Part shown: positions 1-64,000 of the stretch, piece by piece | How positions within the stretch are numbered: position 1 is the stretch's first letter | Layout of the letters: every line of letters starts with the position of its first letter | Assembly: GCF_947495725.1 (NCBI RefSeq) | Contig: NZ_CANLZZ010000008.1 | Location: 62,001-126,000 of the forward strand | DNA: 64,000 bases | Direction of reading: 5' to 3' | Source: an uncultured Lutibacter sp. | GTDB taxonomy: Bacteria; Bacteroidota; Bacteroidia; Flavobacteriales; Flavobacteriaceae | Notes under the pieces: model-generated | Databases searched by the model: none | Told to the model about the DNA's origin: nothing | What the model saw: the letters and a program-made list of their open reading frames with translations, nothing else | Translations under genes and position numbers: made by a program

Positions 1-303
1 ATTGTTTTAGCAATGTTTTTAGGAATTTATGGAGGATATGTTGCGGGTTTATTAACAGGGAGGTTTTTTACAGAAGATTATATTTATGGAATTCAGCTGG
101 ATTTCGATCCCTATTTTATAAAATATGCTTTAATTAAAACGTTAGTTTTCGCATTTGTAATTGCAACTATTCCAGCCTACCATGGTTATTATGTAAAGGG
201 AGGGTCTTTGGAAGTTGGACGCGCAAGTACCCAAGCGGTGGTATGGACAAGTGTAGTAATTATCCTTTTAAATTATTTTTTAACTCAAATGCTTTTAGGA
301 TAG
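1..303 (+). CDS. MlaE-family lipid ABC transporter permease, C-terminal part (cut by window start)
   Basis: The reading frame is open from the first base, so the gene begins outside the window and about 100 C-terminal residues are visible. The Met at base 13 is probably internal. The fragment has hydrophobic helices and the motif run KTLVFAFVIATIPAYHGYYV followed by GxxxVGRASTQAVV, which is typical of the C-terminal half of MlaE permeases that move phospholipids between the envelope membranes. It ends one base before the ATPase gene, as in a permease-ATPase operon. I infer the same role here. An MlaD-type substrate-binding gene is not visible; it would lie upstream or elsewhere. Confidence 0.85.
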   Translation: MVLAMFLGIYGGYVAGLLTGRFFTEDYIYGIQLDFDPYFIKYALIKTLVFAFVIATIPAYHGYYVKGGSLEVGRASTQAVVWTSVVIILLNYFLTQMLLG

Positions 304-1071
304 ATGATAGAAGTTAAAGAACTATATAAAGAATTTAATGGTACTCCAGTTTTAAAAGGTGTAACTACAACTTTCGAAAAAGGAAAAACCAGCATGATTA
401 TTGGTCAAAGTGGATCTGGTAAAACAGTATTTTTAAAGTGTTTACTTGGATTGCATGTGCCCGAAAAAGGAATAATTAGTTTTGATGGTAGAAAACAATT
501 AGAACTTGGAATAAAAGAGAGGAGACAATTAAGGCAAGAAATTGGAATGGTATTTCAAGGTGGAGCATTATATGATTCTTTAACAGTGGAAGAAAATATA
601 ATGTTTCCTTTAAAAATGTTTACTGAAAAAACACAAGATGAAATGCTTAATAGAGTTAATTTTGTTTTGGACAGAGTAAACTTGGTAAATGCGAATAAAA
701 AGTTTCCTGCAGAAATTTCCGGAGGAATGCAAAAAAGAGTTGCTATTGCAAGAGCTATTGTTATGAATCCAAAATATTTGTTTTGTGATGAACCCAATTC
801 TGGATTAGATCCAAATACAGCAACATTAATTGATAATTTAATTCAAGAAATTACAAAAGAATATCAGATGATAACTGTAATTAATTCTCATGATATGAAC
901 TCTGTGATGGAAATTGGAGAAAAAATTGTTTTTTTAAAAGATGGAGTAAAAGCTTGGGAAGGATCGAATAAAGAGATCTTTAAAACTGAAAATGAAGCTA
1001 TTGTAAATTTTGTGTATTCTTCAAACTTATTTAAAAAAGTAAGAGAGGCATATTTAAATGAAACTAATTAG
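304..1071 (+). CDS. MlaF-family ABC transporter ATP-binding protein
   Basis: This is the ATPase subunit of the lipid transporter whose permease ends immediately upstream. Visible motifs are the Walker A GQSGSGKT (residues 34-41), a Q-loop segment VFQGGALYDSL, the ABC signature SGGMQKR (139-145) and Walker B YLFCDEP (Asp162, Glu163), followed by NSGLDP and an H-loop SHDM. The length of 255 aa is normal for MlaF. The start codon follows the permease stop directly, which indicates translational coupling. Cytoplasmic; it would energise phospholipid transport that maintains outer-membrane asymmetry. The substrate is inferred from the family. Confidence 0.88.
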   Translation: MIEVKELYKEFNGTPVLKGVTTTFEKGKTSMIIGQSGSGKTVFLKCLLGLHVPEKGIISFDGRKQLELGIKERRQLRQEIGMVFQGGALYDSLTVEENIMFPLKMFTEKTQDEMLNRVNFVLDRVNLVNANKKFPAEISGGMQKRVAIARAIVMNPKYLFCDEPNSGLDPNTATLIDNLIQEITKEYQMITVINSHDMNSVMEIGEKIVFLKDGVKAWEGSNKEIFKTENEAIVNFVYSSNLFKKVREAYLNETN

Positions 1072-1079
1072 AAAAGTTG

Positions 1080-1110
1080 TTTGTTTTTTAAAAATATACT
1101 TATATATTTG
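1080..1110 (+). promoter_or_regulatory. Promoter of the tRNA-Lys/tRNA-Tyr unit
   Basis: TTTG at 1080-1083 and TATATTTG at 1103-1110 are separated by 19 bases, which matches the Bacteroidota consensus TTTG - N17-20 - TAnnTTTG. Transcription would start near 1117, shortly before the tRNA-Lys 5' end at 1134. The -33 box lies only a few bases after the ATPase stop codon. Confidence 0.75.
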
Positions 1111-1133
1111 CAGCCGCTAAAAAGGAAAAAGAC

Positions 1134-1206
1134 GACCTGGTAGCTCAGTTGGTAGAGCACCTCCCTTTTAAGGAGGTGGTCCTGGGTTCGAGCCCCAGCC
1201 AGGTCA
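1134..1206 (+). tRNA. tRNA-Lys (anticodon TTT)
   Basis: A 73-nt cloverleaf. The acceptor arm GACCTGG pairs with CCAGGTC, with discriminator A at 1206. The D-loop contains AGCTCAGTTGGTAGAG, the anticodon arm is CCTCC-CTTTTAA-GGAGG with anticodon TTT, and the T arm has GGTTCGAGCC. No CCA is encoded. It is the first member of a two-tRNA unit. Confidence 0.97.
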
Positions 1207-1243
1207 CAAAAAAAATTCTAATTAGAGAGTTTTTTAAAATTTT

Positions 1244-1324
<81 letters not shown>

Positions 1325-1325
1325 C

Positions 1326-1358
1326 AAACCTCAAACAATACGTTTGAGGTTTTTTTTG
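1326..1358 (+). terminator. Rho-independent terminator after tRNA-Tyr
   Basis: An 11-bp perfect stem, AAACCTCAAAC (1326-1336) with GTTTGAGGTTT (1342-1352), has a 5-nt loop and is followed by a T run to 1358. It begins one base after the tRNA-Tyr discriminator region and ends the tRNA transcript. Confidence 0.85.
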
Positions 1359-1409
1359 ATTACTAATCAAAATGTTTAATAAAAGAATAAATAAGTTAAA
1401 CAAAAATAC

Positions 1410-1417
1410 TATATTTG
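1410..1417 (+). promoter_or_regulatory. -7 element upstream of the TonB-dependent receptor
   Basis: TATATTTG at 1410-1417 fits the Bacteroidota -7 consensus TAnnTTTG and lies 20 bases before the ATG at 1438. The -33 position has no clear TTTG. No iron-box or other operator is obvious between the tRNA terminator and this site. Confidence 0.5.
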
Positions 1418-1437
1418 TAATTGTAAATAGTTTTTAA

Positions 1438-3849
1438 ATGAAAAAGAGTGTTTTATTAATAGTATTATTAATTTCAAATATCCTTGTGGGAACTTCCCAA
1501 AATAAGGGAACAGTTTCTGGTAAAATTATGGATGTTTCAAGTAGAGAAGCTATTCCTTTTGTAAATGTAATTATTGATGGTACAGCAATAGGGGAGGTAT
1601 CCGATGAAAACGGACAGTTTGTAATTAAAAATGTTCCTTTGGGCTATGTAAAAATTAGAGCTTCAATTTTAGGGTATGAAACAGAAATATCGGATGATTA
1701 TTTAGTGACAATTGAAAAATCTCCATTTATAGTTATTGAAATGGTTCAAACGAATGAACAATTAAGTGAGGTTGTTATTCAAAGTAAGTTATTTAAAAAA
1801 TCTTTGGAAAGCCCGTTATCAGTTCAAACTTTAGGCATTGCAGAGATTGAAAAAAACCCAGGAGGAAATAGAGATATTTTAAAAGTTATCCAGTCATTGC
1901 CAGGTGTAGCTTCAAATCCCGGTTTTAGAAACGATATTATTATTAGAGGTGGTGCTCCATCTGAAAATAAATTTTATTTAGATGGAATTGAAGTTCCTGT
2001 AATAAATCATTTTCAAACCCAAGGATCTTCTGGTGGTCCTGTTGGTATTTTAAATGCAGATTTAATTAGAAAGGTAGATTTTTATACAAGTGCTTTTTCT
2101 GCAAATAACGGAAATGCTTTAAGTTCTGTAATTCAATTTACACAAAAGGATGGAAATCCTGATAAATTGAACACTAGAGCTACTTTTGGGACTTCTGACG
2201 CAGGAATTACATTAGAAGGACCATTGAGTTCCAAAACAACTTTTATAGCCTCTATGCGCCAATCTTATCTTCAATTTTTATTTAAGTTAATTAAACTTCC
2301 ATTTTTACCTACCTATAACGATTTTCAGTTTAAAGTAAAACATCAATTATCGGAAACTGATGAAATTTCGTTCATTGGTTTGGGGGCGGTAGATACTTTT
2401 AAATTGAATGAAGATGTAAATGATAATGTAACCGATGAAGAAACTATTAAAAGAAACAGATATATTTTAAGTAATATTCCAGTTCAAGAGCAATGGAATT
2501 ATACAGTTGGTGTTTCCTACAAACATTATAGAGAAAATTCGATGCAACAATATATTTTAAGTAGAAATGAATGGAATAATGAGGCAAAAAAGTATTTTAA
2601 TAACACAAATATTCCTTCAGATTTAATTCTAAATTATAATTCTCGAGAAATAGAGAATAAATTTAGATTTGAAAATACTTCAACGCTAAAAAATAGTTAT
2701 AAGTTAAATTTTGGTGTTGGTTTAGAATCTGCAAAATACACGAATAGTACTTTTCAGCAATTAGCAAATTCATCTGGAGTTTCAGAAATTGATTTTTCAT
2801 CGGAATTGTCAATGTTAAAGTATAGTATATTCGGACAAATTTCGAAAAGATATTTAGATTCAAAATTGGGTATTTCTTTGGGAGTTAGATTAGATGCAAA
2901 TAATTATAATAATAAAATGCAGTCTCCGTTGAACCAGTTTTCTCCAAGAATTTCTTTTAGTTATAAGTTAAATGGTAAATTAAACTTTAATGCTTCAACT
3001 GGAATATATAACCAACTTCCGGCTTATACTGTGTTAGGTTATAGGAATAACTTAAACGAATTGGTAAATAAGAATAACGGATTAAAATATATTGAGGCAA
3101 CTCATTATGTAACAGGATTAGAGATGAATCCAAACACAACTTCAAAAATATCGTTCGAAACATTTTATAAATCGTATAAAAACTACCCTTTTTCGGTTAG
3201 AGATCAAATTAGTTTGGCAAATTTAGGTTCTGATTTTGGTGTGGTTGGAAATGAAGAGGTAACATCTACTTCAAATGGAAGGGCATATGGTTTTGAAATA
3301 TTAGCTCAAAAAAAGTCATATGGTGGATTATACGGAATTATGTCGTACACTTTCGTGAAAAGTGAGTTTCAAAATGCTTTAAAGGATTATATTCCTTCAT
3401 CTTGGGATAACAGACATTTACTTACAATTACTGCTGGTGAAAAATTAAAAAAGAATTGGGAAATAGGAGGTAAGTTTCGTTTAGTTGGTGGGCAACCATA
3501 TACACCTTACGACATTAATTCATCTTCCTTAATTGAAAATTACGATGTAACAAATAGTGGTATTTTAGACTACACAAAATTAAATTCCGAGCGATTTGAC
3601 ACTTATCATCAATTAGATATTAGAATTGATAAAACTTGGTATTGGAATAAAATGTCACTAAATTTTTACTTTGATATACAAAATGTATATGCTAGTGAAT
3701 CTAAATCGCAATCATATTTACTGCCATTGTTAGACTCTAATGGAAATAAGGTTGTAAATTCTTCTGATTCTTCAAGATATAATCTTGAAGAAATAGAAAA
3801 TACATCGGGAAATGTGCTGCCGAGATTTGGGGTGATTTTAGATTTTTAA
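1438..3849 (+). CDS. TonB-dependent receptor with N-terminal carboxypeptidase-like domain
   Basis: An outer-membrane active transporter of 803 aa. A signal peptide (about 1-21, ending before NKGTVSG) is followed by a carboxypeptidase-regulatory-like beta sandwich (about 24-110, GKIMDVSSREAIPFVNV). A plug follows (about 125-240, containing LKVIQSLPGV, IIIRGGAPSENKFYLDGIEV and GNALSSVIQF), then a 22-strand-type barrel to the C-terminal Phe. There is no SusD partner and no glycan enzyme beside it, so a polysaccharide locus is unlikely; a small ligand such as a metal chelate or vitamin is possible but not shown. The gene stands alone and converges on the DUF389 gene with overlapping stop codons (3846-3849). 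Confidence 0.9.
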   Translation: MKKSVLLIVLLISNILVGTSQNKGTVSGKIMDVSSREAIPFVNVIIDGTAIGEVSDENGQFVIKNVPLGYVKIRASILGYETEISDDYLVTIEKSPFIVIEMVQTNEQLSEVVIQSKLFKKSLESPLSVQTLGIAEIEKNPGGNRDILKVIQSLPGVASNPGFRNDIIIRGGAPSENKFYLDGIEVPVINHFQTQGSSGGPVGILNADLIRKVDFYTSAFSANNGNALSSVIQFTQKDGNPDKLNTRATFGTSDAGITLEGPLSSKTTFIASMRQSYLQFLFKLIKLPFLPTYNDFQFKVKHQLSETDEISFIGLGAVDTFKLNEDVNDNVTDEETIKRNRYILSNIPVQEQWNYTVGVSYKHYRENSMQQYILSRNEWNNEAKKYFNNTNIPSDLILNYNSREIENKFRFENTSTLKNSYKLNFGVGLESAKYTNSTFQQLANSSGVSEIDFSSELSMLKYSIFGQISKRYLDSKLGISLGVRLDANNYNNKMQSPLNQFSPRISFSYKLNGKLNFNASTGIYNQLPAYTVLGYRNNLNELVNKNNGLKYIEATHYVTGLEMNPNTTSKISFETFYKSYKNYPFSVRDQISLANLGSDFGVVGNEEVTSTSNGRAYGFEILAQKKSYGGLYGIMSYTFVKSEFQNALKDYIPSSWDNRHLLTITAGEKLKKNWEIGGKFRLVGGQPYTPYDINSSSLIENYDVTNSGILDYTKLNSERFDTYHQLDIRIDKTWYWNKMSLNFYFDIQNVYASESKSQSYLLPLLDSNGNKVVNSSDSSRYNLEEIENTSGNVLPRFGVILDF

Positions 3850-5276
3850 TTGTTATTTAAAAGTAACGTATCTAAATTTAAACGTGTTTTAAGCCATTTA
3901 TTTAGTAGTAATTTTTGGTTTGATACATTTGGAACAGAATCGTGCCATTTTGCGTTAAAAACCATTATTGTATCCACAGAATTAAAATTAGTTTCAATTA
4001 ATCTAGCATAACTTAGTTTTGATAAACCATTGTAGTTAATTTGTGCTTCTTTACTTATTTGAACAAACGGTATTTGATTAGATTCATATTTATGTAATTG
4101 TTCTGATAAGAGCTTAATTTTTTCTTCTTTTTCTTTTACTGTTTCATCTCTTGAAGAAATAATTTTTTGATTTTGAATATATAAATCTGATAAATTTTTA
4201 ACTTCATGTCTTAAGTCCGAATCGTCAACACCTTGTTGTACAATTAGTTTTGTGTTTTCGAGTCCGTAGTCGGGTAATTTAGAATTCCAAAGTTCAAGGT
4301 CTTTTTCAGATAATTTATTGCCATAGACAACCATGCTTATGGTTTTTTCAGGATATTTTATATTATCAGCATCTTCATCAATTATACTTATACCACTTTC
4401 TTTAATGGCATTAATAAAATTTTGGGCATTTTGTCTAAATTGGTTTTCTTGAAACAAGTTAAAGAACATATAAATACTACCTGCAAAAACTAAAAGTGCA
4501 ACTGATGAAGCAGTTCGTGCAATACGTTTTCTTTTTGCAGAGTTTATGTATTTAAGCATTGGGAAACGCAAAAATTTAACAATTACAAAAGTTGCTAATG
4601 CAATAAATATGGTGTTTATGGTAAATAAAAACATAGCTCCTCCAAAATAGGCTAAATTCCAAGTGGCTAATCCGTAACCAGCTGTACAAAGAGGAGGCAT
4701 TAATGCTGTAGCAATTGCAACACCCGCAATTGTATTTGTTTGTTGATTTCTTCGACTTATTGCAATTATAAGCGCTAAACCACCCGAAATAGCTATAAAA
4801 ACATCTCTTACATCGGGTGCGGTTCTTGCTAATATTTCAGGGGTTTCATTCTGGAAAATTGGAAATATAAAAAATAGTGTTGAAGTTAATAGACTTAAGC
4901 CTACCATTACTCCAAGGTTTATTAAAGAACGTCTTAAAGTGTCAATGTCATTAATGCCAATTGACAACCCAACTCCTAAAATTGGACCCATTAAAGGCGA
5001 TATAAGCATCGCTCCAATAACAACAGCTGTAGAACTAACATTTAAGCCAATAGAGGCAATTAAAATTGAAAAAACTAATACCCAAGCCGTATGTCCTTTC
5101 ATTGATATATTTCCTTTAATATCTTCAATGGTACCCTTTTTGTCAGTATCTTTTCGTATTTCAAGTAATTCAACAAAAAACTTATAAATACTAGATATAA
5201 CACCATTAATATCACTTGGTGGAGGTGTATTAGAGTTAGGAGAAATTTGTTCTTGAATGTTATTTTCTTTTTCCAT
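3846..5276 (-). CDS. DUF389-family membrane protein
   Basis: A 476-aa protein with a cytoplasmic N-terminus, then about six membrane segments (about 60-270). They include the family hallmark ASIGLNVSSTAVVIGAMLISPLMGPILGVG, seen here in two adjoining parts, and later GVAIATALMPPLCTAGYG. The C-terminal 190 residues are soluble, with a coiled-coil stretch (about 365-400, KEKEEKIKLLSEQLHKYES). DUF389 proteins are widespread with no settled function; a transport role is only supposed. It starts 11 bases after the end of the mannose-1-phosphate guanylyltransferase gene and is probably the last gene of that leftward run. Confidence 0.85.
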   Translation of the reverse strand: MEKENNIQEQISPNSNTPPPSDINGVISSIYKFFVELLEIRKDTDKKGTIEDIKGNISMKGHTAWVLVFSILIASIGLNVSSTAVVIGAMLISPLMGPILGVGLSIGINDIDTLRRSLINLGVMVGLSLLTSTLFFIFPIFQNETPEILARTAPDVRDVFIAISGGLALIIAISRRNQQTNTIAGVAIATALMPPLCTAGYGLATWNLAYFGGAMFLFTINTIFIALATFVIVKFLRFPMLKYINSAKRKRIARTASSVALLVFAGSIYMFFNLFQENQFRQNAQNFINAIKESGISIIDEDADNIKYPEKTISMVVYGNKLSEKDLELWNSKLPDYGLENTKLIVQQGVDDSDLRHEVKNLSDLYIQNQKIISSRDETVKEKEEKIKLLSEQLHKYESNQIPFVQISKEAQINYNGLSKLSYARLIETNFNSVDTIMVFNAKWHDSVPNVSNQKLLLNKWLKTRLNLDTLLLNNN

Positions 5277-5287
5277 AAAACATTGGT

Positions 5288-6367
5288 TTAAACGAAATTA
5301 TTTCCAAATTTAGATTTAACTTCAGCTGTTATTTCTTTAATTTCTTGTTCTTTATTTTTAGGGCAAATTAATAAAACATCATCTTTTTCCACAACTATAA
5401 AATTACTTAACCCTTGAATAACTACTTTTTTTCCAGATTCTGTTCGAATTATATTATTATTGGAGTCTCTAAAAATAAAATCGCCACCAATTGAAGCATT
5501 AGAATTAGTATCCTTATCTAATTTGTTGTAAAGTGAACCCCAAGTGCCCAAATCGTTCCAATCAAAATTAACAGGTAAAACAAATACATTTTCAGCTTTT
5601 TCCATAATTCCAAAATCTATAGATATATTTTCGGTCTTTGGATAATTTTCTAGAATAAAACTTTCTTCTTTTGTATTATTGTAGCACATATTTCCTTTTT
5701 CAAATAAAGAAAACATTTCAGGTAAGTGAGTTTTAAATTGTTCTATAATACTTTTTACACTCCAAATAAAAATTCCTGCATTCCATAAATAGTCTCCACT
5801 TTGTAAAAATGACTTTGCGGTTTCTAAATTAGGTTTTTCAGTAAAGTTTTTTACGCGTTTTATGTCCTTACTTGTTGATTTGTCATATTTTATATAACCA
5901 TAACCAGTATTTGGGTTAGATGGTTCAATTCCAAGAGTTAATAAAGCATTGTTTTCACTACAAAAATCGAATGAGGTTTTAACATTTGCTAAAAATTCTT
6001 TTTCGTTTTCAATCCAATGATCAGATGGTGCAACAATCATAATACCATCTGGGTTTTCATTATAAATTTTAATGGCGCTATAAAGAATACAAGGGGCTGT
6101 ATTTCTCATTGTAGGCTCTAAAAGTAGTTGTTTTTTGGTGGCTTTTGGCAACTGCTCTAAAACTAAGTTTTCGTAATTTTTATTGGTGGCAATTAATATA
6201 TTTTCTGAAGGAATTAAACTTTCAAATCGTGTAAAGGTTTTCTGAATTAAGGATTCTCCTGTGCCAAGCATATCGTGGAATTGCTTAGGGAACTGGCTGG
6301 TACTAATTGGCCAAAATCGAGTTCCAATTCCTCCTGCCATAATAACTGCGTAATAATTTTTATTCAT
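5288..6367 (-). CDS. manC: Mannose-1-phosphate guanylyltransferase
   Basis: Makes GDP-mannose from mannose-1-phosphate and GTP for glycan and lipopolysaccharide synthesis. The nucleotidyl-transferase signature MAGGIGTRFWP lies near the N-terminus; IMIVAPSDHW and FTEKPN follow, then WNAGIFIW and FDWNDLGTWGSLY. At 359 aa it is the single-domain form, without the C-terminal phosphomannose isomerase domain of the bifunctional enzyme. An in-frame Met six codons upstream (6385) would overlap the SprT-like gene by 14 bases; I chose Met at 6367 because it gives a 4-base gap and fits the family N-terminus. It is cotranscribed with the SprT-like and SDR genes. Confidence 0.9.
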   Translation of the reverse strand: MNKNYYAVIMAGGIGTRFWPISTSQFPKQFHDMLGTGESLIQKTFTRFESLIPSENILIATNKNYENLVLEQLPKATKKQLLLEPTMRNTAPCILYSAIKIYNENPDGIMIVAPSDHWIENEKEFLANVKTSFDFCSENNALLTLGIEPSNPNTGYGYIKYDKSTSKDIKRVKNFTEKPNLETAKSFLQSGDYLWNAGIFIWSVKSIIEQFKTHLPEMFSLFEKGNMCYNNTKEESFILENYPKTENISIDFGIMEKAENVFVLPVNFDWNDLGTWGSLYNKLDKDTNSNASIGGDFIFRDSNNNIIRTESGKKVVIQGLSNFIVVEKDDVLLICPKNKEQEIKEITAEVKSKFGNNFV

Positions 6368-6371
6368 AATA

Positions 6372-6959
6372 CTATAATTTATCAATTTCAGCGTTTTGAT
6401 TAAATAAATATATTCTTTTACTATTTAATTCTAAGCACTCAAATCGGGTTCTTCTTAAATTTCCTTTTTTGTAAATTTTATTTTTAAATTTAAAATTACT
6501 ACCGCAAGCTATCTCAAAGATAAAACTCTTTTCTGAATTTTCGTCGAATTGCTTTAAAGCATAGGTGAGTGAAACATCTGACCCGGTGCTTGCTTTTGGA
6601 TTTTTAAGGTAATTTGCTAGTAAAGGAATTAGTATTTCGGGAAAAATAGCAGGATTTATAAAAGGTAACATTAAATGTTGAAAATTTCTTTTCCATTCCT
6701 TTCCGTGAGGCTTAACCCTTTTATTTTCTTTAAATGTTATATAATGGGCAATTTCATGAACTAACGTTAATAAAAATTGATATTTGTTAAGGTTATTATT
6801 TATAGTAATTTGAGTTTTTCTGTTTTTTAAAACTTTGAAATCTCCATGTTTAGTTACACGTTTATTTACTATTTTAATTTCTATAGGATTATTTACTAAA
6901 ATTTCCCCAATTAAATTAATAGAAGCTGTTGGAATGTATTTAGAAACTTCTTTAATCAT
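6372..6959 (-). CDS. SprT-like zinc metallopeptidase domain protein
   Basis: A 195-aa protein with the zinc motif HEIAH (68-72) followed by a third likely ligand His in VKPHGKEWKR, as in the SprT/Spartan family. The C-terminal zinc-ribbon region of some relatives is only weakly suggested: single Cys residues near IACGSNFKF and FECLEL. Bacterial SprT proteins have no settled role; eukaryotic Spartan cuts DNA-protein crosslinks. The ATG directly follows the stop of the SDR gene, and the guanylyltransferase gene follows after 4 bases, so the three are one operon although their functions do not obviously belong together. Confidence 0.8.
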   Translation of the reverse strand: MIKEVSKYIPTASINLIGEILVNNPIEIKIVNKRVTKHGDFKVLKNRKTQITINNNLNKYQFLLTLVHEIAHYITFKENKRVKPHGKEWKRNFQHLMLPFINPAIFPEILIPLLANYLKNPKASTGSDVSLTYALKQFDENSEKSFIFEIACGSNFKFKNKIYKKGNLRRTRFECLELNSKRIYLFNQNAEIDKL

Positions 6960-7640
6960 TTATGGAGTTGTTGATGAAACTTGTAAAATTTTTCCGTTGT
7001 AAAATTTATTTCCAGTTAAAGCAAAATTATATATATACTCAGCCATTTCATTAGCCAAAACAGGAGCTTTGTAGCCAGGAAAGGCTTCTTCAAGCATTTC
7101 AGTTTGTACAGCTCCTAGTGCTAATACGTTAAAATAAATTTGTTTTTCTTTATACTCTTCAGCCAGTAATTCTGTTAATGTAATTAAAGCCCCTTTAGAG
7201 GAACTATAAGCAGCCAATCCAGGAAATTTTAAACTACCTTGAACTCCACCAATACTACTAATATTAACTACATGACTTCCTTCTTTTAAATAGGGAAGTA
7301 GTTGCTTAGTTAATTCGGCAATAGCAAAGACATTAACTTGGTAAACATCCATAAAATCTTTAGACGATAATTGGTCAAAAGGTTTATTTATAAGTTTACC
7401 CGCATTGTTTATTAAAATATCCACTTGATTCCAATTATTAGAAACAAAATCAGTTACTTTTTTCAGGTCTTTTTCGGATAATAAATCAACAGAAATGGTT
7501 GAAATATTTTTAATGTTTAATTTTGAAAGTGGTTCAGTATTTCTTGATAAAGCTAGTACATTGTAACTGTTCTTTGCAAATAGTTGAGCTAGTTCAAATC
7601 CAATACCTCGACTTGTGCCTGTAATTATTATGTTTTTCAT
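6960..7640 (-). CDS. Short-chain dehydrogenase/reductase (SDR)
   Basis: A classical SDR of 226 aa. The nucleotide-binding motif TGTSRGIG is at 7-14, NNAG at 78-81, the catalytic Ser lies in NISSIGG (about 127-131), and the YxxxK pair is Tyr145/Lys149 in YSSSKGA. It reduces or oxidises an unknown carbonyl or hydroxyl substrate with NAD(P). The residues after TGTSRG and the LSRN segment slightly favour NADPH, but this is not decisive. It sits 3 bases downstream of the beta-helix lipoprotein gene and directly before the SprT-like gene. Confidence 0.88.
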   Translation of the reverse strand: MKNIIITGTSRGIGFELAQLFAKNSYNVLALSRNTEPLSKLNIKNISTISVDLLSEKDLKKVTDFVSNNWNQVDILINNAGKLINKPFDQLSSKDFMDVYQVNVFAIAELTKQLLPYLKEGSHVVNISSIGGVQGSLKFPGLAAYSSSKGALITLTELLAEEYKEKQIYFNVLALGAVQTEMLEEAFPGYKAPVLANEMAEYIYNFALTGNKFYNGKILQVSSTTP

Positions 7641-7643
7641 TTT

Positions 7644-9167
7644 TTAATTTTCAAATTGTGTGTGTTGGTATGCTCCCATATCGGCAGGTGAAGTTCTTAA
7701 AATGCCTAAAATATCCATAGGTGCTTTTAATGATTCATTAATATCTGCCTTTCCAATTACATCAGAGTTTGTTCCTATTATTAATTGGTTGGTGTTAGGG
7801 GATTTAAAATCTGATTTTCCATTTAAAATATTTTCAGAAAAGTGATTGTTATCTTCAAAATTATATTCAGGAATGGTTAAATAATCGTTACTAAAATCAT
7901 TAAAGCGTATTAAATTATTTTTAAAAGAATAGTTAAATAAAGAACCTTCTACTTTATCAAGAACTAATTCAATATTTGAACCTCCATCTATAATACAATT
8001 TGAAAAATTGGCTTCGTATAAATTTCGAGTTTGAATAATTTGCGCTCCATTTTCAAAAAAAGAATAATAATTATTAATAAGTACACTCGGGTATTCTCTT
8101 AAACTACTATTCCAAAAATTAACAAAAGTTGAATGTGTAAAATTGTATTTTCCTCCAATTATACAAGCTAATGATGCTTGCCCACTGTTATTTATTACAA
8201 GGTTTGCACCTTCAATGTTTGTTTCCCTTCCTAAAATTCCAAAGTTTGACGAGTTATAAATTTCCGTATTTTTTATAGATAATGTAGGCGTATTTTTGCT
8301 TCCTATAGAATCCATAATTATTCCTATGGTAGCATTTTTAATTAAAGTGTGGTTTATTGAATGGTTTTTACTTCCGGCTCTTAACCATATAGCGCCCCAT
8401 TGTCCTGGAACTTCGCTAAATTGAGGTTCTAATCTGTCGCCTTCAAATAAAACCTTGTTACCTAATTCACCTTCAATTTTAAGTGTAGCATTTTTATCTA
8501 CAATAATTCCAGATTTTTCGTGAAAGTGAATTACAGTTCCTGCTTTTATTGTTAGCGTTTTATTTTCAGGAACAGCACAATATCCATAAATTACATAAGG
8601 TTTATCATTATCAAATGTTGTGTCGTTATCTAAATAAAACCCATTAATCTTTATTGGTTCTCCGTTTGGATTTATTCCAATATTGATGGTTTCAATTATT
8701 CCATTTGAATTTTTTGACGGATATAAAAAATTGGCATCTTTTACTAAAGTTACCAATTGTACATATTGTTCTTGGGTACTTGAGTCAAAAATAATTGAAT
8801 CTTTATAAATAGGGTTTGTTACGTTGTTATAATTAATGGTTGTTTCTATAAAAATATAAATACTATCATTGGCTAAGATTTGTACATTTTCAAATGTTTT
8901 ACCTGGAGTTCCATCAACATTTAATCTATAATTTGAATTTTCGCCTCGCCCTAATTTTATTGAAGGAATTGAAATTGCATTATTACTTTTATTGTAGACT
9001 TTTAAATTATAGGTACTCGACCCAATATTTGTGAATACGGTATCTAAATAAACAGTGTCTTTTGAAAATGTTAATTTTCCTGAGTTTAAGCTCGCTCCAA
9101 AATCTTTTCTGCAAGAAGAAGTTGAGATTAGCGTTAATATTAAAAAGATGAGAAATAGGTGCCGCAT
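7644..9167 (-). CDS. Predicted right-handed beta-helix lipoprotein
   Basis: A 507-aa lipoprotein: the signal peptide ends in the lipobox STSSC (Cys19). A beta-sandwich-like region (about 25-140) with repeated phrases such as FTNIGSSTYNLKVYN resembles choice-of-anchor or Ig-like domains. The middle (about 180-420) is Asn- and Ile-rich with recurring short turns (KNATLKIEGELGNKVLFEGD, then INHTLIKNATIGI and IKNTEIYNSSNFGILG), which is the pattern of a parallel beta helix. No catalytic residues are recognised. Such proteins in Bacteroidota are surface or periplasmic and often bind or process glycans; function here is unknown. The operon continues into the SDR gene. Confidence 0.7.
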   Translation of the reverse strand: MRHLFLIFLILTLISTSSCRKDFGASLNSGKLTFSKDTVYLDTVFTNIGSSTYNLKVYNKSNNAISIPSIKLGRGENSNYRLNVDGTPGKTFENVQILANDSIYIFIETTINYNNVTNPIYKDSIIFDSSTQEQYVQLVTLVKDANFLYPSKNSNGIIETINIGINPNGEPIKINGFYLDNDTTFDNDKPYVIYGYCAVPENKTLTIKAGTVIHFHEKSGIIVDKNATLKIEGELGNKVLFEGDRLEPQFSEVPGQWGAIWLRAGSKNHSINHTLIKNATIGIIMDSIGSKNTPTLSIKNTEIYNSSNFGILGRETNIEGANLVINNSGQASLACIIGGKYNFTHSTFVNFWNSSLREYPSVLINNYYSFFENGAQIIQTRNLYEANFSNCIIDGGSNIELVLDKVEGSLFNYSFKNNLIRFNDFSNDYLTIPEYNFEDNNHFSENILNGKSDFKSPNTNQLIIGTNSDVIGKADINESLKAPMDILGILRTSPADMGAYQHTQFEN

Positions 9168-9197
9168 TTAATTAATTTAAAAAGTAAAAATAGAAAA

Positions 9198-10232
9198 CTA
9201 TTTCTTTAAAAGTTCTATTTCGTATAATTTACTCCAATGTTTGCCTGTAACAAACAAACGATTATTTTCTTTATCAAAAGCAATTCCATTTAAAACATCA
9301 TCGTCTTCAGTTAAATTTTGTTCTTTTTCAATAAGTGCTTTTAATCCGTTTAAATCCGCAACACCATCTACTTTACCAGTTGTAGGATCAACAATTAAAA
9401 TAGAATTTTTTTGCCAAATATTAGCGTAAATTTTTCCATTAATAAATTCAAGTTCATTTAGTTTTTCAACTTTTTGTTTATTAGTGTAGGCTTCAATATA
9501 GCTTTCTTCTATTAAAGTTTCTGGGTTCAAAAACCAAATTCGTTCGGTTCCGTCCGATTTTATTAGCTGTTTACCATTATTTGCAAGTCCCCATCCTTCT
9601 CGACTTTTGGTATATTTAAACTCTTTTTCCTTTTCAAAAGATTCCAAATCATAAACAAAGCCTATTCCACTTTGCCAAGTAAGTTGATATATTTTATTGT
9701 TTAAAATAGTTATTCCTTCTCCAAAATATGTTTCGTCTAAATCTTTTTGCTGAAGTGATTTCCCTGTTTTTAATTCTACTTTTCTAATAAATGAAGATCC
9801 TTTTCTACCTGTACCTTCGTATAAAAACCCGTTATAATATTCTAAACCTTGGGTGTAGGATTTTTCATCGTGAGGAAATGTATTCACAACTTTATAGGTG
9901 TATATTTCAGGAGATGAATCTGCCATAAAATAAACAGTTTTTGTTTCCTTTTTAGTTTTGTCTTCATAAAAAACTAATGCCGTTATTTGGTGTTTGCCAA
10001 GTTTATAATCTTTAATGTTTATTTCTACCGATGTTCCTTCTGAACTAATTTTTTTAGAATCAATTGAAAACTGAACAGATTTTATAGGTTTTCCTTCCTT
10101 TTCTGAAATAGAAATTTTTAAAGTTTCATTAGATTTAATTTTAGTGGGAGTATTAAGAATAAATTTATACTCACTTTTACAAGAAACCATGAACAAAAAG
10201 AGAAATAATCCTAAAAATGATTTGTTTGACAT
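9198..10232 (-). CDS. Glutamine cyclotransferase family lipoprotein
   Basis: A 344-aa lipoprotein with lipobox MVSC (Cys18), an N-terminal beta domain (about 25-110), and then a five-bladed propeller typical of plant-type glutaminyl-peptide cyclotransferase (about 115-344). The signatures are FPHDEKSYTQGLEYYNGFLYEGTG (given here as two joined pieces, HDEKSYTQGL and GFLYEGTG), then GEGITIL, ANIW and NGIAFDKENNRLFVTGKHW. The family forms N-terminal pyroglutamate on peptides. Location would be periplasmic, anchored to a membrane. It is 30 bases upstream of the beta-helix gene and may be the first gene of this leftward run. Confidence 0.85.
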   Translation of the reverse strand: MSNKSFLGLFLFLFMVSCKSEYKFILNTPTKIKSNETLKISISEKEGKPIKSVQFSIDSKKISSEGTSVEINIKDYKLGKHQITALVFYEDKTKKETKTVYFMADSSPEIYTYKVVNTFPHDEKSYTQGLEYYNGFLYEGTGRKGSSFIRKVELKTGKSLQQKDLDETYFGEGITILNNKIYQLTWQSGIGFVYDLESFEKEKEFKYTKSREGWGLANNGKQLIKSDGTERIWFLNPETLIEESYIEAYTNKQKVEKLNELEFINGKIYANIWQKNSILIVDPTTGKVDGVADLNGLKALIEKEQNLTEDDDVLNGIAFDKENNRLFVTGKHWSKLYEIELLKK

Positions 10233-10283
10233 AACTTAAAATAGCTTTTTATTAATTTTTATGTAAATAAAATAAATTATTTG

Positions 10284-10313
10284 TTTGAAGTTTCAAAAAT
10301 ATAGTTAAATTTG
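10284..10313 (+). promoter_or_regulatory. rpmE2 promoter
   Basis: TTTG at 10284-10287, an 18-base spacer and TAAATTTG at 10306-10313 match the Bacteroidota promoter consensus. The start codon follows 38 bases later at 10352. The region also separates the divergent cyclotransferase gene. Confidence 0.75.
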
Positions 10314-10351
10314 CAGTCTGAAAAATAAAACAGCATTAAAACGAGTTCACA

Positions 10352-10603
10352 ATGAGAAAAGGTATACATCCAGAAAATTATAGAATGGTAGCATTTAAAG
10401 ATATGTCAAATGAAGATGTGTTTTTAACCCGTTCAACAGTAAATACGAAGGAGACTCTTGAAGTAGATGGTGTAGAATACCCATTAGTAAAATTAGAGAT
10501 CTCAAGAACTTCACATCCTTTTTATACAGGTAAATCTAAATTAATAGATACTGCAGGACGTATTGATAAGTTCAAATCTAAATATGCTAAATTTAAGAAA
10601 TAA
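10352..10603 (+). CDS. rpmE2: 50S ribosomal protein L31, type B
   Basis: An 83-aa ribosomal protein beginning [11 protein letters not shown] and ending with [13 protein letters not shown], as in L31 type B. It lacks the CxxC zinc pair of the type A form. In other bacteria this form supports ribosomes under zinc limitation, but many Bacteroidota carry only type B, so no zinc response can be inferred. Monocistronic, with its own promoter and terminator. Confidence 0.97.
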
Positions 10604-10625
10604 GCAATTTAGAATTAAAATATTT

Positions 10626-10656
10626 AAAATCCTCAACGTAAGTTGGGGATTTTTTG
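10626..10656 (+). terminator. Terminator after rpmE2
   Basis: The stem AATCCTCAAC / GTTGGGGATT (one T-G wobble) with a GTAA loop is followed by TTTTTT. It lies about 25 bases after the rpmE2 stop. Confidence 0.8.
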
Positions 10657-10896
10657 TTGTAAAATGTTTATGTCAATAGTTAAGTTTTTCTTTTTGTTAA
10701 AGAATTTAACCAAGCCATATAATTAAAAGATTTAGTAGCTAACATTTCGTCTACTATGGTTTTTATTGAATAAACCATAATTTAGAGAAGTAAAAAAGGT
10801 GTAAACTTAAGGATAAGTTTATTTAAAAGTTTAAATGATTTTAAAGTCTTGTTTTACTTTATAAAAAAAGAAGATGTTTATAAAAATTAAGGGCAT
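10657..10896. other. Gene-free stretch between rpmE2 and pdhC
   Basis: About 240 bases between two terminators hold no supported gene. The longest ATG-started frame seen, at 10663 on the plus strand, is about 20 codons. One inverted repeat, TATGGTTT (10755-10762) with AAACCATA (10772-10779), is visible but lacks a T tract, and I assign it no role. The base composition is simply AT-rich. Confidence 0.6.
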
Positions 10897-10932
10897 AAAA
10901 AAAAACCATTGTGAAAACAATGGTTTTTTTTA
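10897..10932 (-). terminator. Terminator after pdhC (can work in both directions)
   Basis: AAAAACCATTG and CAATGGTTTTT form an 11-bp stem around a 6-base loop, with A and T runs on either side, just downstream of the pdhC stop. It would terminate the leftward pdhA-pdhC transcript. Confidence 0.82.
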
Positions 10933-10945
10933 AATTCATTATAAA

Positions 10946-12595
10946 CTATGCTAACATAGTTACTGGATTTTCTATATACTCTTTTAATGTATTCATAAAT
11001 GCAGCACCTACGGCACCATCAATAGTTCTATGATCACATGCTAAAGTTAATGTCATTACATTTCCAACAACAATTTCCCCATTTTTAACAACAGGTTTTT
11101 GTTTTATACCACCTACAGATAAAATTGCTGAATTTGGTTGATTAATAATAGAAGTAAAATGATCCACGCCAAACATACCTAAGTTAGAAACTGTAAAAGT
11201 AGAGCCCGACATTTCATCTGGAGTTAACTTTTTGTTTTTTGCTTTAACTGCTAATTCTTTTACTTCAGCACCAATTTGAGTTAAACTCTTAGTATCTGTA
11301 AAAGGGATTACAGGAACTACTAATCCATCTTCTATTGCAACAGCAACTCCAATAGAGATATGGTTGTTATAGATGGTTTGTTCATTTGTCCACTCAGTAT
11401 TCACTTGTGGATGAGATTTTAAAGCCATAGCTGTAGCTTTAACAACTAAATCATTAAAAGAAATTTTTGTGTCAGGTATTGAATTTATTACTTTTCTAGA
11501 TGCAATGGCATTGTCCATGTCAATATCCATTGTAACTGTAAAGTTTACAGCTGTAGTTTGAGAATTATCTAGAGCTTTAACAATTGCTTTACGCATTTGA
11601 GAATTCTTTACCTCAGTTCTACTTATTTCTCCAGAGGGAGCGGCTAAAACGCTGGCAGCCGTATTAGCGGCAACCTCAACTACAGGGTTATAATTTTCAA
11701 TATCTATTTTTATAATTCTTCCACTATCACCCGTACCAATTACTTTGGCTAAATTTATTCCTTTTTCTTCTGCTAATGCTTTTGCTAATGGAGAAGCAAT
11801 AATACGTCCATTTTCAGAATTTATAGCGCTCACTCTTTTGGTTGCAGTGGCAGTGGTAGCAGATGCATTTTCAGAAACAGTTTTAGGAGTCTCTTTTTCA
11901 ACAGCTGGTGCTTTCTCCTCAGCAGCTGGAGCGGTAGAAGCAGATTTAAATTTGGACACAACTTCAGTTACATCGGTTCCCGCTTCGCCAATAATTGCTA
12001 ATAAAGAATCAACAGGTGCATTTTCTCCTTCTTGTAACCCTACATATAATAAGGTTCCTTCGTTAAAAGATTCAAATTCCATGGTTGCTTTGTCAGTTTC
12101 AATTTCCGCAAGAATATCTCCTTCCGAAACTTGGTCGCCAACTTTTTTTAACCATGCAGCTACTGTACCGTCAGTCATAGTATCACTTAAGCGAGGCATA
12201 GTAACAACTGTAATATTATCTGGAACAACAAAAGTATCTTCCGCAGATGTTGTTTCCGTAGAAGCACTGACTTCTTTTTCAGCAACAGGTAATGATGATT
12301 CTTCCTTATTAACTTCTGGAGCTTTATTTCCAGCTAACAATTCAGAAATATCTTCACCTTTTTCACCAATAATAGCAAGTAAGCTATCAACCGGAGCCGT
12401 TTCTCCAACTTGTAATCCAATGTGTAATAAATATCCTTCGTTAAAGGACTCAAATTCCATGGTTGCCTTATCAGTTTCAATTTGAGCAAGAATATCTCCT
12501 TCTTCAACTTTATCACCAACTTTTTTTAACCATTCAGCGACAACTCCTTCAGTCATTGTATCGCTTAATCGGGGCATTGTAATTATTTCTGCCAT
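10946..12595 (-). CDS. pdhC: Pyruvate dehydrogenase E2, dihydrolipoamide acetyltransferase
   Basis: The core of the pyruvate dehydrogenase complex, 549 aa; it transfers the acetyl group from lipoyl-lysine to CoA. Two N-terminal lipoyl domains (about 3-78 and 130-205) each carry the lipoylation motif ETDKATMEFESF. Ala/Pro/Thr/Glu-rich linkers follow, then an E1/E3-binding domain (about 262-300, SPLAKALAEEKG then GTGDSGRI) and a catalytic domain (about 320-549) with the active-site motif DHRTIDG near the C-terminus. Its ATG overlaps the pdhA stop by one base (TAATG), so the two are coupled. E1-beta and E3 are not in this window. Confidence 0.96.
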   Translation of the reverse strand: MAEIITMPRLSDTMTEGVVAEWLKKVGDKVEEGDILAQIETDKATMEFESFNEGYLLHIGLQVGETAPVDSLLAIIGEKGEDISELLAGNKAPEVNKEESSLPVAEKEVSASTETTSAEDTFVVPDNITVVTMPRLSDTMTDGTVAAWLKKVGDQVSEGDILAEIETDKATMEFESFNEGTLLYVGLQEGENAPVDSLLAIIGEAGTDVTEVVSKFKSASTAPAAEEKAPAVEKETPKTVSENASATTATATKRVSAINSENGRIIASPLAKALAEEKGINLAKVIGTGDSGRIIKIDIENYNPVVEVAANTAASVLAAPSGEISRTEVKNSQMRKAIVKALDNSQTTAVNFTVTMDIDMDNAIASRKVINSIPDTKISFNDLVVKATAMALKSHPQVNTEWTNEQTIYNNHISIGVAVAIEDGLVVPVIPFTDTKSLTQIGAEVKELAVKAKNKKLTPDEMSGSTFTVSNLGMFGVDHFTSIINQPNSAILSVGGIKQKPVVKNGEIVVGNVMTLTLACDHRTIDGAVGAAFMNTLKEYIENPVTMLA

Positions 12596-13587
12596 TATCT
12601 ATGTTTTAAAAATGGATAATCTTCTTGATCGTATACTATGTCGTATAATAATTGTTTGTCTGGGAATGGAGATTCTTCAGCAAACTTTTGACATTCAGCT
12701 ACTTTTTCTTTTACTTCTTTATCCCAAGCTTTAATTTCATCATCAGATGCATATTTTTTAGCTTTAATAACATCTAATACTTGAGAAATTGGGTCAATTT
12801 TTCTATATTCTTCAACCTCTTCTTTAGTTCTGTAATGTTGGGCATCACTCATTGAATGCCCTCTATATCTATATGTTTTAATATCTAATAGAGTTGGTCC
12901 ATCACCTCTTCTTGCTCTTTCAATTGCTTCATGCATTGCTTCGGCAACTTTAACAGGATTCATTCCGTCTACAGGTCCACAAGGCATTTCATAACCTAAA
13001 CCTAATTTCCAGATATCATCGTGATTTGCTGTACGTTCAACCGATGTTCCCATTGCATATCCATTATTTTCACAAATAAATACTACAGGAAGTTTCCAGT
13101 TGATTGCCATGTTAAAAGTTTCATGTAAAGAACCTTGGCGTGCAGCACCATCTCCAAAATAAGTTAGTGTAACTCCATCTCTTTCAAAATACTTGTCAGC
13201 AAAGGCTAAACCAGCACCTAAAGGAATTTGTCCTCCAACGATTCCATGCCCACCATAAAAATTATGTTCGGGAGAAAATATATGCATTGAACCACCCATT
13301 CCGCGCGAAGTTCCTGTATCTTTTCCTAATAATTCAGCCATAACTCTTTTTGGATCAACTCCTAAACCAATTGGCTGCACATGATTACGATAAGCAGTAA
13401 TCATTTTATCATTTTCATTCATTGCGTGTAATGCTCCAGCTAGTACAGCCTCTTGGCCATTATACAAGTGAAGAAAACCTCTAACTTTTTGTTGAATATA
13501 AAGAGCTGCTAACTTATCTTCAAATTTTCTCCAAAAAAGCATGTCTTTATACCAATTGATATAAGTTTGTTTCGTGAATTTTTTCAT
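12595..13587 (-). CDS. pdhA: Pyruvate dehydrogenase E1 component, alpha subunit
   Basis: The thiamine-diphosphate-dependent decarboxylase subunit, 330 aa. The ThDP motif begins at GDGAARQGSLHE (GDG then NN about 30 residues on, in ENNGYAMGTS). The phosphorylation-loop region YRGHSMSDAQHYR is conserved, as in E1-alpha of the two-subunit type. It pairs with an E1-beta encoded elsewhere. First gene of the pdhA-pdhC operon; a -7 element lies 33 bases upstream. Confidence 0.96.
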   Translation of the reverse strand: MKKFTKQTYINWYKDMLFWRKFEDKLAALYIQQKVRGFLHLYNGQEAVLAGALHAMNENDKMITAYRNHVQPIGLGVDPKRVMAELLGKDTGTSRGMGGSMHIFSPEHNFYGGHGIVGGQIPLGAGLAFADKYFERDGVTLTYFGDGAARQGSLHETFNMAINWKLPVVFICENNGYAMGTSVERTANHDDIWKLGLGYEMPCGPVDGMNPVKVAEAMHEAIERARRGDGPTLLDIKTYRYRGHSMSDAQHYRTKEEVEEYRKIDPISQVLDVIKAKKYASDDEIKAWDKEVKEKVAECQKFAEESPFPDKQLLYDIVYDQEDYPFLKHR

Positions 13588-13620
13588 TTATGAATAAAAT
13601 ATTTAGTTTCAATAGAAGTG

Positions 13621-13628
13621 CAAAAGTA
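13621..13628 (-). promoter_or_regulatory. -7 element upstream of pdhA
   Basis: Read on the minus strand this is TACTTTTG, a perfect TAnnTTTG. It ends 33 bases before the pdhA ATG. A TTG lies further upstream, but the spacing of a -33 box is not convincing. Confidence 0.5.
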
Positions 13629-13762
13629 CTATTTTACACAATAGTATAAAAGTATGTTAACTTATTTTTCAAAAGATTGTATCCGAAATAACAATTTTTT
13701 AAGAATTGTTGCTATTTTTTTAAGTAATCTTTAAAAAAGGGTGGCCTAATTAATAATCATAT

Positions 13763-13796
13763 AACCCCAAAGCTTTGTTTTGTGAGCTTTAGGGTT
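13763..13796 (-). terminator. Terminator after gcvP
   Basis: AACCCCAAAGCT (13763-13774) pairs with AGCTTTAGGGTT (13785-13796), with one mismatch in the middle and a 10-base loop. It lies about 20 bases downstream of the gcvP stop. The flanking T run is short. Confidence 0.65.
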
Positions 13797-13816
13797 TTAT
13801 ACTGAATTACAAATTA

Positions 13817-16657
13817 TTACATATAATCCTCAATTGGATTGCATGAACAATTTAAATTCCGATCACCATAGGCATCATCAATTCTTCGCACTGTAGGCCA
13901 AAATTTATTTTCCTTTAAATAATTTAAAGGATATGCGGCTTTGGTTCTAGAATAATTGTAACTCCAATTATCAGATGTTAACATTTCTAAAGTATGTGGC
14001 GCATTTTTTATTACCGAATTTTCAATATCTGTAGATTCTTCAATTTCTTTTTTAATGCTTATTAAAGCATCACAAAATCTATCCAACTCAGCTTTATTTT
14101 CACTTTCTGTTGGTTCAATCATTAAAGTTCCTGCAACTGGAAAAGAGACTGTTGGAGCATGAAAACCATAATCCATAAGTCGTTTTGCAACATCCACAAC
14201 TTCAATTCCTTTTGATTTAAACTCTCTAAAATCGACAATCATTTCGTGGGCAGCAAAACCTTGTTCGCCTGAATACAAAATACTATAATGATCTTGTAAT
14301 TTAACTCTTAAATAATTGGCATTTAAAATTGCATTAATTGTTGATTTTTTTAATCCCTTAGCACCTAACATTTTAATGTAACTATAGGAAATCAATAGAA
14401 CTAAAGCAGATCCCCAAGGAGCTGAAGAAATAGCAGTAATTGCATTTTTTCCTCCAGTAGGAATAATTGGGTTTGAGGGCAAGAAAGGAGCTAAATGCTT
14501 AACAACACAAATTGGGCCAACTCCTGGTCCACCACCACCGTGTGGGATGGCAAAAGTTTTATGTAAATTGAGATGGCATACATCTGCGCCAACTGTAGCC
14601 GGATTTGTAATTCCAACTTGGGCATTCATATTAGCACCATCCATATAAACCTGGCCACCATTTTTATGTATAATATCAGTAATTTCAATAATGCTACTTT
14701 CAAAAACTCCATGAGTGGATGGGTAAGTAACCATAAGTGCGGCTAAATTATCTTTATGTAATTCTGCTTTTGCTCTTAAATCATTAACATCAATATTTCC
14801 TTCGGCTGTTGCTTTTGTAACAACAACTTTCATTCCTGCCATAACTGCTGATGCGGGATTAGTTCCATGTGCCGATGAAGGAATTAAGCAAATATTTCTA
14901 TGACCTTCATTTCTAGATTCATGGTAGGCTTTTATAACCATTAAGCCTGCATATTCACCTTGTGCACCAGAATTTGGTTGTAAAGAAGTTGCATAAAAAC
15001 CTGTAATTTCGTTTAATGCAGCTTCTAATTCTTCAAATACTTGATGGTATCCTAGAGCTTGATTTATTGGTGCGAATGGATGGATATTTCCCCAAATAGG
15101 CCAACTTAAAGGTAGCATTTCCGATGCTGCATTTAATTTCATAGTACAAGAGCCTAAAGAAATCATAGAATGATTAAGAGATAAATCTTTTCGTTCTAAT
15201 TTTTTAATATAGCGCATCATTTCAGTTTCCGAATGGTATTTTCGAAAAACCTCATTAGTCATAAAACTACTTGTACGTTTTATTTCTTCCGAAATTGAAC
15301 TTTCAGTTAAAGTTTCAAAAACAATGGTTTCTTTGTTTTCAGCTTCGGCAAAAATTGATAATATTTCATTAATATCATTTAAAGTTGAAGTTTCATTTAT
15401 TGCAATAAGAACTTCATCTTTTGATGGATAGAAAAAGTTAATTTCTTTAGCTTCAGATAAATTTTTAATCTTTTGACTGTCAGTAACTTTTACAATAAGT
15501 GTGTCGAAAAAAGCTTTGTTTGCCTGTGATAATCCTAATTGGTTTAAGCCTATATTTAGTGTGGTGGCCAAATTATGGATTTTTTGAGCAATATATGTAA
15601 TTCCATTAGAGCCGTGATAAACACCATACATTCCTGCCATAACAGCTAATAAAACCTGTGCAGTACATATATTTGATGTGGCTTTTTCGCGCTTAATATG
15701 TTGCTCACGAGTTTGTAAAGCCATACGTAAGGCGCGGTTTCCATCTTTATCTTTTGTAACACCTATAATTCGTCCGGGAATATCGCGTTTATAACTTTCT
15801 TTTGTTGCATAATAACCTGCATGAGGACCTCCATAACCCATTGGTATTCCAAATCGTTGTGTGGTTCCAACAACCACATCGGCTCCCCATTCTCCTGGTG
15901 GTGTTAATAACGTTAAACTCAATAAGTCGGCCGCAACAACAACTCTTGCTTCGGCTTTATTTGCTTCTTCAACAAAACTTTTAAAATTATTTACTTTTCC
16001 ATATTTTCCTGGATATTGTACTATAGCTCCAAAAACATTGTCGGTAAAATTGAATTCGGAATGCTTTCCAAAAACCAATTCAATTCCTAATGGTAAAGCT
16101 CTTGTTTTTATAACATCCACGGTTTGTGGAAATAGTTCTTCTGAAACAAAAAACAAAGTTGAATTATTTTTCTTTTGAGCTCTTGAACGAGTATTAAAAA
16201 GCATAATCATTGCTTCAGCCGCCGCAGTTCCTTCATCTAGTAATGATGCATTGGCTAATTCCATTCCAGTTAATTCTGATACCATTGTTTGATAATTTAA
16301 CAAGGCTTCTAAACGTCCTTGAGAAATTTCTGCTTGATATGGGGTGTACGCAGTATACCAACCTGGATTTTCTAAAATATTTCTTTGAATTACACCAGGT
16401 AAAATGGTAGGATGGTAACCTAAACCAATATAGGTTTTAAATAGTTGATTTTTTTCAGATACTTTTCTAATGTGTTGTATGTACTGAAATTCACTTAGGG
16501 CTTCAGGTAAATTCAACTCATTTTTAAGCAATATATCATCTGGGATAGTTTTGTAAATTAATTCATCTATAGAGTTAATTCCAATAGTTTTAACCATTTC
16601 ATTAACTTCCTTTTCACGCGGTCCTACGTGTCTTAAAACAAAAGAATCTGTTTTCAT
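13817..16657 (-). CDS. gcvP: Glycine dehydrogenase (decarboxylating), P-protein of the glycine cleavage system
   Basis: A PLP enzyme that decarboxylates glycine and passes the aminomethyl group to the H-protein. At 946 aa it is the single-chain form in which the two halves (gcvPA-like, about 1-440; gcvPB-like, about 460-946) are fused. The PLP-lysine segment is HLNLHKTFAIPHGGGGPG; the N-terminus FVLRHVGPREKEVNEM and the phrases YTPYQAEISQGRLEAL and LGSCTMKLNAASEM are diagnostic. Monocistronic, with no gcvT or gcvH nearby and no glycine-riboswitch-like leader seen. A TAATTTTG -7-like element is present upstream on the minus strand (16692-16699). Confidence 0.97.
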   Translation of the reverse strand: MKTDSFVLRHVGPREKEVNEMVKTIGINSIDELIYKTIPDDILLKNELNLPEALSEFQYIQHIRKVSEKNQLFKTYIGLGYHPTILPGVIQRNILENPGWYTAYTPYQAEISQGRLEALLNYQTMVSELTGMELANASLLDEGTAAAEAMIMLFNTRSRAQKKNNSTLFFVSEELFPQTVDVIKTRALPLGIELVFGKHSEFNFTDNVFGAIVQYPGKYGKVNNFKSFVEEANKAEARVVVAADLLSLTLLTPPGEWGADVVVGTTQRFGIPMGYGGPHAGYYATKESYKRDIPGRIIGVTKDKDGNRALRMALQTREQHIKREKATSNICTAQVLLAVMAGMYGVYHGSNGITYIAQKIHNLATTLNIGLNQLGLSQANKAFFDTLIVKVTDSQKIKNLSEAKEINFFYPSKDEVLIAINETSTLNDINEILSIFAEAENKETIVFETLTESSISEEIKRTSSFMTNEVFRKYHSETEMMRYIKKLERKDLSLNHSMISLGSCTMKLNAASEMLPLSWPIWGNIHPFAPINQALGYHQVFEELEAALNEITGFYATSLQPNSGAQGEYAGLMVIKAYHESRNEGHRNICLIPSSAHGTNPASAVMAGMKVVVTKATAEGNIDVNDLRAKAELHKDNLAALMVTYPSTHGVFESSIIEITDIIHKNGGQVYMDGANMNAQVGITNPATVGADVCHLNLHKTFAIPHGGGGPGVGPICVVKHLAPFLPSNPIIPTGGKNAITAISSAPWGSALVLLISYSYIKMLGAKGLKKSTINAILNANYLRVKLQDHYSILYSGEQGFAAHEMIVDFREFKSKGIEVVDVAKRLMDYGFHAPTVSFPVAGTLMIEPTESENKAELDRFCDALISIKKEIEESTDIENSVIKNAPHTLEMLTSDNWSYNYSRTKAAYPLNYLKENKFWPTVRRIDDAYGDRNLNCSCNPIEDYM

Positions 16658-16782
16658 TTAATTAGTTGGTATAAATAATTATTTTAAGCTTCAAAATTAC
16701 TGAAAATTACAGAATGTAATTAGCCTATTGTTACTTAATTATGATATTTTGTTAACCAAGAATTTTTTAGGTTTTTAAATTG

Positions 16783-16790
16783 TATTTTTG
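16783..16790 (+). promoter_or_regulatory. -7 element just before the UbiA-like gene (leaderless arrangement)
   Basis: TATTTTTG at 16783-16790 is followed after only four bases by the ATG at 16795. If it is the promoter, transcription begins at or within the start codon. It also rules out the upstream ATG at 16780, which would lie inside the promoter. The -33 box is weak. Confidence 0.5.
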
Positions 16791-16794
16791 TCCA

Positions 16795-17622
16795 ATGCTG
16801 GCTTTAAAAAGAATAGTTGATTTTTATATTTTTAGTAATATTCATGTTGCTATTGCTGGGTTTTGTATTTGTAAAATAACCTTATTAAAATATAATGTTT
16901 ACAATAACTTAACACCTTTTTTTGTGGGGTTTTCTATTATAATTTCATATAATTTAATCCGTTTTTATGAAATTAAATCAAAGCGATTAAGTTGGTTTAA
17001 AGTTTGGTTTCAACAATGTAAAAATTTGTTAATAACTTTGGTTGTTTTTTCTTCTGGGAGTTTATTATATCTTACTTTTTTTACAAGTTTTAATTTAAAT
17101 TCATTAATTGTTCTTTTTCCATTTACTTTAATGACTTTTTTTTATGTAATTCCTATATTTAAAACAAAGAATACTCATTTTTCTTTTAGGTATTTTCCAA
17201 GTCTTAAAATTTTTAGTATTGCTATTTCTTGGGCAGGAATTTCAGTGTTATTTCCAGTTGCTGAAGCTTCAATTCCAATTGATACTTTTGTTATTTTAGA
17301 ATTTTTGAAAAGATTTTTAATTTTATTGGCAATTACTATACCTTTTGATATAAGAGATTTAGATTCAGATATTGAAACTTTAAAAACGTTACCTCAGTTA
17401 TTAGGTATTTCAAATGCAAAGAAAGTTGGTATAATTGCTCTTATATTTTTTGTTTTTTTGGGAATTAGAAGTAATCAATATTTAATTGCTGAAGTAATTA
17501 TTTCAATAATTACAGGACTGTTTTTGTGGTTTTCCTCAATTCATAAATCTAGATATTATACGAGTTTTTGGGTAGAGTCAATTCCAATACTATGGTTTTT
17601 TATTATATTGTTAAAGAACTAG
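16795..17622 (+). CDS. UbiA-like prenyltransferase-family membrane protein
   Basis: A 275-aa polytopic protein with about eight or nine hydrophobic helices. The second Asp-rich motif is intact (DIRDLDSDIET, about residues 186-196 from this start). The place of the first motif reads NLIRFYEIKSK, with neither usual Asp, so binding of a prenyl diphosphate through two metal sites is doubtful. The family transfers prenyl groups to aromatic acceptors in the membrane; the substrate here is unknown. I chose Met at 16795 because a promoter element covers the upstream ATG. The methyltransferase gene starts 9 bases after its stop, so the two are cotranscribed. Confidence 0.65.
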   Translation: MLALKRIVDFYIFSNIHVAIAGFCICKITLLKYNVYNNLTPFFVGFSIIISYNLIRFYEIKSKRLSWFKVWFQQCKNLLITLVVFSSGSLLYLTFFTSFNLNSLIVLFPFTLMTFFYVIPIFKTKNTHFSFRYFPSLKIFSIAISWAGISVLFPVAEASIPIDTFVILEFLKRFLILLAITIPFDIRDLDSDIETLKTLPQLLGISNAKKVGIIALIFFVFLGIRSNQYLIAEVIISIITGLFLWFSSIHKSRYYTSFWVESIPILWFFIILLKN

Positions 17623-17631
17623 ATTAATACA

Positions 17632-18441
17632 ATGAAAGAAAATATAAAAGAAATTTTTAGTGTAAATAAAGAAACTTGGAATAAAAAAGTTGATATTCAT
17701 AAAAAATCAAAATTTTATGATGTCGATTCTTTTAAAAAAGGAAAAACATCTTTAAATTCTTATGAATTAGAAGAATTAGGAGATGTAAAAGGGAAGTCTC
17801 TATTACATTTACAATGTCATTTTGGATTGGATACTTTAAGTTGGAGTAGGTTAGGAGCAAAATGTACAGGAATTGATTTATCGGATAAAGGAATTGCTGA
17901 GGCTGTGAAATTAAATGATGAGTTGGGGTTAAATGCAACGTTTATTGAAAGTAACTTATACGATGTTCCAAATAGTGTAGAAGAAAAGTTTGACATTGTT
18001 TTTACTTCATATGGAGTAGTAGGATGGCTTCCTGATTTAAAAACTTGGGGAGAAATAATTGCAAGCAAACTTAAAAAAGGAGGTGTTTTTTATTTAATTG
18101 AATTCCATCCAATTGTTTGGATGTTCGATTTTTTACAAACTCCTCCAAAATTAAAATACCCTTATTTGAATGTAGAAGCTATTTACGAGGAATACAAAGG
18201 AACATACACAAATAATGATGCCGATATAATAAGCAAAGAGTATGGTTGGAATCATGGGCTAGGAGAAGTGATAACAGCCTTAACTTCTGCAGGACTTATA
18301 ATTGAATTTTTACATGAGTTTGAGGAGTCGCCATATAACACCTTTCCAAATATGCAAAAAACGAAAAATGGCATGTATGTTTTACAAGAAGATCAACGAT
18401 TATTTCCCTTGCTGTATTCTATAAGAGCAGTTAAGAAATAA
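17632..18441 (+). CDS. SAM-dependent class I methyltransferase
   Basis: A 269-aa soluble protein with a Rossmann-fold methyltransferase core. Motif I is LLHLQCHFGLDTLSWSRLG (about 58-76), followed by the acidic residue in GIDLSDKGI, motif II/III in FDIVFTSYGV and a KGGVFYLIEFHP strand. The substrate is unknown. The pairing with an upstream UbiA-like membrane gene would suit methylation of a prenylated aromatic compound, but sequence alone does not show it. Terminator directly after. Confidence 0.82.
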   Translation: MKENIKEIFSVNKETWNKKVDIHKKSKFYDVDSFKKGKTSLNSYELEELGDVKGKSLLHLQCHFGLDTLSWSRLGAKCTGIDLSDKGIAEAVKLNDELGLNATFIESNLYDVPNSVEEKFDIVFTSYGVVGWLPDLKTWGEIIASKLKKGGVFYLIEFHPIVWMFDFLQTPPKLKYPYLNVEAIYEEYKGTYTNNDADIISKEYGWNHGLGEVITALTSAGLIIEFLHEFEESPYNTFPNMQKTKNGMYVLQEDQRLFPLLYSIRAVKK

Positions 18442-18470
18442 AAAAGGCTTCCAATTTGGAAGCCTTTTTT
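18441..18470 (+). terminator. Terminator between the methyltransferase and the coiled-coil gene (bidirectional)
   Basis: AAAAAGGCTTCC and GGAAGCCTTTTT form a 12-bp perfect stem with loop AATTT, followed by T residues. The A run on the other side lets it serve the convergent leftward gene as well. Confidence 0.88.
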
Positions 18471-18492
18471 ATTTCTTAATTTATTTAAAAAC

Positions 18493-19266
18493 TTAATTTA
18501 ATAAATTATCAATTTTTGTTTTTTCTTCTTCCGCTAAAGCTCCATCAACTAAAATTCTACCACTATGCTCATCTGTAATAATTTTTTTACGACTTGCAAT
18601 TTCAACTTGACGTTGAGGTGGAATTGTGAAAAATGAACCACCTGAAGCTCCTCTTTCAATCGATACAACAGCTAAACCATTTTTTACAGTTGAACGAATT
18701 CGATTATAAGCTTTTAATAAATGGTCGTCAATTAATTCAGCATATTCAGCTGATTTTTTAAGTAATAATTCTTCTTCTTTTACTGTGTCACCCATTATAT
18801 CGTTTAACTCGTCAGATTTATGTTTTAATAAATCTTCTTGTCTAGCAATATTTTCTTTGGTGGCAGCAATTACTTCGTTTTTTTGCTCAATTTTAGCTTT
18901 GAATTCTTTAATTCTCTTTTCAGCTAATTCAATTTCTAGTTCTTGATATTCTGTTTCTTTACTTAAAGAATTGAATTCTCTATTATTACGAACCTTTTTT
19001 TGTTGTTCAGCGTATTTTTTAACTAAAGTTTTAGCTTCTTCAATTACCATTTTTTTGGCGCTAATATCATTCTTAAGATTTGAAACGTCTTCATCTAAGT
19101 TAGAAAGTCTTTTGTTAAGACCAACTATTTCATCTTCTAAATCTTCTATTTCTAAAGGTAGTTCTCCTCTTACATTTTTAATTTCATCAACTCTTGAGTC
19201 TATTAATTGTAGGTCGTAAAGAGCTCTTAACTTTTCTTCAACAGTAACTTCTTTATTTTTAGCCAT
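18493..19266 (-). CDS. Coiled-coil protein of the CT398/zinc-ribbon family, zinc cysteines absent
   Basis: A 257-aa protein. Residues about 1-190 form a long heptad-rich coiled coil (EKLRALYDLQLIDSR at the N-terminus, then LEIELAEKRIKEFKAKIEQK). The C-terminal part corresponds to the small zinc ribbon of this family, but the two expected CxxC pairs read SGGS (in ERGASGGSFF) and DEHS (in ITDEHSGRIL). The fold outline is kept while all four zinc ligands are lost. Start chosen at 19266 because the longer frame from 19347 would run into the Nif3 gene. It follows Nif3 after 1 base, so the two are one operon. Function unknown. Confidence 0.78.
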   Translation of the reverse strand: MAKNKEVTVEEKLRALYDLQLIDSRVDEIKNVRGELPLEIEDLEDEIVGLNKRLSNLDEDVSNLKNDISAKKMVIEEAKTLVKKYAEQQKKVRNNREFNSLSKETEYQELEIELAEKRIKEFKAKIEQKNEVIAATKENIARQEDLLKHKSDELNDIMGDTVKEEELLLKKSAEYAELIDDHLLKAYNRIRSTVKNGLAVVSIERGASGGSFFTIPPQRQVEIASRKKIITDEHSGRILVDGALAEEEKTKIDNLLN

Positions 19267-19267
19267 A

Positions 19268-20362
19268 TTATAAGTAATAAATTGGATTTGTGTTTTTTTC
19301 CGATAAAATGATTGCAAAATTAGGAAATTTTTTTGTAAGTATGTCAACTAAAAGATTTTTTGTGAATTGTTCACTTTCAAAATGGCCAATATCAGCAATA
19401 AGTATCTTGTTCTCAGCTAAATAAAATTCATGATATTTTATATCGGAAGTAACATAAATATCTGCATTTGCTTTTATAGCATTTTTTATGGCAAAACTTC
19501 CAGAACCACCTAATACGGCAACTTTATTAATTGGTTTATTTAAAAATTTAGAATGTCTAATTCCTTTAGCATTCATAGTTTTTTTAAGTTTATTTAAAAA
19601 TTCAAGTTCTGATATTTCTTCGGAAAGTTCTCCAACCATTCCCATTCCAATATCTTGATTAAAATTGTCTAACGAAACAATGTCGTATGCAACTTCTTCA
19701 TACGGATGTGCATTAAAAAGAGTTTTTAATATGTTGTTCTCTTTGTGTTTTTCAAATATTACACTAATAAAAGTTTCATTTTCAATATGAAATTCTCCTT
19801 TCTTTCCAATTGTAGGATTGGAATCATCATTTCCTCTATATGTGCCAAAACCTTCTGTGTTATAACTACAATTGTCATAATTACCAATGGTTCCAGCCCC
19901 TGCTTTAAAAAGTGCATTTCTAACCATTTCGGCATTTTCTGCAGGGGCATAAGTTGTAAGCTTTTTTATTGTATTTTTTTGAGGAATTAAAATGGATTTA
20001 TTTTTTAACCCTAATACTTCACAAATTTTGGCATTAACTCCTTGCGTTGAATTGTCTAAAGCCGTGTGCATAGCATAAATTGCAATATCATTTTTAATGG
20101 CTTTCAATACTACGCGTTCTACATAACTATTTCCATTAATTTTTTTTAATCCTGAAAAAATAATAGGATGAAAACTAACAATTAAATTACAATGTTTTTC
20201 AATAGCTTCATCTACTACATTTTCTAAGGCGTCAAGGGTAACCAAAACTGCTGATACTTTTGTATTGTAGTTTCCTATTAGTAACCCTACATTATCAAAA
20301 CCTTCAGCATAATTTAATGGAGCAATTTCTTCAATACAATTGGTAATATCTCTTATAGTCAT
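19268..20362 (-). CDS. Nif3-like dinuclear metal centre protein
   Basis: 364 aa, the long form of the Nif3/DUF34 family, in which an insert domain (about 125-230) splits the two metal-binding halves. Conserved phrases are PLNYAEGFDNVGLLIG near the N-terminus, VSFHPIIFSGLKKI (metal-binding His), AMHTALDNSTQGVN, and at the C-terminus ADIGHFESEQF with His and Glu ligands. It forms toroidal hexamers in known structures; the biochemical role remains unsettled. Operon with the coiled-coil protein, an association often seen in Bacteroidota. Confidence 0.9.
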   Translation of the reverse strand: MTIRDITNCIEEIAPLNYAEGFDNVGLLIGNYNTKVSAVLVTLDALENVVDEAIEKHCNLIVSFHPIIFSGLKKINGNSYVERVVLKAIKNDIAIYAMHTALDNSTQGVNAKICEVLGLKNKSILIPQKNTIKKLTTYAPAENAEMVRNALFKAGAGTIGNYDNCSYNTEGFGTYRGNDDSNPTIGKKGEFHIENETFISVIFEKHKENNILKTLFNAHPYEEVAYDIVSLDNFNQDIGMGMVGELSEEISELEFLNKLKKTMNAKGIRHSKFLNKPINKVAVLGGSGSFAIKNAIKANADIYVTSDIKYHEFYLAENKILIADIGHFESEQFTKNLLVDILTKKFPNFAIILSEKNTNPIYYL

Positions 20363-20445
20363 AATTTCAAAATAATTCTAAAACAAAGGTAATTTTTACA
20401 TTATAAAGTTAAAGATTTTAAGCATAATTATTATAATTTGTTTTG

Positions 20446-20453
20446 TATTTTCG
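20446..20453 (+). promoter_or_regulatory. -7 element just before lpxK (near-leaderless)
   Basis: TATTTTCG at 20446-20453 lies six bases before the GTG start at 20460, which predicts a transcript with almost no leader. No convincing -33 box is seen at the expected distance. Confidence 0.4.
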
Positions 20454-20459
20454 CTTTTA

Positions 20460-21497
20460 GTGAAAACTTTAAGAAAAATAGCGTATCCTTTTTCATTTTT
20501 ATACGATTTTATTACAAGTATTAGAAATGTGCTTTATGATAAACATGTGTTTAATTCAACAAAATTTGAAACTCCGGTAATTGTTGTTGGGAATTTAAGT
20601 GTTGGCGGTACAGGGAAAACTCCTCAAATAGAATATTTAATTAGATTGTTAAAAGCTGATTGTAAATTGGCGGTTTTAAGTCGTGGATATAAAAGAAAAA
20701 GTAAGGGTTTTATAATTGCTGATGAAAAATCAAACTCAGATTTAATAGGAGATGAACCTTTTCAGTATTATAAAAAGTTTGAAAATGTAATTATTGCGGT
20801 TGATTCTGATAGAACAAATGGAATAAATCAATTAGAAAACCTTAATAATCCACCAGATGTTGTTTTATTAGATGACGCATTTCAACATAGAAAAGTTGAA
20901 GGAGGGTTAAATATTTTGCTTACTCCTTATAACGATTTATATATAGACGATTCATTATTGCCTGCAGGAAATTTAAGAGAAAACACATCTGGAGCCAAAA
21001 GAGCTCAAATAATTATTGTTACAAAATGTCCAAATTCACTTTCAGAAGTGGAGCAGTTTCAAATAGCTAAGAAATTGAAACCAACTTTGTATCAAACTGT
21101 ATTTTTCACCACAATTTCTTATAGTGATGAAATTAAAGGTTCATCTAAATTTTTAATAAAAGAATTAAAAGAAAAGGAGGTTGTACTTGTTACAGGTATT
21201 GCGAATCCAACACCGTTATTAGATTATTTACATAATATGGATGTTAGGTTTACGCATTTGAAATATCCAGATCATTATAATTTTAATGAAGATGATTTAA
21301 AAACAATATCAGAAAAATTTGATGCAGTAGTTTCAAAAAATAAATTATTATTGACAACAGAAAAGGATTATGTACGTATCTTTGATAAGATAGAAAACTT
21401 ACACTATATTTCAATTAAAACAGAATTTTTAAATCATTCAAACGATTTTAATAAAATTATAAAAAGATATGTGGAACAAAGTTCAAGAAACAGTTAA
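20460..21497 (+). CDS. lpxK: Tetraacyldisaccharide 4'-kinase
   Basis: Phosphorylates the 4' position of the lipid A disaccharide at the inner membrane, in the pathway to lipopolysaccharide. 345 aa with a GTG start (no in-frame ATG nearby fits the family N-terminus). An N-terminal membrane-associating segment (about 5-25) precedes a P-loop GNLSVGGTGKTPQ (44-56). Further family phrases are AVLSRGYKRKSKG, GDEPFQYYKKF, VVLLDDAFQHRKV and LLTTEKDYVRI. The last 29 bases overlap the start of the purine nucleoside phosphorylase gene, which implies translational coupling. Confidence 0.95.
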   Translation: MKTLRKIAYPFSFLYDFITSIRNVLYDKHVFNSTKFETPVIVVGNLSVGGTGKTPQIEYLIRLLKADCKLAVLSRGYKRKSKGFIIADEKSNSDLIGDEPFQYYKKFENVIIAVDSDRTNGINQLENLNNPPDVVLLDDAFQHRKVEGGLNILLTPYNDLYIDDSLLPAGNLRENTSGAKRAQIIIVTKCPNSLSEVEQFQIAKKLKPTLYQTVFFTTISYSDEIKGSSKFLIKELKEKEVVLVTGIANPTPLLDYLHNMDVRFTHLKYPDHYNFNEDDLKTISEKFDAVVSKNKLLLTTEKDYVRIFDKIENLHYISIKTEFLNHSNDFNKIIKRYVEQSSRNS

Positions 21498-22278
21498 TTT
21501 TTTAAAGAATAAAGGAATAAAAGCTCCAGACTTTGGTGTTATTTTAGGTACAGGTTTGGGAAACTTGGTTGATAAAATTGATATAAGAATTGCAATACCT
21601 TATGAAGAAATTTTAAACTTTCCAGTTTCTACAGTTGAAGGACATTCAGGTGAATTAATTTATGGTAAAATAGGAGACAAAACAATTATTGCTATGCGTG
21701 GACGTTTCCATTATTATGAAGGTTGGACAATGCAAGAAACTGTTTTTCCCGTAAGAGTAATGAAATATTTGGGTGTTGAAAAATTGATAGTTTCAAATGC
21801 ATCAGGTGGAGTTAATCCAAATTTTAAAGTTGGTGATATAATGGTTATTACAGACCATATTAATATGATGCCAGAACATCCACTTAATGGAAAAAACGAC
21901 GAGCGTTTTGGGCCTCGCTTTGTAGATATGCACGAAGCTTACAGCAAAGCTATGATTTCAAAAATGGATATTGTAGCTAAGAAATTGGATATTAAAATCC
22001 ATAAAGGAATTTATTTAGCATTACAAGGCCCAACTTTTGAAACTCCTGCAGAGTATAAAATGGTAAAAATATTAGGAGCTGATACTGTTGGAATGTCTAC
22101 AGTGCCAGAAGTAATTGTAGCGAAACATATGGGTATGGAATGTTTTGGAATATCTGTTATTACAGATTTGGGGATTGAAGGTTTGGTAGAAGAAGTTTCA
22201 CATGAAGAGGTGCAAAAAGTAGCCAAAATATCTGAAAAAGTAGTTGGTAAATTGGTAGAAGAATTTGTAAAATTGTAA
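21469..22278 (+). CDS. punA: Purine nucleoside phosphorylase
   Basis: Cleaves purine nucleosides with phosphate to the base and ribose-1-phosphate in purine salvage. 269 aa, trimeric class (PNP/MTAP family II). Motifs: GVILGTGLGNLVD (phosphate loop), the HSGELIYG segment, MRGRFHYYEGW, VSNASGGVNP, and the base-site segment GPTFETPAEYKM followed by GADTVGMSTVPEVIVA. It starts inside the end of lpxK (29-base overlap), and no later Met would keep the family N-terminus. Confidence 0.94.
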   Translation: MWNKVQETVNFLKNKGIKAPDFGVILGTGLGNLVDKIDIRIAIPYEEILNFPVSTVEGHSGELIYGKIGDKTIIAMRGRFHYYEGWTMQETVFPVRVMKYLGVEKLIVSNASGGVNPNFKVGDIMVITDHINMMPEHPLNGKNDERFGPRFVDMHEAYSKAMISKMDIVAKKLDIKIHKGIYLALQGPTFETPAEYKMVKILGADTVGMSTVPEVIVAKHMGMECFGISVITDLGIEGLVEEVSHEEVQKVAKISEKVVGKLVEEFVKL

Positions 22279-22323
22279 ATATGGCATTATTTTAGAGGTT
22301 GTTAAAAAAATAGTTGATTTAAA

Positions 22324-22806
22324 ATGAAGAAAATTATTATAAGTTGTTTTGTTGCTTTTGGAATTCTAGGATCATTGAAAGCTCAAGAAAGTTTTAATGA
22401 AAATATAGAAGAAATAGCTCATTGGCAAGAAGATTATTCGAAAGTGAAAAAGTTGGCTAAATCTGAAAACAAACCAATTCTTATATTTTTCACTGGTTCG
22501 GATTGGTGTGGGCCTTGTAAAATGCTTGTTTCTGATGTTTTTAAAACTGAAAAATTTAAAAAATTAAGTGAAGAAGAGTTTATTTTATATGAAGCTAATT
22601 TTCCAAGAAATAAAGATTTAATTTCAAAATCTCAAAAAAATGATAATTCAAAACTAAAAGAAACTTTTGGTATTAAAACATATCCTACAGTTGTAATTTT
22701 AGATCCTAAAGAAAAGGAACTAGGTAGGTTAAAAGGATATAATTTAATGCGCGAAACAAGTTATCATTATTCTTTTTTTAAAGAAAATATTAAAAACTTA
22801 GAATAA
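22324..22806 (+). CDS. Secreted thioredoxin-family protein
   Basis: 160 aa with a signal peptide (about 1-20, ending at LKA-QES) and a thioredoxin fold whose active site is WCGPC (Cys62, Cys65), the classic thioredoxin sequence. A cis-Pro loop is seen at IKTYPTVVIL. It is likely a periplasmic disulfide reductase or a member of the thioredoxin-7/DUF255-like group. It stands alone between purine nucleoside phosphorylase and a terminator; partners unknown. Confidence 0.85.
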   Translation: MKKIIISCFVAFGILGSLKAQESFNENIEEIAHWQEDYSKVKKLAKSENKPILIFFTGSDWCGPCKMLVSDVFKTEKFKKLSEEEFILYEANFPRNKDLISKSQKNDNSKLKETFGIKTYPTVVILDPKEKELGRLKGYNLMRETSYHYSFFKENIKNLE

Positions 22807-22836
22807 AAAAAACCGCCAATTGGCGGTTTTTTTATT
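22805..22836. terminator. Bidirectional terminator between the thioredoxin and OmpA genes
   Basis: AAAAACCGCC and GGCGGTTTTT pair perfectly around an AATT loop, with A and T runs on both sides, between two convergent genes. Confidence 0.9.
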
Positions 22837-22850
22837 GTGTGTATTTATTT

Positions 22851-24086
22851 TTATTGATTTACAACTCTAAATGTAGTTCTTCTATTTGCTCTATGCTCTC
22901 TTTCAGTACAAGAAACACCATCAGAACATCTGTTTGTTAATCTATTTTCACCAAAACCATTAGCAGTTAATTGACTAGCATTAATTCCTTTTGAAATTAA
23001 GTAGTTAGAAACAGCCATTGCTCTTCTTTCAGATAAATCTTGGTTACTTTCTTTAGAACCTCTAGAATCTGTATGAGATTCAAGTGCAACTGCTACTCCA
23101 GTTTTTAACACAGGTAATAAACGAGTATCAATTATTCTTTTTGCTTCAGCAGTTAAAGTAGCACTTCCTAAATTCCAGTTAATTGGTAAAATACTAGCTT
23201 CAGTTAATTTACAATCAACTTCTTTCCAAGTAGTTAAACCACCTTTTTGAACAAGAACTTCTTTTGTAACAGTTTTGTATTGAGCAGGAACATTTTTCTC
23301 TACAAAACTTGCATCTTTATCTAAAATAACTTTTGAAATAGTTGCATATTCTGCAGGAATTTCAACAATTCTTGTAGTTGGAGGAGTAACCATAACTGTT
23401 TTTTTAACAACTTTTGTTACTTCTGGAATTTCAACTCTTCTAGTTGATGGTTTATTTGCAACTACCGTTTTCTTATATGTTTTTGTAAAACCTGGCACTG
23501 AAGTTCTACTTGTAGAAGCATCTCTATCTAATAAAGTTTTAGAAATTGTTACATATTCCGCAGGAATTGGCTTGTAACACCAGTATCTACAATCGTTAGG
23601 ATCACTAGATTGACAATCAGGAGCAACATCACTCATTTGCCAAGTAGCTGAAGCTGGTTTAATTTCAATTGTCTCTGAGTCTGATCTAAACGTAGCAGGA
23701 CTAACGCTTAATTTTGAACCATCTTCTTTTGCAGTATAAGTTAAAGTTTCTGATCCAAATGTTCCAGGGATAGCTTCTAATCTGTAACTAGCCTCTTTAA
23801 CAACCACTACAACGTCTCTTGTTTCGTATACAGCAGGAACTACTACTAATTTTTGACTAGCTTCTTTAACAAGTACTCTTTCTGTAATTGTTTTGTAAGT
23901 AGCTGGAATAGTTGAAATTGTTTTGTAGGCAGCCTGAGTTTCAATTGTAACGTCTTGGTTTTTCCAAACATCTGGAGTTTTACAACGTACATAACATTTT
24001 CCTGGTTCTGGGTTTGTTGGCAAGTCTTGAGAATAAGCACTCGCTCCAAAGACTAAAAGCGTAATTGAAAATAATAGTTTTTTCAT
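22851..24086 (-). CDS. OmpA-family outer-membrane protein with repeated PAxYxT segments
   Basis: 411 aa with a signal peptide (1-19, ending SAYS-QDL). Residues about 50-290 consist of at least eight degenerate repeats of roughly 25-35 residues. Each has a phrase like IPAxYxTxxxxVLVKEAS or VPxxTKxxKKTVV, and alternate repeats end in LVKEAS, VVKEAS, LDRDAS and LDKDAS. The C-terminal 120 residues are an OmpA peptidoglycan-binding domain (LESHTDSRGSKESNQDLSER, with SxRAxAVxxYL after it). A Cys-rich patch (DCQSSDPNDCRYWCYKP) interrupts the repeats. Probably an outer-membrane protein tethered to peptidoglycan; the role of the repeats is unknown. Confidence 0.85.
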   Translation of the reverse strand: MKKLLFSITLLVFGASAYSQDLPTNPEPGKCYVRCKTPDVWKNQDVTIETQAAYKTISTIPATYKTITERVLVKEASQKLVVVPAVYETRDVVVVVKEASYRLEAIPGTFGSETLTYTAKEDGSKLSVSPATFRSDSETIEIKPASATWQMSDVAPDCQSSDPNDCRYWCYKPIPAEYVTISKTLLDRDASTSRTSVPGFTKTYKKTVVANKPSTRRVEIPEVTKVVKKTVMVTPPTTRIVEIPAEYATISKVILDKDASFVEKNVPAQYKTVTKEVLVQKGGLTTWKEVDCKLTEASILPINWNLGSATLTAEAKRIIDTRLLPVLKTGVAVALESHTDSRGSKESNQDLSERRAMAVSNYLISKGINASQLTANGFGENRLTNRCSDGVSCTEREHRANRRTTFRVVNQ

Positions 24087-24205
24087 TTTTCATGTATTTA
24101 ATAAGGTTAATAATATTTAGAATTTCTAAACACTTGTTATTTTGACACACAATTTTTTGGTTAGTCACAATTTAATGAAAAAAAATCATTTTTAATTATT
24201 ATTCG

Positions 24206-25102
24206 TTATATTTTTTTTAAATACAAGCTTTTTACAATACCATCTGCAAGCCCAATTTTAGGGACATATATTTTTTTTGCGTTGCTCCATTTCATAGCTG
24301 ATAAATATATTTTTGTTGCCGGTATTATAACATCGGCTCTATCAGGGTTTAAATCTAATTCTGAAATTCTTTCATCATAAGTCATTTTTTTAAGGAAATA
24401 AAACTGTGATTTTAAGTAAATATTAGATAATGGCTTTCCAATTGGTTTTCCTGATAATTTAAATAGTTTATTTATGTTTCCTCCAGATCCTATAAGTGAA
24501 ACCTTTTTTAAGTTTAAAGTATTAGATTTAATCCATACTTCCATATTTTCCCATATATGTTCAAATGATTTTTGTTTATTAAGCAAACGAACTGTACCTA
24601 TTTTAAATGATTTAGAGTTGACAATTTTACCATTTGAAAAAATTGTTATTTCTGTGCTTCCACCTCCAACATCAACATATACATAAGATTTGTCACTTTC
24701 AATTAAACTACTTAGGTCAGTTGAAAAAATTATTGCGGCTTCTTTTTTACCATTTATAATATTTATTTTTATACCTGTTTTTTCAAAAATTTCATCAACA
24801 ACCTCATTTCCATTTGTAGCTTCTCTCATTGCTGATGTAGCACAAGCATAATAGTTTTCTACTCCATGTACATTCATTAGTAGTTTAAAAGCTTGCATAG
24901 CTTCAATCATTCTATTTTTGTTTGCTTCTGAAATAAAACCTTTTATAAAAGTGTCGGCTCCTAATCTTATAGGAACTCTTACTAATGCGGATTTTTTAAA
25001 ACTTGGTGGTCCATCTTTTTTATGGGTAATTACGTTAGTAACTAATAATCTAATAGCGTTTGAACCTATATCTATACCTGCAAGTTTTTCAATTTTCAAC
25101 AT
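24206..25102 (-). CDS. Ppx/GppA-family phosphatase
   Basis: 298 aa of the ASKHA fold. The N-terminal phosphate loop is AGIDIGSNAIRLLV, the central YACATSAMREA segment follows, then DVGGGSTEI and LIGSGGNINKL. Family members hydrolyse polyphosphate or pppGpp. The protein is shorter than full Ppx (about 500 aa) and has only the catalytic core, as is common in Bacteroidota. It begins 4 bases after the stop of the SixA-like gene, so the pair is an operon of phosphatases. Confidence 0.9.
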   Translation of the reverse strand: MLKIEKLAGIDIGSNAIRLLVTNVITHKKDGPPSFKKSALVRVPIRLGADTFIKGFISEANKNRMIEAMQAFKLLMNVHGVENYYACATSAMREATNGNEVVDEIFEKTGIKINIINGKKEAAIIFSTDLSSLIESDKSYVYVDVGGGSTEITIFSNGKIVNSKSFKIGTVRLLNKQKSFEHIWENMEVWIKSNTLNLKKVSLIGSGGNINKLFKLSGKPIGKPLSNIYLKSQFYFLKKMTYDERISELDLNPDRADVIIPATKIYLSAMKWSNAKKIYVPKIGLADGIVKSLYLKKI

Positions 25103-25106
25103 TTAA

Positions 25107-25595
25107 TTATTTATAGTTTTTTGGGAATTCGGTTAAAAAAGTATTTCCTGATTTAATATTTTTCCAATGGTTAATGTCAAATTTTATTCCAATAACTCCA
25201 CATGTGGGTACGTGGTTTATTTGTTTATTACCAAATTTATTTACAAATGTATTAATGCCATGATCATGGCTAAAAATAATGGCAGAATCAAAACTGTCAT
25301 CTAAAGCTTTAACAGTTTTTATTAGGTAACCATCACTAAAGTTATATAGTGATTTACTTATTTTAAGATTTGCCAAAGGGTAATTAAAAGTATAGCTAAA
25401 AATCATTCCAGTATGCAATGCTCTATTAGCACAACTCGATACAAATACATCGGGGGTAGCAATTTTTTTGTTTAAAACATTTGAAATCAAATAAGCATCA
25501 TTAATTCCGCGTTTTTTTAAAGGCCTATCAATGTCTTTAATTCCTTCATATTCCCATGAGGATTTAGCGTGTCTTACAATATAAAGTGTTTTCAT
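25107..25595 (-). CDS. SixA-like histidine phosphatase
   Basis: 162 aa of the histidine phosphatase superfamily. The catalytic motif LYIVRHAKSSW lies at the N-terminus (RHA, His9), the second Arg in SSCANRALHTG and the second His in IFSHDHGIN. SixA in E. coli removes phosphate from histidine-phosphotransfer proteins; short RHG proteins in Bacteroidota are uncharacterised. First gene before the Ppx/GppA gene. Confidence 0.88.
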   Translation of the reverse strand: MKTLYIVRHAKSSWEYEGIKDIDRPLKKRGINDAYLISNVLNKKIATPDVFVSSCANRALHTGMIFSYTFNYPLANLKISKSLYNFSDGYLIKTVKALDDSFDSAIIFSHDHGINTFVNKFGNKQINHVPTCGVIGIKFDINHWKNIKSGNTFLTEFPKNYK

Positions 25596-25626
25596 TTTGC
25601 TTTGTTGAATTTCAAATATAAATAAT

Positions 25627-26274
25627 TTAAGGAGCTAATCTTTCAATTTTCCAATTAAAATCTTCTTGTAGGGTGTATCTTATTCTGTCGTGCATTCTAT
25701 TTGGTCTTCCTTGCCAAAACTCCATACTTATTGGTCTTACAATATAACCACCCCAATGTTTTGGTCTTGTAATTTCTTTATTTTCAAATTGTTTTTCGAA
25801 GAGGCTTAGGCGGTCGTCTAAATATTTTCTAGATGCTACTGGTTCACTTTGATCCGAAGCCCAAGCTCCTAATTTGCTACCATCTGGTCTTGATTCAAAA
25901 TAACCATCGGATAAATTTTCTGAAATTTTTTCGGCAACTCCTTTAATTATGACTTGGCGTTCTATATTATGCCACAAAAATGATAAACAAACATTTGGAT
26001 TGTTTTCAATAGCTTTTCCTTTTTCGCTATTATAATTGGTATAAAATATAAAACCTTCCCAAGTATATTTTTTTAATAATACTGCTCGAGATTTAGGAAA
26101 ACCATCCAAACCTATTGTTGAAATGGTCATTGCATTTGATTCAACATCACCTCCATATTCTTCAACTTCATAAAACCACTTTTGAAAAAGTTCCATTGGA
26201 TTGTCGGAAATATCATTCATTGAAAGTTCAACTTTCTGATAGTTTCGTCTGTAATTACTTAAATCGTTTTCCAT
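25627..26274 (-). CDS. pdxH: Pyridoxamine 5'-phosphate oxidase
   Basis: Oxidises pyridoxine or pyridoxamine 5'-phosphate to pyridoxal phosphate with FMN and oxygen. 215 aa, the normal length. Diagnostic phrases: an N-terminal MENDLSNYRRNYQK, then PKSRAVLLKKYTWEGFIFYTNY, GAWASDQSEPVASR, and the C-terminal WQGRPNRMHDRIRY ending RLAP. Apparently monocistronic. Confidence 0.96.
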   Translation of the reverse strand: MENDLSNYRRNYQKVELSMNDISDNPMELFQKWFYEVEEYGGDVESNAMTISTIGLDGFPKSRAVLLKKYTWEGFIFYTNYNSEKGKAIENNPNVCLSFLWHNIERQVIIKGVAEKISENLSDGYFESRPDGSKLGAWASDQSEPVASRKYLDDRLSLFEKQFENKEITRPKHWGGYIVRPISMEFWQGRPNRMHDRIRYTLQEDFNWKIERLAP

Positions 26275-26324
26275 AAAGCAAAAATAAAAATTCTTTTATA
26301 GGATTAAATTCATTTATTAATTTT

Positions 26325-27788
26325 TTACGAATTCGTTTTTTTTATAGAAAGTAGACCAATAAATGTTATTAAACCATTTACTATTAACAGCTCATAGCCA
26401 AAAATATAACCATTAAATAAATTAATGGAATATTTGTTTAAAAAATAGGTTGCTACAACAGAGAAAATAGCAATTAACCAAACATATTTATCCTTAATGT
26501 TAATATTGGTAAAAATACCAAATGCAAATAAGCCCAATAGCGGTCCATAAGTATAAGATGCAACTTGAAGAACACTACTTATTACATTGTCTTCCAAAAC
26601 ATATTTAAAAATAACAATTACTATTACCAGAATAGCCGATATAACGATATGTGTTCTTTTACGAATTGCTTTTTGTTTTGATTGTTCTTTGTTTTCAATA
26701 TCTAAAAAATCGATACAATATGATGTAGTTAGCGATGTTAGTGCACTGTCAGCACTAGAATAGGCGGCTGCTATTAAGCCTAATACAAAAATTATACCTA
26801 TCGAAATCCCTAAGTTTCCATTTAAAGCTATTTCAGGAAAAAGTAAATCTGTTTTTACATTGCCATCAACCATTGGTATTGCAATTCCCATTTTTTGAGC
26901 ATAAATAAATAATAATGCGCCAAGAGTTAAAAAAACAAAGTTTACAAATATTAGAACTACACCCAACGATATAACATTCCATTGGGCTTCTTTAGTGTTT
27001 TTACATGTTAGATTTTTTTGCATCATATCTTGGTCTAAACCTGTCATTGCTATTGCAATAAACATTCCTCCTAAAAACGATTTTATAAAATACTTTTTAT
27101 CGTTAAAGTCATCGGTAAAAACAATTTTACTGTATTTCTCAAATTCAGGAGACGATATTATTTCAGAAAAGGATAAGTTTAAACCGTTAACTATTATAAT
27201 AATGGTGGCAACAACAGCAATAAGCATAAATAAAGTTTGCAAAGTATCGGTCCAAACAATGGTTTTTATTCCACCTTTAAATGTGTAAATCCAAATAAGT
27301 AAAATGGATAAAATAACAGTAACTTCAAAAGGAATATTCCAAGCATCGAAAATAAAATATTGTAATACTGAGGCAACTAAAAATAATCTAAACGAAGCAC
27401 CTAAAACTCTTGATACAAAAAAGAAAAATGCTCCAGTTTTATGGGATGTTGGTCCAAATCGATGCTTTAAGAATTCATAAATGGATGTAACTTTTATTTT
27501 ATAATAAATAGGAATTAACACATATGCAATTACCAAATAACCAAATAAATAACCAATTACAACTTGCATATAACTAAACTGCGAGCTTTGCACCCATCCG
27601 GGAACAGAAATAAAAGTTACACCAGAAAGAGAAGCTCCAATCATTCCAAAAGCTACAATATACCAAGGCGACTTTTTATTTGCTTTAAAAAAGGTGTCGT
27701 TACTATCATTTTTTCCTGTAAAATAGGCTATTGTAAGAAGTACAAAGAAATAAATTATGATAAGTGATAGTATGTATATAGGTTGCAT
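26325..27788 (-). CDS. Sodium:solute symporter (SSS family)
   Basis: 487 aa with about 13 predicted helices. Family features: [19 protein letters not shown] in the first helices (unwound TM1 region), the [10 protein letters not shown] loop, and [20 protein letters not shown], the sodium-site helix with Ser residues. It imports an unidentified solute with Na+. The neighbours (pdxH and recR) give no hint of the substrate. Its start lies 77 bases from divergent recR. Confidence 0.9.
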
Positions 27789-27830
27789 TTATTTATGTGA
27801 AATTTGTTAGATAACAAAGAAAGTAAATTT

Positions 27831-27861
27831 ATTGAGAATATCGTTTGAAATTGTACATTTG
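27831..27861 (+). promoter_or_regulatory. recR promoter (leaderless)
   Basis: ATTG at 27831-27834, a 19-base spacer and TACATTTG at 27854-27861 fit the Bacteroidota promoter well. The ATG follows four bases later at 27866, so transcription probably starts at or very near the start codon. Confidence 0.65.
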
Positions 27862-27865
27862 CTAA

Positions 27866-28477
27866 ATGAATTTTTCATCCAAACTTTTAGAAAATGCTGT
27901 AAATGAAGTATCCCAATTGCCAGGGATTGGAAAAAGAACAGCTCTTAGATTGGTTTTACATTTATTAAAGCAACCAAGTAATCAAACACATCAATTATCA
28001 AAGGCTTTAAATAATTTAGTTGACGAAATTAAATTATGTAAAAAATGTCATAATATTTCTGATATTGAAGTTTGTGATATTTGTTCGAACCCATTAAGAA
28101 ATGAAGAGGTAATTTGTGTTGTAGAAGATGTTAGAGATGTAATGGCTATAGAAAATACGGCTCAATTTAAAGGTTTATATCATGTTTTAGGAGGTAAAAT
28201 TTCTCCTATTGAAGGTGTGGGACCTCAAAATTTAACTATAGAAAGCTTAGTTGAAAAAATAAAAGAAGGTGTTGTTAAAGAAGTTATTTTTGCTTTAAGC
28301 TCAACTATTGAAGGTGATACAACAAATTTTTACATTTTTAAACAAATAGAAAAGTTAGGAGTTAAAACATCTACCATTGCTCGAGGAATAGCAGTAGGTG
28401 ATGAACTGGAATATGCCGATGAGGTTACTTTAGGTAGAAGTATTTTAAATAGAATTCCATTCGAAAATTCCTTATAA
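27866..28477 (+). CDS. recR: Recombination protein RecR
   Basis: 203 aa. N-terminal helix-hairpin-helix ([13 protein letters not shown]), a four-Cys zinc finger (Cys58, Cys61, Cys70, Cys73), then a Toprim domain starting at [15 protein letters not shown] and a C-terminal Walker-B-like region. RecR works with RecO and RecF in loading RecA at gapped DNA. Length is typical. The glycosyltransferase gene follows after 4 bases in the same direction. Confidence 0.97.
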
Positions 28478-28481
28478 ATTT

Positions 28482-29630
28482 ATGGATATTTCGGTAATAA
28501 TAATTAGCTATAATGTTCAGTATTTTTTGGAACAATGCATTTTAAGTATAAATGAAGCGTCCAAAAATTTAAAAGTAGAAATTATTGTTGTTGATAATAA
28601 TTCAGAGGACGATTCTTGTGCTGTTGTAAAAAAGAAATTTTCAAATGTTAGATTAATCGAAAATAGTGAAAACATAGGTTTTTCAAAAGCAAATAATCAA
28701 GGAGTAAAAGCAGCGACTGGAGATTATTTGTTAATTTTAAATCCTGATACCATTATAGCCGAGGATACACTTGATAAAATTTTTAATTTTTACATTAACA
28801 AACAAAATTTAGGCGTTTTAGGTGTAAAATTAATTGATGGATCCGGAGAATTTGCTCCCGAAAGTAAAAGAGGAATTCCAACTCCGAGTGTTTCGTTTAA
28901 CAAACTCTTTGGTATTTCAAGTAAAAGAACTGGTAAATATTATGCTACTCATTTAGAAGAAAACGAATCGGGTGTAATGGATGTTGCTTCTGGTGCTTTT
29001 ATGTTTATAAAACGTGATGTTTTTAATGAAGTTAATGGTTTTAATGAGGATTATTTTATGTATGGAGAGGATATTGACTTAAGCATAAAATTACTAAATA
29101 AAGGATATCAAAATTATTACTTCCCCAAAACAAAAATCATTCATTTTAAGGGCGAAAGCACAAATAAGGATTCAAAATATTTGAATTATTTTCATGATGC
29201 AATGCGAATTTTTTATAAAAAACATTTTAAACTTAATTTGGTTTACGATTTTTTTATGAGATTAGGAATTGAGTTTTGGTACTTGTTAAAGTATTTAAAG
29301 TTTAAAAAAGTTAAAACATACTCAAAACCTATATTTAATTTATTGTATTTAGGAAATGACGATGTAATTGTACATCATCTTAATAAAAAATATTTGGTTG
29401 TTAAAGATGCGTTAATAGATAATTACGAAGGAATTAAAGTTTTAATTAAAAACAATAAAATAGATACTATAGTTTTTGACAACTCTCAAATTTCTAATAA
29501 AAAAATTATTGAACACTTTGAGGCGTTAAAAAATGAAAAAGTTTTATTTAAAATTCATCCAAAATCTACTAATTTTTTAATAGGCAGTAATTGCCCAAAT
29601 ATTAGAGGGCAAATTGAAATTATTGAATAA
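28482..29630 (+). CDS. Family 2 glycosyltransferase
   Basis: 382 aa. A GT-A domain (about 1-260) with ISVIIISYNVQYFLEQC, VVDNNSEDDS, the acidic motif LNPDT in place of a strict DxD, and MDVASGAFMFIKRDVF followed by YFMYGEDIDLS, as in rhamnosyl- or galactosyl-type GT2 enzymes. About 90 C-terminal residues (290-382) form an extra alpha/beta region with VIVHHLNKKYLVV and IDTIVFDNSQIS; its role is unknown. Likely makes a surface glycan. The last 11 bases overlap the end of the convergent acyl-CoA synthetase gene. Confidence 0.88.
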   Translation: MDISVIIISYNVQYFLEQCILSINEASKNLKVEIIVVDNNSEDDSCAVVKKKFSNVRLIENSENIGFSKANNQGVKAATGDYLLILNPDTIIAEDTLDKIFNFYINKQNLGVLGVKLIDGSGEFAPESKRGIPTPSVSFNKLFGISSKRTGKYYATHLEENESGVMDVASGAFMFIKRDVFNEVNGFNEDYFMYGEDIDLSIKLLNKGYQNYYFPKTKIIHFKGESTNKDSKYLNYFHDAMRIFYKKHFKLNLVYDFFMRLGIEFWYLLKYLKFKKVKTYSKPIFNLLYLGNDDVIVHHLNKKYLVVKDALIDNYEGIKVLIKNNKIDTIVFDNSQISNKKIIEHFEALKNEKVLFKIHPKSTNFLIGSNCPNIRGQIEIIE

Positions 29631-31692
29631 TTACACTTTTTTCAATTCTTATTCTAGCATCAACCACATTAATTTCTTTAGAATTACCTATAAGTGGATT
29701 TAAATCTAATTCAATAATTTCAGGAGCAATTGTTACCAATGTGGAGATTTTCTCAATAATATTAGCATATCTAAGTTCGTCAATTCCTTCTTGATTTCTA
29801 ATTCCTTTAATAATTTTATACGATTTTAAATTTTTAATCATTTCTAAAGCTAAATCTTTAGAAACAGGAGTAAGGTTAATTTGAATATCTTTTAAAACTT
29901 CTATGTAAATGCCACCCAAACCACACATAATTAAATGTCCAAAATTGCTTTCCTTTTTTACGCCAATAAACAATTCCAAGCCTTTTTTCATTGGTTGTAT
30001 TAAAATACCTGTTGCATTTTTAATTTGCATCAATTCGTTAAAAGAATTTAATAGGTTTTGTTCAGAATTTATGTTTAAAACTATACCACCAACATCCGAT
30101 TTATGAATTGGACCAACAACTTTCATAACTAATGGAAATCCCATTTTATTGGCGGTTTGTATGCAAAGTTCTTTGGATTTACAAATAACTTGTTGAACCA
30201 CAGGGATTTCAACTGCCTCAAGTATTTTATTAACTTTTTCAGGAGTTAAATATCCATCGTTAGAGTTATTTATTATTTTTCTAATTGTATTTATATCGGT
30301 ATTTTGAGTTGAATTTTTAATTGATTTTGGCCTTTTACAATTGTAAATTTTCCCTAATGCATTTCCAAAATCCACTTCATCAGAAAAAGTTATATTTCCT
30401 TTTGAAATAAATTCTTCAATTTCATTTTTTACATTTACAATCGAAGGCATTACCGAAAAAACCGGTTTTTTACAAGTTTTAATTTTATTGTGAAGCACAT
30501 TGTAAACATCATAAACATTCGTCAATCCAGGACTTCCAAAAATTACAACCATAGCATCAATTTCAGGAAACTCATGTTCGCAATAATCAATAATAATTCC
30601 TAATTGTTCTGCATTGCCAGTGGCTAAAAAATCAATTGGATTTGAAACAGAAGAACCATTATATAATTGTTTTAACAATTTAGCACTTTTAATATTGGAA
30701 ATTTTAGGAACCTTTAAGCCGTTTTTTGAAAGTGTATCGGTAAGCATTATTGCCGGACCTCCTGCGTGTGTAATTATTGCAATATTTTTACCTTTTAACT
30801 TGGGAAGCATAAAAATAGAGGCAACCGTTATTAATTCAGATTTACTATAACATCGTATAATACCTGCTTTTTTAAATAGGGCATCTACAGCAATATCGGA
30901 GTTTGCCAAAGCTCCTGTGTGTGAGCTTGCAGCTCTACTACCAGCTTTAGAGCTTCCGGCCTTTATCGCAGCAATTTTACATCCCTTTTTAGCTAAAGAA
31001 ATGCAATGTTTTAATAATTTTTTTGGGTTGACAACACTCTCTAAATAAAGTAATTTTACTTTCGAACTTTTTTCTTTGTCAAAGATCTCGTCTAAATGTT
31101 CAACAATTTCTTCAACTCCAATTTGTGCTGAATTTCCAACAGAATATATACTTGAAAAAGTTAAACCTGTGCGTTTGGCAGCTTCAATAATAAAAACGGC
31201 AGTTGCTCCTGAGCTAGAAATAAAATCAACACCTTTTGAAGTTATTTTTGGTATTGGTAACGTAAAAACTCCGGCGTAGTTTTGGTTTAATAAACCAATG
31301 TTATTTGGTCCAAGTAATATTCCGTTTACTTCCTTTATAGTCTTAACTATTTCTTGTTCTAATTTTGCTCCTTCTTCATCTTTTTCACTAAACCCAGCCG
31401 AATAAATTATAAAGCCTTTAGTATTTTTATGTTGAGTTAAAACTTGAACAGTTTCTAATACATATTTTGAAGCAATGGCAATTATAGCCAAATCTACTTT
31501 TGGTAATTCATGTGCATTGTTATAACATTTTATACCTTGCACACTATTTTCTTTTGGGTTTACGGCATACAATACACCTTTAAATTTATGTTTTATTAAA
31601 TTTCTTAAAACACTTCCTCCCGGAGTGGAAACATTATTTGAAGCACCAATTACAGCAATACTTTTAGGGTTCAGTAGTTTATCGTTTAACAT
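29620..31692 (-). CDS. ADP-forming acyl-CoA synthetase (acetate-CoA ligase family), fused subunits
   Basis: 690 aa combining what archaea encode as alpha and beta subunits: a CoA-binding Rossmann domain (about 1-130, VIGASNNVSTPGGSVLRNL), a succinyl-CoA-ligase-like domain (about 130-455) with the phosphohistidine motif SHTGALANSD, and a C-terminal ATP-grasp domain (about 470-690, FPLVMKVVGPIHKSDVGGI). The enzyme converts an acyl-CoA, ADP and phosphate to the acid, CoA and ATP. It sits downstream of iorA and iorB, so I infer aryl-acetyl-CoA as substrate, as for archaeal ACD paired with indolepyruvate oxidoreductase. Confidence 0.88.
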   Translation of the reverse strand: MLNDKLLNPKSIAVIGASNNVSTPGGSVLRNLIKHKFKGVLYAVNPKENSVQGIKCYNNAHELPKVDLAIIAIASKYVLETVQVLTQHKNTKGFIIYSAGFSEKDEEGAKLEQEIVKTIKEVNGILLGPNNIGLLNQNYAGVFTLPIPKITSKGVDFISSSGATAVFIIEAAKRTGLTFSSIYSVGNSAQIGVEEIVEHLDEIFDKEKSSKVKLLYLESVVNPKKLLKHCISLAKKGCKIAAIKAGSSKAGSRAASSHTGALANSDIAVDALFKKAGIIRCYSKSELITVASIFMLPKLKGKNIAIITHAGGPAIMLTDTLSKNGLKVPKISNIKSAKLLKQLYNGSSVSNPIDFLATGNAEQLGIIIDYCEHEFPEIDAMVVIFGSPGLTNVYDVYNVLHNKIKTCKKPVFSVMPSIVNVKNEIEEFISKGNITFSDEVDFGNALGKIYNCKRPKSIKNSTQNTDINTIRKIINNSNDGYLTPEKVNKILEAVEIPVVQQVICKSKELCIQTANKMGFPLVMKVVGPIHKSDVGGIVLNINSEQNLLNSFNELMQIKNATGILIQPMKKGLELFIGVKKESNFGHLIMCGLGGIYIEVLKDIQINLTPVSKDLALEMIKNLKSYKIIKGIRNQEGIDELRYANIIEKISTLVTIAPEIIELDLNPLIGNSKEINVVDARIRIEKSVIIQ

Positions 31693-31706
31693 ATTTTAAT
31701 TAGTGT

Positions 31707-32291
31707 TTATAACGCTTTTTCAGTAGCAATTTTCTTTCCTTTATTAAATGCTTCTATATTTTTAGAAACAATTTTTGCTCCTTTTTTACTAAATAAAGTG
31801 TTAATAGCTTCTTTAAGGCTTTCGTCACTTAATGGTAATAAATGAGCTATTGCTCCTAATAAAACAATATTTGTTGCTTTAGAATTTCCTAGCTCTTTTG
31901 CAATTGCTTTGGCGTCGATAAGTAATGCGTTTGGAAACGATTTTATTTCGGTATATAATTCTTCCAATTTAGGGTAATTCAATATATTTAAAAAAGGATT
32001 ACTATCGGTAACTAAATGTCCATTCTTTTTTAAAAAAGGTAAATACCTTAATAATTCCATAGGTTCAACAGAAATTATTATATCTGCTTTTCCTTGTGGA
32101 ATTAGATCTGAAAATATTTCTTTATCAGAAATACGAACATGACTTTGAACGGCTCCGCCACGTTGACTCATTCCGTGAACCTCCGATTGTTTTATGTTTA
32201 AACCTGAAGCTAAAGCTGCGATATCTAAAATTGCAGCAATGGTTAAAATTCCTTGTCCGCCAACACCTGCCAATATTATATTTGTTTTCAT
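31707..32291 (-). CDS. iorB: Indolepyruvate oxidoreductase, beta subunit
   Basis: 194 aa of the 2-oxoacid oxidoreductase gamma-domain family, with the N-terminal phrase IILAGVGGQGILTIAAILDIAA and the segment QSEVHGMSQRGGAVQSHVRI, both diagnostic. It contains the CoA-binding part of aryl-pyruvate:acceptor oxidoreductase. It begins 4 bases after the iorA stop; acd follows after 14 bases. Confidence 0.93.
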   Translation of the reverse strand: MKTNIILAGVGGQGILTIAAILDIAALASGLNIKQSEVHGMSQRGGAVQSHVRISDKEIFSDLIPQGKADIIISVEPMELLRYLPFLKKNGHLVTDSNPFLNILNYPKLEELYTEIKSFPNALLIDAKAIAKELGNSKATNIVLLGAIAHLLPLSDESLKEAINTLFSKKGAKIVSKNIEAFNKGKKIATEKAL

Positions 32292-32295
32292 AATT

Positions 32296-33912
32296 TTAGT
32301 TTAAAAACGTCTTCTGAAGTTCTTTTAATTTATCTTTTTTTTCTTTTGGAAGTTGCACGCAAGGGCGCTGAGCTATAACTACAGAAACTCCATTGTAATT
32401 AATTTCATTTCGAATTATGTCAATGTTTTTGTCTAAGTTTTTATGAAGAGGAGTAATAATTTTTAAGTGATTTTGGTCAACACCAATCCCCTTACAAATA
32501 CTTACCAATCTTCCTGAAGCCGATGAATCTTGTGCTCCGGTCATTGCTACAGCCGAATTATCGGAAATTATAACTGTTATTGGTGTGTTTTCAATAACAG
32601 CATCTAAAAGTCCGGTCATTCCAGAATGTGTAAAAGTGGAGTCCCCAATAATTGCAATTGAAGGATGAATCCCTGCATCTGAAGCGCCTTTAGCCATTGT
32701 TATAGAAGCTCCCATATCAATTAAAGTGTTAATACTTTGATAGGGAGGAAGTACTCCAAGGGCATAACATCCAATATCTCCAAACACTTGTTGTTGGTTA
32801 TTTTCGCTTTTAAGTTTATTAATTGCTTCGAATAAATCTCTATGTGCGCAACCAACGCACAGCTCAGGAGGTCTTCCTTTTACCACTTTTGGTATATCTT
32901 CATTTATTTGTTCTGCAAAGCCTAATGCTTTTGCAATATTATCAGGATTTAGTTCTCCAACTCTATTAACGTGTCCGGTGAGTCTTCCTATAACTTTTTT
33001 AGTTTCACCTAAATAATCTGAAACTAATTCTTCAATAAAAGGAGCTCCGTCTTCTAATACAAGAATTTTTTTACAAGTGTCAAAAAGTTTTTTTACTTGT
33101 TTTTTTGGCATTGGGTATTGAGAAATTTTTAAAATAGGGTAGGGACATTCATCATCTTCAAAATTTTCTCTTATATAATTGTAGGCTATTCCGGCGGCAA
33201 TAATACCCATTGAAGTATTTGGTCCGTCAATATATTTGTTGAACACACTATTTGCTGAACTTTCTCTTGAATTACTTTGAATATCAACTAAATGCTGATA
33301 TTGATTACGAGCATGCATTGGAATTAACTGAAATTGATGTGGATTTTTTGGTAAATGAATTACATTCTGTAATTTTCTTTTTTCTGTAACAATTCCAGCT
33401 CTAGAATGTGACAATCTAGTAACCATACGAATCATTATTGGTAACCCCATTTGTTCAGATAGTTCAAAAGCATAACGTGTAATGTCGTAGACTTCTTGCT
33501 GATTAGAAGGTTCTAAAATAGGAATCATTGCAAAACGACCGTAATTTCTAGAATCTTGTTCATTTTGAGAGGAATGCATTGAAGGATCATCGGCAACAAC
33601 CACAACTAAGCCCCCATTAATACCCGAAACAGCCATATTCATAAATACATCGGCTGCAACATTTAAACCAACATGTTTCATAACAGTCATTACTCTTTTT
33701 CCTGCATATGACATTCCTAATGCGGCTTCCATAGCTGTTTTTTCATTTACAGACCATTTGGAATGAATTTTAAGTTCTTTTGCAGTTTTGGATTTTTGGA
33801 TATATTCTGTTATTTCGGTTGATGGGGTTCCTGGATAAGCATAAACACCTGATATTCCGGCATCAATTGCTCCCTGAGCTAAAGCTTCGTTTCCTAATAA
33901 AAGAGTTTTCAT
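32296..33912 (-). CDS. iorA: Indolepyruvate oxidoreductase, alpha subunit, without the C-terminal ferredoxin domain
   Basis: 538 aa. The N-terminal half is the pyrimidine-binding type (GNEALAQGAIDAGISGVYAYPGTPSTEI), the C-terminal half binds ThDP (LCVGCAHRDLFEAINKL, FGDIGCYALGVLPPYQ, MTGAQDSSASG). Archaeal IorA is about 620-650 aa and ends in two 4Fe-4S motifs; this one stops at QRPCVQLPKEKKDKLKELQK with no CxxCxxC run. It oxidatively decarboxylates aryl pyruvates to aryl-acyl-CoA. First gene of an operon iorA-iorB-acd, with a palindrome upstream (33958-33971). Confidence 0.92.
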   Translation of the reverse strand: MKTLLLGNEALAQGAIDAGISGVYAYPGTPSTEITEYIQKSKTAKELKIHSKWSVNEKTAMEAALGMSYAGKRVMTVMKHVGLNVAADVFMNMAVSGINGGLVVVVADDPSMHSSQNEQDSRNYGRFAMIPILEPSNQQEVYDITRYAFELSEQMGLPIMIRMVTRLSHSRAGIVTEKRKLQNVIHLPKNPHQFQLIPMHARNQYQHLVDIQSNSRESSANSVFNKYIDGPNTSMGIIAAGIAYNYIRENFEDDECPYPILKISQYPMPKKQVKKLFDTCKKILVLEDGAPFIEELVSDYLGETKKVIGRLTGHVNRVGELNPDNIAKALGFAEQINEDIPKVVKGRPPELCVGCAHRDLFEAINKLKSENNQQQVFGDIGCYALGVLPPYQSINTLIDMGASITMAKGASDAGIHPSIAIIGDSTFTHSGMTGLLDAVIENTPITVIISDNSAVAMTGAQDSSASGRLVSICKGIGVDQNHLKIITPLHKNLDKNIDIIRNEINYNGVSVVIAQRPCVQLPKEKKDKLKELQKTFLN

Positions 33913-33957
33913 AAAATAGATTGCATATAAAGTTGTTTTGTAACAACATTAAATTTA

Positions 33958-33971
33958 CGAAAACGTTTTCG
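33958..33971. promoter_or_regulatory. 14-bp perfect palindrome upstream of iorA
   Basis: CGAAAACGTTTTCG is a perfect palindrome with a central CG, the form of LacI/GalR-family operators. It lies 46-59 bases before the iorA ATG. A second inverted repeat, GTTGTT-TTGT-AACAAC (33932-33947), lies between it and the gene. No regulator gene is adjacent. Confidence 0.4.
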
Positions 33972-34133
33972 GGTGAACTATGATTTTAATCAGAAATTGA
34001 TTTTAGAACAATGAGTTACAATGTAATTTTATTTAAAAATATCTTGAAAAAATTAAAGGAAATTCAATAAATGAAAGTAAACTTATATAGAGAATTCAAT
34101 ATTTTTATATTAGGTTTAGGGGTTTACTAATTT

Positions 34134-34694
34134 TTAATTTGATTTATTTTTATCCCAGCTTCTTTTTTTTCGAATGTTTTTATACAATTTTACACCTAAC
34201 ATTAGTAAAATAGATACCGCTAGAATACCTACAACTCCAAAAATCCAATCAAATGTACTTTTTAAAACTACTAGAAAAACACAAGCAAATAAAATAATAG
34301 TTGCAACTTCATTCCAAATTCGAAGCGTAAAAGAAGAATACGTTAAATGCCCTTTTTCAATTTGATTGTACATGACTTGGCAAGACCAGTGATAAATAAA
34401 AAGGGCTATTACAAAACCTAATTTTATGAGCATCCAATTTGTTTGTAGCCACGCAGGTTGTAAAATTAATAACCAAATAGCAAAACAAGTTGCCAAAACT
34501 GCAGAAGGCCAAGTAATTATGTACCACAATCTTTTTATCATTAGCTGATATTGATTTTTTAAAATATTCCTTTCTAATTGGGGCTTGTCTTCGGCTTCTT
34601 TATAATAAATAAAAAGACGAACAATATAAAATAAGCCAGCAAACCAGGTTGTGATAAATATGATATGAAGAGATTTAATATATAAATAATCCAT
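34134..34694 (-). CDS. hemJ: Protoporphyrinogen IX oxidase, HemJ type
   Basis: 186 aa with four or five membrane helices. The N-terminus reads YLYIKSLHIIFITTWFAGLF, the UPF0093/HemJ signature with the conserved His; later IYHWSCQVMYN and a Trp-rich first loop agree. HemJ oxidises protoporphyrinogen IX to protoporphyrin IX in the inner membrane. It is the last gene of araC-hemH-hemJ, 8 bases after hemH; the substrate of HemH is the product of HemJ, which supports the call. It is longer than the usual 140-150 aa because of a Lys-rich C-terminal extension. Confidence 0.88.
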   Translation of the reverse strand: MDYLYIKSLHIIFITTWFAGLFYIVRLFIYYKEAEDKPQLERNILKNQYQLMIKRLWYIITWPSAVLATCFAIWLLILQPAWLQTNWMLIKLGFVIALFIYHWSCQVMYNQIEKGHLTYSSFTLRIWNEVATIILFACVFLVVLKSTFDWIFGVVGILAVSILLMLGVKLYKNIRKKRSWDKNKSN

Positions 34695-34702
34695 AGTTTA
34701 AA

Positions 34703-35716
34703 TTATTTAGACCAATTATTTATCCAGTTAGATAATGTATTTGCCCACTCATCATTATCATTTAAACAAGGAATTGTGTTAAACTCCTTTCCTCCATTTT
34801 CTTTAAATGAATGTTGAGCTTCCATACCAATTTCTTCTAAAGTTTCTAAACAGTCTGAAACAAAAGCAGGGGTAACAACTGCTAAATTTTCTATTCCGTT
34901 TTGTGCGTAAGCATCTATGGTTTGGTCGGTATATGGTTGTAACCAAGGATCTCTACCTAATCGCGATTGGAAAGAGGTAGAATAAAAGTCTTCTTTTAAT
35001 TTTAATTTTTTAGCAACAAGTTTTGTTGTTTCATAGCATTGATGTCTATAACAGAACTCATGTGCTGGAGATGGAGTATTACAACAAGAACCATCAATTT
35101 TACAATGTGATTTTGTAATATCCGATTTTTTAATGTGTCTTTCAGGTACACCATGATATGAAAATAAAAGATGTTGAGGTTTAAATTCTTCTAAATATTT
35201 TTGAATGCTATTACTTAAAACTTCAATATAATCTGGTTTGTTATAAAAAGCAGGTAAATCGGTAAGTTTTATATTAGGAAATTGTTTTTTTACAATTTTA
35301 TTGGCGAGCACAGTAATTGTTTCTGTGGTGGCCATTGCAAATTGAGGATATAATGGAATTAAAAATATTTCGGTAACACCTTTGCTTGCTAATTTTTCAA
35401 TTCCACTTTTTAAAGAGGGTTTTCCATAGCGCATTGCTAATTCTACTGGAATATTACTTAATTCTTCTACTTTTTTGTGTAATCTTTCGGATAAAACAAT
35501 AAGAGGCGAACCTTCATCCCACCATATTTTTTTGTAAGCTTCAGCCGATTTTTTAGGTCTGGTATTTAAAATTATTCCTTTAACAACAAATGCTCTAATT
35601 AAATATGGAATATCAATAACTCTTTTATCCATTAAAAATTCGTCTAAGTAATTTTTTACGTCTTTTACCGAGGTACTGTTTGGAGAACCAAGGTTAACTA
35701 ATAAAGCTCCTTTCAT
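34703..35716 (-). CDS. hemH: Ferrochelatase with an internal Cys-rich insertion
   Basis: Inserts Fe2+ into protoporphyrin IX. 337 aa. Signatures: ALLVNLGSPNST at the N-terminus, the YPQFAMATTET metal-site region, and FSYHGVPERHI with the catalytic His. Immediately after comes a stretch with five Cys (about residues 196-222: SHCKIDGSCC, EFCYRHQCYETT). Internal Cys clusters at this position hold a [2Fe-2S] centre in a described class of bacterial ferrochelatases; I infer the same. SFQSRLGRDPWLQPYTD follows. The ATG overlaps the stop of the AraC gene by one base. Confidence 0.95.
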   Translation of the reverse strand: MKGALLVNLGSPNSTSVKDVKNYLDEFLMDKRVIDIPYLIRAFVVKGIILNTRPKKSAEAYKKIWWDEGSPLIVLSERLHKKVEELSNIPVELAMRYGKPSLKSGIEKLASKGVTEIFLIPLYPQFAMATTETITVLANKIVKKQFPNIKLTDLPAFYNKPDYIEVLSNSIQKYLEEFKPQHLLFSYHGVPERHIKKSDITKSHCKIDGSCCNTPSPAHEFCYRHQCYETTKLVAKKLKLKEDFYSTSFQSRLGRDPWLQPYTDQTIDAYAQNGIENLAVVTPAFVSDCLETLEEIGMEAQHSFKENGGKEFNTIPCLNDNDEWANTLSNWINNWSK

Positions 35717-36609
35717 TATGATTTTGCAAATTGTTTTGGTGTTATACCGAATTTTCGTTTAAATGCTGCAATAAAATGACTTGAATTGCTATATCCTAAA
35801 TTGGATGCTATTTCATTTACATTTAATTGCTGTTCTTGTAGTAATTTTTTGGCGCGTTCCATTTTGTAGTTTAATAAAAATGTAAATACTGGAACTCCAT
35901 AAAACTCTTTAAAATCTGTTTTTAATTTTTTTATATTTAATCCAACCTTTTTTGCCAAATCTGATAAAGAAGGTGGATTAATCATTTCTTCTATAATAAT
36001 TTCTTTTGCTTGTTTAATTTTTGATATCGTTTCTTCGCTAGCAATATACGGACAATGTTCTGTTTCAGTTTCTGTGTTAGCGCTAAAATAATAACTTAAT
36101 AACTCGTAAACTTTTCCTTTAATATATATGGATCTTAAAGACTGGTTAATTTGTTTTGTTGTTAATTGATTTAAAATTAGTCCTACAGATGGACTTATTT
36201 CTTTAGAATCAAATATTGGTTTCCCTGTTTTAAAGCTACTAAAATCGAATAAAAAATTTCCTTCAAATGAGAAAAGGGAATGAAAATATTCAATAGATAT
36301 TAAAATTCCGATTAATTCAGATTTTGGTGGTAAACTATACAAAACATCCATTGTTTCATCTTTGAAATAAATCATATTAGAACCACCTGATTTAATTGGA
36401 ATGGCACAATGTTCCATATTTATTGCTACAATACAATTTTTATTTAAACAAAAATATAACTGTATATAATTTGTAGTTAAAGATTGTTTTAGAAGTTGTT
36501 GCTCATCAGTTAAATTATTGAAATGTAACACTTTAAAAGTGCTTTTTTCATCAAAAATTAATTGAGAACTTTTGTCGATGTTTTTGTAGTTTTTTAAATT
36601 GGATTTCAT
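35716..36609 (-). CDS. AraC-family transcriptional regulator of the heme locus
   Basis: 297 aa. The C-terminal 100 residues are an AraC-type double helix-turn-helix: PSLSDLAKKVGLNIKKLKTDFKE is helix set one (shown here as SDLAKKVGLNIKKL), and VNEIASNLGYSNSSHFIAAFKR with FGITPKQFAKS is set two. The N-terminal 190 residues resemble no ligand domain I can name. The stop overlaps the hemH start, and the gene diverges from hemA across 275 bases that contain a repeated 10-base word, so it is probably a heme- or iron-linked regulator of both arms. Ligand and direction of control are unknown. Confidence 0.85.
   Translation of the reverse strand: MKSNLKNYKNIDKSSQLIFDEKSTFKVLHFNNLTDEQQLLKQSLTTNYIQLYFCLNKNCIVAINMEHCAIPIKSGGSNMIYFKDETMDVLYSLPPKSELIGILISIEYFHSLFSFEGNFLFDFSSFKTGKPIFDSKEISPSVGLILNQLTTKQINQSLRSIYIKGKVYELLSYYFSANTETETEHCPYIASEETISKIKQAKEIIIEEMINPPSLSDLAKKVGLNIKKLKTDFKEFYGVPVFTFLLNYKMERAKKLLQEQQLNVNEIASNLGYSNSSHFIAAFKRKFGITPKQFAKS
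36568..36577 (+). repeat. Repeated word ACTTTTGTCG, copy 1 (inside the araC 5' end)
   Basis: ACTTTTGTCG; this copy extends to a 17-base identity (ACTTTTGTCGATGTTTT, 36568-36584) with copy 2. It lies within codons 9-14 or so of the araC-type gene, so it could be an autoregulatory operator. Confidence 0.55.
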
Positions 36610-36800
36610 AAGATGTTTTTACAAAATAGTTTTCAAACTTAAACAAAAATACAACATTTATAAATACCTTAAATAGATTAATGAATAAAAAAAACTGATA
36701 TTTATCATATGCGAGTATGCTATATTTTATCTATGTTTGCCCTAGGAAATGTAATAATAAGCTATTTAGACTGATTCTAAATTAATATTAATAACTTATA

Positions 36801-36825
36801 TCGACAATAAAAGTACTTTTGTCGA
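36801..36825. promoter_or_regulatory. Imperfect inverted repeat containing copy 2 of ACTTTTGTCG
   Basis: TCGACAAT, then the perfect 12-bp palindrome AAAAGTACTTTT (36809-36820), then GTCGA. The right arm is copy 2 of the repeated word (36815-36824). Centred about 72 bases upstream of hemA in the divergent control region, it is a candidate regulator site. Confidence 0.5.
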
Positions 36826-36828
36826 TGT

Positions 36829-36859
36829 TTTGATAGAAGTGAAAATTGTACTTTTGTCG
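36829..36859 (+). promoter_or_regulatory. hemA promoter overlapping copy 3 of ACTTTTGTCG
   Basis: TTTG at 36829-36832, a 16-base spacer and TACTTTTG at 36849-36856 form a plausible Bacteroidota promoter; the third copy of the repeated word (36850-36859) covers the -7 box. The leader to the ATG at 36885 would be about 23 bases. A regulator bound here would block or remodel the promoter. Confidence 0.55.
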
Positions 36860-36884
36860 TTACTTATTAGGATAAACTAATTTT

Positions 36885-38138
36885 ATGGGTTTGGAAAATT
36901 TACCAACAAAATTATATAACGTAGGTTTAAGTTATAAAAAAGCCGATGTTAAAGTTAGAAGTGCATTTAGTATTTCGAAAAAAAATCAAAAATTACTATT
37001 ACAAGATGCAGTAAAAAATGGTATTGATGGTGTTTTAGTATTGTCTACTTGTAACAGAACCGAAATTACAGGCTTTGCAAAGCATCCTTTTGAATTAATT
37101 AGCTTGTTAGTTAAATATTCGAATGGAACTGTTGAGGATTTTATAAATGTATCAAACGTTTATAAAAATAAAGATGCGATTTCTCATTTATTTAAAATTG
37201 GAACAGGGCTAGAAAGTCAAATTTTGGGAGACTATGAAATTGTTGGACAACTAAAAGAAGCGTATAAGTTAGCAAAGGAATTGGGAACAACCAATGCTTA
37301 TTTAGAGCGCATTATGAATTTGGTTTTACAAGCAAGTAAAGAGGTTAAAAATAAAACTAAATTAAGTTCGGGTACAACTTCTGTGGCTTATGCGGCGGTT
37401 CAATATATTACACAAAATGTAGACGATTATGAAAATAAATCAATATTAGTCTATGGTTTAGGTGAAATAGGAAAAAATACCTGTAAAAATATTTTAGAAT
37501 ATACTACTAACAGAAATATTACCTTAATAAATAGAACTACAGCAAAATCATTAGAATTTAAAAATGATCACCCAGATTTTGATGTGGCTGATTTTAAACT
37601 ATTGTCAGAAAAAATAAATAATTCTGACATTTTAATAGTTTCAACAGGAGCAAATGGTATTACAGTATCAAAAGACACCATTAATAAAGAAAAAGAATTA
37701 TTGATTCTAGATTTATCAATGCCCGAAAATGTTGATGTAGGTGTGCAAAAATTAGATAAAGTTAATTTAATAAATGTTGATGAATTATCTAAAATAACTG
37801 ATGAAACTTTAGAAATAAGAAAGAATGAAATTCCAGTTGTAGAAAAAATAATTGAAAAGTATAAGAATGAATTTAATGATTGGATTTCTCATAGAAAATA
37901 TGTTCCTGCTGTAAATGCCTTAAAAGAATCATTGCAAGCAATTCAACAAGATGAAATTGACTTTCATTCAAAAAAAATAAAAGATTTTAATGTTGAACAC
38001 GCTGAGTTTTTAACAAATAGAATGATTCAAAAAATTACTACACAATTTGTAAAACATTTAAAAGATGAGGAAACTTCGGTTGATCAAAGTATAAATGTTA
38101 TAAGTAAAATATTCTGCAAAGAAAAAACCGAAGTTTAG
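36885..38138 (+). CDS. hemA: Glutamyl-tRNA reductase
   Basis: Reduces glutamyl-tRNA to glutamate-1-semialdehyde, the first committed step of heme synthesis. 417 aa. Catalytic Cys in VLSTCNRTEI, the nucleophile-flanking GLESQILGDYEIVGQLKEA phrase (the family's GxxSxxxGExQIxGQ), an NADPH domain with YGLGEIGKN, and a C-terminal dimerisation helix region. First gene of the rightward heme operon; hemC begins 1 base after its stop. Confidence 0.96.
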   Translation: MGLENLPTKLYNVGLSYKKADVKVRSAFSISKKNQKLLLQDAVKNGIDGVLVLSTCNRTEITGFAKHPFELISLLVKYSNGTVEDFINVSNVYKNKDAISHLFKIGTGLESQILGDYEIVGQLKEAYKLAKELGTTNAYLERIMNLVLQASKEVKNKTKLSSGTTSVAYAAVQYITQNVDDYENKSILVYGLGEIGKNTCKNILEYTTNRNITLINRTTAKSLEFKNDHPDFDVADFKLLSEKINNSDILIVSTGANGITVSKDTINKEKELLILDLSMPENVDVGVQKLDKVNLINVDELSKITDETLEIRKNEIPVVEKIIEKYKNEFNDWISHRKYVPAVNALKESLQAIQQDEIDFHSKKIKDFNVEHAEFLTNRMIQKITTQFVKHLKDEETSVDQSINVISKIFCKEKTEV

Positions 38139-38139
38139 A

Positions 38140-39741
38140 ATGGATAAAATTATAAGAATTGGTACTCGCTCAAGTGAATTAGCACTTTGGCAGGCTAATA
38201 CCGTTGCATTACAATTAGAGCACTTTGGTTGTAAAACTGAAATTGTAAAAATTGATTCCATAGGAGATATGGTTTTAGATAAACCACTATATGAGTTAGG
38301 GATAACCGGTGTTTTTACGAAAAATTTAGATGTTGCATTATTAAATGATAAAATTGATATTGCGGTGCATTCGTTTAAAGATGTGCCAACAAAATTACCA
38401 GAAGGTATTGTGCAAGCGGCAGTAATTAAAAGAGGTGATTTTAACGATATATTAATTATGAAAGAAGATGATAACTTCTTTTCAAATGAAACAGCTACAA
38501 TTGCTACAGGTAGTTTACGAAGAAAGGCACAATGGTTGTATCGTTACCCAAATCATACTATTGTTGGTTTAAGAGGAAATGTAAATACTCGTCTTCAAAA
38601 ATTAGAAGATAATGATTGGGACGGAGCAGTTTTTGCAAAAGTTGGTTTAAAAAGACTGAAATTATTACCAAAACCAGACCAAGCTTTAATTTTAGATTGG
38701 ATGGTGCCAGCTCCTGCACAAGGAGCAGTTATGGTTGCTGCATTAGAAAAAAATGAAGAACTTATAGAGTTTGTAAAACAAATAAACCACGAAGAAACAG
38801 CCACCTGTGTTAAAATTGAACGTGATTTTTTACGAGTTTTAGAAGGAGGTTGTACAGCACCAATTGGAGCTTTAGCATTGCTTATTAAAGATGAAATTAA
38901 ATTTAAGGGAGTTTTATTTAGTCCAGATGGAAGAAATAAAATGGAATTTTCTAAAAATGTACCAAAAGATAATGCTTGGGATTTAGGTGAATTTGGAGCT
39001 AAATTTCTTTTGGAAAGAGGAGCAAAAAAATTGATGTACAATGTTCCTGCAGATATTGAAAAATCTACATTAATATATTCAACAAAAAGTTTGTCTCACG
39101 AACAAATAGCTATTTTAAATTCAAGAATTGGAGCTGTAAGTAGTGATTTTATAACAATCAGAAACAATAGAATTAAACCGGTTATTGTTAAAAATCCAAT
39201 AAAAAATGTGGTATTTACAAGTCAGAATGCTGTGGAGGCTCTTTTAAATAATTTTGCCCCAATGGAGTTAGATTTTGAAAATATTTACTGTGTTGGTAGA
39301 AGAACAAAAAGATTAATTGAAAAGAGAATAGGGAAAGTTAAACATTTAGAAAAAGATGCCGAAAAATTAGGGAATTATTTAGCTGAAAATTTAGAAGATA
39401 AAAACCTTACCTTTTTCTGCGGAAATAAAAGAAGAGATGAATTACCTTCAATTTTAGAAAAGAATGAAATATTGGTGAATGAAGTTGAATGTTACCAAAC
39501 ACAATTAACTCCGCGAAAAATTGAAGAAAAATTTAAAGGAATTCTATTTTACAGTCCTTCTGGAATAGAAAGTTATTTACTAGATAACTCCACAAACAAT
39601 GCGGTTGCTTTTTGTATTGGCGAAACAACAGCATCTGAAGCAAAAAAACATTTTAGTGAGGTAGTAGTGGCAAAAGTTTCAACAGTAGAGAGTGTAATAA
39701 AATCTGTAAATGAATACTTTAAAGAAAGTTTAGAGGCTTAA
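38140..39741 (+). CDS. hemC-hemD: Hydroxymethylbilane synthase - uroporphyrinogen-III synthase fusion
   Basis: 533 aa. Residues about 1-305 are Hem[15 protein letters not shown], the substrate-site [12 protein letters not shown] and [16 protein letters not shown], and the dipyrromethane cofactor Cys238 in [10 protein letters not shown]. From about 305 to 533 the chain is HemD-like, with low conservation but typical bits: [27 protein letters not shown], and the end [15 protein letters not shown] followed by [12 protein letters not shown]. HemC alone would end near 310 aa and there is no separate hemD in the cluster. Polymerises porphobilinogen and closes the ring to uroporphyrinogen III. The fusion keeps the unstable intermediate in one protein. 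Confidence 0.93.
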
Positions 39742-39752
39742 ATTATTTAGTT

Positions 39753-40718
39753 ATGAATAGAACCCGACGTTTAAGAAAAACCGAAAATATTCGCCGTTTA
39801 GTTAGAGAAAATAAAGTAACTATTGACGATTTAATTTATCCATTATTTATTGAAGAAGGAGAAAATATTGAGACCGAGATTGTTTCAATGCCTGGAATTA
39901 AAAGATTTTCTTTAGATACAATTTCAAAAGAACTAGATGAAGTTGTTGCTTTAAATATTCCTGCAGTACTTCTTTTCGGAATTCCGTCTGAAAAAGATGA
40001 TACAGGTTCCGAAACATGGAATGATGACGGAATTATGCAACAAGCAGTTCGTTTTATTAAAAAGAACTATCCAAGTTTATATGTAATTACGGATGTGTGT
40101 TTTTGTGAATATACAAGCCATGGACATTGTGGAATAATTCATGATAATGATGTTGACAATGATGCTACTTTACCAAATATTGCGAAACAAGTTATCTCAC
40201 ATGCAAAAGCCGGAGTAGATATGGTGGCGCCATCAGGAATGATGGATGGAATGATTCAAACTATTAGAGAAGCGCTAGACAATACCGGTTTTCCTAATTT
40301 ACCAATTATGTCGTATGCAGTAAAATATTCATCAGCTTTTTACGGGCCTTTTAGAGATGCCGCGGATTCTGCGCCAACTTTTGGAGATAGAAGAACATAT
40401 CAAATGGATCCGGCAAATAGAGATGAAGGGTTGAGGGAAGCTACTTTTGATGACCAAGAAGGAGCAGATATTTTAATGGTGAAACCGGCATTAGCCTATT
40501 TAGATATTATTAGAGACTTAAAAAACAACTTTGATCGTCCTATTGCATGTTACAATGTTAGCGGAGAATATGCAATGATAAAAGCAGCAGGAGCAAAAGG
40601 TTGGATAGATGAAGAGCGTGTAATGATGGAAAGTTTGCTTTCTATGAAAAGAGCAGGTGCAGATATTATTATTACCTATTTTGCAAAGGATGTAGCTAAA
40701 ATATTATTGAAAAAGTAA
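39753..40718 (+). CDS. hemB: Porphobilinogen synthase (delta-aminolevulinate dehydratase)
   Basis: Condenses two aminolevulinates to porphobilinogen. 321 aa. The active-site Lys residues lie in [20 protein letters not shown] and [13 protein letters not shown]. The metal site is the Cys-rich zinc type ([14 protein letters not shown]) rather than the Asp-rich magnesium type. N-terminal arm [14 protein letters not shown]. 11 bases after hemC-hemD, 6 before hemL. Confidence 0.96.
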
Positions 40719-40724
40719 GAAATT

Positions 40725-42017
40725 ATGAAATTAGAAAAATCTATAGAATTATATACAAGAGGTAAAAAACATTTAGTTGGAGCCGTAAATTCACCAGTAA
40801 GAGCTTTTAAATCGGTTGGGGGTGTGCCCATTTTTATTGATAAAGCAAAAGGGAGTAAAATTTACGATGTAGATGGAAATGAATATATAGATTTTGTGTT
40901 GTCTTATGGGCCAATGATTTTGGGTCATAGAAATAGCGTAGTTGAGAAAACTGTAAAAAAATATATGAAAAATGGTTACACTTTTGGGGCATCAACTAAA
41001 GGTGAAATTATTATGGCAGAGATGGTTTGTGATGCTTTTCCAGGAATGGATAAAGTGCGTTTTGTAAACTCAGGAACAGAAGCTGTTTTAAGTGCATTAC
41101 GTTTGGCTAGAGCATTTACAGGAAAAAATAAAATTATAAAATTTGCAGGTTGCTATCATGGACATTCAGATGCCCTTTTGGTTGCAGCCGGTTCAGGATT
41201 AGCAACATTGAGTATTCCAGGAAGTAAAGGTGTGCCTGATGAAGCGGTTAAAAATACGTTGATTGCAGAATTTAATAATATCAAAAGTGTTGAACGTCAT
41301 TTGAGAAAAGGTGATGTAGCAGCCGTTATTATTGAGCCTATTGCTGGTAATATGGGTGTTATTCGGCCAACTGATAAGTTTATTAAAGAATTAAGAGAGT
41401 TAACAAAATCTCATGATGTTCTATTAATTGCTGATGAGGTTATGACTGGTTTCCGTTCTAAATTTGGAGGTGCACAAGAATTACTTGGCTTTGAAGCGGA
41501 TATAACTTGTTTAGGAAAAGTAGTTGGTGGAGGTTTCCCTGTAGGAGCATATGGAGCAAGAAATGAAATTATGGAAATGGTTTCACCACTAGGAGATATG
41601 TATCAAGCAGGAACGTTATCGGGTAATCCAATAGCTATGGCTTGTGGTATTGCAACTTTGAAGGAGTTGAAGAAAAGAAATCCGTACGAAGATTTTAATA
41701 AAACAGCAGCATTTTTAGAAAGAGAAATGAAAACGGCAGCCAAAGAAAATGGAATTGATTTACACGTTAATAGATTTGGATCTATGATAAATCCATTCTT
41801 CACTAAAGTACCTGTTGTAGATTTTAAAACAGCACAAACAAGTGATACTGATAAGTTTAAAACTTTCTTTTGGAAAATGATGGAAAACGGAGTTTTCCTT
41901 CCTCCGTCTCAATTCGAGGCTTGGTTTTTAGATACAGCAATGACTAAAAGAGATATTTACAAGGTAAGAACAGCAATTAGGTTAGCGATGAAAGCTGTTG
42001 CGAATAAGCATAAGTAA
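40725..42017 (+). CDS. hemL: Glutamate-1-semialdehyde 2,1-aminomutase
   Basis: PLP enzyme making 5-aminolevulinate from glutamate-1-semialdehyde. 430 aa. N-terminal LVGAVNSPVRAFKSVGG, substrate-site NSGTEAVLSALRLAR, LLIADEVMTGFR, and the PLP Lys265 in CLGKVVGGGFPVGAYG. It supplies HemB, the gene just upstream. An 86-base gap with repeats separates it from hemE. Confidence 0.96.
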   Translation: MKLEKSIELYTRGKKHLVGAVNSPVRAFKSVGGVPIFIDKAKGSKIYDVDGNEYIDFVLSYGPMILGHRNSVVEKTVKKYMKNGYTFGASTKGEIIMAEMVCDAFPGMDKVRFVNSGTEAVLSALRLARAFTGKNKIIKFAGCYHGHSDALLVAAGSGLATLSIPGSKGVPDEAVKNTLIAEFNNIKSVERHLRKGDVAAVIIEPIAGNMGVIRPTDKFIKELRELTKSHDVLLIADEVMTGFRSKFGGAQELLGFEADITCLGKVVGGGFPVGAYGARNEIMEMVSPLGDMYQAGTLSGNPIAMACGIATLKELKKRNPYEDFNKTAAFLEREMKTAAKENGIDLHVNRFGSMINPFFTKVPVVDFKTAQTSDTDKFKTFFWKMMENGVFLPPSQFEAWFLDTAMTKRDIYKVRTAIRLAMKAVANKHK

Positions 42018-42027
42018 AAATATTGAA

Positions 42028-42097
42028 TTGTTAGTTTTTAATTTTGAATTGAAGCTTGAAAGAGCTAACAACTAACATCAATCTACTAACAACTAAA
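42028..42097 (+). repeat. Inverted-repeat spacer between hemL and hemE
   Basis: TTGTTAGTT (42028-42036) faces two reverse-complement-like copies, CAACTAACA (42069-42077) and ACTAACAACTAAA (42085-42097). The same TTGTTAG / CTAACAA words recur in the hemE-hemN gap. It could form alternative stems just before the hemE start. Confidence 0.5.
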
Positions 42098-42103
42098 TTA
42101 AGA

Positions 42104-43126
42104 ATGATTAAAAACGATTTATTTTTAAGAGCCCTAAAAGGCGAAACTGTTGAGCGTCCTCCAGTATGGATGATGCGTCAAGCAGGGAGATATTTACCAG
42201 AGTTTATAGCAATTCGTGAGAAATACGACTTTTTTACACGTTGTAGAACTCCAGAATTAGCTTCAGAAATAACAGTACAACCTATTCGTAGATATGGAAT
42301 GGATGCAGCTATTTTATTTTCTGATATTTTGGTAATCCCACAAGCGATGAATATTGAGGTTGAAATGAAACCTGGAGTTGGACCTTGGTTACCAAATCCT
42401 GTAAGAACTCAACAAGATGTGGACAATGTAATTGTCCCTGATATTGATGAAACTTTAGGTTATGTAATGGAAGCTATTAAAGCTACTAAAGAACTATTAA
42501 ATGATGAAATTCCTTTAATTGGTTTTGCAGGTTCACCATGGACAATTTTATGTTATTGTGTACAAGGTCAAGGTTCAAAAAACTTTGATAAAGCAAAAGA
42601 GTTTTGTTTTACACAACCAATTGCAGCGCATACATTACTTCAAAAAATTACAGATACAACTATTGCTTACTTAAAAGAGAAAGTTAAAGCGGGTGTAAAT
42701 GCAGTTCAAGTTTTTGATTCTTGGGGAGGAATGCTTTCTCCAACTGATTATCAAGAGTTTTCTTGGCAGTATATCAATCAAATTATTGAAGCATTGAAAG
42801 ATGATGCTCCAGTTATTGCGTTTGGAAAAGGATGTTGGTTTGCATTGGAAAAAATGTCTAATTCAAATGCATCTGCTTTAGGAGTAGATTGGACAGTATC
42901 TCCAAAAGTAGCAAGAGAATTAACAGGAAATAAAATTACATTACAAGGTAATTTTGATCCGGTACGATTATTATCACCTCCAAAAGTTATCAAGGAAATG
43001 GTACATCAAATGATTGATGAATTTGGGAAAGATAAATATATTGTTAACTTAGGTCATGGAATTTTACCTCATGTTCCTTTAGATAATGCAAAAGCATTTA
43101 TTGATGCTGTAAAAGAATATAAATAG
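42104..43126 (+). CDS. hemE: Uroporphyrinogen decarboxylase
   Basis: Removes four acetate carboxyls from uroporphyrinogen III to give coproporphyrinogen III. 340 aa from the Met at 42104; the frame is open from 42056, but that extension lies in the repeat spacer and the family begins [14 protein letters not shown]. Signatures: [53 protein letters not shown] and [11 protein letters not shown], ending [13 protein letters not shown]. Confidence 0.96.
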
Positions 43127-43127
43127 T

Positions 43128-43203
43128 TGGTAGTTTTTAGTTGTTAGTTTTTGGTGAGTCAGTAACTAACAACAAGTAACCAACAACCAACAACTAAAAA
43201 CCA
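43128..43203 (+). repeat. Stem-loop repeat spacer between hemE and hemN
   Basis: The gap is made almost entirely of TTGTTAG / GTTGGT-like words. TTTTTAGTTGTT (43135-43146) pairs perfectly with AACAACTAAAAA (43190-43201), and further partial pairing is possible inside. The 3' arm ends two bases before the hemN ATG, so the hairpin would hold the translation start region. Confidence 0.6.
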
Positions 43204-44562
43204 ATGAAAAAATTAATTCAAAAATATAATATTCCAGGGCCAAGGTATACCAGTTATCCAACTGTGCCTTTTTGGGATAAAGAAGGAATAGCTCAGCACG
43301 ATTGGGAACGTACAGTTAAAAAATCTTTTGATGAAAGTAATGAGGTAGAGGGAATTAGTCTTTATATTCATTTACCATTTTGTGAAAGTTTATGTACGTT
43401 TTGTGCGTGTCATAAAAAAATTACAAAACGTCACGAAGTAGAACAGCCATATATTGAAACTTTATTAAAGGAATGGTATTTATATTGCGATTTATTAGTT
43501 GAACGACCAAAAATTAGAGAAATTCATTTAGGAGGAGGAACACCAACTTTCTTTTCTTCTGAAAATTTAAAAAAATTAATCAACGGGATATTTAAAAGAG
43601 CTGATAAATTTGAAGTTTTTGATTTTAGTTACGAAGGTCATCCAAATCATACTTCAGAAGAGCAGTTACAAACCTTATATGATTTAGGCTCTAGAAGAAA
43701 TAGTTTTGGAATTCAAGATTACGATCCAAAAGTTCAAAAAGCAATACATAGAGTTCAAAGTTTTGATCAGGTTAAACGTGTGAATGATTTATCACGTAAA
43801 ATAGGTTATGAATCTATAAGTCATGATTTAATTTTTGGATTGCCTTTTCAAACTGAAGAAAGTATAAGAAATACAATTAAAAATACCATTGAATTAAAAC
43901 CAGATAGAATAGCTTATTATAGCTATGCACACGTGCCTTGGATTAAAGGTGTTGGCCAACGTGGATTTGATGAAAATGATTTACCTAAGGATAATGAAAA
44001 ACGTTATTTATACGAATTAGGTAAACAATTATTTTTTGATAATGGTTATGTTGAGGTTGGAATGGATCATTTTGCATTACCAACCGATTCTTTACATAAA
44101 GCTATGAAATCTAAAAAGTTACATAGAAACTTTATGGGGTATACTGCGGGAAAAACCGAACTAATGATTGGTTTAGGAATGTCTTCAATTTCAGATTCTT
44201 GGTACGCTTTTGCTCAAAATGAAAAAGATGTTGACACCTATACACAAAAGGTAAATAGTGGAATTATACCTATTTTTAGAGGTCATTTATTAACAGAACA
44301 AGATTTAATAATAAGAAAGCATATTTTAAATTTAATGTGCAATCTAGAAACTGAATGGAAAATAGGTTTGGATAAAAAAGTAAAATCTGAAATAATTGAT
44401 CGCTTACAAGAAATAATTGATGATAATTTAATTACTGTTACAGAAGATAAAGTTACAGTTAAAGAGGAGGGAAGAATGTTTGTTAGAAATATTTGTATGG
44501 CTTTTGATTTACGGTTATTAGAAAATAAACCAGAAACACGAGTTTTTTCTATGACGATTTAA
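43204..44562 (+). CDS. hemN: Oxygen-independent coproporphyrinogen III oxidase
   Basis: Radical-SAM enzyme converting coproporphyrinogen III to protoporphyrinogen IX without oxygen. 452 aa. The 4Fe-4S/SAM motif CxxxCxxC is Cys60, Cys64, Cys67 (CESLCTFCAC), preceded by RYTSYPTVPFW, the mark of true HemN rather than HemW; LGGGTPTFFS and the YGDLIFG-like region SHDLIFGLPFQT follow. Last gene of the heme operon; a strong terminator follows. Confidence 0.95.
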   Translation: MKKLIQKYNIPGPRYTSYPTVPFWDKEGIAQHDWERTVKKSFDESNEVEGISLYIHLPFCESLCTFCACHKKITKRHEVEQPYIETLLKEWYLYCDLLVERPKIREIHLGGGTPTFFSSENLKKLINGIFKRADKFEVFDFSYEGHPNHTSEEQLQTLYDLGSRRNSFGIQDYDPKVQKAIHRVQSFDQVKRVNDLSRKIGYESISHDLIFGLPFQTEESIRNTIKNTIELKPDRIAYYSYAHVPWIKGVGQRGFDENDLPKDNEKRYLYELGKQLFFDNGYVEVGMDHFALPTDSLHKAMKSKKLHRNFMGYTAGKTELMIGLGMSSISDSWYAFAQNEKDVDTYTQKVNSGIIPIFRGHLLTEQDLIIRKHILNLMCNLETEWKIGLDKKVKSEIIDRLQEIIDDNLITVTEDKVTVKEEGRMFVRNICMAFDLRLLENKPETRVFSMTI

Positions 44563-44576
44563 ACAGCATAAATTAC

Positions 44577-44611
44577 AAAAAAAAAGCCGAGCAATTGCTC
44601 GGCTTTTTTTA
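44577..44611. terminator. Bidirectional terminator between hemN and the cytochrome cluster
   Basis: AAAAAGCCGAGC and GCTCGGCTTTTT form a 12-bp perfect stem with an AATT loop, flanked by A and T tracts. It separates two converging units: the rightward heme operon and the leftward cytochrome cluster. Confidence 0.92.
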
Positions 44612-44624
44612 TACATGTAATCTA

Positions 44625-45026
44625 TTACTTTTCGCCCATTGTTCTCATATAATGAACTGTAAGCCACATGTCTTCTTCGCTCATTTTCTTTTCAAAACTA
44701 GGCATATCATCTCGTCCTATATAACTTTTATAAAACAAAGCTCCGTCAGATTGTGCTTGGAATTTTTTGGAGGAAAAATCTCCCAAATCTCCTTCAACTT
44801 CATCGGCTTTTGGTCCATCTCCTAAACCTTCTTTACCGTGGCAAGATTTACAATGCTTTGCATACATGGATTTACCAATTGCAATGTTTTCTTTAGAAGC
44901 TTCTTCAGGATTGGTCATTTTTTCGTATTTCGCAGGAACCTTCCAAGGTTCTTGATCTAGAGATTTAAATGCAAATAAGCCTAGGCAAATAACCCCTATA
45001 AATGTTAAAAATTTAATTGTTTTCAT
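44625..45026 (-). CDS. Small monoheme cytochrome c
   Basis: 133 aa with a signal peptide or N-terminal anchor (about 1-22). One c-heme site CKSCH in AKHCKSCHGKEGLGDG, followed by GDFSSKKFQAQSDGALF and a C-terminal MSEEDMWLTVHYMRTMG helix, the shape of a class I cytochrome c with a Met ligand. Periplasmic electron carrier. Last gene of the leftward electron-transfer cluster that contains NrfD and Fe-S proteins. Confidence 0.9.
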   Translation of the reverse strand: MKTIKFLTFIGVICLGLFAFKSLDQEPWKVPAKYEKMTNPEEASKENIAIGKSMYAKHCKSCHGKEGLGDGPKADEVEGDLGDFSSKKFQAQSDGALFYKSYIGRDDMPSFEKKMSEEDMWLTVHYMRTMGEK

Positions 45027-45096
45027 ATTTGTTGTCTAATGTTAATTAATGTTACTAAATAAATATCAATAATAATACCAATAAATTATGGTTGAT

Positions 45097-45999
45097 TTAA
45101 TCTTCTTTCGCTAATTCTAATTCTTTCCCTTCATTTTTAATTTTAATTAAATTAACTATTGTGTAAATAAAGTTAGCCCAAATACCAACCAATAATATTG
45201 TTAAAACAATATACATCCAAATAGGTGCACTTTCTGACCATAGCGTATTATTGTTTTCAATAATTTTATTGTTGAATACACCCCAATTTACTGATTTTTT
45301 TTGAATTATACTTCCAAATTCGTCGTGATCATCAACCAAAACAAAAACATCTAAATTTCCATTTATATTACCAGGAATGTCTGTAGGAAATTCAAACTCA
45401 TAAGTTCCATTTTCAAGAGTGCCTTCATTAATAGGCATTTTAGAAAGCATTCCGGCAACTGAAAATATTAAATCAATTTCTTCTTCTACATCAATTTTTT
45501 CTCCTATACTATCAATGGTGTAAGCTTTAATATTGGCGGTTTTTACACTGTCTATTTCTAACAAGTTCAATTCTAAAAATATATCTTTAACTGTTATTTC
45601 TTTTTCGTAACCGCTAATTGCGTCCGTTTCCTCAAAAACGGCACTTAAATTTATATAACCATTTTCATCTTGTAAAAACGATTTACTTTTAGGAATAATA
45701 AGTTGAGCTATACCTTCGTCATTAGTTTTTACCGTATTTAATAGAACTTTTTCTTCTTCAGTGAAATTGTAAAATTTAATTTCGGCTTGGTAAATAGGGA
45801 CTTTGTCTTTTCTGTCTTTTTTATTGGTAGCTATAAAATTAACTTCCAATAAACGAGAATTGTCTGGCTGTTTTATAGTATTAAATTTAAATGAAAACTT
45901 ATAATCTTTTACCGTTGTTTCTTGCGCAAAACTTTTAGTATTTAAAACAAATCCAATAAATACTAAAATAACTGAATATTTAATTAAATAATTTTTCAT
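45097..45999 (-). CDS. Predicted periplasmic protein with C-terminal membrane anchor, part of the NrfD cluster
   Basis: 300 aa: a signal peptide (about 1-25, ending SFAQ), then an Ig-like beta-rich periplasmic region of about 220 residues, then one membrane helix near residues 258-283 (APIWMYIVLTILLVGIWANF) and a short charged tail. No metal-binding motif. It lies 4 bases downstream of the NrfD gene, which argues for a role in assembly or structure of that complex. I do not recognise the family by name. Confidence 0.7.
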   Translation of the reverse strand: MKNYLIKYSVILVFIGFVLNTKSFAQETTVKDYKFSFKFNTIKQPDNSRLLEVNFIATNKKDRKDKVPIYQAEIKFYNFTEEEKVLLNTVKTNDEGIAQLIIPKSKSFLQDENGYINLSAVFEETDAISGYEKEITVKDIFLELNLLEIDSVKTANIKAYTIDSIGEKIDVEEEIDLIFSVAGMLSKMPINEGTLENGTYEFEFPTDIPGNINGNLDVFVLVDDHDEFGSIIQKKSVNWGVFNNKIIENNNTLWSESAPIWMYIVLTILLVGIWANFIYTIVNLIKIKNEGKELELAKED

Positions 46000-46003
46000 A
46001 AAA

Positions 46004-47338
46004 TTAATTTTTAGTAGTTGGTTTTAGTTTTCTTTTATATAATCTTTCATTATCTATAATTCCAGACATTGGAATAATTGGAACTAATTTCATTATTAAA
46101 ATAAAAAGTAAAATAAAAGTAGCAACACCTGTAAAACTCAACACCCATTCAACCCAAGTGGCGGTATAGTGAATAAATTCAGGTCTAGTATCTTGTATTG
46201 GTAAATAGGGTGTTTCTAGCGTAGGAACAATTATTAAATAACGGTTAAACCATAAGCCTATTATTGAAATTATAGCTACAATTGTAATAGATTTAATTGT
46301 TCTTAATTTTTTGAAAAATAGAATAACTATTGGCACTAAAACACCAATATAGTTGGCAAAAATAAACATCCAAAAATACCGTGTAAATAGTGTGTTAAGT
46401 AAGTTAGTATCATGTACTTTATGGCTAAACCAACGAGAAAAATATTCACTAAAAGTAAAATAGCCATATAATAAAGAAATTATTAATAATATCGCTCCAG
46501 CGGCCATAAAATGTACTTTTCTAATATAGTGTTCTAAATGATAATACTTTCGTATTAAATACATTGCAATTATTATTACGGCAACGCCAGAATATAATCC
46601 TGCAACAATAAAATATGGAGCAAAAATAGAACTATTCCAACCCGGTTGAAGTGTTAAACTAAATATCCAAGCTAGTACAGAGTAAGCTACAATTGCTAAT
46701 GCAATTACCATTGCCGACATAGTTCTTGTTATTTTATGAAGTTTGGCGCGTTGAGAATCTGTGTCTTGATAGCCAATTGCTAAAAATTTATAGGTTTTTT
46801 GTCGCCATTTTGAAGCTTTTTTACTGTTGTCTCTTAAAATAGCAAAGTCTGGAATAAAAGTTAAATATAAATAAATAAAACAACCAACTAAATCAGTCAT
46901 AATAGCTATAATATCCCAGGTTATTGGAGATTGAATTCTCGGATATAAAAATAAATAATGTAACCTATCTAAACGACCAATACATAATAAAATAAAAATA
47001 GGGCCAATGATTAGAGATAAAACCGTGATTATTTCAACAATTCTGGCAACGGAATTTTTCCAAGGTGTTTTAAAAAAATGTAATATTCCGGAAATAAATG
47101 CTCCAGAATAACTTAAACAAACAAAGAAAATAAAATTAATTATATAAATTCCCCAAACAACATTGTCGCGCATTCCTGTAACTTCATGTCCCTTTATAAC
47201 TTGAATTATAAATGCATAAAAGCCAACTAAAATTGTGGCAATTAAAATTCCAATCCAAATTTTTGATGTTTTTGTAGTTTTTTCTAACAATGGCAAAAAT
47301 TCCTTAACGAGTTCTCTTTTTCTGTTTTTAACATCCAT
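46004..47338 (-). CDS. NrfD/PsrC-family quinone-interacting membrane protein
   Basis: 444 aa with about ten membrane helices, no heme ligands needed in this family. Characteristic helices are VVWGIYIINFIFFVCLSYSG, RIVEIITVLSLIIGPIFILL and AIVAYSVLAWIFSLTLQPGW; an N-terminal cytoplasmic stretch precedes. The family exchanges electrons with the quinone pool and pairs with a 4Fe-4S subunit, here the gene 11 bases upstream. No catalytic molybdopterin subunit is encoded nearby. Confidence 0.85.
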   Translation of the reverse strand: MDVKNRKRELVKEFLPLLEKTTKTSKIWIGILIATILVGFYAFIIQVIKGHEVTGMRDNVVWGIYIINFIFFVCLSYSGAFISGILHFFKTPWKNSVARIVEIITVLSLIIGPIFILLCIGRLDRLHYLFLYPRIQSPITWDIIAIMTDLVGCFIYLYLTFIPDFAILRDNSKKASKWRQKTYKFLAIGYQDTDSQRAKLHKITRTMSAMVIALAIVAYSVLAWIFSLTLQPGWNSSIFAPYFIVAGLYSGVAVIIIAMYLIRKYYHLEHYIRKVHFMAAGAILLIISLLYGYFTFSEYFSRWFSHKVHDTNLLNTLFTRYFWMFIFANYIGVLVPIVILFFKKLRTIKSITIVAIISIIGLWFNRYLIIVPTLETPYLPIQDTRPEFIHYTATWVEWVLSFTGVATFILLFILIMKLVPIIPMSGIIDNERLYKRKLKPTTKN

Positions 47339-47349
47339 AAGTAAGAGCT

Positions 47350-48339
47350 TTAAATTTTACCTTGTTTTTTTAAATCTTGAACAAAAGGGACGTCCTTATA
47401 TCGTTCAATAATATCCTCGTCAACATTAAATCCTCGTTCGAGCGGGAATTGTCTGTTAACAGCTGGTAAATAATACACATTTGGTTTTGTACCTAAATGT
47501 TCTAGATGGCGATAGCCTCCTCGATCTTTTATTAGTTCAGAAAACCTCACAGTTTCTTCACCATTGGTAACAATATCTTCATTTTTATCTCCAAAATAAA
47601 TTACTCCCATTGGACAAGAAGAAGCACAATGTGGTAGTTTTCCTTGACGAAGCATATCAGGGCAAAAATCACATTTCATAACAGTTCCTTCTGCTGCAGG
47701 AACACTTGTTTCAGGAGAATAAGGTTGAGATTTGTCGTCAAATTTATCTTTATGTCCCCAATTAAATTGTCTTGCAGAATAAGGGCAACTTGTTATACAA
47801 AATTTACAACCAATACAACGATCATTATCAACCAAAACAATACCATCTGTACGTTTAAACGTTGCGCCCGTTGGGCAAACAGTAACACAAGGAGGTTCAT
47901 CACAATGAAAACAAGGTTTTGGAAGCCAATATGGCGAAGCTTCAGGGTTATCTTGAATTAATTGGACTTTCATAAATTCCTCGTTATAATCGAGTTTGTG
48001 TGCTTTTTGACAACCTTCTACACATTTACGTGCATTTTTACAACGCGCCAAATCAATAACCATTACAAATTTTCTATTTGGAATTCCTTTTCTCGATTCG
48101 TCAGAAGATATATGTGCTTCGGGGTATTTATTTACATGTGCTGCATCAACTTCAACCATTTTACCATCTGGAGTAAGCAATCGAATTTTTTCGTCAGAAG
48201 ATTTTGGTTCTTCTGCATTTTCAGATAAATTAGAAACTAAAGAAGTACCTGCCAATGCAGTTACACTAGACATTAATCCTAGTTTTAAAAACTTTCGTCT
48301 GTTAGTTCCTTCTTTTTTATTATTCTCTTTGTTTTGCAT
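47350..48339 (-). CDS. Tat-exported 4Fe-4S dicluster-type protein (HybA/DmsB-like)
   Basis: 329 aa. Twin-arginine signal NRRKFLKLGLMSSVTALAG (about 13-31). Iron-sulfur Cys groups in order: CKNARKCVEGC (Cys100, 106, 110; spacing longer than the usual CxxCxxC), CFHCDEPPCVTVCPTGA, CIGCKFCITSCPYSA, and CDFCPDMLRQGKLPHCASSCPMG. Four cubane clusters are expected. It passes electrons between NrfD and a periplasmic partner, presumably the cytochromes of this cluster. A hairpin (48376-48435) separates it from the upstream barrel gene. Confidence 0.88.
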   Translation of the reverse strand: MQNKENNKKEGTNRRKFLKLGLMSSVTALAGTSLVSNLSENAEEPKSSDEKIRLLTPDGKMVEVDAAHVNKYPEAHISSDESRKGIPNRKFVMVIDLARCKNARKCVEGCQKAHKLDYNEEFMKVQLIQDNPEASPYWLPKPCFHCDEPPCVTVCPTGATFKRTDGIVLVDNDRCIGCKFCITSCPYSARQFNWGHKDKFDDKSQPYSPETSVPAAEGTVMKCDFCPDMLRQGKLPHCASSCPMGVIYFGDKNEDIVTNGEETVRFSELIKDRGGYRHLEHLGTKPNVYYLPAVNRQFPLERGFNVDEDIIERYKDVPFVQDLKKQGKI

Positions 48340-48375
48340 AATTAACCTTTGTTGAAATGGTACGTTAATAAAATT

Positions 48376-48435
48376 AGACAGGCCTTCAAAATAGAAAGTT
48401 TGAGGTGTTATTTATTTGTTTTTGTCGGCCTGCCT
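48376..48435 (-). terminator. Possible stem-loop between the barrel and Fe-S genes
   Basis: AGACAGGCC and GGCCTGCCT pair over nine bases (one G-T) around a 42-base loop; the minus-strand side downstream is T-rich. It could attenuate transcription into the inner-membrane genes or mark the boundary of two operons. Confidence 0.4.
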
Positions 48436-48450
48436 AGATATTGAGTTTGG

Positions 48451-49305
48451 TTAAAAATTGTAAATTCTAGTAATATTGAATCCAATTAAGAAATCGCCAT
48501 TAAAAAAATCATATTGATTGTACATGTAGTTCTTTTGCTGAACTAATGCATTGTAATTTGTAAGCATTAATTGAAACTCATGCGCTGATGTTGCAAATTC
48601 AAACCCTAAACTAATTCCCGGTTTTGGATCAAACTGACTATTGTCAAATTTTGTAATTGGTTGGCTATAGTCAATTAAAATAGAAGTTTGTGGACTAATT
48701 TTGATTCTGCCTCCAAAAGCAACAGAAACTAAATCATTTTTCATATCAGGGTGCACCAGATTAAAGTGTGAAATACTTGGAGCTATTTGAAAAGAAATAC
48801 TCGGACTAAACTTTTTAGCAATAATTAATTGATTGAAGTACGAGTATCTATCTTGAATCATATTAAACTTATCCTTTTTTCTTGCATCAATAGTAAAATT
48901 ACCATAATAAGAAACGCTAATAGGCATACTATTAGAGCGTGTTTGTCTTAATAAAGCAACTTTCCAATTAAAATCTTGAAAGCGATTAAATTTGGTAGTT
49001 CCATACCCAATTGTAAGTCTTTCGTGAATTCCATAAGCTAAACCAATTCTAATATTAGAATCACCCCAAAAACCGGCTAAATCGTTTCCTGAAGGACTGT
49101 TTATTAATCCAAACCTATGTTGCATTTGTACTTCCAATGCATTTTTACTTAGCAATACGTTTGAAGGATTGTCGATTATAAGAGAACTTTCAAAGGCATC
49201 TCGCTCTAATTTTTCTTTTTTCTTTTTAGTTTCCTCTTGTGCGTTCACTAAAAAGGGAAGTATTAAAAAGATAAAAAGTAATGTTTTATAATTTTTCATA
49301 TTCAA
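48451..49305 (-). CDS. DUF5777-family outer-membrane beta-barrel protein
   Basis: 284 aa with a signal peptide (about 1-22, ending VNAQ), a Lys/Glu-rich linker (about 24-38) and then alternating hydrophobic strands to a terminal aromatic (RIYNF). Typical family wording: VQMQHRFGLINSPSGNDLAGFWGDSNIRIGLAYGI (shown here as the parts MQHRFGLIN and NIRIGLAYGI), RLTIGYGTTK. About 12 strands can be counted. Barrels of this family lie beside cytochrome genes; here the neighbours are a monoheme lipoprotein (12 bases upstream) and the Fe-S/NrfD pair. Role as a pore or insulating sleeve for cytochromes is inferred. Confidence 0.78.
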   Translation of the reverse strand: MNMKNYKTLLFIFLILPFLVNAQEETKKKKEKLERDAFESSLIIDNPSNVLLSKNALEVQMQHRFGLINSPSGNDLAGFWGDSNIRIGLAYGIHERLTIGYGTTKFNRFQDFNWKVALLRQTRSNSMPISVSYYGNFTIDARKKDKFNMIQDRYSYFNQLIIAKKFSPSISFQIAPSISHFNLVHPDMKNDLVSVAFGGRIKISPQTSILIDYSQPITKFDNSQFDPKPGISLGFEFATSAHEFQLMLTNYNALVQQKNYMYNQYDFFNGDFLIGFNITRIYNF

Positions 49306-49316
49306 AATCTTAAAAA

Positions 49317-49700
49317 TTAATTGTTCTTGGCGCCTTGATTAATCCAAGCCTTTAATAATCCTATTTCTTCAATAGATAATCCGCCATGTCCAGAGGATAC
49401 TACAGTAATTAATTTACTAACATCTGCATCTTCAGAAATAACATAATCAGGAATTAAAGCATTATATGAATTACCTTCCCTAAGGTCAGGATCTCTATTT
49501 TCATTATGACAACCTATGCAATTTGCAGTAAAAATAGGTTGAATGCTACTGCTTAATTCAATTTCAACATAATTAGGATCTGTTGGGTCTGTTGGAATTT
49601 CAGATGGATTTAATATATGTTCTGGAATTTCATCGTAATAACATGAAAAGCAAAGAAAACTTAGGCTACTAACTAGAACTATTTGCAATAGTTTTTTCAT
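49317..49700 (-). CDS. Monoheme cytochrome c lipoprotein
   Basis: 127 aa. Lipoprotein signal with lipobox CFSC (Cys20), a Pro/Asp-rich linker (DPTDPNY), then a cytochrome-like domain with one heme motif CIGCHNEN near residue 60 and a C-terminal helix LSIEEIGLLKAWINQGA, a pattern common to cytochrome-like lipoproteins of Bacteroidota. Anchored probably to the outer membrane. Directly upstream of the barrel gene and downstream of the hexaheme gene. Confidence 0.85.
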   Translation of the reverse strand: MKKLLQIVLVSSLSFLCFSCYYDEIPEHILNPSEIPTDPTDPNYVEIELSSSIQPIFTANCIGCHNENRDPDLREGNSYNALIPDYVISEDADVSKLITVVSSGHGGLSIEEIGLLKAWINQGAKNN

Positions 49701-49786
49701 CTGTCTTGTTTTTTAAATTTATTAACTTGTACTATTAAATTTCAATTTGAAATTTTAAGTTAACCTTATCATTAATGTCATTTATA

Positions 49787-49819
49787 AAAGTTCAGGAGGA
49801 TAATAATCTCCTGAACTTT
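49787..49819 (-). terminator. Stem-loop after the hexaheme cytochrome gene
   Basis: AAAGTTCAGGAG (49787-49798) and CTCCTGAACTTT (49808-49819) are 12 perfect pairs with a 9-base loop. It lies 15 bases downstream of the hexaheme stop on the minus strand; no long T tract follows, so it may stabilise the 3' end or cause partial readthrough into the next genes. Confidence 0.6.
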
Positions 49820-49833
49820 AAAATATCTGACTA

Positions 49834-50913
49834 TTATTTTAATGCTTCAATTGAATTTATAAGTAAAGCTTTGGCGTAATTAGGGTTGTGTACACCTTGA
49901 CTTTTGTCCTCTTCTAAAGTTTTATAATTCCAAATAGCTTGTGCAACTTTTGCAGGAGCCACTAAAGGATTAGAAGTACCGGCTCTATTTACTCCGTCTC
50001 CACCCAATACATAGCCACTGGCATCAATATATTTTTGTTCAAATAAAAGGTTATGTAATTCTTCCATACCTTGAGCAAATGTTTTACCAGTTTCTATCAT
50101 TACATCGGAAGGGGCTCCATTTGTATGACAAGCTGTACAAGATTGTGAGGTTGGACTCCAAGAATGTAAACCTTCTGATACATCTGAAGATTCTCCCATA
50201 TGACAACTAACACAAGAAGCGCCAGTTCTATGAGTTGAGGTTCCAACACCTGGGTAGCCAACGGTACCCGAAATATTTGCAGCCATAACACCTTCTACTA
50301 AAGTAGCTTGTGGTCCATGATGTGGTCCAAAGCGGAAACTTGTTATTGTGTAATCTCCAGTTGATCCTGGAACAGGATAACTATTTCGAGGTTGGTGACA
50401 AGTAATACACATATTGCTTGTTCCTCCAAAATCAATAACTGTAGCCTCGTCAATTACTAAGGTAACAGGGTTAAAAGATCTTAAAGCATAGTCATGTCCA
50501 TCATTTTCAAAATCAAATGTACTGTGACTTGAGTGGCAGGTTGTACATGAAATAGGAGATGGGTTTGTATATCCTTCAGGGTTAATGGCTCCATTTGTTA
50601 CATAATCTACATAACCTTCACTTCCATGACATTGTGCACAACTAGTGCTAGAACCTCTTGCGAAGGAAGTACCTGTTGCATGACCAGATAAATCAAATGA
50701 TTCATTTATAGGTGTTCTGTGGCTGTTTGAGTGACAAGCAACACAAGAAGCTGTGCCGTCAACACCATCAATACCGTCAACACCATCAATACCATTTGTG
50801 CCATCTGCACCTGCAAATCCAACAGGTCCCATAATAGGGTCACTTGTACATTGAATAAACATTAAACTTGATGCCAAAATCATCAAGAATCCTATTAATT
50901 TTAAGTTTTTCAT
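49834..50913 (-). CDS. Hexaheme cytochrome c lipoprotein with collagen-like Gly-X-Y segment
   Basis: 359 aa. Lipobox FIQC (Cys22) is followed by a Gly-X-Y run of nine triplets (about 29-55: GPV GFA GAD GTN GID GVD ...), then six CxxCH sites in order: CVACH, CAQCH, CTTCH, CITCH, CVSCH, CTACH (about residues 57-255). Additional His such as GPHHGP can serve as distal ligands. The final 90 residues are helical without hemes. I infer a membrane-anchored multiheme electron carrier, perhaps exposed at the surface on the collagen-like stalk. First gene of the cluster. Family-level function is not recognised. Confidence 0.88.
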   Translation of the reverse strand: MKNLKLIGFLMILASSLMFIQCTSDPIMGPVGFAGADGTNGIDGVDGIDGVDGTASCVACHSNSHRTPINESFDLSGHATGTSFARGSSTSCAQCHGSEGYVDYVTNGAINPEGYTNPSPISCTTCHSSHSTFDFENDGHDYALRSFNPVTLVIDEATVIDFGGTSNMCITCHQPRNSYPVPGSTGDYTITSFRFGPHHGPQATLVEGVMAANISGTVGYPGVGTSTHRTGASCVSCHMGESSDVSEGLHSWSPTSQSCTACHTNGAPSDVMIETGKTFAQGMEELHNLLFEQKYIDASGYVLGGDGVNRAGTSNPLVAPAKVAQAIWNYKTLEEDKSQGVHNPNYAKALLINSIEALK

Positions 50914-51271
50914 AATATTAGATATTTGTTTGTTTAAAAGCTTATTATAAAGTTAGAGGCTAAATATTTGTTTATTGCTGATTTTTATCATAAAACAAAA
51001 ATTTTTAAAATACTGATAGTCAATGTTTAAAGTCTTGTTTAGAATGGTTTTAAGTTATTTATGGTAAAAAAGTGTGAAAAAAAATTCTAGTAACGTAATA
51101 TTAGTTACATATTATAAGTGTAACTAACAGATGTAAAAGGAGTTAGTAATTTGCTGTTATTAAATCACTAAAATATAGGTGGTAATTATGGTAATATAAT
51201 AAATACGCGTAATGTTTTGGCGGGTATTTTATGAATAATTAAAATCTAAATTTAGAGCTTATTTTAATAAC
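50914..51271. other. Gene-free control region upstream of the cytochrome cluster
   Basis: About 360 bases hold no supported gene on either strand. A possible -7 box for the hexaheme gene, TAACTTTA on the minus strand (50948-50955), and an array of GTAAC/GTTAC half-sites (51090-51127) are the only structures seen. The length is unusual for this window and suits a regulated promoter. Confidence 0.55.
51090..51127. promoter_or_regulatory. Inverted-repeat array TTAGTTACA-N9-TGTAACTAA
   Basis: A perfect 9-bp inverted repeat (51101-51109 and 51119-51127) with a 9-base spacer; a third half-site GTAAC at 51090-51094 lies in inverted order to GTTAC at 51104-51108. Position about 180-210 bases upstream of the hexaheme start. 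Crp/Fnr-type sites in Bacteroidota contain TGTAAC/GTTACA words, but with shorter spacing, so identity is uncertain. Confidence 0.4.
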
Positions 51272-51308
51272 CAAAAAAAGCCGAACTATTAATAGTTCGG
51301 CTCTTTTT
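51272..51308 (-). terminator. Terminator after the TerC gene
   Basis: AGCCGAACTATT (51279-51290) and AATAGTTCGGCT (51291-51302) are perfectly complementary, with flanking A and T runs. It lies 20 bases past the TerC stop on the minus strand. Confidence 0.88.
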
Positions 51309-51328
51309 AATCTGTTTTTTAACGAAAT

Positions 51329-52183
51329 TTATTTATCTAAAATCTTTTTGTTTTTTAATTTTTCATCAACTATGGTAGAATTACGTAATTGCACAGGATC
51401 TTTTCTTTTCTTCATTTTTAGATTTATAAATTCAACAAATAAAGAGAAGAAAATAGCAAAGTATAAATATCCTTTAGGAATACTATGAACTGGATTTCCA
51501 AAAAATTCAAAATGAGCTAAATGTGAACCCTCCGCTAATAACATAACTCCTATTAACAGTAAAAATGACAATCCAAGAATTTGAATAGTTGGATGTTCAT
51601 TCACAAATTTACTTACCGGACCAGCAAATATTAACATAATTATAATGGACACAACAATTGCAATAATTATAATTGCCATACCTCCAAAATAACCAAAACC
51701 TACAGGTGGTAAATCAAAACTTACTAATCCAATAGCCGTTAAAATACTATCAAATGAAAATACTAAATCTAGCATAACAATTTGAAAAATAGCACTAGAT
51801 ATAGTTTTACTAGCTTTTGCTTTTGTTCCCTCTTCTTCACCTTCTAATTTGTGGTGAATCTCGGCAACACTTTTATAAAGTAGAAATACACCACCTGCTA
51901 TTATTATTAAACTTTGACCGGTAATTCCGGCATTAAGCCAATTTGTATCTATTTTAAAAATAACAGTTTGCAGTCTTAGTACCCATGAAATACCAAACAA
52001 CAAAGCAATTCTAAAAACCATGGCTAATAACAGTCCAATATTACGAGCCTTTGGTCTGTCTTTTTCTTCTAGTTTGTTTGAAACAATTGATATAAACACA
52101 ATGTTGTCTATACCTAAAACAATTTCTAAAAAAATTAACGTTAATAAAGCAATCCACGTAGAGCCTTGTAAAAAAATCTCCAT
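51329..52183 (-). CDS. TerC-family membrane protein
   Basis: 284 aa with seven or eight helices. Family motifs: LEIVLGIDNIVFISIVSNKL near the N-terminus (acidic membrane residues) and MLDLVFSFDSILTAIGL in the middle. A His-rich short segment (AEIHHKLEGEEE) lies in the central cytoplasmic loop. TerC/Alx proteins are linked to tellurite resistance and, in other bacteria, manganese export. Substrate here not shown. It begins 3 bases after the small lipoprotein gene. Confidence 0.9.
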   Translation of the reverse strand: MEIFLQGSTWIALLTLIFLEIVLGIDNIVFISIVSNKLEEKDRPKARNIGLLLAMVFRIALLFGISWVLRLQTVIFKIDTNWLNAGITGQSLIIIAGGVFLLYKSVAEIHHKLEGEEEGTKAKASKTISSAIFQIVMLDLVFSFDSILTAIGLVSFDLPPVGFGYFGGMAIIIIAIVVSIIIMLIFAGPVSKFVNEHPTIQILGLSFLLLIGVMLLAEGSHLAHFEFFGNPVHSIPKGYLYFAIFFSLFVEFINLKMKKRKDPVQLRNSTIVDEKLKNKKILDK

Positions 52184-52186
52184 AGC

Positions 52187-52558
52187 TTAATCTAATATTT
52201 TAATTATTTCTCCTTTTTGAATAAAATTTGAATGTCCAATTACAGCTTCAAACTCATACGAGTTTTTTTCTATATTGGTTATTTTAATATGAATTGGATC
52301 TTCATCAATAGCTGTTTCTGGATTTATCATTTTTAATGTGTAATTAAAATTGTTTTTCCAAGTTATTAATAATGTGTCAATTCTATCTTCATATTTTTCA
52401 ATTTGAATAGAGTCTTGCCTAATTATTACTGTTTTTTCGTAACCTTTACCTCCTGGAATTTCGAAAGTTCCAGTTTTAAATCTATCAGGGTCTAAGGGTT
52501 CGTTTTTACAACTTAATATAAGGGTAAATACTGCAATAATTAAAACAATCTTTTTCAT
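52187..52558 (-). CDS. Small lipoprotein of unknown function
   Basis: 123 aa with lipobox LILSC (Cys17) and a small beta-rich domain (FKTGTFEIPGGKGYEKTVII, then IEKYEDRIDTLLITWKNN). Proteins with the phrase RFKTGTF are common beside purB in flavobacteria. Role unknown. It lies 10 bases after purB and 3 bases before the TerC gene, so all three are probably cotranscribed. Confidence 0.8.
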   Translation of the reverse strand: MKKIVLIIAVFTLILSCKNEPLDPDRFKTGTFEIPGGKGYEKTVIIRQDSIQIEKYEDRIDTLLITWKNNFNYTLKMINPETAIDEDPIHIKITNIEKNSYEFEAVIGHSNFIQKGEIIKILD

Positions 52559-52568
52559 ATGTATTTTA

Positions 52569-53912
52569 TTAAATTCCTGTATAATTACTTGGGGTAATAG
52601 CTTTTAATTCAGTTTTAATTTCTGAAGAAACATCTAAACTATCTATAAAATCGGCCATTGATTTTTGAGTGATTTTCTCGTTAGTTCTTGTCAATCCTTT
52701 TAATGCTTCATAAGGATTTGGATATGCCTCTCTTCTTAAAATTGTTTGAATTGCTTCTGCAACTACAGCCCAATGGTTTTCTAAATCTTCAGCAAATTTT
52801 GCTTCGTTAATTAATAATTTATTCAATCCTTTTAACGTAGAAGTAAAGGCAATAATTGTGTGCGCAAATGGAACTCCAACATTTCTTAAAACGGTTGAAT
52901 CTGTTAAATCGCGTTGTAAACGAGAAATAGGTAATTTTGCTGAAAGATGTTCAAAAATTGCATTTGCAATTCCTAAATTTCCTTCCGAATTTTCAAAATC
53001 AATAGGATTTACTTTATGTGGCATAGCAGACGATCCAACTTCACCTTTTTTAATTTTTTGTTTGAAATAATCCATAGAGATATAAGTCCAAATATCTCTG
53101 TTAAAGTCGATTAAAATGGTGTTGATACGTTTTTGCGCATCAAAAATTGCTGCAATATGATCGTAATGTTCTATTTGTGTGGTTGGAAAAGAGTGGTGTA
53201 AGCCTAAAACTTTTTCAACAAAATGAGTCCCAAAAGCCTTCCAATCTATGCTCGGATATGCAACTTTGTGCGCGTTAAAATTACCAGTTGCCCCACCAAA
53301 TTTAGCAGCGTAAGGTACATTTTGTAATAGCTTTACTTGTTGCTCAATACGTTCAATAAATACTAATATTTCTTTTCCTAAACGTGTTGGAGATGCCGGC
53401 TGACCATGTGTTCGTGCTAACATTGGAATATCGGCCCAAGCAACGGCTAATTGTCTAAGTTTTTCTAACAAAGTTGCTAACTCAGGATAATAAACAATAT
53501 CAAAAGCATCATTTATTGACAATGGTGTAGCTGTATTATTTATGTCTTGAGACGTTAATCCAAAGTGAATAAATTCTTTATAAGCTTGTAAACTTAATGC
53601 ATCAAATTTTTCTTTAATAAAGTATTCAACGGCTTTTACATCGTGGTTTGTAATACTTTCAATATCTTTAATTTTTTGAGCATCAGCTGGAGTGAAATCA
53701 ATATATATTGCTCTTAATTGAGGGAAAAGTGAGTTGTCGAAATTTACCAATTGTGGCAATGGAATTTCGCACAATGCAATAAAATATTCAATTTCTACTT
53801 TTACTCTGTATTTTATTAAGGCTTCTTCCGAAAAAAAAGGCGCTAAACTTTCTACTTTACTTCTGTATCTACCGTCAATTGGAGATATTGCGTTTAAACT
53901 TGTTAATGACAT
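52569..53912 (-). CDS. purB: Adenylosuccinate lyase
   Basis: Acts twice in purine synthesis, cleaving SAICAR and adenylosuccinate with release of fumarate. 447 aa. Signatures: AISPIDGRYRSKVESL at the N-terminus, HFGLTSQDINNTATPL, ARTHGQPASPTRLGKE, and the signature loop GSSAMPHKVNPIDFENSEGN (catalytic Ser in GSSAMP). The length and the closing loop place it in the E. coli-type subgroup. First gene of the leftward purB-lipoprotein-terC unit. Confidence 0.97.
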   Translation of the reverse strand: MSLTSLNAISPIDGRYRSKVESLAPFFSEEALIKYRVKVEIEYFIALCEIPLPQLVNFDNSLFPQLRAIYIDFTPADAQKIKDIESITNHDVKAVEYFIKEKFDALSLQAYKEFIHFGLTSQDINNTATPLSINDAFDIVYYPELATLLEKLRQLAVAWADIPMLARTHGQPASPTRLGKEILVFIERIEQQVKLLQNVPYAAKFGGATGNFNAHKVAYPSIDWKAFGTHFVEKVLGLHHSFPTTQIEHYDHIAAIFDAQKRINTILIDFNRDIWTYISMDYFKQKIKKGEVGSSAMPHKVNPIDFENSEGNLGIANAIFEHLSAKLPISRLQRDLTDSTVLRNVGVPFAHTIIAFTSTLKGLNKLLINEAKFAEDLENHWAVVAEAIQTILRREAYPNPYEALKGLTRTNEKITQKSMADFIDSLDVSSEIKTELKAITPSNYTGI

Positions 53913-53970
53913 CTTTTAGTTTTGTGTTGAAAAAAGCAAAATTAATGATTTTAAGCTAAAAATGTTAGAT

Positions 53971-54104
53971 TTATTTATTGTTTATAAGGTCTAAAGTAAT
54001 CTTACCGCGCGATTTATAAGCAGCGCTTTCTTTTAGATTGTTATGTTGAAGAATTAATTTTAGTTCTTGATGTGCTCAATCATAATTTTACCCAACAAAA
54101 GTTG
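53971..54104 (-). pseudogene. Decayed 3' end of a second copy of the HEAT-like gene
   Basis: Read on the minus strand, this region reproduces the C-terminal end of the intact gene at 54630-55205. The two share the segment KESAAYKSRGKITL exactly, plus NYDxxHxELKLI, and align over about 110 bases without gaps in most of the length. This copy has two in-frame stops (GGGTAA for GGGAAA, TGA for TGG) and a lost base near its 5' limit, and nothing upstream of about 54104 matches. It is therefore a dead remnant, lying between purB and the lipoprotein gene. Confidence 0.85.
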
Positions 54105-54140
54105 GTATATATTTATATTTAATTTAAAAAATTTATTATT

Positions 54141-54590
54141 ATGAAAATTAGATTTTATATTGTTATGATATTTGTTGTAACTTTTATTATAAGTTGTGAT
54201 ACAGAAACAAAGATTACATATGCCGATGAATTTGTAGATCTTACGGATACCGAATTACAAGAATTTATAAGTAATTATGATTTACCTGAAGGTGTTGTTG
54301 ACTTTAATGAAAAAGCGAAGATCAATGCTAAAAGCGGGGATAAAAGCTATAAAATTAATTTGAAAACATTGGATGAGTACTTAAGTAGTTTGGAAGCATA
54401 TGAAAACTCTAAATCAGGTAAATTGTCAAGAGAGATGTATAATCATTTTAAAACTATTGATTCTAAATCAGATGATGAAATAATTGCTTTCTATAAAGAA
54501 ATTGATTTAAAGTATGATGAAAATTGTTTTGCTACCTTTGTTAAGGTAAATGAAGATGGCTCATACACGCTTAAAGAGTTTCAAAAGTAG
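54141..54590 (+). CDS. Small lipoprotein, unknown function
   Basis: 149 aa, lipobox FIISC (Cys19), then an acidic and Lys-rich domain (DLTDTELQEFISNYDLPEGV, YLSSLEAYENSKSGKLSR) predicted mainly helical. No recognised family. It runs against its neighbours and sits exactly between the decayed and the intact copy of the HEAT-like gene, so it was probably placed here by an insertion or duplication event. Confidence 0.75.
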   Translation: MKIRFYIVMIFVVTFIISCDTETKITYADEFVDLTDTELQEFISNYDLPEGVVDFNEKAKINAKSGDKSYKINLKTLDEYLSSLEAYENSKSGKLSREMYNHFKTIDSKSDDEIIAFYKEIDLKYDENCFATFVKVNEDGSYTLKEFQK

Positions 54591-54609
54591 AGAAAAATGA
54601 TATAGTTTA

Positions 54610-54651
54610 AATAATAGAAAACTAAATTATTAGATTTGGTTTTCTATTATT
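54610..54651. terminator. Hairpin between convergent genes
   Basis: AATAATAGAAAAC (54610-54622) and GTTTTCTATTATT (54639-54651) pair perfectly over 13 bases with a 16-base loop. The 3' arm overlaps the last codons of the HEAT-like gene. It is AT-rich and may act as a weak terminator for both genes. Confidence 0.6.
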
Positions 54652-55205
54652 AATTTTAAAGTAATCTTACCACGAGATTTATAAGCAGCGCTTTCTTTGG
54701 GGATGTTCTGCAAAATAATAAGTTTTAATTCTTCGTGTACCCAATCATAGTTTTTCCCAAACAAAAATAACGTATTCATAGTGTACGCTTTTGTAGCAAC
54801 TTTATGATTACTAATCATCCAATCGAAACCAGCTTCAATAATCAAATCAATATGTGTGTTTGTTAATGATTTTTTTATCGAATTAGGCGTTCTTTTATTA
54901 AAATAAATTGCTAAAAAATTACAAATTTTAGAGATAGGCCGAACGGCACTATCAAATTTTACAGTTCCAATATTTTTACAAAAAGTATCTAAATGTGGAA
55001 TTATTAAGTTTATGTTTTGTTCGCAAACAAGCTCTAGTACCCAAGAGGCTTTAATTGAAAGTTTATTATCTACTTCAAAAGTAATTTCAACCAAATATGG
55101 AATTAACTGAGGGTTGTTTAAAACAACATCTCTAACACGATTACGATTTATTCTTAACGCAGTGCCTAAATTTTCCAATTCATTAATTAAAATGTCTTTA
55201 TTCAT
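54630..55205 (-). CDS. HEAT-like helical repeat protein of the purB neighbourhood
   Basis: 191 aa, soluble, helix-turn-helix repeats: VVLNNPQLIPYLVEITFEVD, KASWVLELVCEQNINLIIP, FDSAVRPISKICNFLAIYF and so on, typical of an alpha solenoid. The family sits beside purB in many flavobacteria and is sometimes labelled adenylosuccinate lyase by context, but it has none of that enzyme's motifs. Function unknown. The ATG lies inside the end of the 41-aa membrane protein gene. The C-terminal part occurs a second time as a pseudogene (53971-54104). Confidence 0.82.
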   Translation of the reverse strand: MNKDILINELENLGTALRINRNRVRDVVLNNPQLIPYLVEITFEVDNKLSIKASWVLELVCEQNINLIIPHLDTFCKNIGTVKFDSAVRPISKICNFLAIYFNKRTPNSIKKSLTNTHIDLIIEAGFDWMISNHKVATKAYTMNTLFLFGKNYDWVHEELKLIILQNIPKESAAYKSRGKITLKLIIENQI

Positions 55206-55323
55206 TTCCCTCTTTGTCCTTCTTTTTTGGTGTTAATTTATACATTAAATATCCAAAGGCCACAACAACATGTAAAATTACCACAATAACTAAAGTATAA
55301 TACCAAAAATTTGAAATACCCAT
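55198..55323 (-). CDS. 41-residue single-helix membrane protein
   Basis: Translation gives MGISNFWYYTLVIVVILHVV, then VAFGYLMYKLTPKKKDKEGN and a last Glu before TAA. One hydrophobic helix (about 8-28) with an in-membrane His is followed by a Lys-rich tail, so the C-terminus should be cytoplasmic. It overlaps the HEAT-like start by eight bases (stop and start interlocked), as in translational coupling. Too short for common gene finders. Resembles small subunits of membrane complexes in shape only; function unknown. Confidence 0.65.
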   Translation of the reverse strand: MGISNFWYYTLVIVVILHVVVAFGYLMYKLTPKKKDKEGNE

Positions 55324-55512
55324 TTATTTTTCGTTAAAAAGAAAGTTTATATTTAAATTTTAAATTTACAATTTATCATTTTTTAGATTGTAACTTTTGT
55401 TTTTTATTTTAAATTTTGTTCGCAAGCAAATATTAATTACTAAGTTTAAAAGATTTTTTTATAATTATAAATAAAAAAGCAGTACTTGCGTTTAATTATT
55501 AAATAATATAAA

Positions 55513-55950
55513 ATGAAGAAAATACTATTGGGGATTCTAGTTTTTGTTGCGCTAATTCAGTTTATTAGACCCGAAAAAAATAGTTCTAAAGAGGATATAA
55601 ATCATATTTCAAAAGAAGTATCAATACCAATAAATGTTCAGGAAATTATAAAGATTTCGTGTGCCGATTGCCATTCAAATAATACAGTTTATCCATGGTA
55701 TAGTAAAATAGCACCAATATCGTGGTATTTAGCAATGCATGTTAATGACGGAAAAGAGCATTTAAATTTTTCGGAATGGACCTTGTATAACAAAAATCAA
55801 AAAGCACATATTTTAAAAGATTTAAAAGAAGTACTTAAAAATCATAAAATGCCATTGCAAAGCTATTTATGGTTGCATAAAAATGCAGAGTTAACAAATA
55901 AACAATATGCAGAACTGTTAAATTGGACTAACTCAATTATAATAGAATAA
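55513..55950 (+). CDS. Heme-binding domain protein (single CxxCH)
   Basis: 145 aa with an N-terminal signal or anchor helix (about 4-18) and the Bacteroidota heme-binding domain: VQEIIKISCADCHSNNTVYPWY has the CADCH heme site near residues 55-59, followed by the typical PISWYLAMHVNDGKEHLNFSEW and MPLQSYLWLHKNAELTNKQ. It is periplasmic and probably binds one c-type heme; role in redox sensing or electron transfer is not settled. Followed after 7 bases by the MORN-repeat gene. Confidence 0.87.
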   Translation: MKKILLGILVFVALIQFIRPEKNSSKEDINHISKEVSIPINVQEIIKISCADCHSNNTVYPWYSKIAPISWYLAMHVNDGKEHLNFSEWTLYNKNQKAHILKDLKEVLKNHKMPLQSYLWLHKNAELTNKQYAELLNWTNSIIIE

Positions 55951-55957
55951 TTTAAAA

Positions 55958-56632
55958 ATGAAAAAGAAAATAGTTTACATATTAGGTTTTATTTTTTTAC
56001 TTGTAAATCAACTAAATGCACAAGAAAAAATAAATCAATTTGATTTAAATGGGAAAAGAGATGGAGTTTGGAAAAAATATTATTCTAATAAAAATATTAG
56101 ATACCAAGGCACATTTAAATCGGGTAAAGAAGTTGGTGTTTTTAAATATTATAGCATTATAAGCTCTAAACATCCAACCATAATAAAAACGTTTTCAGAA
56201 AAAAGTGACTTAGCAAAAGTAAACTTTTACACATTTGAAGGTGTTTTAGAAAGTTTTGGTGAAATGAAAGGAAAAAACAGAATTGGAACCTGGTTATATT
56301 ATTATCCCGATAAAACTTTAATGATTGAAGAAAACTACAAAAATGGCCTGTTAGATGGAACATATAAAAGTTTTTATAAAACAGGAAAACCAAATGAAAT
56401 TTTTAACTATACAGCTGGAAAACTTAATGGCAATGCAAAGCGATACGCAGATAATGGTTCAATTTTAGAAGATTTGTACTATAAAAATGGAAAGTTAGAA
56501 GGTGAAGCTAAATATTACAATATAAATGGAGAATTAATTTATTACGGAAATTATGAAAACGACGAAAAAGTTGGTAAGTGGAAATACGTAATAAAAGAAG
56601 AAAATGAAACTAATAATAAATTAAAGCAATAG
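55958..56632 (+). CDS. Secreted MORN-repeat (YwqK-like) protein
   Basis: 224 aa with a signal peptide (1-21, ending LNAQ) and about seven repeats of roughly 22-24 residues with the core GxWxxYYxNxxIxxxGxFKxGKExG, e.g. KRDGVWKKYYSNKNIRYQGT, KNGLLDGTYKSFYKTGKPN and KNGKLEGEAKYYNINGELIY. Such proteins are labelled YwqK antitoxins in databases but their role in Bacteroidota is unknown; no toxin gene is adjacent. Confidence 0.85.
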   Translation: MKKKIVYILGFIFLLVNQLNAQEKINQFDLNGKRDGVWKKYYSNKNIRYQGTFKSGKEVGVFKYYSIISSKHPTIIKTFSEKSDLAKVNFYTFEGVLESFGEMKGKNRIGTWLYYYPDKTLMIEENYKNGLLDGTYKSFYKTGKPNEIFNYTAGKLNGNAKRYADNGSILEDLYYKNGKLEGEAKYYNINGELIYYGNYENDEKVGKWKYVIKEENETNNKLKQ

Positions 56633-56693
56633 TTAATTTGTAGCATTTTTAATTAAATTTTGAACGAAACAATAACTACTAAAAACTTATAAA

Positions 56694-57326
56694 TTGGACA
56701 TATCGAAAATATTTGATAATAATAAAGTTTGGATTTCTACTAAACTTAAAAATGATACAAACTACTTTAAAAATCTTGGGAAGGGGCAACAACCTGAAAT
56801 TTTATACATTGGTTGTTCTGATAGTAGAGTTACAGCCGAGGAATTAATGGGCGTAAATCCAGGGGAAGTATTTGTACATAGAAATATTGCTAATATGGTT
56901 CCTAATATAGATTTAAACGTAATGTCTGTTATTAATTATGCTGTAACCCATTTAAAAGTAAAACATGTTGTTATTTGCGGCCATTATTCATGCGGTGGAG
57001 TAAAAGCAGCAATGCAATCTTCAGATATGGGTATTTTAAATCCTTGGTTACGTAATATTAGGGATGTTTATAGGCTACATCATACCGAGTTGGATTTAAT
57101 TGAAGATGAATCTAAAAAGTACGATAGGTTAGTAGAGTTAAATGTTCAAGAGCAATGTGTTAATGTGTTAAAAACAGCTGCTGTTCAAAAAGCAATGTTA
57201 GAAAAAAGAATTACCGTACATGGTTGGGTATGGGATATTCATACCGGTAAATTGGTTGATTTAATGATAGATTTTGATAAAATTCTAAAGGATATTAGAG
57301 AAATTTACCGTTTATCAAATAATTGA
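56694..57326 (+). CDS. can: Beta-class carbonic anhydrase
   Basis: Interconverts CO2 and bicarbonate. 210 aa with a TTG start (56694); no ATG gives the complete N-terminus. Zinc ligands are Cys41 (with Asp43 in CSDSR), His97 and Cys100 (CGHYSCGG). FVHRNIANMV and the C-terminal VHGWVWDIHTGKLVDL are conserved. Cytoplasmic. Stands alone between the MORN-repeat gene and the cold-shock gene. Confidence 0.95.
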   Translation: MDISKIFDNNKVWISTKLKNDTNYFKNLGKGQQPEILYIGCSDSRVTAEELMGVNPGEVFVHRNIANMVPNIDLNVMSVINYAVTHLKVKHVVICGHYSCGGVKAAMQSSDMGILNPWLRNIRDVYRLHHTELDLIEDESKKYDRLVELNVQEQCVNVLKTAAVQKAMLEKRITVHGWVWDIHTGKLVDLMIDFDKILKDIREIYRLSNN

Positions 57327-57422
57327 AAATAATTAATATTTTACTGTAATTATTTAAATTCTACCAACAAAAATTGTTTTTTGTTAAAGCAAAAGTTACA
57401 ATTTAAAGACTTTAAAATAATG

Positions 57423-57449
57423 TTGTTAAAAAAATAATAAGTATATTTG
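57423..57449 (+). promoter_or_regulatory. Promoter of the cold-shock gene
   Basis: TTG at 57423-57425 and TATATTTG at 57442-57449 (16-base spacer) precede the ATG at 57479 by about 30 bases. The short AT-rich leader has no obvious cold-box. Confidence 0.6.
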
Positions 57450-57478
57450 CGCTAATATAATATTTAAAAATTTTAATA

Positions 57479-57670
57479 ATGAGTAAAGGCACAGTAAAAT
57501 TCTTCAATGAAACTAAAGGATTTGGATTCATTAAAGAAGACGACTCAAACAAAGAACATTTTGTACACATTTCTGGTTTAATCGATGAAATCCGTGAAGG
57601 TGATGAAGTTGAATTCGATTTACAGGAAGGTAGAAAAGGAATGAACGCAGTAAATGTAAAAGTTATTTAA
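57479..57670 (+). CDS. Cold-shock domain protein (CspA family)
   Basis: 63 aa, a single OB-fold: GTVKFFNETKGFGFIKEDD holds RNP1 (KGFGFI, residues 14-19) and EHFVHIS is RNP2. Binds single-stranded RNA or DNA and melts mRNA structure. Monocistronic with promoter and terminator. Close to other flavobacterial CspA proteins in length. Confidence 0.95.
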   Translation: MSKGTVKFFNETKGFGFIKEDDSNKEHFVHISGLIDEIREGDEVEFDLQEGRKGMNAVNVKVI

Positions 57671-57697
57671 TATAAATAATATACCTTTTAGAGTGTT

Positions 57698-57731
57698 AAG
57701 CCTATCAATTTATTGATAGGCTTTTTTTTTG
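57698..57731 (+). terminator. Terminator after the cold-shock gene
   Basis: AAGCCTATCAA (57698-57708) and TTGATAGGCTT (57713-57723) form an 11-bp stem with a TTTA loop, followed by T residues to 57731. Confidence 0.9.
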
Positions 57732-57742
57732 TTTTAAATATA

Positions 57743-57771
57743 TTGTAGAATAAATATAATTAGTATTTTCA
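57743..57771 (+). promoter_or_regulatory. Promoter of the hydroxylase gene (near-leaderless)
   Basis: TTG at 57743-57745, an 18-base spacer and TATTTTCA at 57764-57771; the ATG is at 57777, five bases after the box. Confidence 0.5.
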
Positions 57772-57776
57772 CTTTT

Positions 57777-58367
57777 ATGATACAAAAAGAAACAAAATTT
57801 AAAGATAGGATTCAATTACCTTTTTACTTTGATGTAAAAAAAATGATTGCTGAAATTGAAGATCTTAATTTGGCCGATTTTATATATTATAATGTATTAC
57901 CGTTACGTTCACCTGCTCATATTGTAGATCCAACAATACCCTTTCCTCCTCCAGCAGAAGATTATGCAGATGGTACTTGGACCGAGTGGTTAGATACCGA
58001 TTCATTAAAAAAATCGCCGTATTTAACCAGTGTAATAGATTTTTTTCGTGAAAAAACAACAGTAACTTTAGTAAGGTTATTACGTTTGGAAGCTGGAAGC
58101 ATTGTTAAAGAACATACAGATCCAACATTGGGAATTGAAATTGAAAAGTCTGTAATTCGGTTAACCATTCCAATTTTAACAAATAATGATGTTATATTTT
58201 ATCTTAATGGAACTCCTGTGCCAATGAAAACAGGAGAATGTTGGTATTTACGACTAACAGACCCGCATAAAATTAATAATAAAGGAACTAGTGAGCGGAT
58301 TAATTTAACAATTGATATGATACCAAATGAATGGGTTAGATCGGAACTAAAAAAAGCTAATTTATAA
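57777..58367 (+). CDS. Aspartyl/asparaginyl beta-hydroxylase family protein
   Basis: 196 aa, a double-stranded beta-helix Fe(II)/2-oxoglutarate fold. The likely metal ligands are in EHTDPTLG (His/Asp) and LTDPHKINNKGTSERINLTID (second His and the 2-oxoglutarate-binding Arg). Family members hydroxylate Asp or Asn in proteins, or small molecules. The short length places it with the bacterial, substrate-unknown group. Own near-leaderless promoter. Confidence 0.8.
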   Translation: MIQKETKFKDRIQLPFYFDVKKMIAEIEDLNLADFIYYNVLPLRSPAHIVDPTIPFPPPAEDYADGTWTEWLDTDSLKKSPYLTSVIDFFREKTTVTLVRLLRLEAGSIVKEHTDPTLGIEIEKSVIRLTIPILTNNDVIFYLNGTPVPMKTGECWYLRLTDPHKINNKGTSERINLTIDMIPNEWVRSELKKANL

Positions 58368-58436
58368 GGTGTTTTCTTCTTTTAAAAACAAAAAACATTA
58401 TTCAAGAATTAACATTTTCTTCATAAAAGGAATGCT

Positions 58437-58444
58437 TAACTTTG
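58437..58444 (+). promoter_or_regulatory. -7 element of mnmA
   Basis: TAACTTTG at 58437-58444 matches TAnnTTTG; the ATG at 58463 follows 18 bases later. This rules out the TTG at 58442 as a start, because it is inside the box. Confidence 0.55.
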
Positions 58445-58462
58445 CAAATTAAATTTAGTAAA

Positions 58463-59650
58463 ATGAAAAGAGTAATTGTAGGCTTGTCTGGAGGTGTAGA
58501 CAGCAGTGTTGCTGCGTACTTATTAAAAGAACAAGGATATGAAGTTATTGGTTTATTTATGAAAAATTGGCACGATGATTCGGTAACTATTTCTAATGAA
58601 TGCCCTTGGTTAGAAGATAGTAACGATGCCATGATTGTTGCCGATAAATTAGGAATACCTTTTCAGGTTGTAGATTTAAGTGAGCAATATAAGGAACGTA
58701 TTGTAGATTATATGTTTAATGAATATGAAAAAGGACGTACACCAAATCCCGATGTTTTATGTAATAGAGAAATTAAATTTGATGTATTTCTTAAAATTGC
58801 ATTAGATTTAGGAGCAGATTATGTGGCTACGGGACATTACTGTAGAAAAGGAGAAGAGGTTATTAATGGATCACCTGTATACAAATTGTTAGGTGGAGTT
58901 GATGGAAACAAAGATCAATCTTATTTTTTATGTCAATTATCGCAAAAGCAATTATCAAAGGCTTTATTTCCTATTGGTGAATTAACAAAACCTGAAGTTC
59001 GAAAAATTGCAGCAGAACAAGATTTAATTACTGCCGATAAAAAAGATTCTCAAGGTTTATGTTTTATTGGTAAAGTGCGTTTGCCCGAATTTTTACAACA
59101 AAAATTACAACCTAAAGAAGGTGTTATTGTTCAAATTCCTGAGAATTCAGAAATTTATAACAGAGAAATTCCAATATTTAATTCAAAAGAAGAAGAATTA
59201 GCATTTTACGCTACAAAATATAAGTATTCAATAACTGATGGTAAAATAGTAGGTAAACACCAAGGCGCACATTATTTTACAAAAGGACAACGAAAAGGAT
59301 TGGCAGTTGGAGGAACTAAAGAACCTTTATTTGTTATTGATACCGATGTAATTGAGAATGTTATTTATACAGGTGAAGGAAAAAATCACAAAGGACTTTA
59401 CAGAAATGTATTGTTTGTATCTAACGAAGAGCTTCATTGGATTCGTAAAGATTTGGAATTAAAAACAGGAGAATCATTATCTGTTTTATCTCGAATTCGT
59501 TACCGTCAAAAACTAGAAAAAGCAATATTATATAAAGTTGAAAATGGTTTGTATGTAGAGTTCGAAAACATGCAATCTGCAATAACTGAAGGACAATTTG
59601 TTGCTTGGTATATAAATGAAGAATTATTAGGTTCTGGTGTAATAGCATAA
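58463..59650 (+). CDS. mnmA: tRNA-specific 2-thiouridylase
   Basis: Adds sulfur to U34 of tRNA-Lys, -Glu and -Gln. 395 aa from the Met at 58463. PP-loop [13 protein letters not shown] at residues 9-21, catalytic Cys in LCNREIKFD and the persulfide-forming Cys in GLCFIGKV; HYARxx-type segment [13 protein letters not shown]. The C-terminal beta-barrel contains GQFVAWY. The tRNA-Lys(TTT) encoded at 1134-1206 is one of its expected substrates. Confidence 0.96.
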
Positions 59651-59710
59651 ATATTACAATATTTTATTTAAATAATTAGCAGTAATTTAGTAGCATAATA
59701 ATATTTAAAA

Positions 59711-61396
59711 GTGAAAAATAGAGTTTTGGTTATTTTATTTGTGTTTTCATTTTCTGGCATCTTTGCTCAGGTTGAAGATGCTTGGGTTTATTTTAAGGAT
59801 AAACCTAATGAGGCCAGCTATTTTGCAACACCTTTAAATATGCTTACTCAACGATCTCTAGATAGAAGAGAGCGATATAGCATACCATTAGATAGTAAGG
59901 ATGTGCCTATTGAGGCTAGTTATGTTTCAAAAATAAATGAAACACCTGTTTCTATATTGGCAAGATCAAAATGGTTGAATGCTTTACATATTCAGGGCAC
60001 AAAAGCTGAAATAGACGCATTAGTAAATTTGGAAATTGATGGGAATTATTTTGTAGCATCTATTGAATTTGCAAATAGATCCTTAAATGGTTCAAAGCCA
60101 AGTAAAATCAAAAATAAAATTCGACCTAAAAAGAAAAACGTTAGTACCTTAACGAATTTTGATTATGGAAATGCAGAGAATCAAATTTTAATGTTAGGAG
60201 CCGATACACTTCACTTAAATAATTTTACTGGAGATGGAATGCAAATAGCTGTTATTGATGCTGGTTTTCCAAAGGTAGACTCTTTGCTTGCATTTAAAAG
60301 GCTTAGAGATAACGGACAAATTTTGGGAGGATATGATTTTGTAAATAGAAGCACAGATTATGATACGGGAGGTAGTTCTCATGGGCAAATAGTTTTGTCG
60401 ATTATAGGTGGGTATTTAAAAAATGGAGTGGATGGCGCAACATCTAATTATGTTGGCACAGCGCCTGATGCTAAGTTTTATTTATTTATTTCTGAAAATG
60501 CACCCGTAGAGGTTAAATTGGAAGAAAGTTTATGGGTTGAAGCAGCAGAAAGAGCTGACAGTCTTGGAGTAGATGTAATTAACACATCTTTAGGTTATTC
60601 TGTGTTTTTTGATAATCCTAATCATAATTATGACTATAATGATATGGATGGGCAAACAGCTTTTATTACTAGAGGTGCAGAAATTGCTTTTTCTAGAGGA
60701 ATGATTTTGGTTAATTCAGCCGGAAATGAAGGCAACGATCCGGATTGGCCATATATAAATGCTCCGGCTGATGGACCTTCCGTACTAACAATTGGAGCTG
60801 TTAAATCTGACCGAAATATAGCAACATTTAGCTCATATGGTCCAACTTCGGATGGAAGAATTAAACCAGATGTTTGTGCTCAGGGACAAGCAACGGCTAT
60901 AATTAATACATCGAGTAATGTTTCTTCAGGAAATGGAACTTCTTATTCTTCACCCGTAATGGCTGGTGTTATTGCTTGTTTATGGCAAGCTTTTCCAAAC
61001 AAAACAAATGCAGAAATTATTCAATTAGTAAAAGAGTCTGGACATTTATATGATATTTCAATTGCACCAATTCCTACTGTAGATTATCAAATGGGATATG
61101 GAATTCCTGATTTTTCGAGCATATTTGCGTCATTAAATGAAGAAGAATTGGAGATTGATAATGATGGTATTTTGTTTTATCCAAATCCATCATCAAATCG
61201 TATTCATATAAAATTCCCTAAGGATATTAATACATTAAAAGTTTCAATATTTTCTATTTCAGGTACAATGATTTTCAAAAATGAAATAGAGAGGACTAAT
61301 CCAGATGTTGATATTTCCACATTATCAACAGGATTGTATTTACTAAAAATAGAATCAGGGAAAGAAATTAAAGAATTCAAATTATTAAAAAATTAA
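59711..61396 (+). CDS. Secreted subtilisin-like serine peptidase with type IX secretion sorting domain
   Basis: 561 aa, GTG start. Signal peptide 1-19 (ends GIFA-QVE), a propeptide-like region (about 25-150), then an S8 catalytic domain with Asp183 (VIDAGFP), His224 (SSHGQI) and Ser411 (GNGTSYSSPVMAG); the oxyanion Asn lies in NSAGNEGND. The last 80 residues are a type A sorting domain (FYPNPSSNRIHIKFP and the final LKIESGKEIKEFKLLKN) for export through the type IX system. Its stop overlaps the next ATG (TAATG). Confidence 0.93.
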   Translation: MKNRVLVILFVFSFSGIFAQVEDAWVYFKDKPNEASYFATPLNMLTQRSLDRRERYSIPLDSKDVPIEASYVSKINETPVSILARSKWLNALHIQGTKAEIDALVNLEIDGNYFVASIEFANRSLNGSKPSKIKNKIRPKKKNVSTLTNFDYGNAENQILMLGADTLHLNNFTGDGMQIAVIDAGFPKVDSLLAFKRLRDNGQILGGYDFVNRSTDYDTGGSSHGQIVLSIIGGYLKNGVDGATSNYVGTAPDAKFYLFISENAPVEVKLEESLWVEAAERADSLGVDVINTSLGYSVFFDNPNHNYDYNDMDGQTAFITRGAEIAFSRGMILVNSAGNEGNDPDWPYINAPADGPSVLTIGAVKSDRNIATFSSYGPTSDGRIKPDVCAQGQATAIINTSSNVSSGNGTSYSSPVMAGVIACLWQAFPNKTNAEIIQLVKESGHLYDISIAPIPTVDYQMGYGIPDFSSIFASLNEEELEIDNDGILFYPNPSSNRIHIKFPKDINTLKVSIFSISGTMIFKNEIERTNPDVDISTLSTGLYLLKIESGKEIKEFKLLKN

Positions 61397-62331
61397 TGGA
61401 AAATAGTATTACAAAACTATTTAATATAGAATACCCAATTATTCAAGCCGGAATGGTTTGGAATAGTGGATGGAGATTGGCATCGGCAGTTAGTAACGCT
61501 GGTGGTTTAGGTTTATTAGGAGCGGGATCAATGTATCCTGAAATTCTTAGAGAACATATTCAAAAATGTAAAAAAGCAACAGAAAAACCATTTGGTGTAA
61601 ATATTCCAATGTTGTATCCAAATATTAAAGAGATAATGGATATTATTGTTGAAGAAAACGTAAAAATTGTATTTACTTCTGCAGGAAATCCTAAAACGTG
61701 GACTTCTTTTTTAAAAGAAAAAGGTATTACAGTTGTTCATGTGGTTAGCAGTGTAAAATTTGCAATAAAATCGGAGTTAGCAGGTGTTGATGCTGTTGTT
61801 GCAGAAGGGTTTGAAGCAGGAGGACATAATGGTAGAGAAGAAACAACAACATTTACCTTAATACCAATGGTAAAGGAAAAACTTAACATCCCAGTAATAG
61901 CAGCTGGAGGTATTGCAACTGGAAGAGGGATGTTAGCAGCGATGGTTTTAGGTGCCGACGGAGTTCAAATAGGTAGTAGATTTGTGGCAAGTGAAGAATC
62001 ATCGGCTCATATCAATTTTAAAGATGAGGTTGTTAAAGCGCAAGATGGTGATACACATTTAACCTTAAAAGAGTTAGCTCCAGTTCGTTTGATAAAAAAT
62101 CATTTTTATAATGAACTTCAAGAACTGTACAAGCAAAAACCAACGGTTGAAGAGTTAAGGGAAAAACTTGGTAGAGGAAGAGCTAAAAAAGGTATGTTTG
62201 AAGGAGAATTGAAAGATGGAGAATTAGAAATAGGTCAGGTTGCAGGGTTAATTCATACAATTAAACCGGCCAAAGAAATAATTGATGAAATTATTTTGGA
62301 ATATAACAGTGTGAAAAAATCTTTATGTTAA
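61396..62331 (+). CDS. Nitronate monooxygenase / 2-nitropropane dioxygenase family protein
   Basis: 311 aa TIM-barrel FMN protein. It starts at NIEYPIIQAGMVWNSGWRLASAVSNAGGLGLLGAG, shown here as IIQAGM and SNAGGLGLLGAG. The FMN phosphate site is IPVIAAGGIATGRGMLAAMVLGADGVQIGSRF, here as AAGGIATGRG and GADGVQIGSRF, and the GHNGR segment (EAGGHNGREE) is present. The family contains nitronate monooxygenases and FabK-type enoyl-ACP reductases; GHNGR does not settle which. Cotranscribed with the protease upstream and the SanA-like gene downstream. Confidence 0.88.
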   Translation: MENSITKLFNIEYPIIQAGMVWNSGWRLASAVSNAGGLGLLGAGSMYPEILREHIQKCKKATEKPFGVNIPMLYPNIKEIMDIIVEENVKIVFTSAGNPKTWTSFLKEKGITVVHVVSSVKFAIKSELAGVDAVVAEGFEAGGHNGREETTTFTLIPMVKEKLNIPVIAAGGIATGRGMLAAMVLGADGVQIGSRFVASEESSAHINFKDEVVKAQDGDTHLTLKELAPVRLIKNHFYNELQELYKQKPTVEELREKLGRGRAKKGMFEGELKDGELEIGQVAGLIHTIKPAKEIIDEIILEYNSVKKSLC

Positions 62332-62963
62332 AAAAGAACACTTTAAGATTAGCTTTTCGGTTTTTAATTTTTTGCTGTATTGCAGTTTTACTTTGCGGAT
62401 ACATAATTGGTGAAACTACTAAAGAACATTTATATTCTAAAGTAGATCATATACCAAAGCAGAAGGTTGGAGTAGTTTTGGGAACTTCAAAAATATTAAA
62501 TAACGGAAATGTAAACTTGTATTATAAGTATCGATTAAATGCTGCATACGAATTGTATAGGGCTAAAAAAATTGAGTTTATTTTGGTGAGCGGAGACAAT
62601 AGCACAAAAAACTATGATGAACCATCTACATTTAAAAATGATTTAATTGCGTTAGGTGTACCTGAAAATAAAATTTACTTAGATTATGCGGGTTTTAGAA
62701 CATTAGACTCTATGGTTAGAGCTAAAGAAATTTTTGGTTTAACGGAGTTCACAGTAATATCGCAACAATTTCATAATGAAAGGGCGGTATATATTGCACG
62801 TGCAAAAGGAATAAATGCCATTGGGTATAATGCCCAAACTGTTTCCAATAGTTACGGTTTAAAAACGAAAATAAGAGAACAGTTTGCTAGAGTAAAAGTG
62901 TTTATAGATTTTCTTTTATTTAAGAAGCCAAAGTTTTTGGGAGAAAAAATTGAAATCAAATAA
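62325..62963 (+). CDS. SanA/YdcF-family (DUF218) membrane protein
   Basis: 212 aa with one N-terminal membrane helix (about 8-28) and a DUF218 domain: KVGVVLGTSKILNNG, then LYRAKKIEFILVSGDNSTKNYDEPS, and FTVISQQFHNERAVYIARAKG. SanA affects envelope permeability in enterobacteria; the biochemical activity is unknown. It overlaps the end of the previous gene by 7 bases. Terminator directly after. Confidence 0.88.
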   Translation: MLKKNTLRLAFRFLIFCCIAVLLCGYIIGETTKEHLYSKVDHIPKQKVGVVLGTSKILNNGNVNLYYKYRLNAAYELYRAKKIEFILVSGDNSTKNYDEPSTFKNDLIALGVPENKIYLDYAGFRTLDSMVRAKEIFGLTEFTVISQQFHNERAVYIARAKGINAIGYNAQTVSNSYGLKTKIREQFARVKVFIDFLLFKKPKFLGEKIEIK

Positions 62964-62966
62964 AAT

Positions 62967-62999
62967 AAAAATGCTTAACAAGTTTGTTAAGCATTTTTA
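62967..62999. terminator. Bidirectional terminator
   Basis: AAAATGCTTAACAA and TTGTTAAGCATTTT pair over 14 bases around GT, flanked by A and T runs, between the SanA-like gene and the convergent DUF1456 gene. Confidence 0.88.
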
Positions 63000-63000
63000 T

Positions 63001-63264
63001 TTATAACTTTTTGTCTTGATGTTGTTTTGCTACTTTTGGAGGCATTGGACCTCTTAAATGAATAACCAATCCGTTTAAAAAATTACGTAAAAATTGATCG
63101 CCACATTCTACATATTTTGGATGATCTTCATTTCTGAAAATAGCACCTAATTCACTTTTACTAACTTTAAAGTCAACTAATTCACATATTTTTATAATAT
63201 CGGTATCACGAAGTTTATGTGCTACTCTAAGTTTTTTAAAGATGTCGTTATTTGATAATCCCAT
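63001..63264 (-). CDS. DUF1456-family protein, single-domain form
   Basis: 87 aa: SNNDIFKKLRVAHKLRDTDI, then ELVDFKVSKSELGAIFRNED and FLRNFLNGLVIHLRG are the family's conserved phrases. The E. coli relative YehS (about 156 aa) contains two such units; this protein has one plus a short tail. Small cytoplasmic helical protein of unknown function. It lies 33 bases downstream of the GNAT gene and may be cotranscribed with it. Confidence 0.85.
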   Translation of the reverse strand: MGLSNNDIFKKLRVAHKLRDTDIIKICELVDFKVSKSELGAIFRNEDHPKYVECGDQFLRNFLNGLVIHLRGPMPPKVAKQHQDKKL

Positions 63265-63297
63265 TTGGCAAAGATAAACTAAAAAAATGTGTTAAGT

Positions 63298-63780
63298 TTA
63301 AATTTTTAGTTGCCAATAACCAACATCAATCCATTTATTAAATTTGAACCCAACTTCTTCAAAGTGAGCAACCTTTTTAAACCCAAATTTTTCATGAATT
63401 GCAACACTAATATCATTAGGTAAAGAAATTCCACCAATAATTACATGTATATTTAAAGCAATTAATTCATTAATTAAATGCTTGTAAAGCTTTTTTCCAA
63501 TTCCTTTACCAAGTGCTTCTTGAGTTATATAGATAGAGCTTTCAACTGTTGCATCATAAGCACTTCTTGTTTTCCAAGTGTTGGCATATGCATAGCCTAA
63601 TACTTTGTTATTTTCTTCAAAAACAATCCAAGGGTACTTTTTTGTTGTGCTAATAATTTGTTCTTCAATATCCTTAATGTTAACAGGATTTAAATCAAAT
63701 GTTACTATTGTATTGAAAACATGATAGTTATAAATTTCGGAAATTGCTTTAGCATCGGATATTTCAACATTTCTAATCAT
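63298..63780 (-). CDS. GNAT-family N-acetyltransferase
   Basis: 160 aa, close to phosphinothricin-type acetyltransferases: MIRNVEISDAKAISEIYNYHV at the N-terminus, the acetyl-CoA motif ALGKGIGKKLYKHLINEL and FGFKKVAHFEEVGFKFNKW then VGYWQ at the C-terminus. It acetylates an unknown amine. Precedes the DUF1456 gene. Confidence 0.88.
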   Translation of the reverse strand: MIRNVEISDAKAISEIYNYHVFNTIVTFDLNPVNIKDIEEQIISTTKKYPWIVFEENNKVLGYAYANTWKTRSAYDATVESSIYITQEALGKGIGKKLYKHLINELIALNIHVIIGGISLPNDISVAIHEKFGFKKVAHFEEVGFKFNKWIDVGYWQLKI

Positions 63781-63820
63781 TATACCTGCAAAGAATAATA
63801 TTTAAATTTGATTTTTACAG

Positions 63821-64000
63821 TTAATCTTTGTTTTGCTTAAGCTCTAACTGCATTTGTTTTACTGTTTGCGTACTATTATCATGACTCCATCCAGGAGGAC
63901 CAAATATATACATAAATTTATGATACCAATTTTTAGATTTTTTAGTATCGTTCCAAATATCTTTATATTCATGGGTTAAAATAACCCACGGATTGTATGA
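63821..64000 (-). CDS. Sterol-desaturase/fatty-acid-hydroxylase family protein, C-terminal part (cut by window end)
   Basis: An open frame of 60 codons, entering from the window end, stops at 63821 and encodes SYNPWVILTHEYKDIWNDTK and, after KSKNWYHKFM, the typical C-terminal phrase YIFGPPGWSHDNST followed by KQMQLELKQNKD. This tail is characteristic of fatty-acid hydroxylase/sterol-desaturase proteins of Bacteroidota, membrane di-iron enzymes. The His-box region lies outside the window, so activity cannot be judged. Confidence 0.75.
   Translation of the reverse strand, partial: SYNPWVILTHEYKDIWNDTKKSKNWYHKFMYIFGPPGWSHDNSTQTVKQMQLELKQNKD

Follow-up and report, generated by a model that had tools for sequence, protein, structure and literature searches.

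A seven-gene Lutibacter operon for a putative molybdenum-free menaquinol:cytochrome c oxidoreductase with outer-membrane heme lipoproteins

Gene content, order and distribution of the operon

Where would electrons go that enter a gene cluster with a quinol-linked membrane protein, an Fe-S protein and several c-type cytochromes, and with no catalytic subunit? This question is raised by a leftward run of seven genes in the window analysed here, a 64,000-nucleotide stretch of a contig of an uncultured Lutibacter sp., a marine bacterium. An earlier note had read the run as holding all parts of a conduit from quinol to the cell surface. We confirmed all seven ORFs, their positions and their order, which in the direction of transcription is: hexaheme lipoprotein, monoheme lipoprotein, DUF5777 barrel, Fe-S protein, NrfD-type membrane protein, anchored periplasmic protein and small cytochrome c. 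These genes and the two hairpins associated with them lie on the minus strand. A terminator-like hairpin with 14 pairs and a T tail (44579..44610) closes the operon. An intercistronic hairpin (49787..49819) stands directly 3' of the stop codon of the hexaheme gene; it also folds in eight other Lutibacter loci, and 7 of its 13 pairs are changed on both sides among the Lutibacter loci. Another inverted repeat is located ahead of terC (51279-51302). Promoter scans of the window came close to the shuffled expectation (39 vs. 35), and the −33/−7 promoter pattern of Bacteroidota matched the window 132 times with one mismatch allowed.

Besides the window, 7 of the 16 other Lutibacter loci that were retrieved first have these seven genes in the same order with an orthologous core, which indicates that the arrangement exceeds chance. 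One more locus (L052) has this order, but with a second, paralogous core standing first; the remaining ones carry an additional core or an intervening gene, or run off the end of a contig. The core (Fe-S protein, NrfD, Ig-like anchored protein and cytochrome c) and the monoheme–DUF5777 pair occur across Bacteroidota, so that the flavobacterial scope proposed previously was too narrow. Among 46 core loci, NrfD was present in all, and the cytochrome and the Ig-like part in 45 each, the latter with fusions counted, while DUF5777 and the monoheme protein were present in 37. The Fe-S core was detected in 42 of 395 sampled Bacteroidia genomes, or about one in ten; a plasmid search returned distant Fe-S proteins only (5 records, covering at most 74% of the query).

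The searches made turned up no established name for the Fe-S core. DUF5777 was absent from the literature searched, which consisted mainly of open-access papers, and no description of the seven-gene cluster was found in that literature, supplements excluded. The accessible part of one report mentions novel porin-cytochrome candidates in Bacteroidetes without specifying them (PMC6344600), and that of another a cluster of seven genes, six of which encode multiheme proteins (PMC8258643); on this information neither can be matched to the Lutibacter module.

The quinol-linked core

In DMSO-reductase-type CISM complexes, the cluster includes a molybdopterin catalytic subunit, unlike the module in the window. 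In agreement with the earlier note, which had pointed out this lack, a gene-neighbourhood survey with a wider profile, including the N-terminal 640 residues of ActB, found no molybdopterin subunit in 80 named homologous loci. The profile recovered the genome's own ActB, encoded in a complete act cluster, and known molybdenum proteins; its sole match in the named loci was 75 residues long (L093, E = 0.0019) and was judged to be due to chance. Across these 80 loci the absence is thus a constant feature and not a local loss, and a DMSO-reductase-type complex deprived of its molybdenum subunit at this locus was rejected on this ground.

The NrfD protein (46004..47338; Pfam E = 1.2e-34) has 10 hydrophobic segments. 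Its nearest solved structure in a PDB profile search is ActC of alternative complex III (E = 4e-65 to 6e-72; best match 6f0k_C, E = 5.6e-72), and in a tree it clusters with ActC/ActF (support 0.95). The residues of the ActC quinol site include Ser164 and Asp169 (PMC8076601), and both positions are kept in 130 of 131 NrfD relatives, in support of the previously proposed quinol-linked NrfD/Fe-S pair. The site differs from that of ActC at His139, a position taken by Cys or Asp among the relatives: by Cys119 in the window, by Cys in its clade, and by Asp in a sister clade with the same gene context. In other NrfD-family members the quinol-protonating residue is Asp, Glu, His or Ser (PMC8076601). 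Moreover, ActC Asp253 aligns with Ile225, and with Ile or Leu in the clade.

The Fe-S protein (47350..48339) carries a Tat-type RRKF motif and four Cys groups, as described before, but with 15 cluster cysteines and not 16. These 15 are kept in all 130 relatives, and the second Cys of group I is missing in all of them, providing a sequence signature by which the Fe-S core can be identified. The anchored protein (45097..45999) has a hydrophobic N-terminus and one C-terminal hydrophobic segment. Pfam, NCBIfam and PDB searches gave nothing firm for the window's protein, and the Ig-like domain Big_1 was detected in 12 of 31 relatives. In eight Bacteroidota loci NrfD is fused to the Ig-like anchored protein, which directly supports the presence of both in one complex. 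The last gene encodes a small cytochrome c (44625..45026; Pfam E = 1.3e-10) with one CXXCH, 32% identical to the ORF that stands in the place of ActE within the act cluster of this genome.

The module thus resembles alternative complex III in its ActC-like NrfD, its Fe-S protein for four clusters, one of them with a motif of [3Fe-4S] type, its ActE-like monoheme cytochrome and a quinol:cytochrome c logic that needs no molybdenum. However, the seven-ORF operon lacks the ActA multiheme protein, ActD, ActF and the Mo-like half of ActB, and has in addition the Ig-like subunit and the attached outer-membrane genes. The [3Fe-4S]-type motif lies in Fe-S group III in alternative complex III, whereas here the Cys is lost from group I. 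With DsrOP, NrfCD, TtrBC and PsrBC of the NrfD/CISM family the module shares the pair of a periplasmic-side Fe-S protein and NrfD, but it has no catalytic partner and no DsrMKJ. In DsrMKJOP membership searches, DsrO reached 168.4 bits against a curated cut-off of 200 bits, and DsrP 73.6 bits against one of 350 bits.

Taken together, these sequence comparisons suggest that the operon, on balance, probably encodes a molybdenum-free menaquinol:cytochrome c oxidoreductase and outer-membrane heme lipoproteins that take its electrons. On the best reading, the core is distantly related to ActC and the Fe-S part of ActB, as a variant of the NrfD family and not a member of complex III. The NrfD subunit would oxidise menaquinol on its periplasmic face. 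The Fe-S protein, with its three [4Fe-4S] clusters and, distally, one cluster of [3Fe-4S] type, would then lead the electrons to the small cytochrome c, which the Ig-like subunit, anchored to NrfD, would keep close to the Fe-S protein. From there they may reach the lipoprotein cytochromes of the outer membrane, the monoheme protein with its DUF5777 barrel and the tethered hexaheme protein. The direction of the flow, the [3Fe-4S] cluster and the protein contacts other than that of NrfD with the Ig-like subunit are what we infer here. The Cys at the presumed quinol-protonating position and the Ile or Leu opposite ActC Asp253 in the window's clade count against this oxidoreductase, as do the 9 of 46 core loci that have no DUF5777 inside the examined span. 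The small cytochrome c could also serve other enzymes, bypassing the lipoproteins. Such a module would add to respiration a quinol:cytochrome c branch that has no catalytic subunit and is tied to outer-membrane heme lipoproteins.

The DUF5777 barrel and the heme lipoproteins

The DUF5777 protein (48451..49305; Pfam E = 6.7e-75) was modelled by AlphaFold2 as a 12-stranded barrel (pLDDT 93.9), with OmpG, NanC and FapF as the nearest folds in Foldseek. It contains no CXXCH. Its invariant His63 and His242 were considered as ligands of a heme in the barrel and rejected, as strand parity, used in place of coordinates, predicts that both face outward and at different heights. The monoheme protein (49317..49700) has one CXXCH and a lipoprotein-like start with the lipid-Cys context CYYDEI, which resembles a surface-export signal better than that of the hexaheme protein. 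The barrel proved to be conserved alongside cytochromes, with 86 of 91 DUF5777 ORFs adjoining a monoheme-type gene. No fusion of the two was seen in the ORFs examined; each of the seven that were inspected among 12 long ORF matches was either an extended barrel or a diheme lipoprotein with CX4CH. The redox lipoprotein encoded upstream of the barrel varies between loci, and many of the partners of EB_dh or YceI type have export-signal-like sequences.

The hexaheme lipoprotein (49834..50913; multiheme Pfam matches) has its lipobox Cys at position 22, followed by a collagen-like GxxGxDG linker that may act as a tether. Its six CXXCH motifs and six further His are invariant in 15 relatives, for which reason it looks like an electron carrier. 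A weak octaheme/NrfA match raised the possibility of a nitrite-type enzyme, which was rejected, as every heme has a distal His. The structure model is low-scoring (pLDDT 55.6). A single acidic residue follows the lipid Cys, a weak surface-export signal, while in this genus two or more acidic residues at +3 to +6 are the rule among SusD-type proteins (21 of 26).

Do these proteins form a conduit for extracellular electron transfer, in which the monoheme protein, placed inside the barrel or upon it, passes electrons across the outer membrane to a surface-exposed hexaheme protein that reduces minerals, humics or an electrode? The tight pairing of barrel and monoheme protein, the exchangeable lipoproteins, the export-like signals of the monoheme protein and of the EB_dh/YceI-type partners, and the tethering of the hexaheme protein would all fit. 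The module also resembles MtrAB/OmbB-type systems in that a barrel gene adjoins c-type cytochrome genes, including a multiheme neighbour. However, the MtrB barrel is larger and is plugged by a decaheme protein, whereas the DUF5777 barrel, of the OmpG/NanC/FapF size class, has a monoheme partner and, at 12 predicted strands, is not large enough to enclose a multiheme protein in the way of MtrB. A published screen, in its accessible part, required at least 14 strands of porin-cytochrome barrels (PMC7399161). As the barrel also lacks CXXCH, as its conserved His are predicted to face outward, as no fusion links it to the monoheme protein, and as the export signal of the window's hexaheme protein is weak, we regard such a conduit as rather unlikely. 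Of the quinol-to-surface route of the earlier note, the quinol-linked pair and the periplasmic and outer-membrane cytochromes are supported; the porin-cytochrome conduit, in the form proposed, is not supported. The barrel, which the note had allowed might be too narrow, is largely so for an MtrAB-type design, judging by its 12 strands and NanC-like matches; nothing identified forms a path through the outer membrane, and the claim that all parts of a conduit are present exceeds the sequence.

The anatomy of the module would also fit the reverse flow, with the lipoprotein cytochromes taking electrons from a donor outside the cell or in the periplasm, and with menaquinone or the pool of cytochrome c receiving them on the inner side. 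The Cys at the quinol site would allow an altered role, and the single heme with a single small barrel is reminiscent of Cyc2-type iron oxidation, as far as the latter is described in the accessible part of PMC6344600. Nevertheless, the module has two separate genes, a lipoprotein heme domain and fewer strands than Cyc2. No Cyc2-type fusion occurred among the ORFs examined, the Asp-type sister clade, whose gene context is the same, keeps a quinol-site residue of the customary kind, and a candidate donor is lacking, which makes this direction very unlikely. The Cyc2 barrel has 16 strands.

A trans-envelope route, Bacteroidota-wide, composed of a reduced, molybdenum-free relative of alternative complex III and an autonomous outer-membrane unit of 12-stranded barrel, almost always present monoheme lipoprotein and exchangeable redox lipoprotein, seems rather unlikely. 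If it were true, the exchangeable lipoprotein (hexaheme, EB_dh-type or YceI-type) would set the external partner. The menaquinol:cytochrome c oxidoreductase that we favour opens the question of whether electrons have any route through the outer membrane in Bacteroidota. For Bacteroidetes, a survey of the known quinol oxidases that serve extracellular electron transfer records few, in the part accessible, with no CymA, five CbcL-type proteins and one ImcH (PMC6295460).

Association with N2O reductase

The core might instead be a supply line to periplasmic NosZ, from menaquinol through cytochrome c, with the outer-membrane part as an accessory. In the sampled Bacteroidia, NosZ was found in 30 of 42 genomes with the core and in 98 of 353 others (p = 7e-8). 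The association held among ActB-bearing genomes (26/33 with the core vs. 83/257, p = 4e-7) and when counted by genus (23/31 vs. 59/166, p = 1e-4). No comparable enrichment was seen for NirK (5/42 vs. 5/38) or NrfA (3/42 vs. 0/38), and either as a consistent partner enzyme was rejected; the comparison took in NosZ, NirK and NrfA. On the other hand, NosZ is absent from 12 of the 42 core genomes, including the window's own, and from 4 of 31 Lutibacter genomes with the module, while 98 of 128 NosZ genomes do not have the core. The link could also stem from a shared low-oxygen habitat or from ancestry, for which the genus counts correct only partly. We regard such a supply line as quite unlikely to be the function of the core. 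The alternative of the earlier note, in which the chain supplies a reductase whose gene lies elsewhere, is strengthened by the NosZ association. The association raises the question of which quinol oxidoreductase feeds N2O reductase, a greenhouse-gas sink, in Bacteroidota.

Most likely, the module serves respiration under oxygen shortage. A CRP/FNR-type regulator gene is located near 19 of the 80 loci.

Gene order and distribution of the module

All seven co-oriented genes described in the earlier note were confirmed as open reading frames (ORFs) on the minus strand at 44625-50913, spaced 4 to 133 bases apart. A hairpin resembling a terminator was located at 44610-44579 (minus strand), and a further inverted repeat at 51279-51302. 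Pfam matched DUF5777 (E 6.7e-75), NrfD (1.2e-34), 4Fe-4S domains and cytochrome c, and several multiheme models matched the hexaheme protein. CXXCH motifs number one in the small cytochrome, one in the monoheme protein and six in the hexaheme protein, and the NrfD subunit has ten hydrophobic segments. A 12-pair hairpin is located 3' of the hexaheme stop codon (49787-49819, minus strand). Similar hairpins occur at this place in eight other Lutibacter loci, with compensatory changes that altered both sides in 7 of 13 consensus pairs, and they may raise the hexaheme share of the transcript. A few kilobases off the module, a Haem_bd-domain protein (E 2.2e-44) is encoded at 55513-55950 (plus strand).

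The window genome (4.24 Mb, 29 contigs) holds a single core, namely the Fe-S protein, NrfD, the anchored protein and the small cytochrome. Genomes of named species scanned with the Fe-S protein gave at least 585 relatives; among the best 80, used below as the named loci, the nearest were those of Lutibacter oceani, L. agarilyticus and L. litoralis (89-90%), and all labels were Bacteroidota or its subgroups, save one 'uncultured bacterium'. In the genus Lutibacter, 30 of 37 genomes encoded a relative of the Fe-S protein (E of 1e-90 or lower). Seven of the 16 other Lutibacter loci fetched first had the order of the window (hexaheme, monoheme, DUF5777, Fe-S, NrfD, anchored protein, cytochrome) with an orthologous core, and one (L052) had this order with a paralogous core; the others had a second tandem core, were interrupted by an EB_dh-type gene, lacked outer-membrane genes on the fetched stretch, or reached a contig edge. 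The Fe-S proteins of second tandem cores are 45-50% identical. Second and third tandem copies of the core were seen at L038:12850-16015, L048:3084-11122 and in other Lutibacter loci, and in them Asp replaces Cys119 of the window protein.

The neighbourhood survey proposed in the earlier note showed that the core recurs across Bacteroidota. In the 46 of 80 named loci flanked by 4.5 kb or more on each side, the Fe-S gene was accompanied by NrfD in 46, the cytochrome in 45 and the anchored protein as a separate gene in 38. The outer-membrane genes were DUF5777 (37), monoheme type (37), hexaheme (9), EB_dh type (13) and YceI type (14), with any of the last three types in 30; the names EB_dh and YceI are based on Pfam matches of two and one representatives, respectively. 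Of 395 genomes sampled from the class Bacteroidia, 42 encoded the Fe-S subunit, corresponding to 31 of 197 genera; the anchored protein, which is more divergent, was found in 10 of 395 genomes from the phylum.

A quinol-linked core related to alternative complex III

For the inner-membrane half, there is good support for a molybdenum-free quinol:cytochrome c module that is related to alternative complex III but is no member of it. As the earlier note had claimed, no catalytic subunit was apparent: in the 80 named loci, many of which stop at contig edges, two molybdopterin queries found no molybdopterin subunit, and a profile of four molybdenum-type sequences, ActB among them, gave one chance match of 75 residues, while recovering the genome's own ActB and the molybdenum proteins of clusters L035, L036 and L163. 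Nor was any other ORF of at least 500 residues a neighbour of the core in over 9 of these 80 loci; the largest groups occupied 9 and 8, the latter being an NrfD fusion. In the window's genome, a 631-residue ORF with 12 CXXCH motifs adjoins a molybdopterin/Fe-S/NrfD cluster (L035:4958-12675).

The module NrfD profile matched ActC of four structures (E 4e-65 to 6e-72) and, more weakly, ActF (4e-13 to 2e-5), with no further NrfD-family chain among the structures below 0.01. In a tree of 72 sequences with few outgroups, ActC, ActF and the module NrfDs grouped together (local support 0.95), and E. coli NrfD and HybB fell outside, as did the window genome's own PsrC-like and fused proteins. The quinol-site residues of ActC listed in PMC8076601 are Ser164, Asp169, His139 and Asp253. 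Among 131 ORFs of 380-500 residues, the equivalents of Ser164 and Asp169 were kept in 130. The His139 position was Cys in 50, Asp in 80 and Ile in one (44, 68 and 1 of 113 distinct sequences), the Ile row grouping with ActF and one Asp row being that of the L163 cluster; an acidic residue five places beyond, Asp124, was Asp or Glu in 128. The Asp253 position was Leu (87), Ile (41) or Val (2) in 130. The Cys clade, to which the window's NrfD belongs, was monophyletic (support 0.88), and the alteration of two of the four listed residues in it counts against a plain ActC-like mechanism.

All 130 Fe-S ORFs compared (123 distinct) retained the 15 cluster Cys, and where group I should have its second Cys they had Ala, Leu, Val, Glu or Tyr. 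The ActB of the genome has Thr in group III, whereas the module protein is changed in group I; NrfC, HybA and two further Fe-S proteins of the window genome have the complete set of 16. A Cys loss of this kind usually gives rise to a [3Fe-4S] cluster, which in the module protein would probably be the distal member of the cluster chain. In many loci (L055:14129-14398, L152 and others) the Fe-S gene is preceded by an ORF for a short protein (about 75-120 residues) whose start is Tat-like and which includes a segment resembling the Fe-S N-terminal extension; of the 36 short Fe-S-profile matches, some are fragments cut by contig edges or belong to other proteins.

The small cytochrome shares 32% identity with the ORF that occupies the ActE position in the genome's act cluster, and the anchored protein is Ig-like (Big_1 matched in 12 of 31 relatives). 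Separate or fused, the anchored part was present in 45 of 46 loci; in seven of them, and in L076, it is joined to NrfD as one ORF of 738-751 residues, which directly supports a single complex. The eight fusions (L066, L069-L072, L075, L076 and L095) are from Bacteroidales/Bacteroidetes; L070, L066 and L095 were checked domain by domain and the others by length and NrfD match.

The barrel and the heme lipoproteins

On the outer-membrane side, the barrel and the heme lipoproteins make up a genuine unit that recurs. A monoheme-type gene adjoined DUF5777 in 86 of 91 ORFs (86 distinct barrels), a figure biased by the choice of most loci for the core. Within this sample the barrel is conserved with the cytochromes. 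In five loci chosen for DUF5777 (L146-L149 and L165), a monoheme-type gene was present in all, adjacent in four, and NrfD in none. The ORFs at L092:8288-9478, L093:5154-6356 and L110:2598-3788 (396-400 residues) resemble lipoproteins, contain two CX4CH motifs and lie upstream of both a monoheme-type gene and an additional DUF5777 on the opposite strand.

The DUF5777 model, built from 48 sequences, had 12 strands (pLDDT 93.9), and Foldseek retrieved OmpG, NanC (TM 0.68 by target, 0.51 by query), a COG4313 channel and FapF at low sequence identity. A published screen for porin-cytochrome complexes (PMC7399161) required at least 14 strands; as the predicted barrel falls below this number, differing in this from Mtr-type complexes, an MtrB-like sheath is unlikely, and the monoheme protein could possibly be a small plug of the barrel or be partly inserted. 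In the hexaheme protein, the six CXXCH His and six further His were invariant in 15 Bacteroidota sequences, one of which had CX4CH at one site. Every heme can thus be bis-His ligated, and none looks catalytic.

As to the surface-export signal defined in PMC5080379, 21 of 26 SusD-type proteins of the genus had at least two acidic residues between +3 and +6. Where the lipid Cys was found, this pattern occurred in 2 of 29 hexaheme, 22 of 69 monoheme, 12 of 25 EB_dh and 10 of 20 YceI proteins. The window's monoheme protein (CYYDEI) has it and the hexaheme protein (CTSDPI) does not. Of the conduit from quinol to the cell surface proposed earlier, the quinol-linked core without a molybdenum subunit and the barrel/heme-lipoprotein unit hold, and electron transfer to the surface is possible but not favoured.

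Co-occurrence with NosZ

Among 38 Lutibacter genomes, 27 had both the module and NosZ above the cut-off, 4 the module alone, 2 NosZ alone and 5 neither (Fisher 0.004); the window genome has the module and NrfA, but not NosZ. In the 395 Bacteroidia genomes, the corresponding counts for the core were 30, 12, 98 and 255 (p 7e-8). They were 26, 7, 83 and 174 (4e-7) in the 290 genomes with ActB at E 1e-150, and 4, 5, 15 and 81 (0.054) in the remaining 105. The core was not associated with ActB itself (33/42 vs 257/353, 0.47). The link to NosZ holds in this sample, with ancestry only partly corrected, and need not be direct; both may mark low-oxygen life. When the 42 core genomes were compared with 38 ActB-bearing controls, NirK was not enriched (5 vs 5, one of the first five being below the curated cut-off) and NrfA was found in 3 vs 0; NosZ was found in 30 vs 12 (7e-4). 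By genus, NosZ was present in 23 of 31 with the core vs 59 of 166 without it (1e-4).
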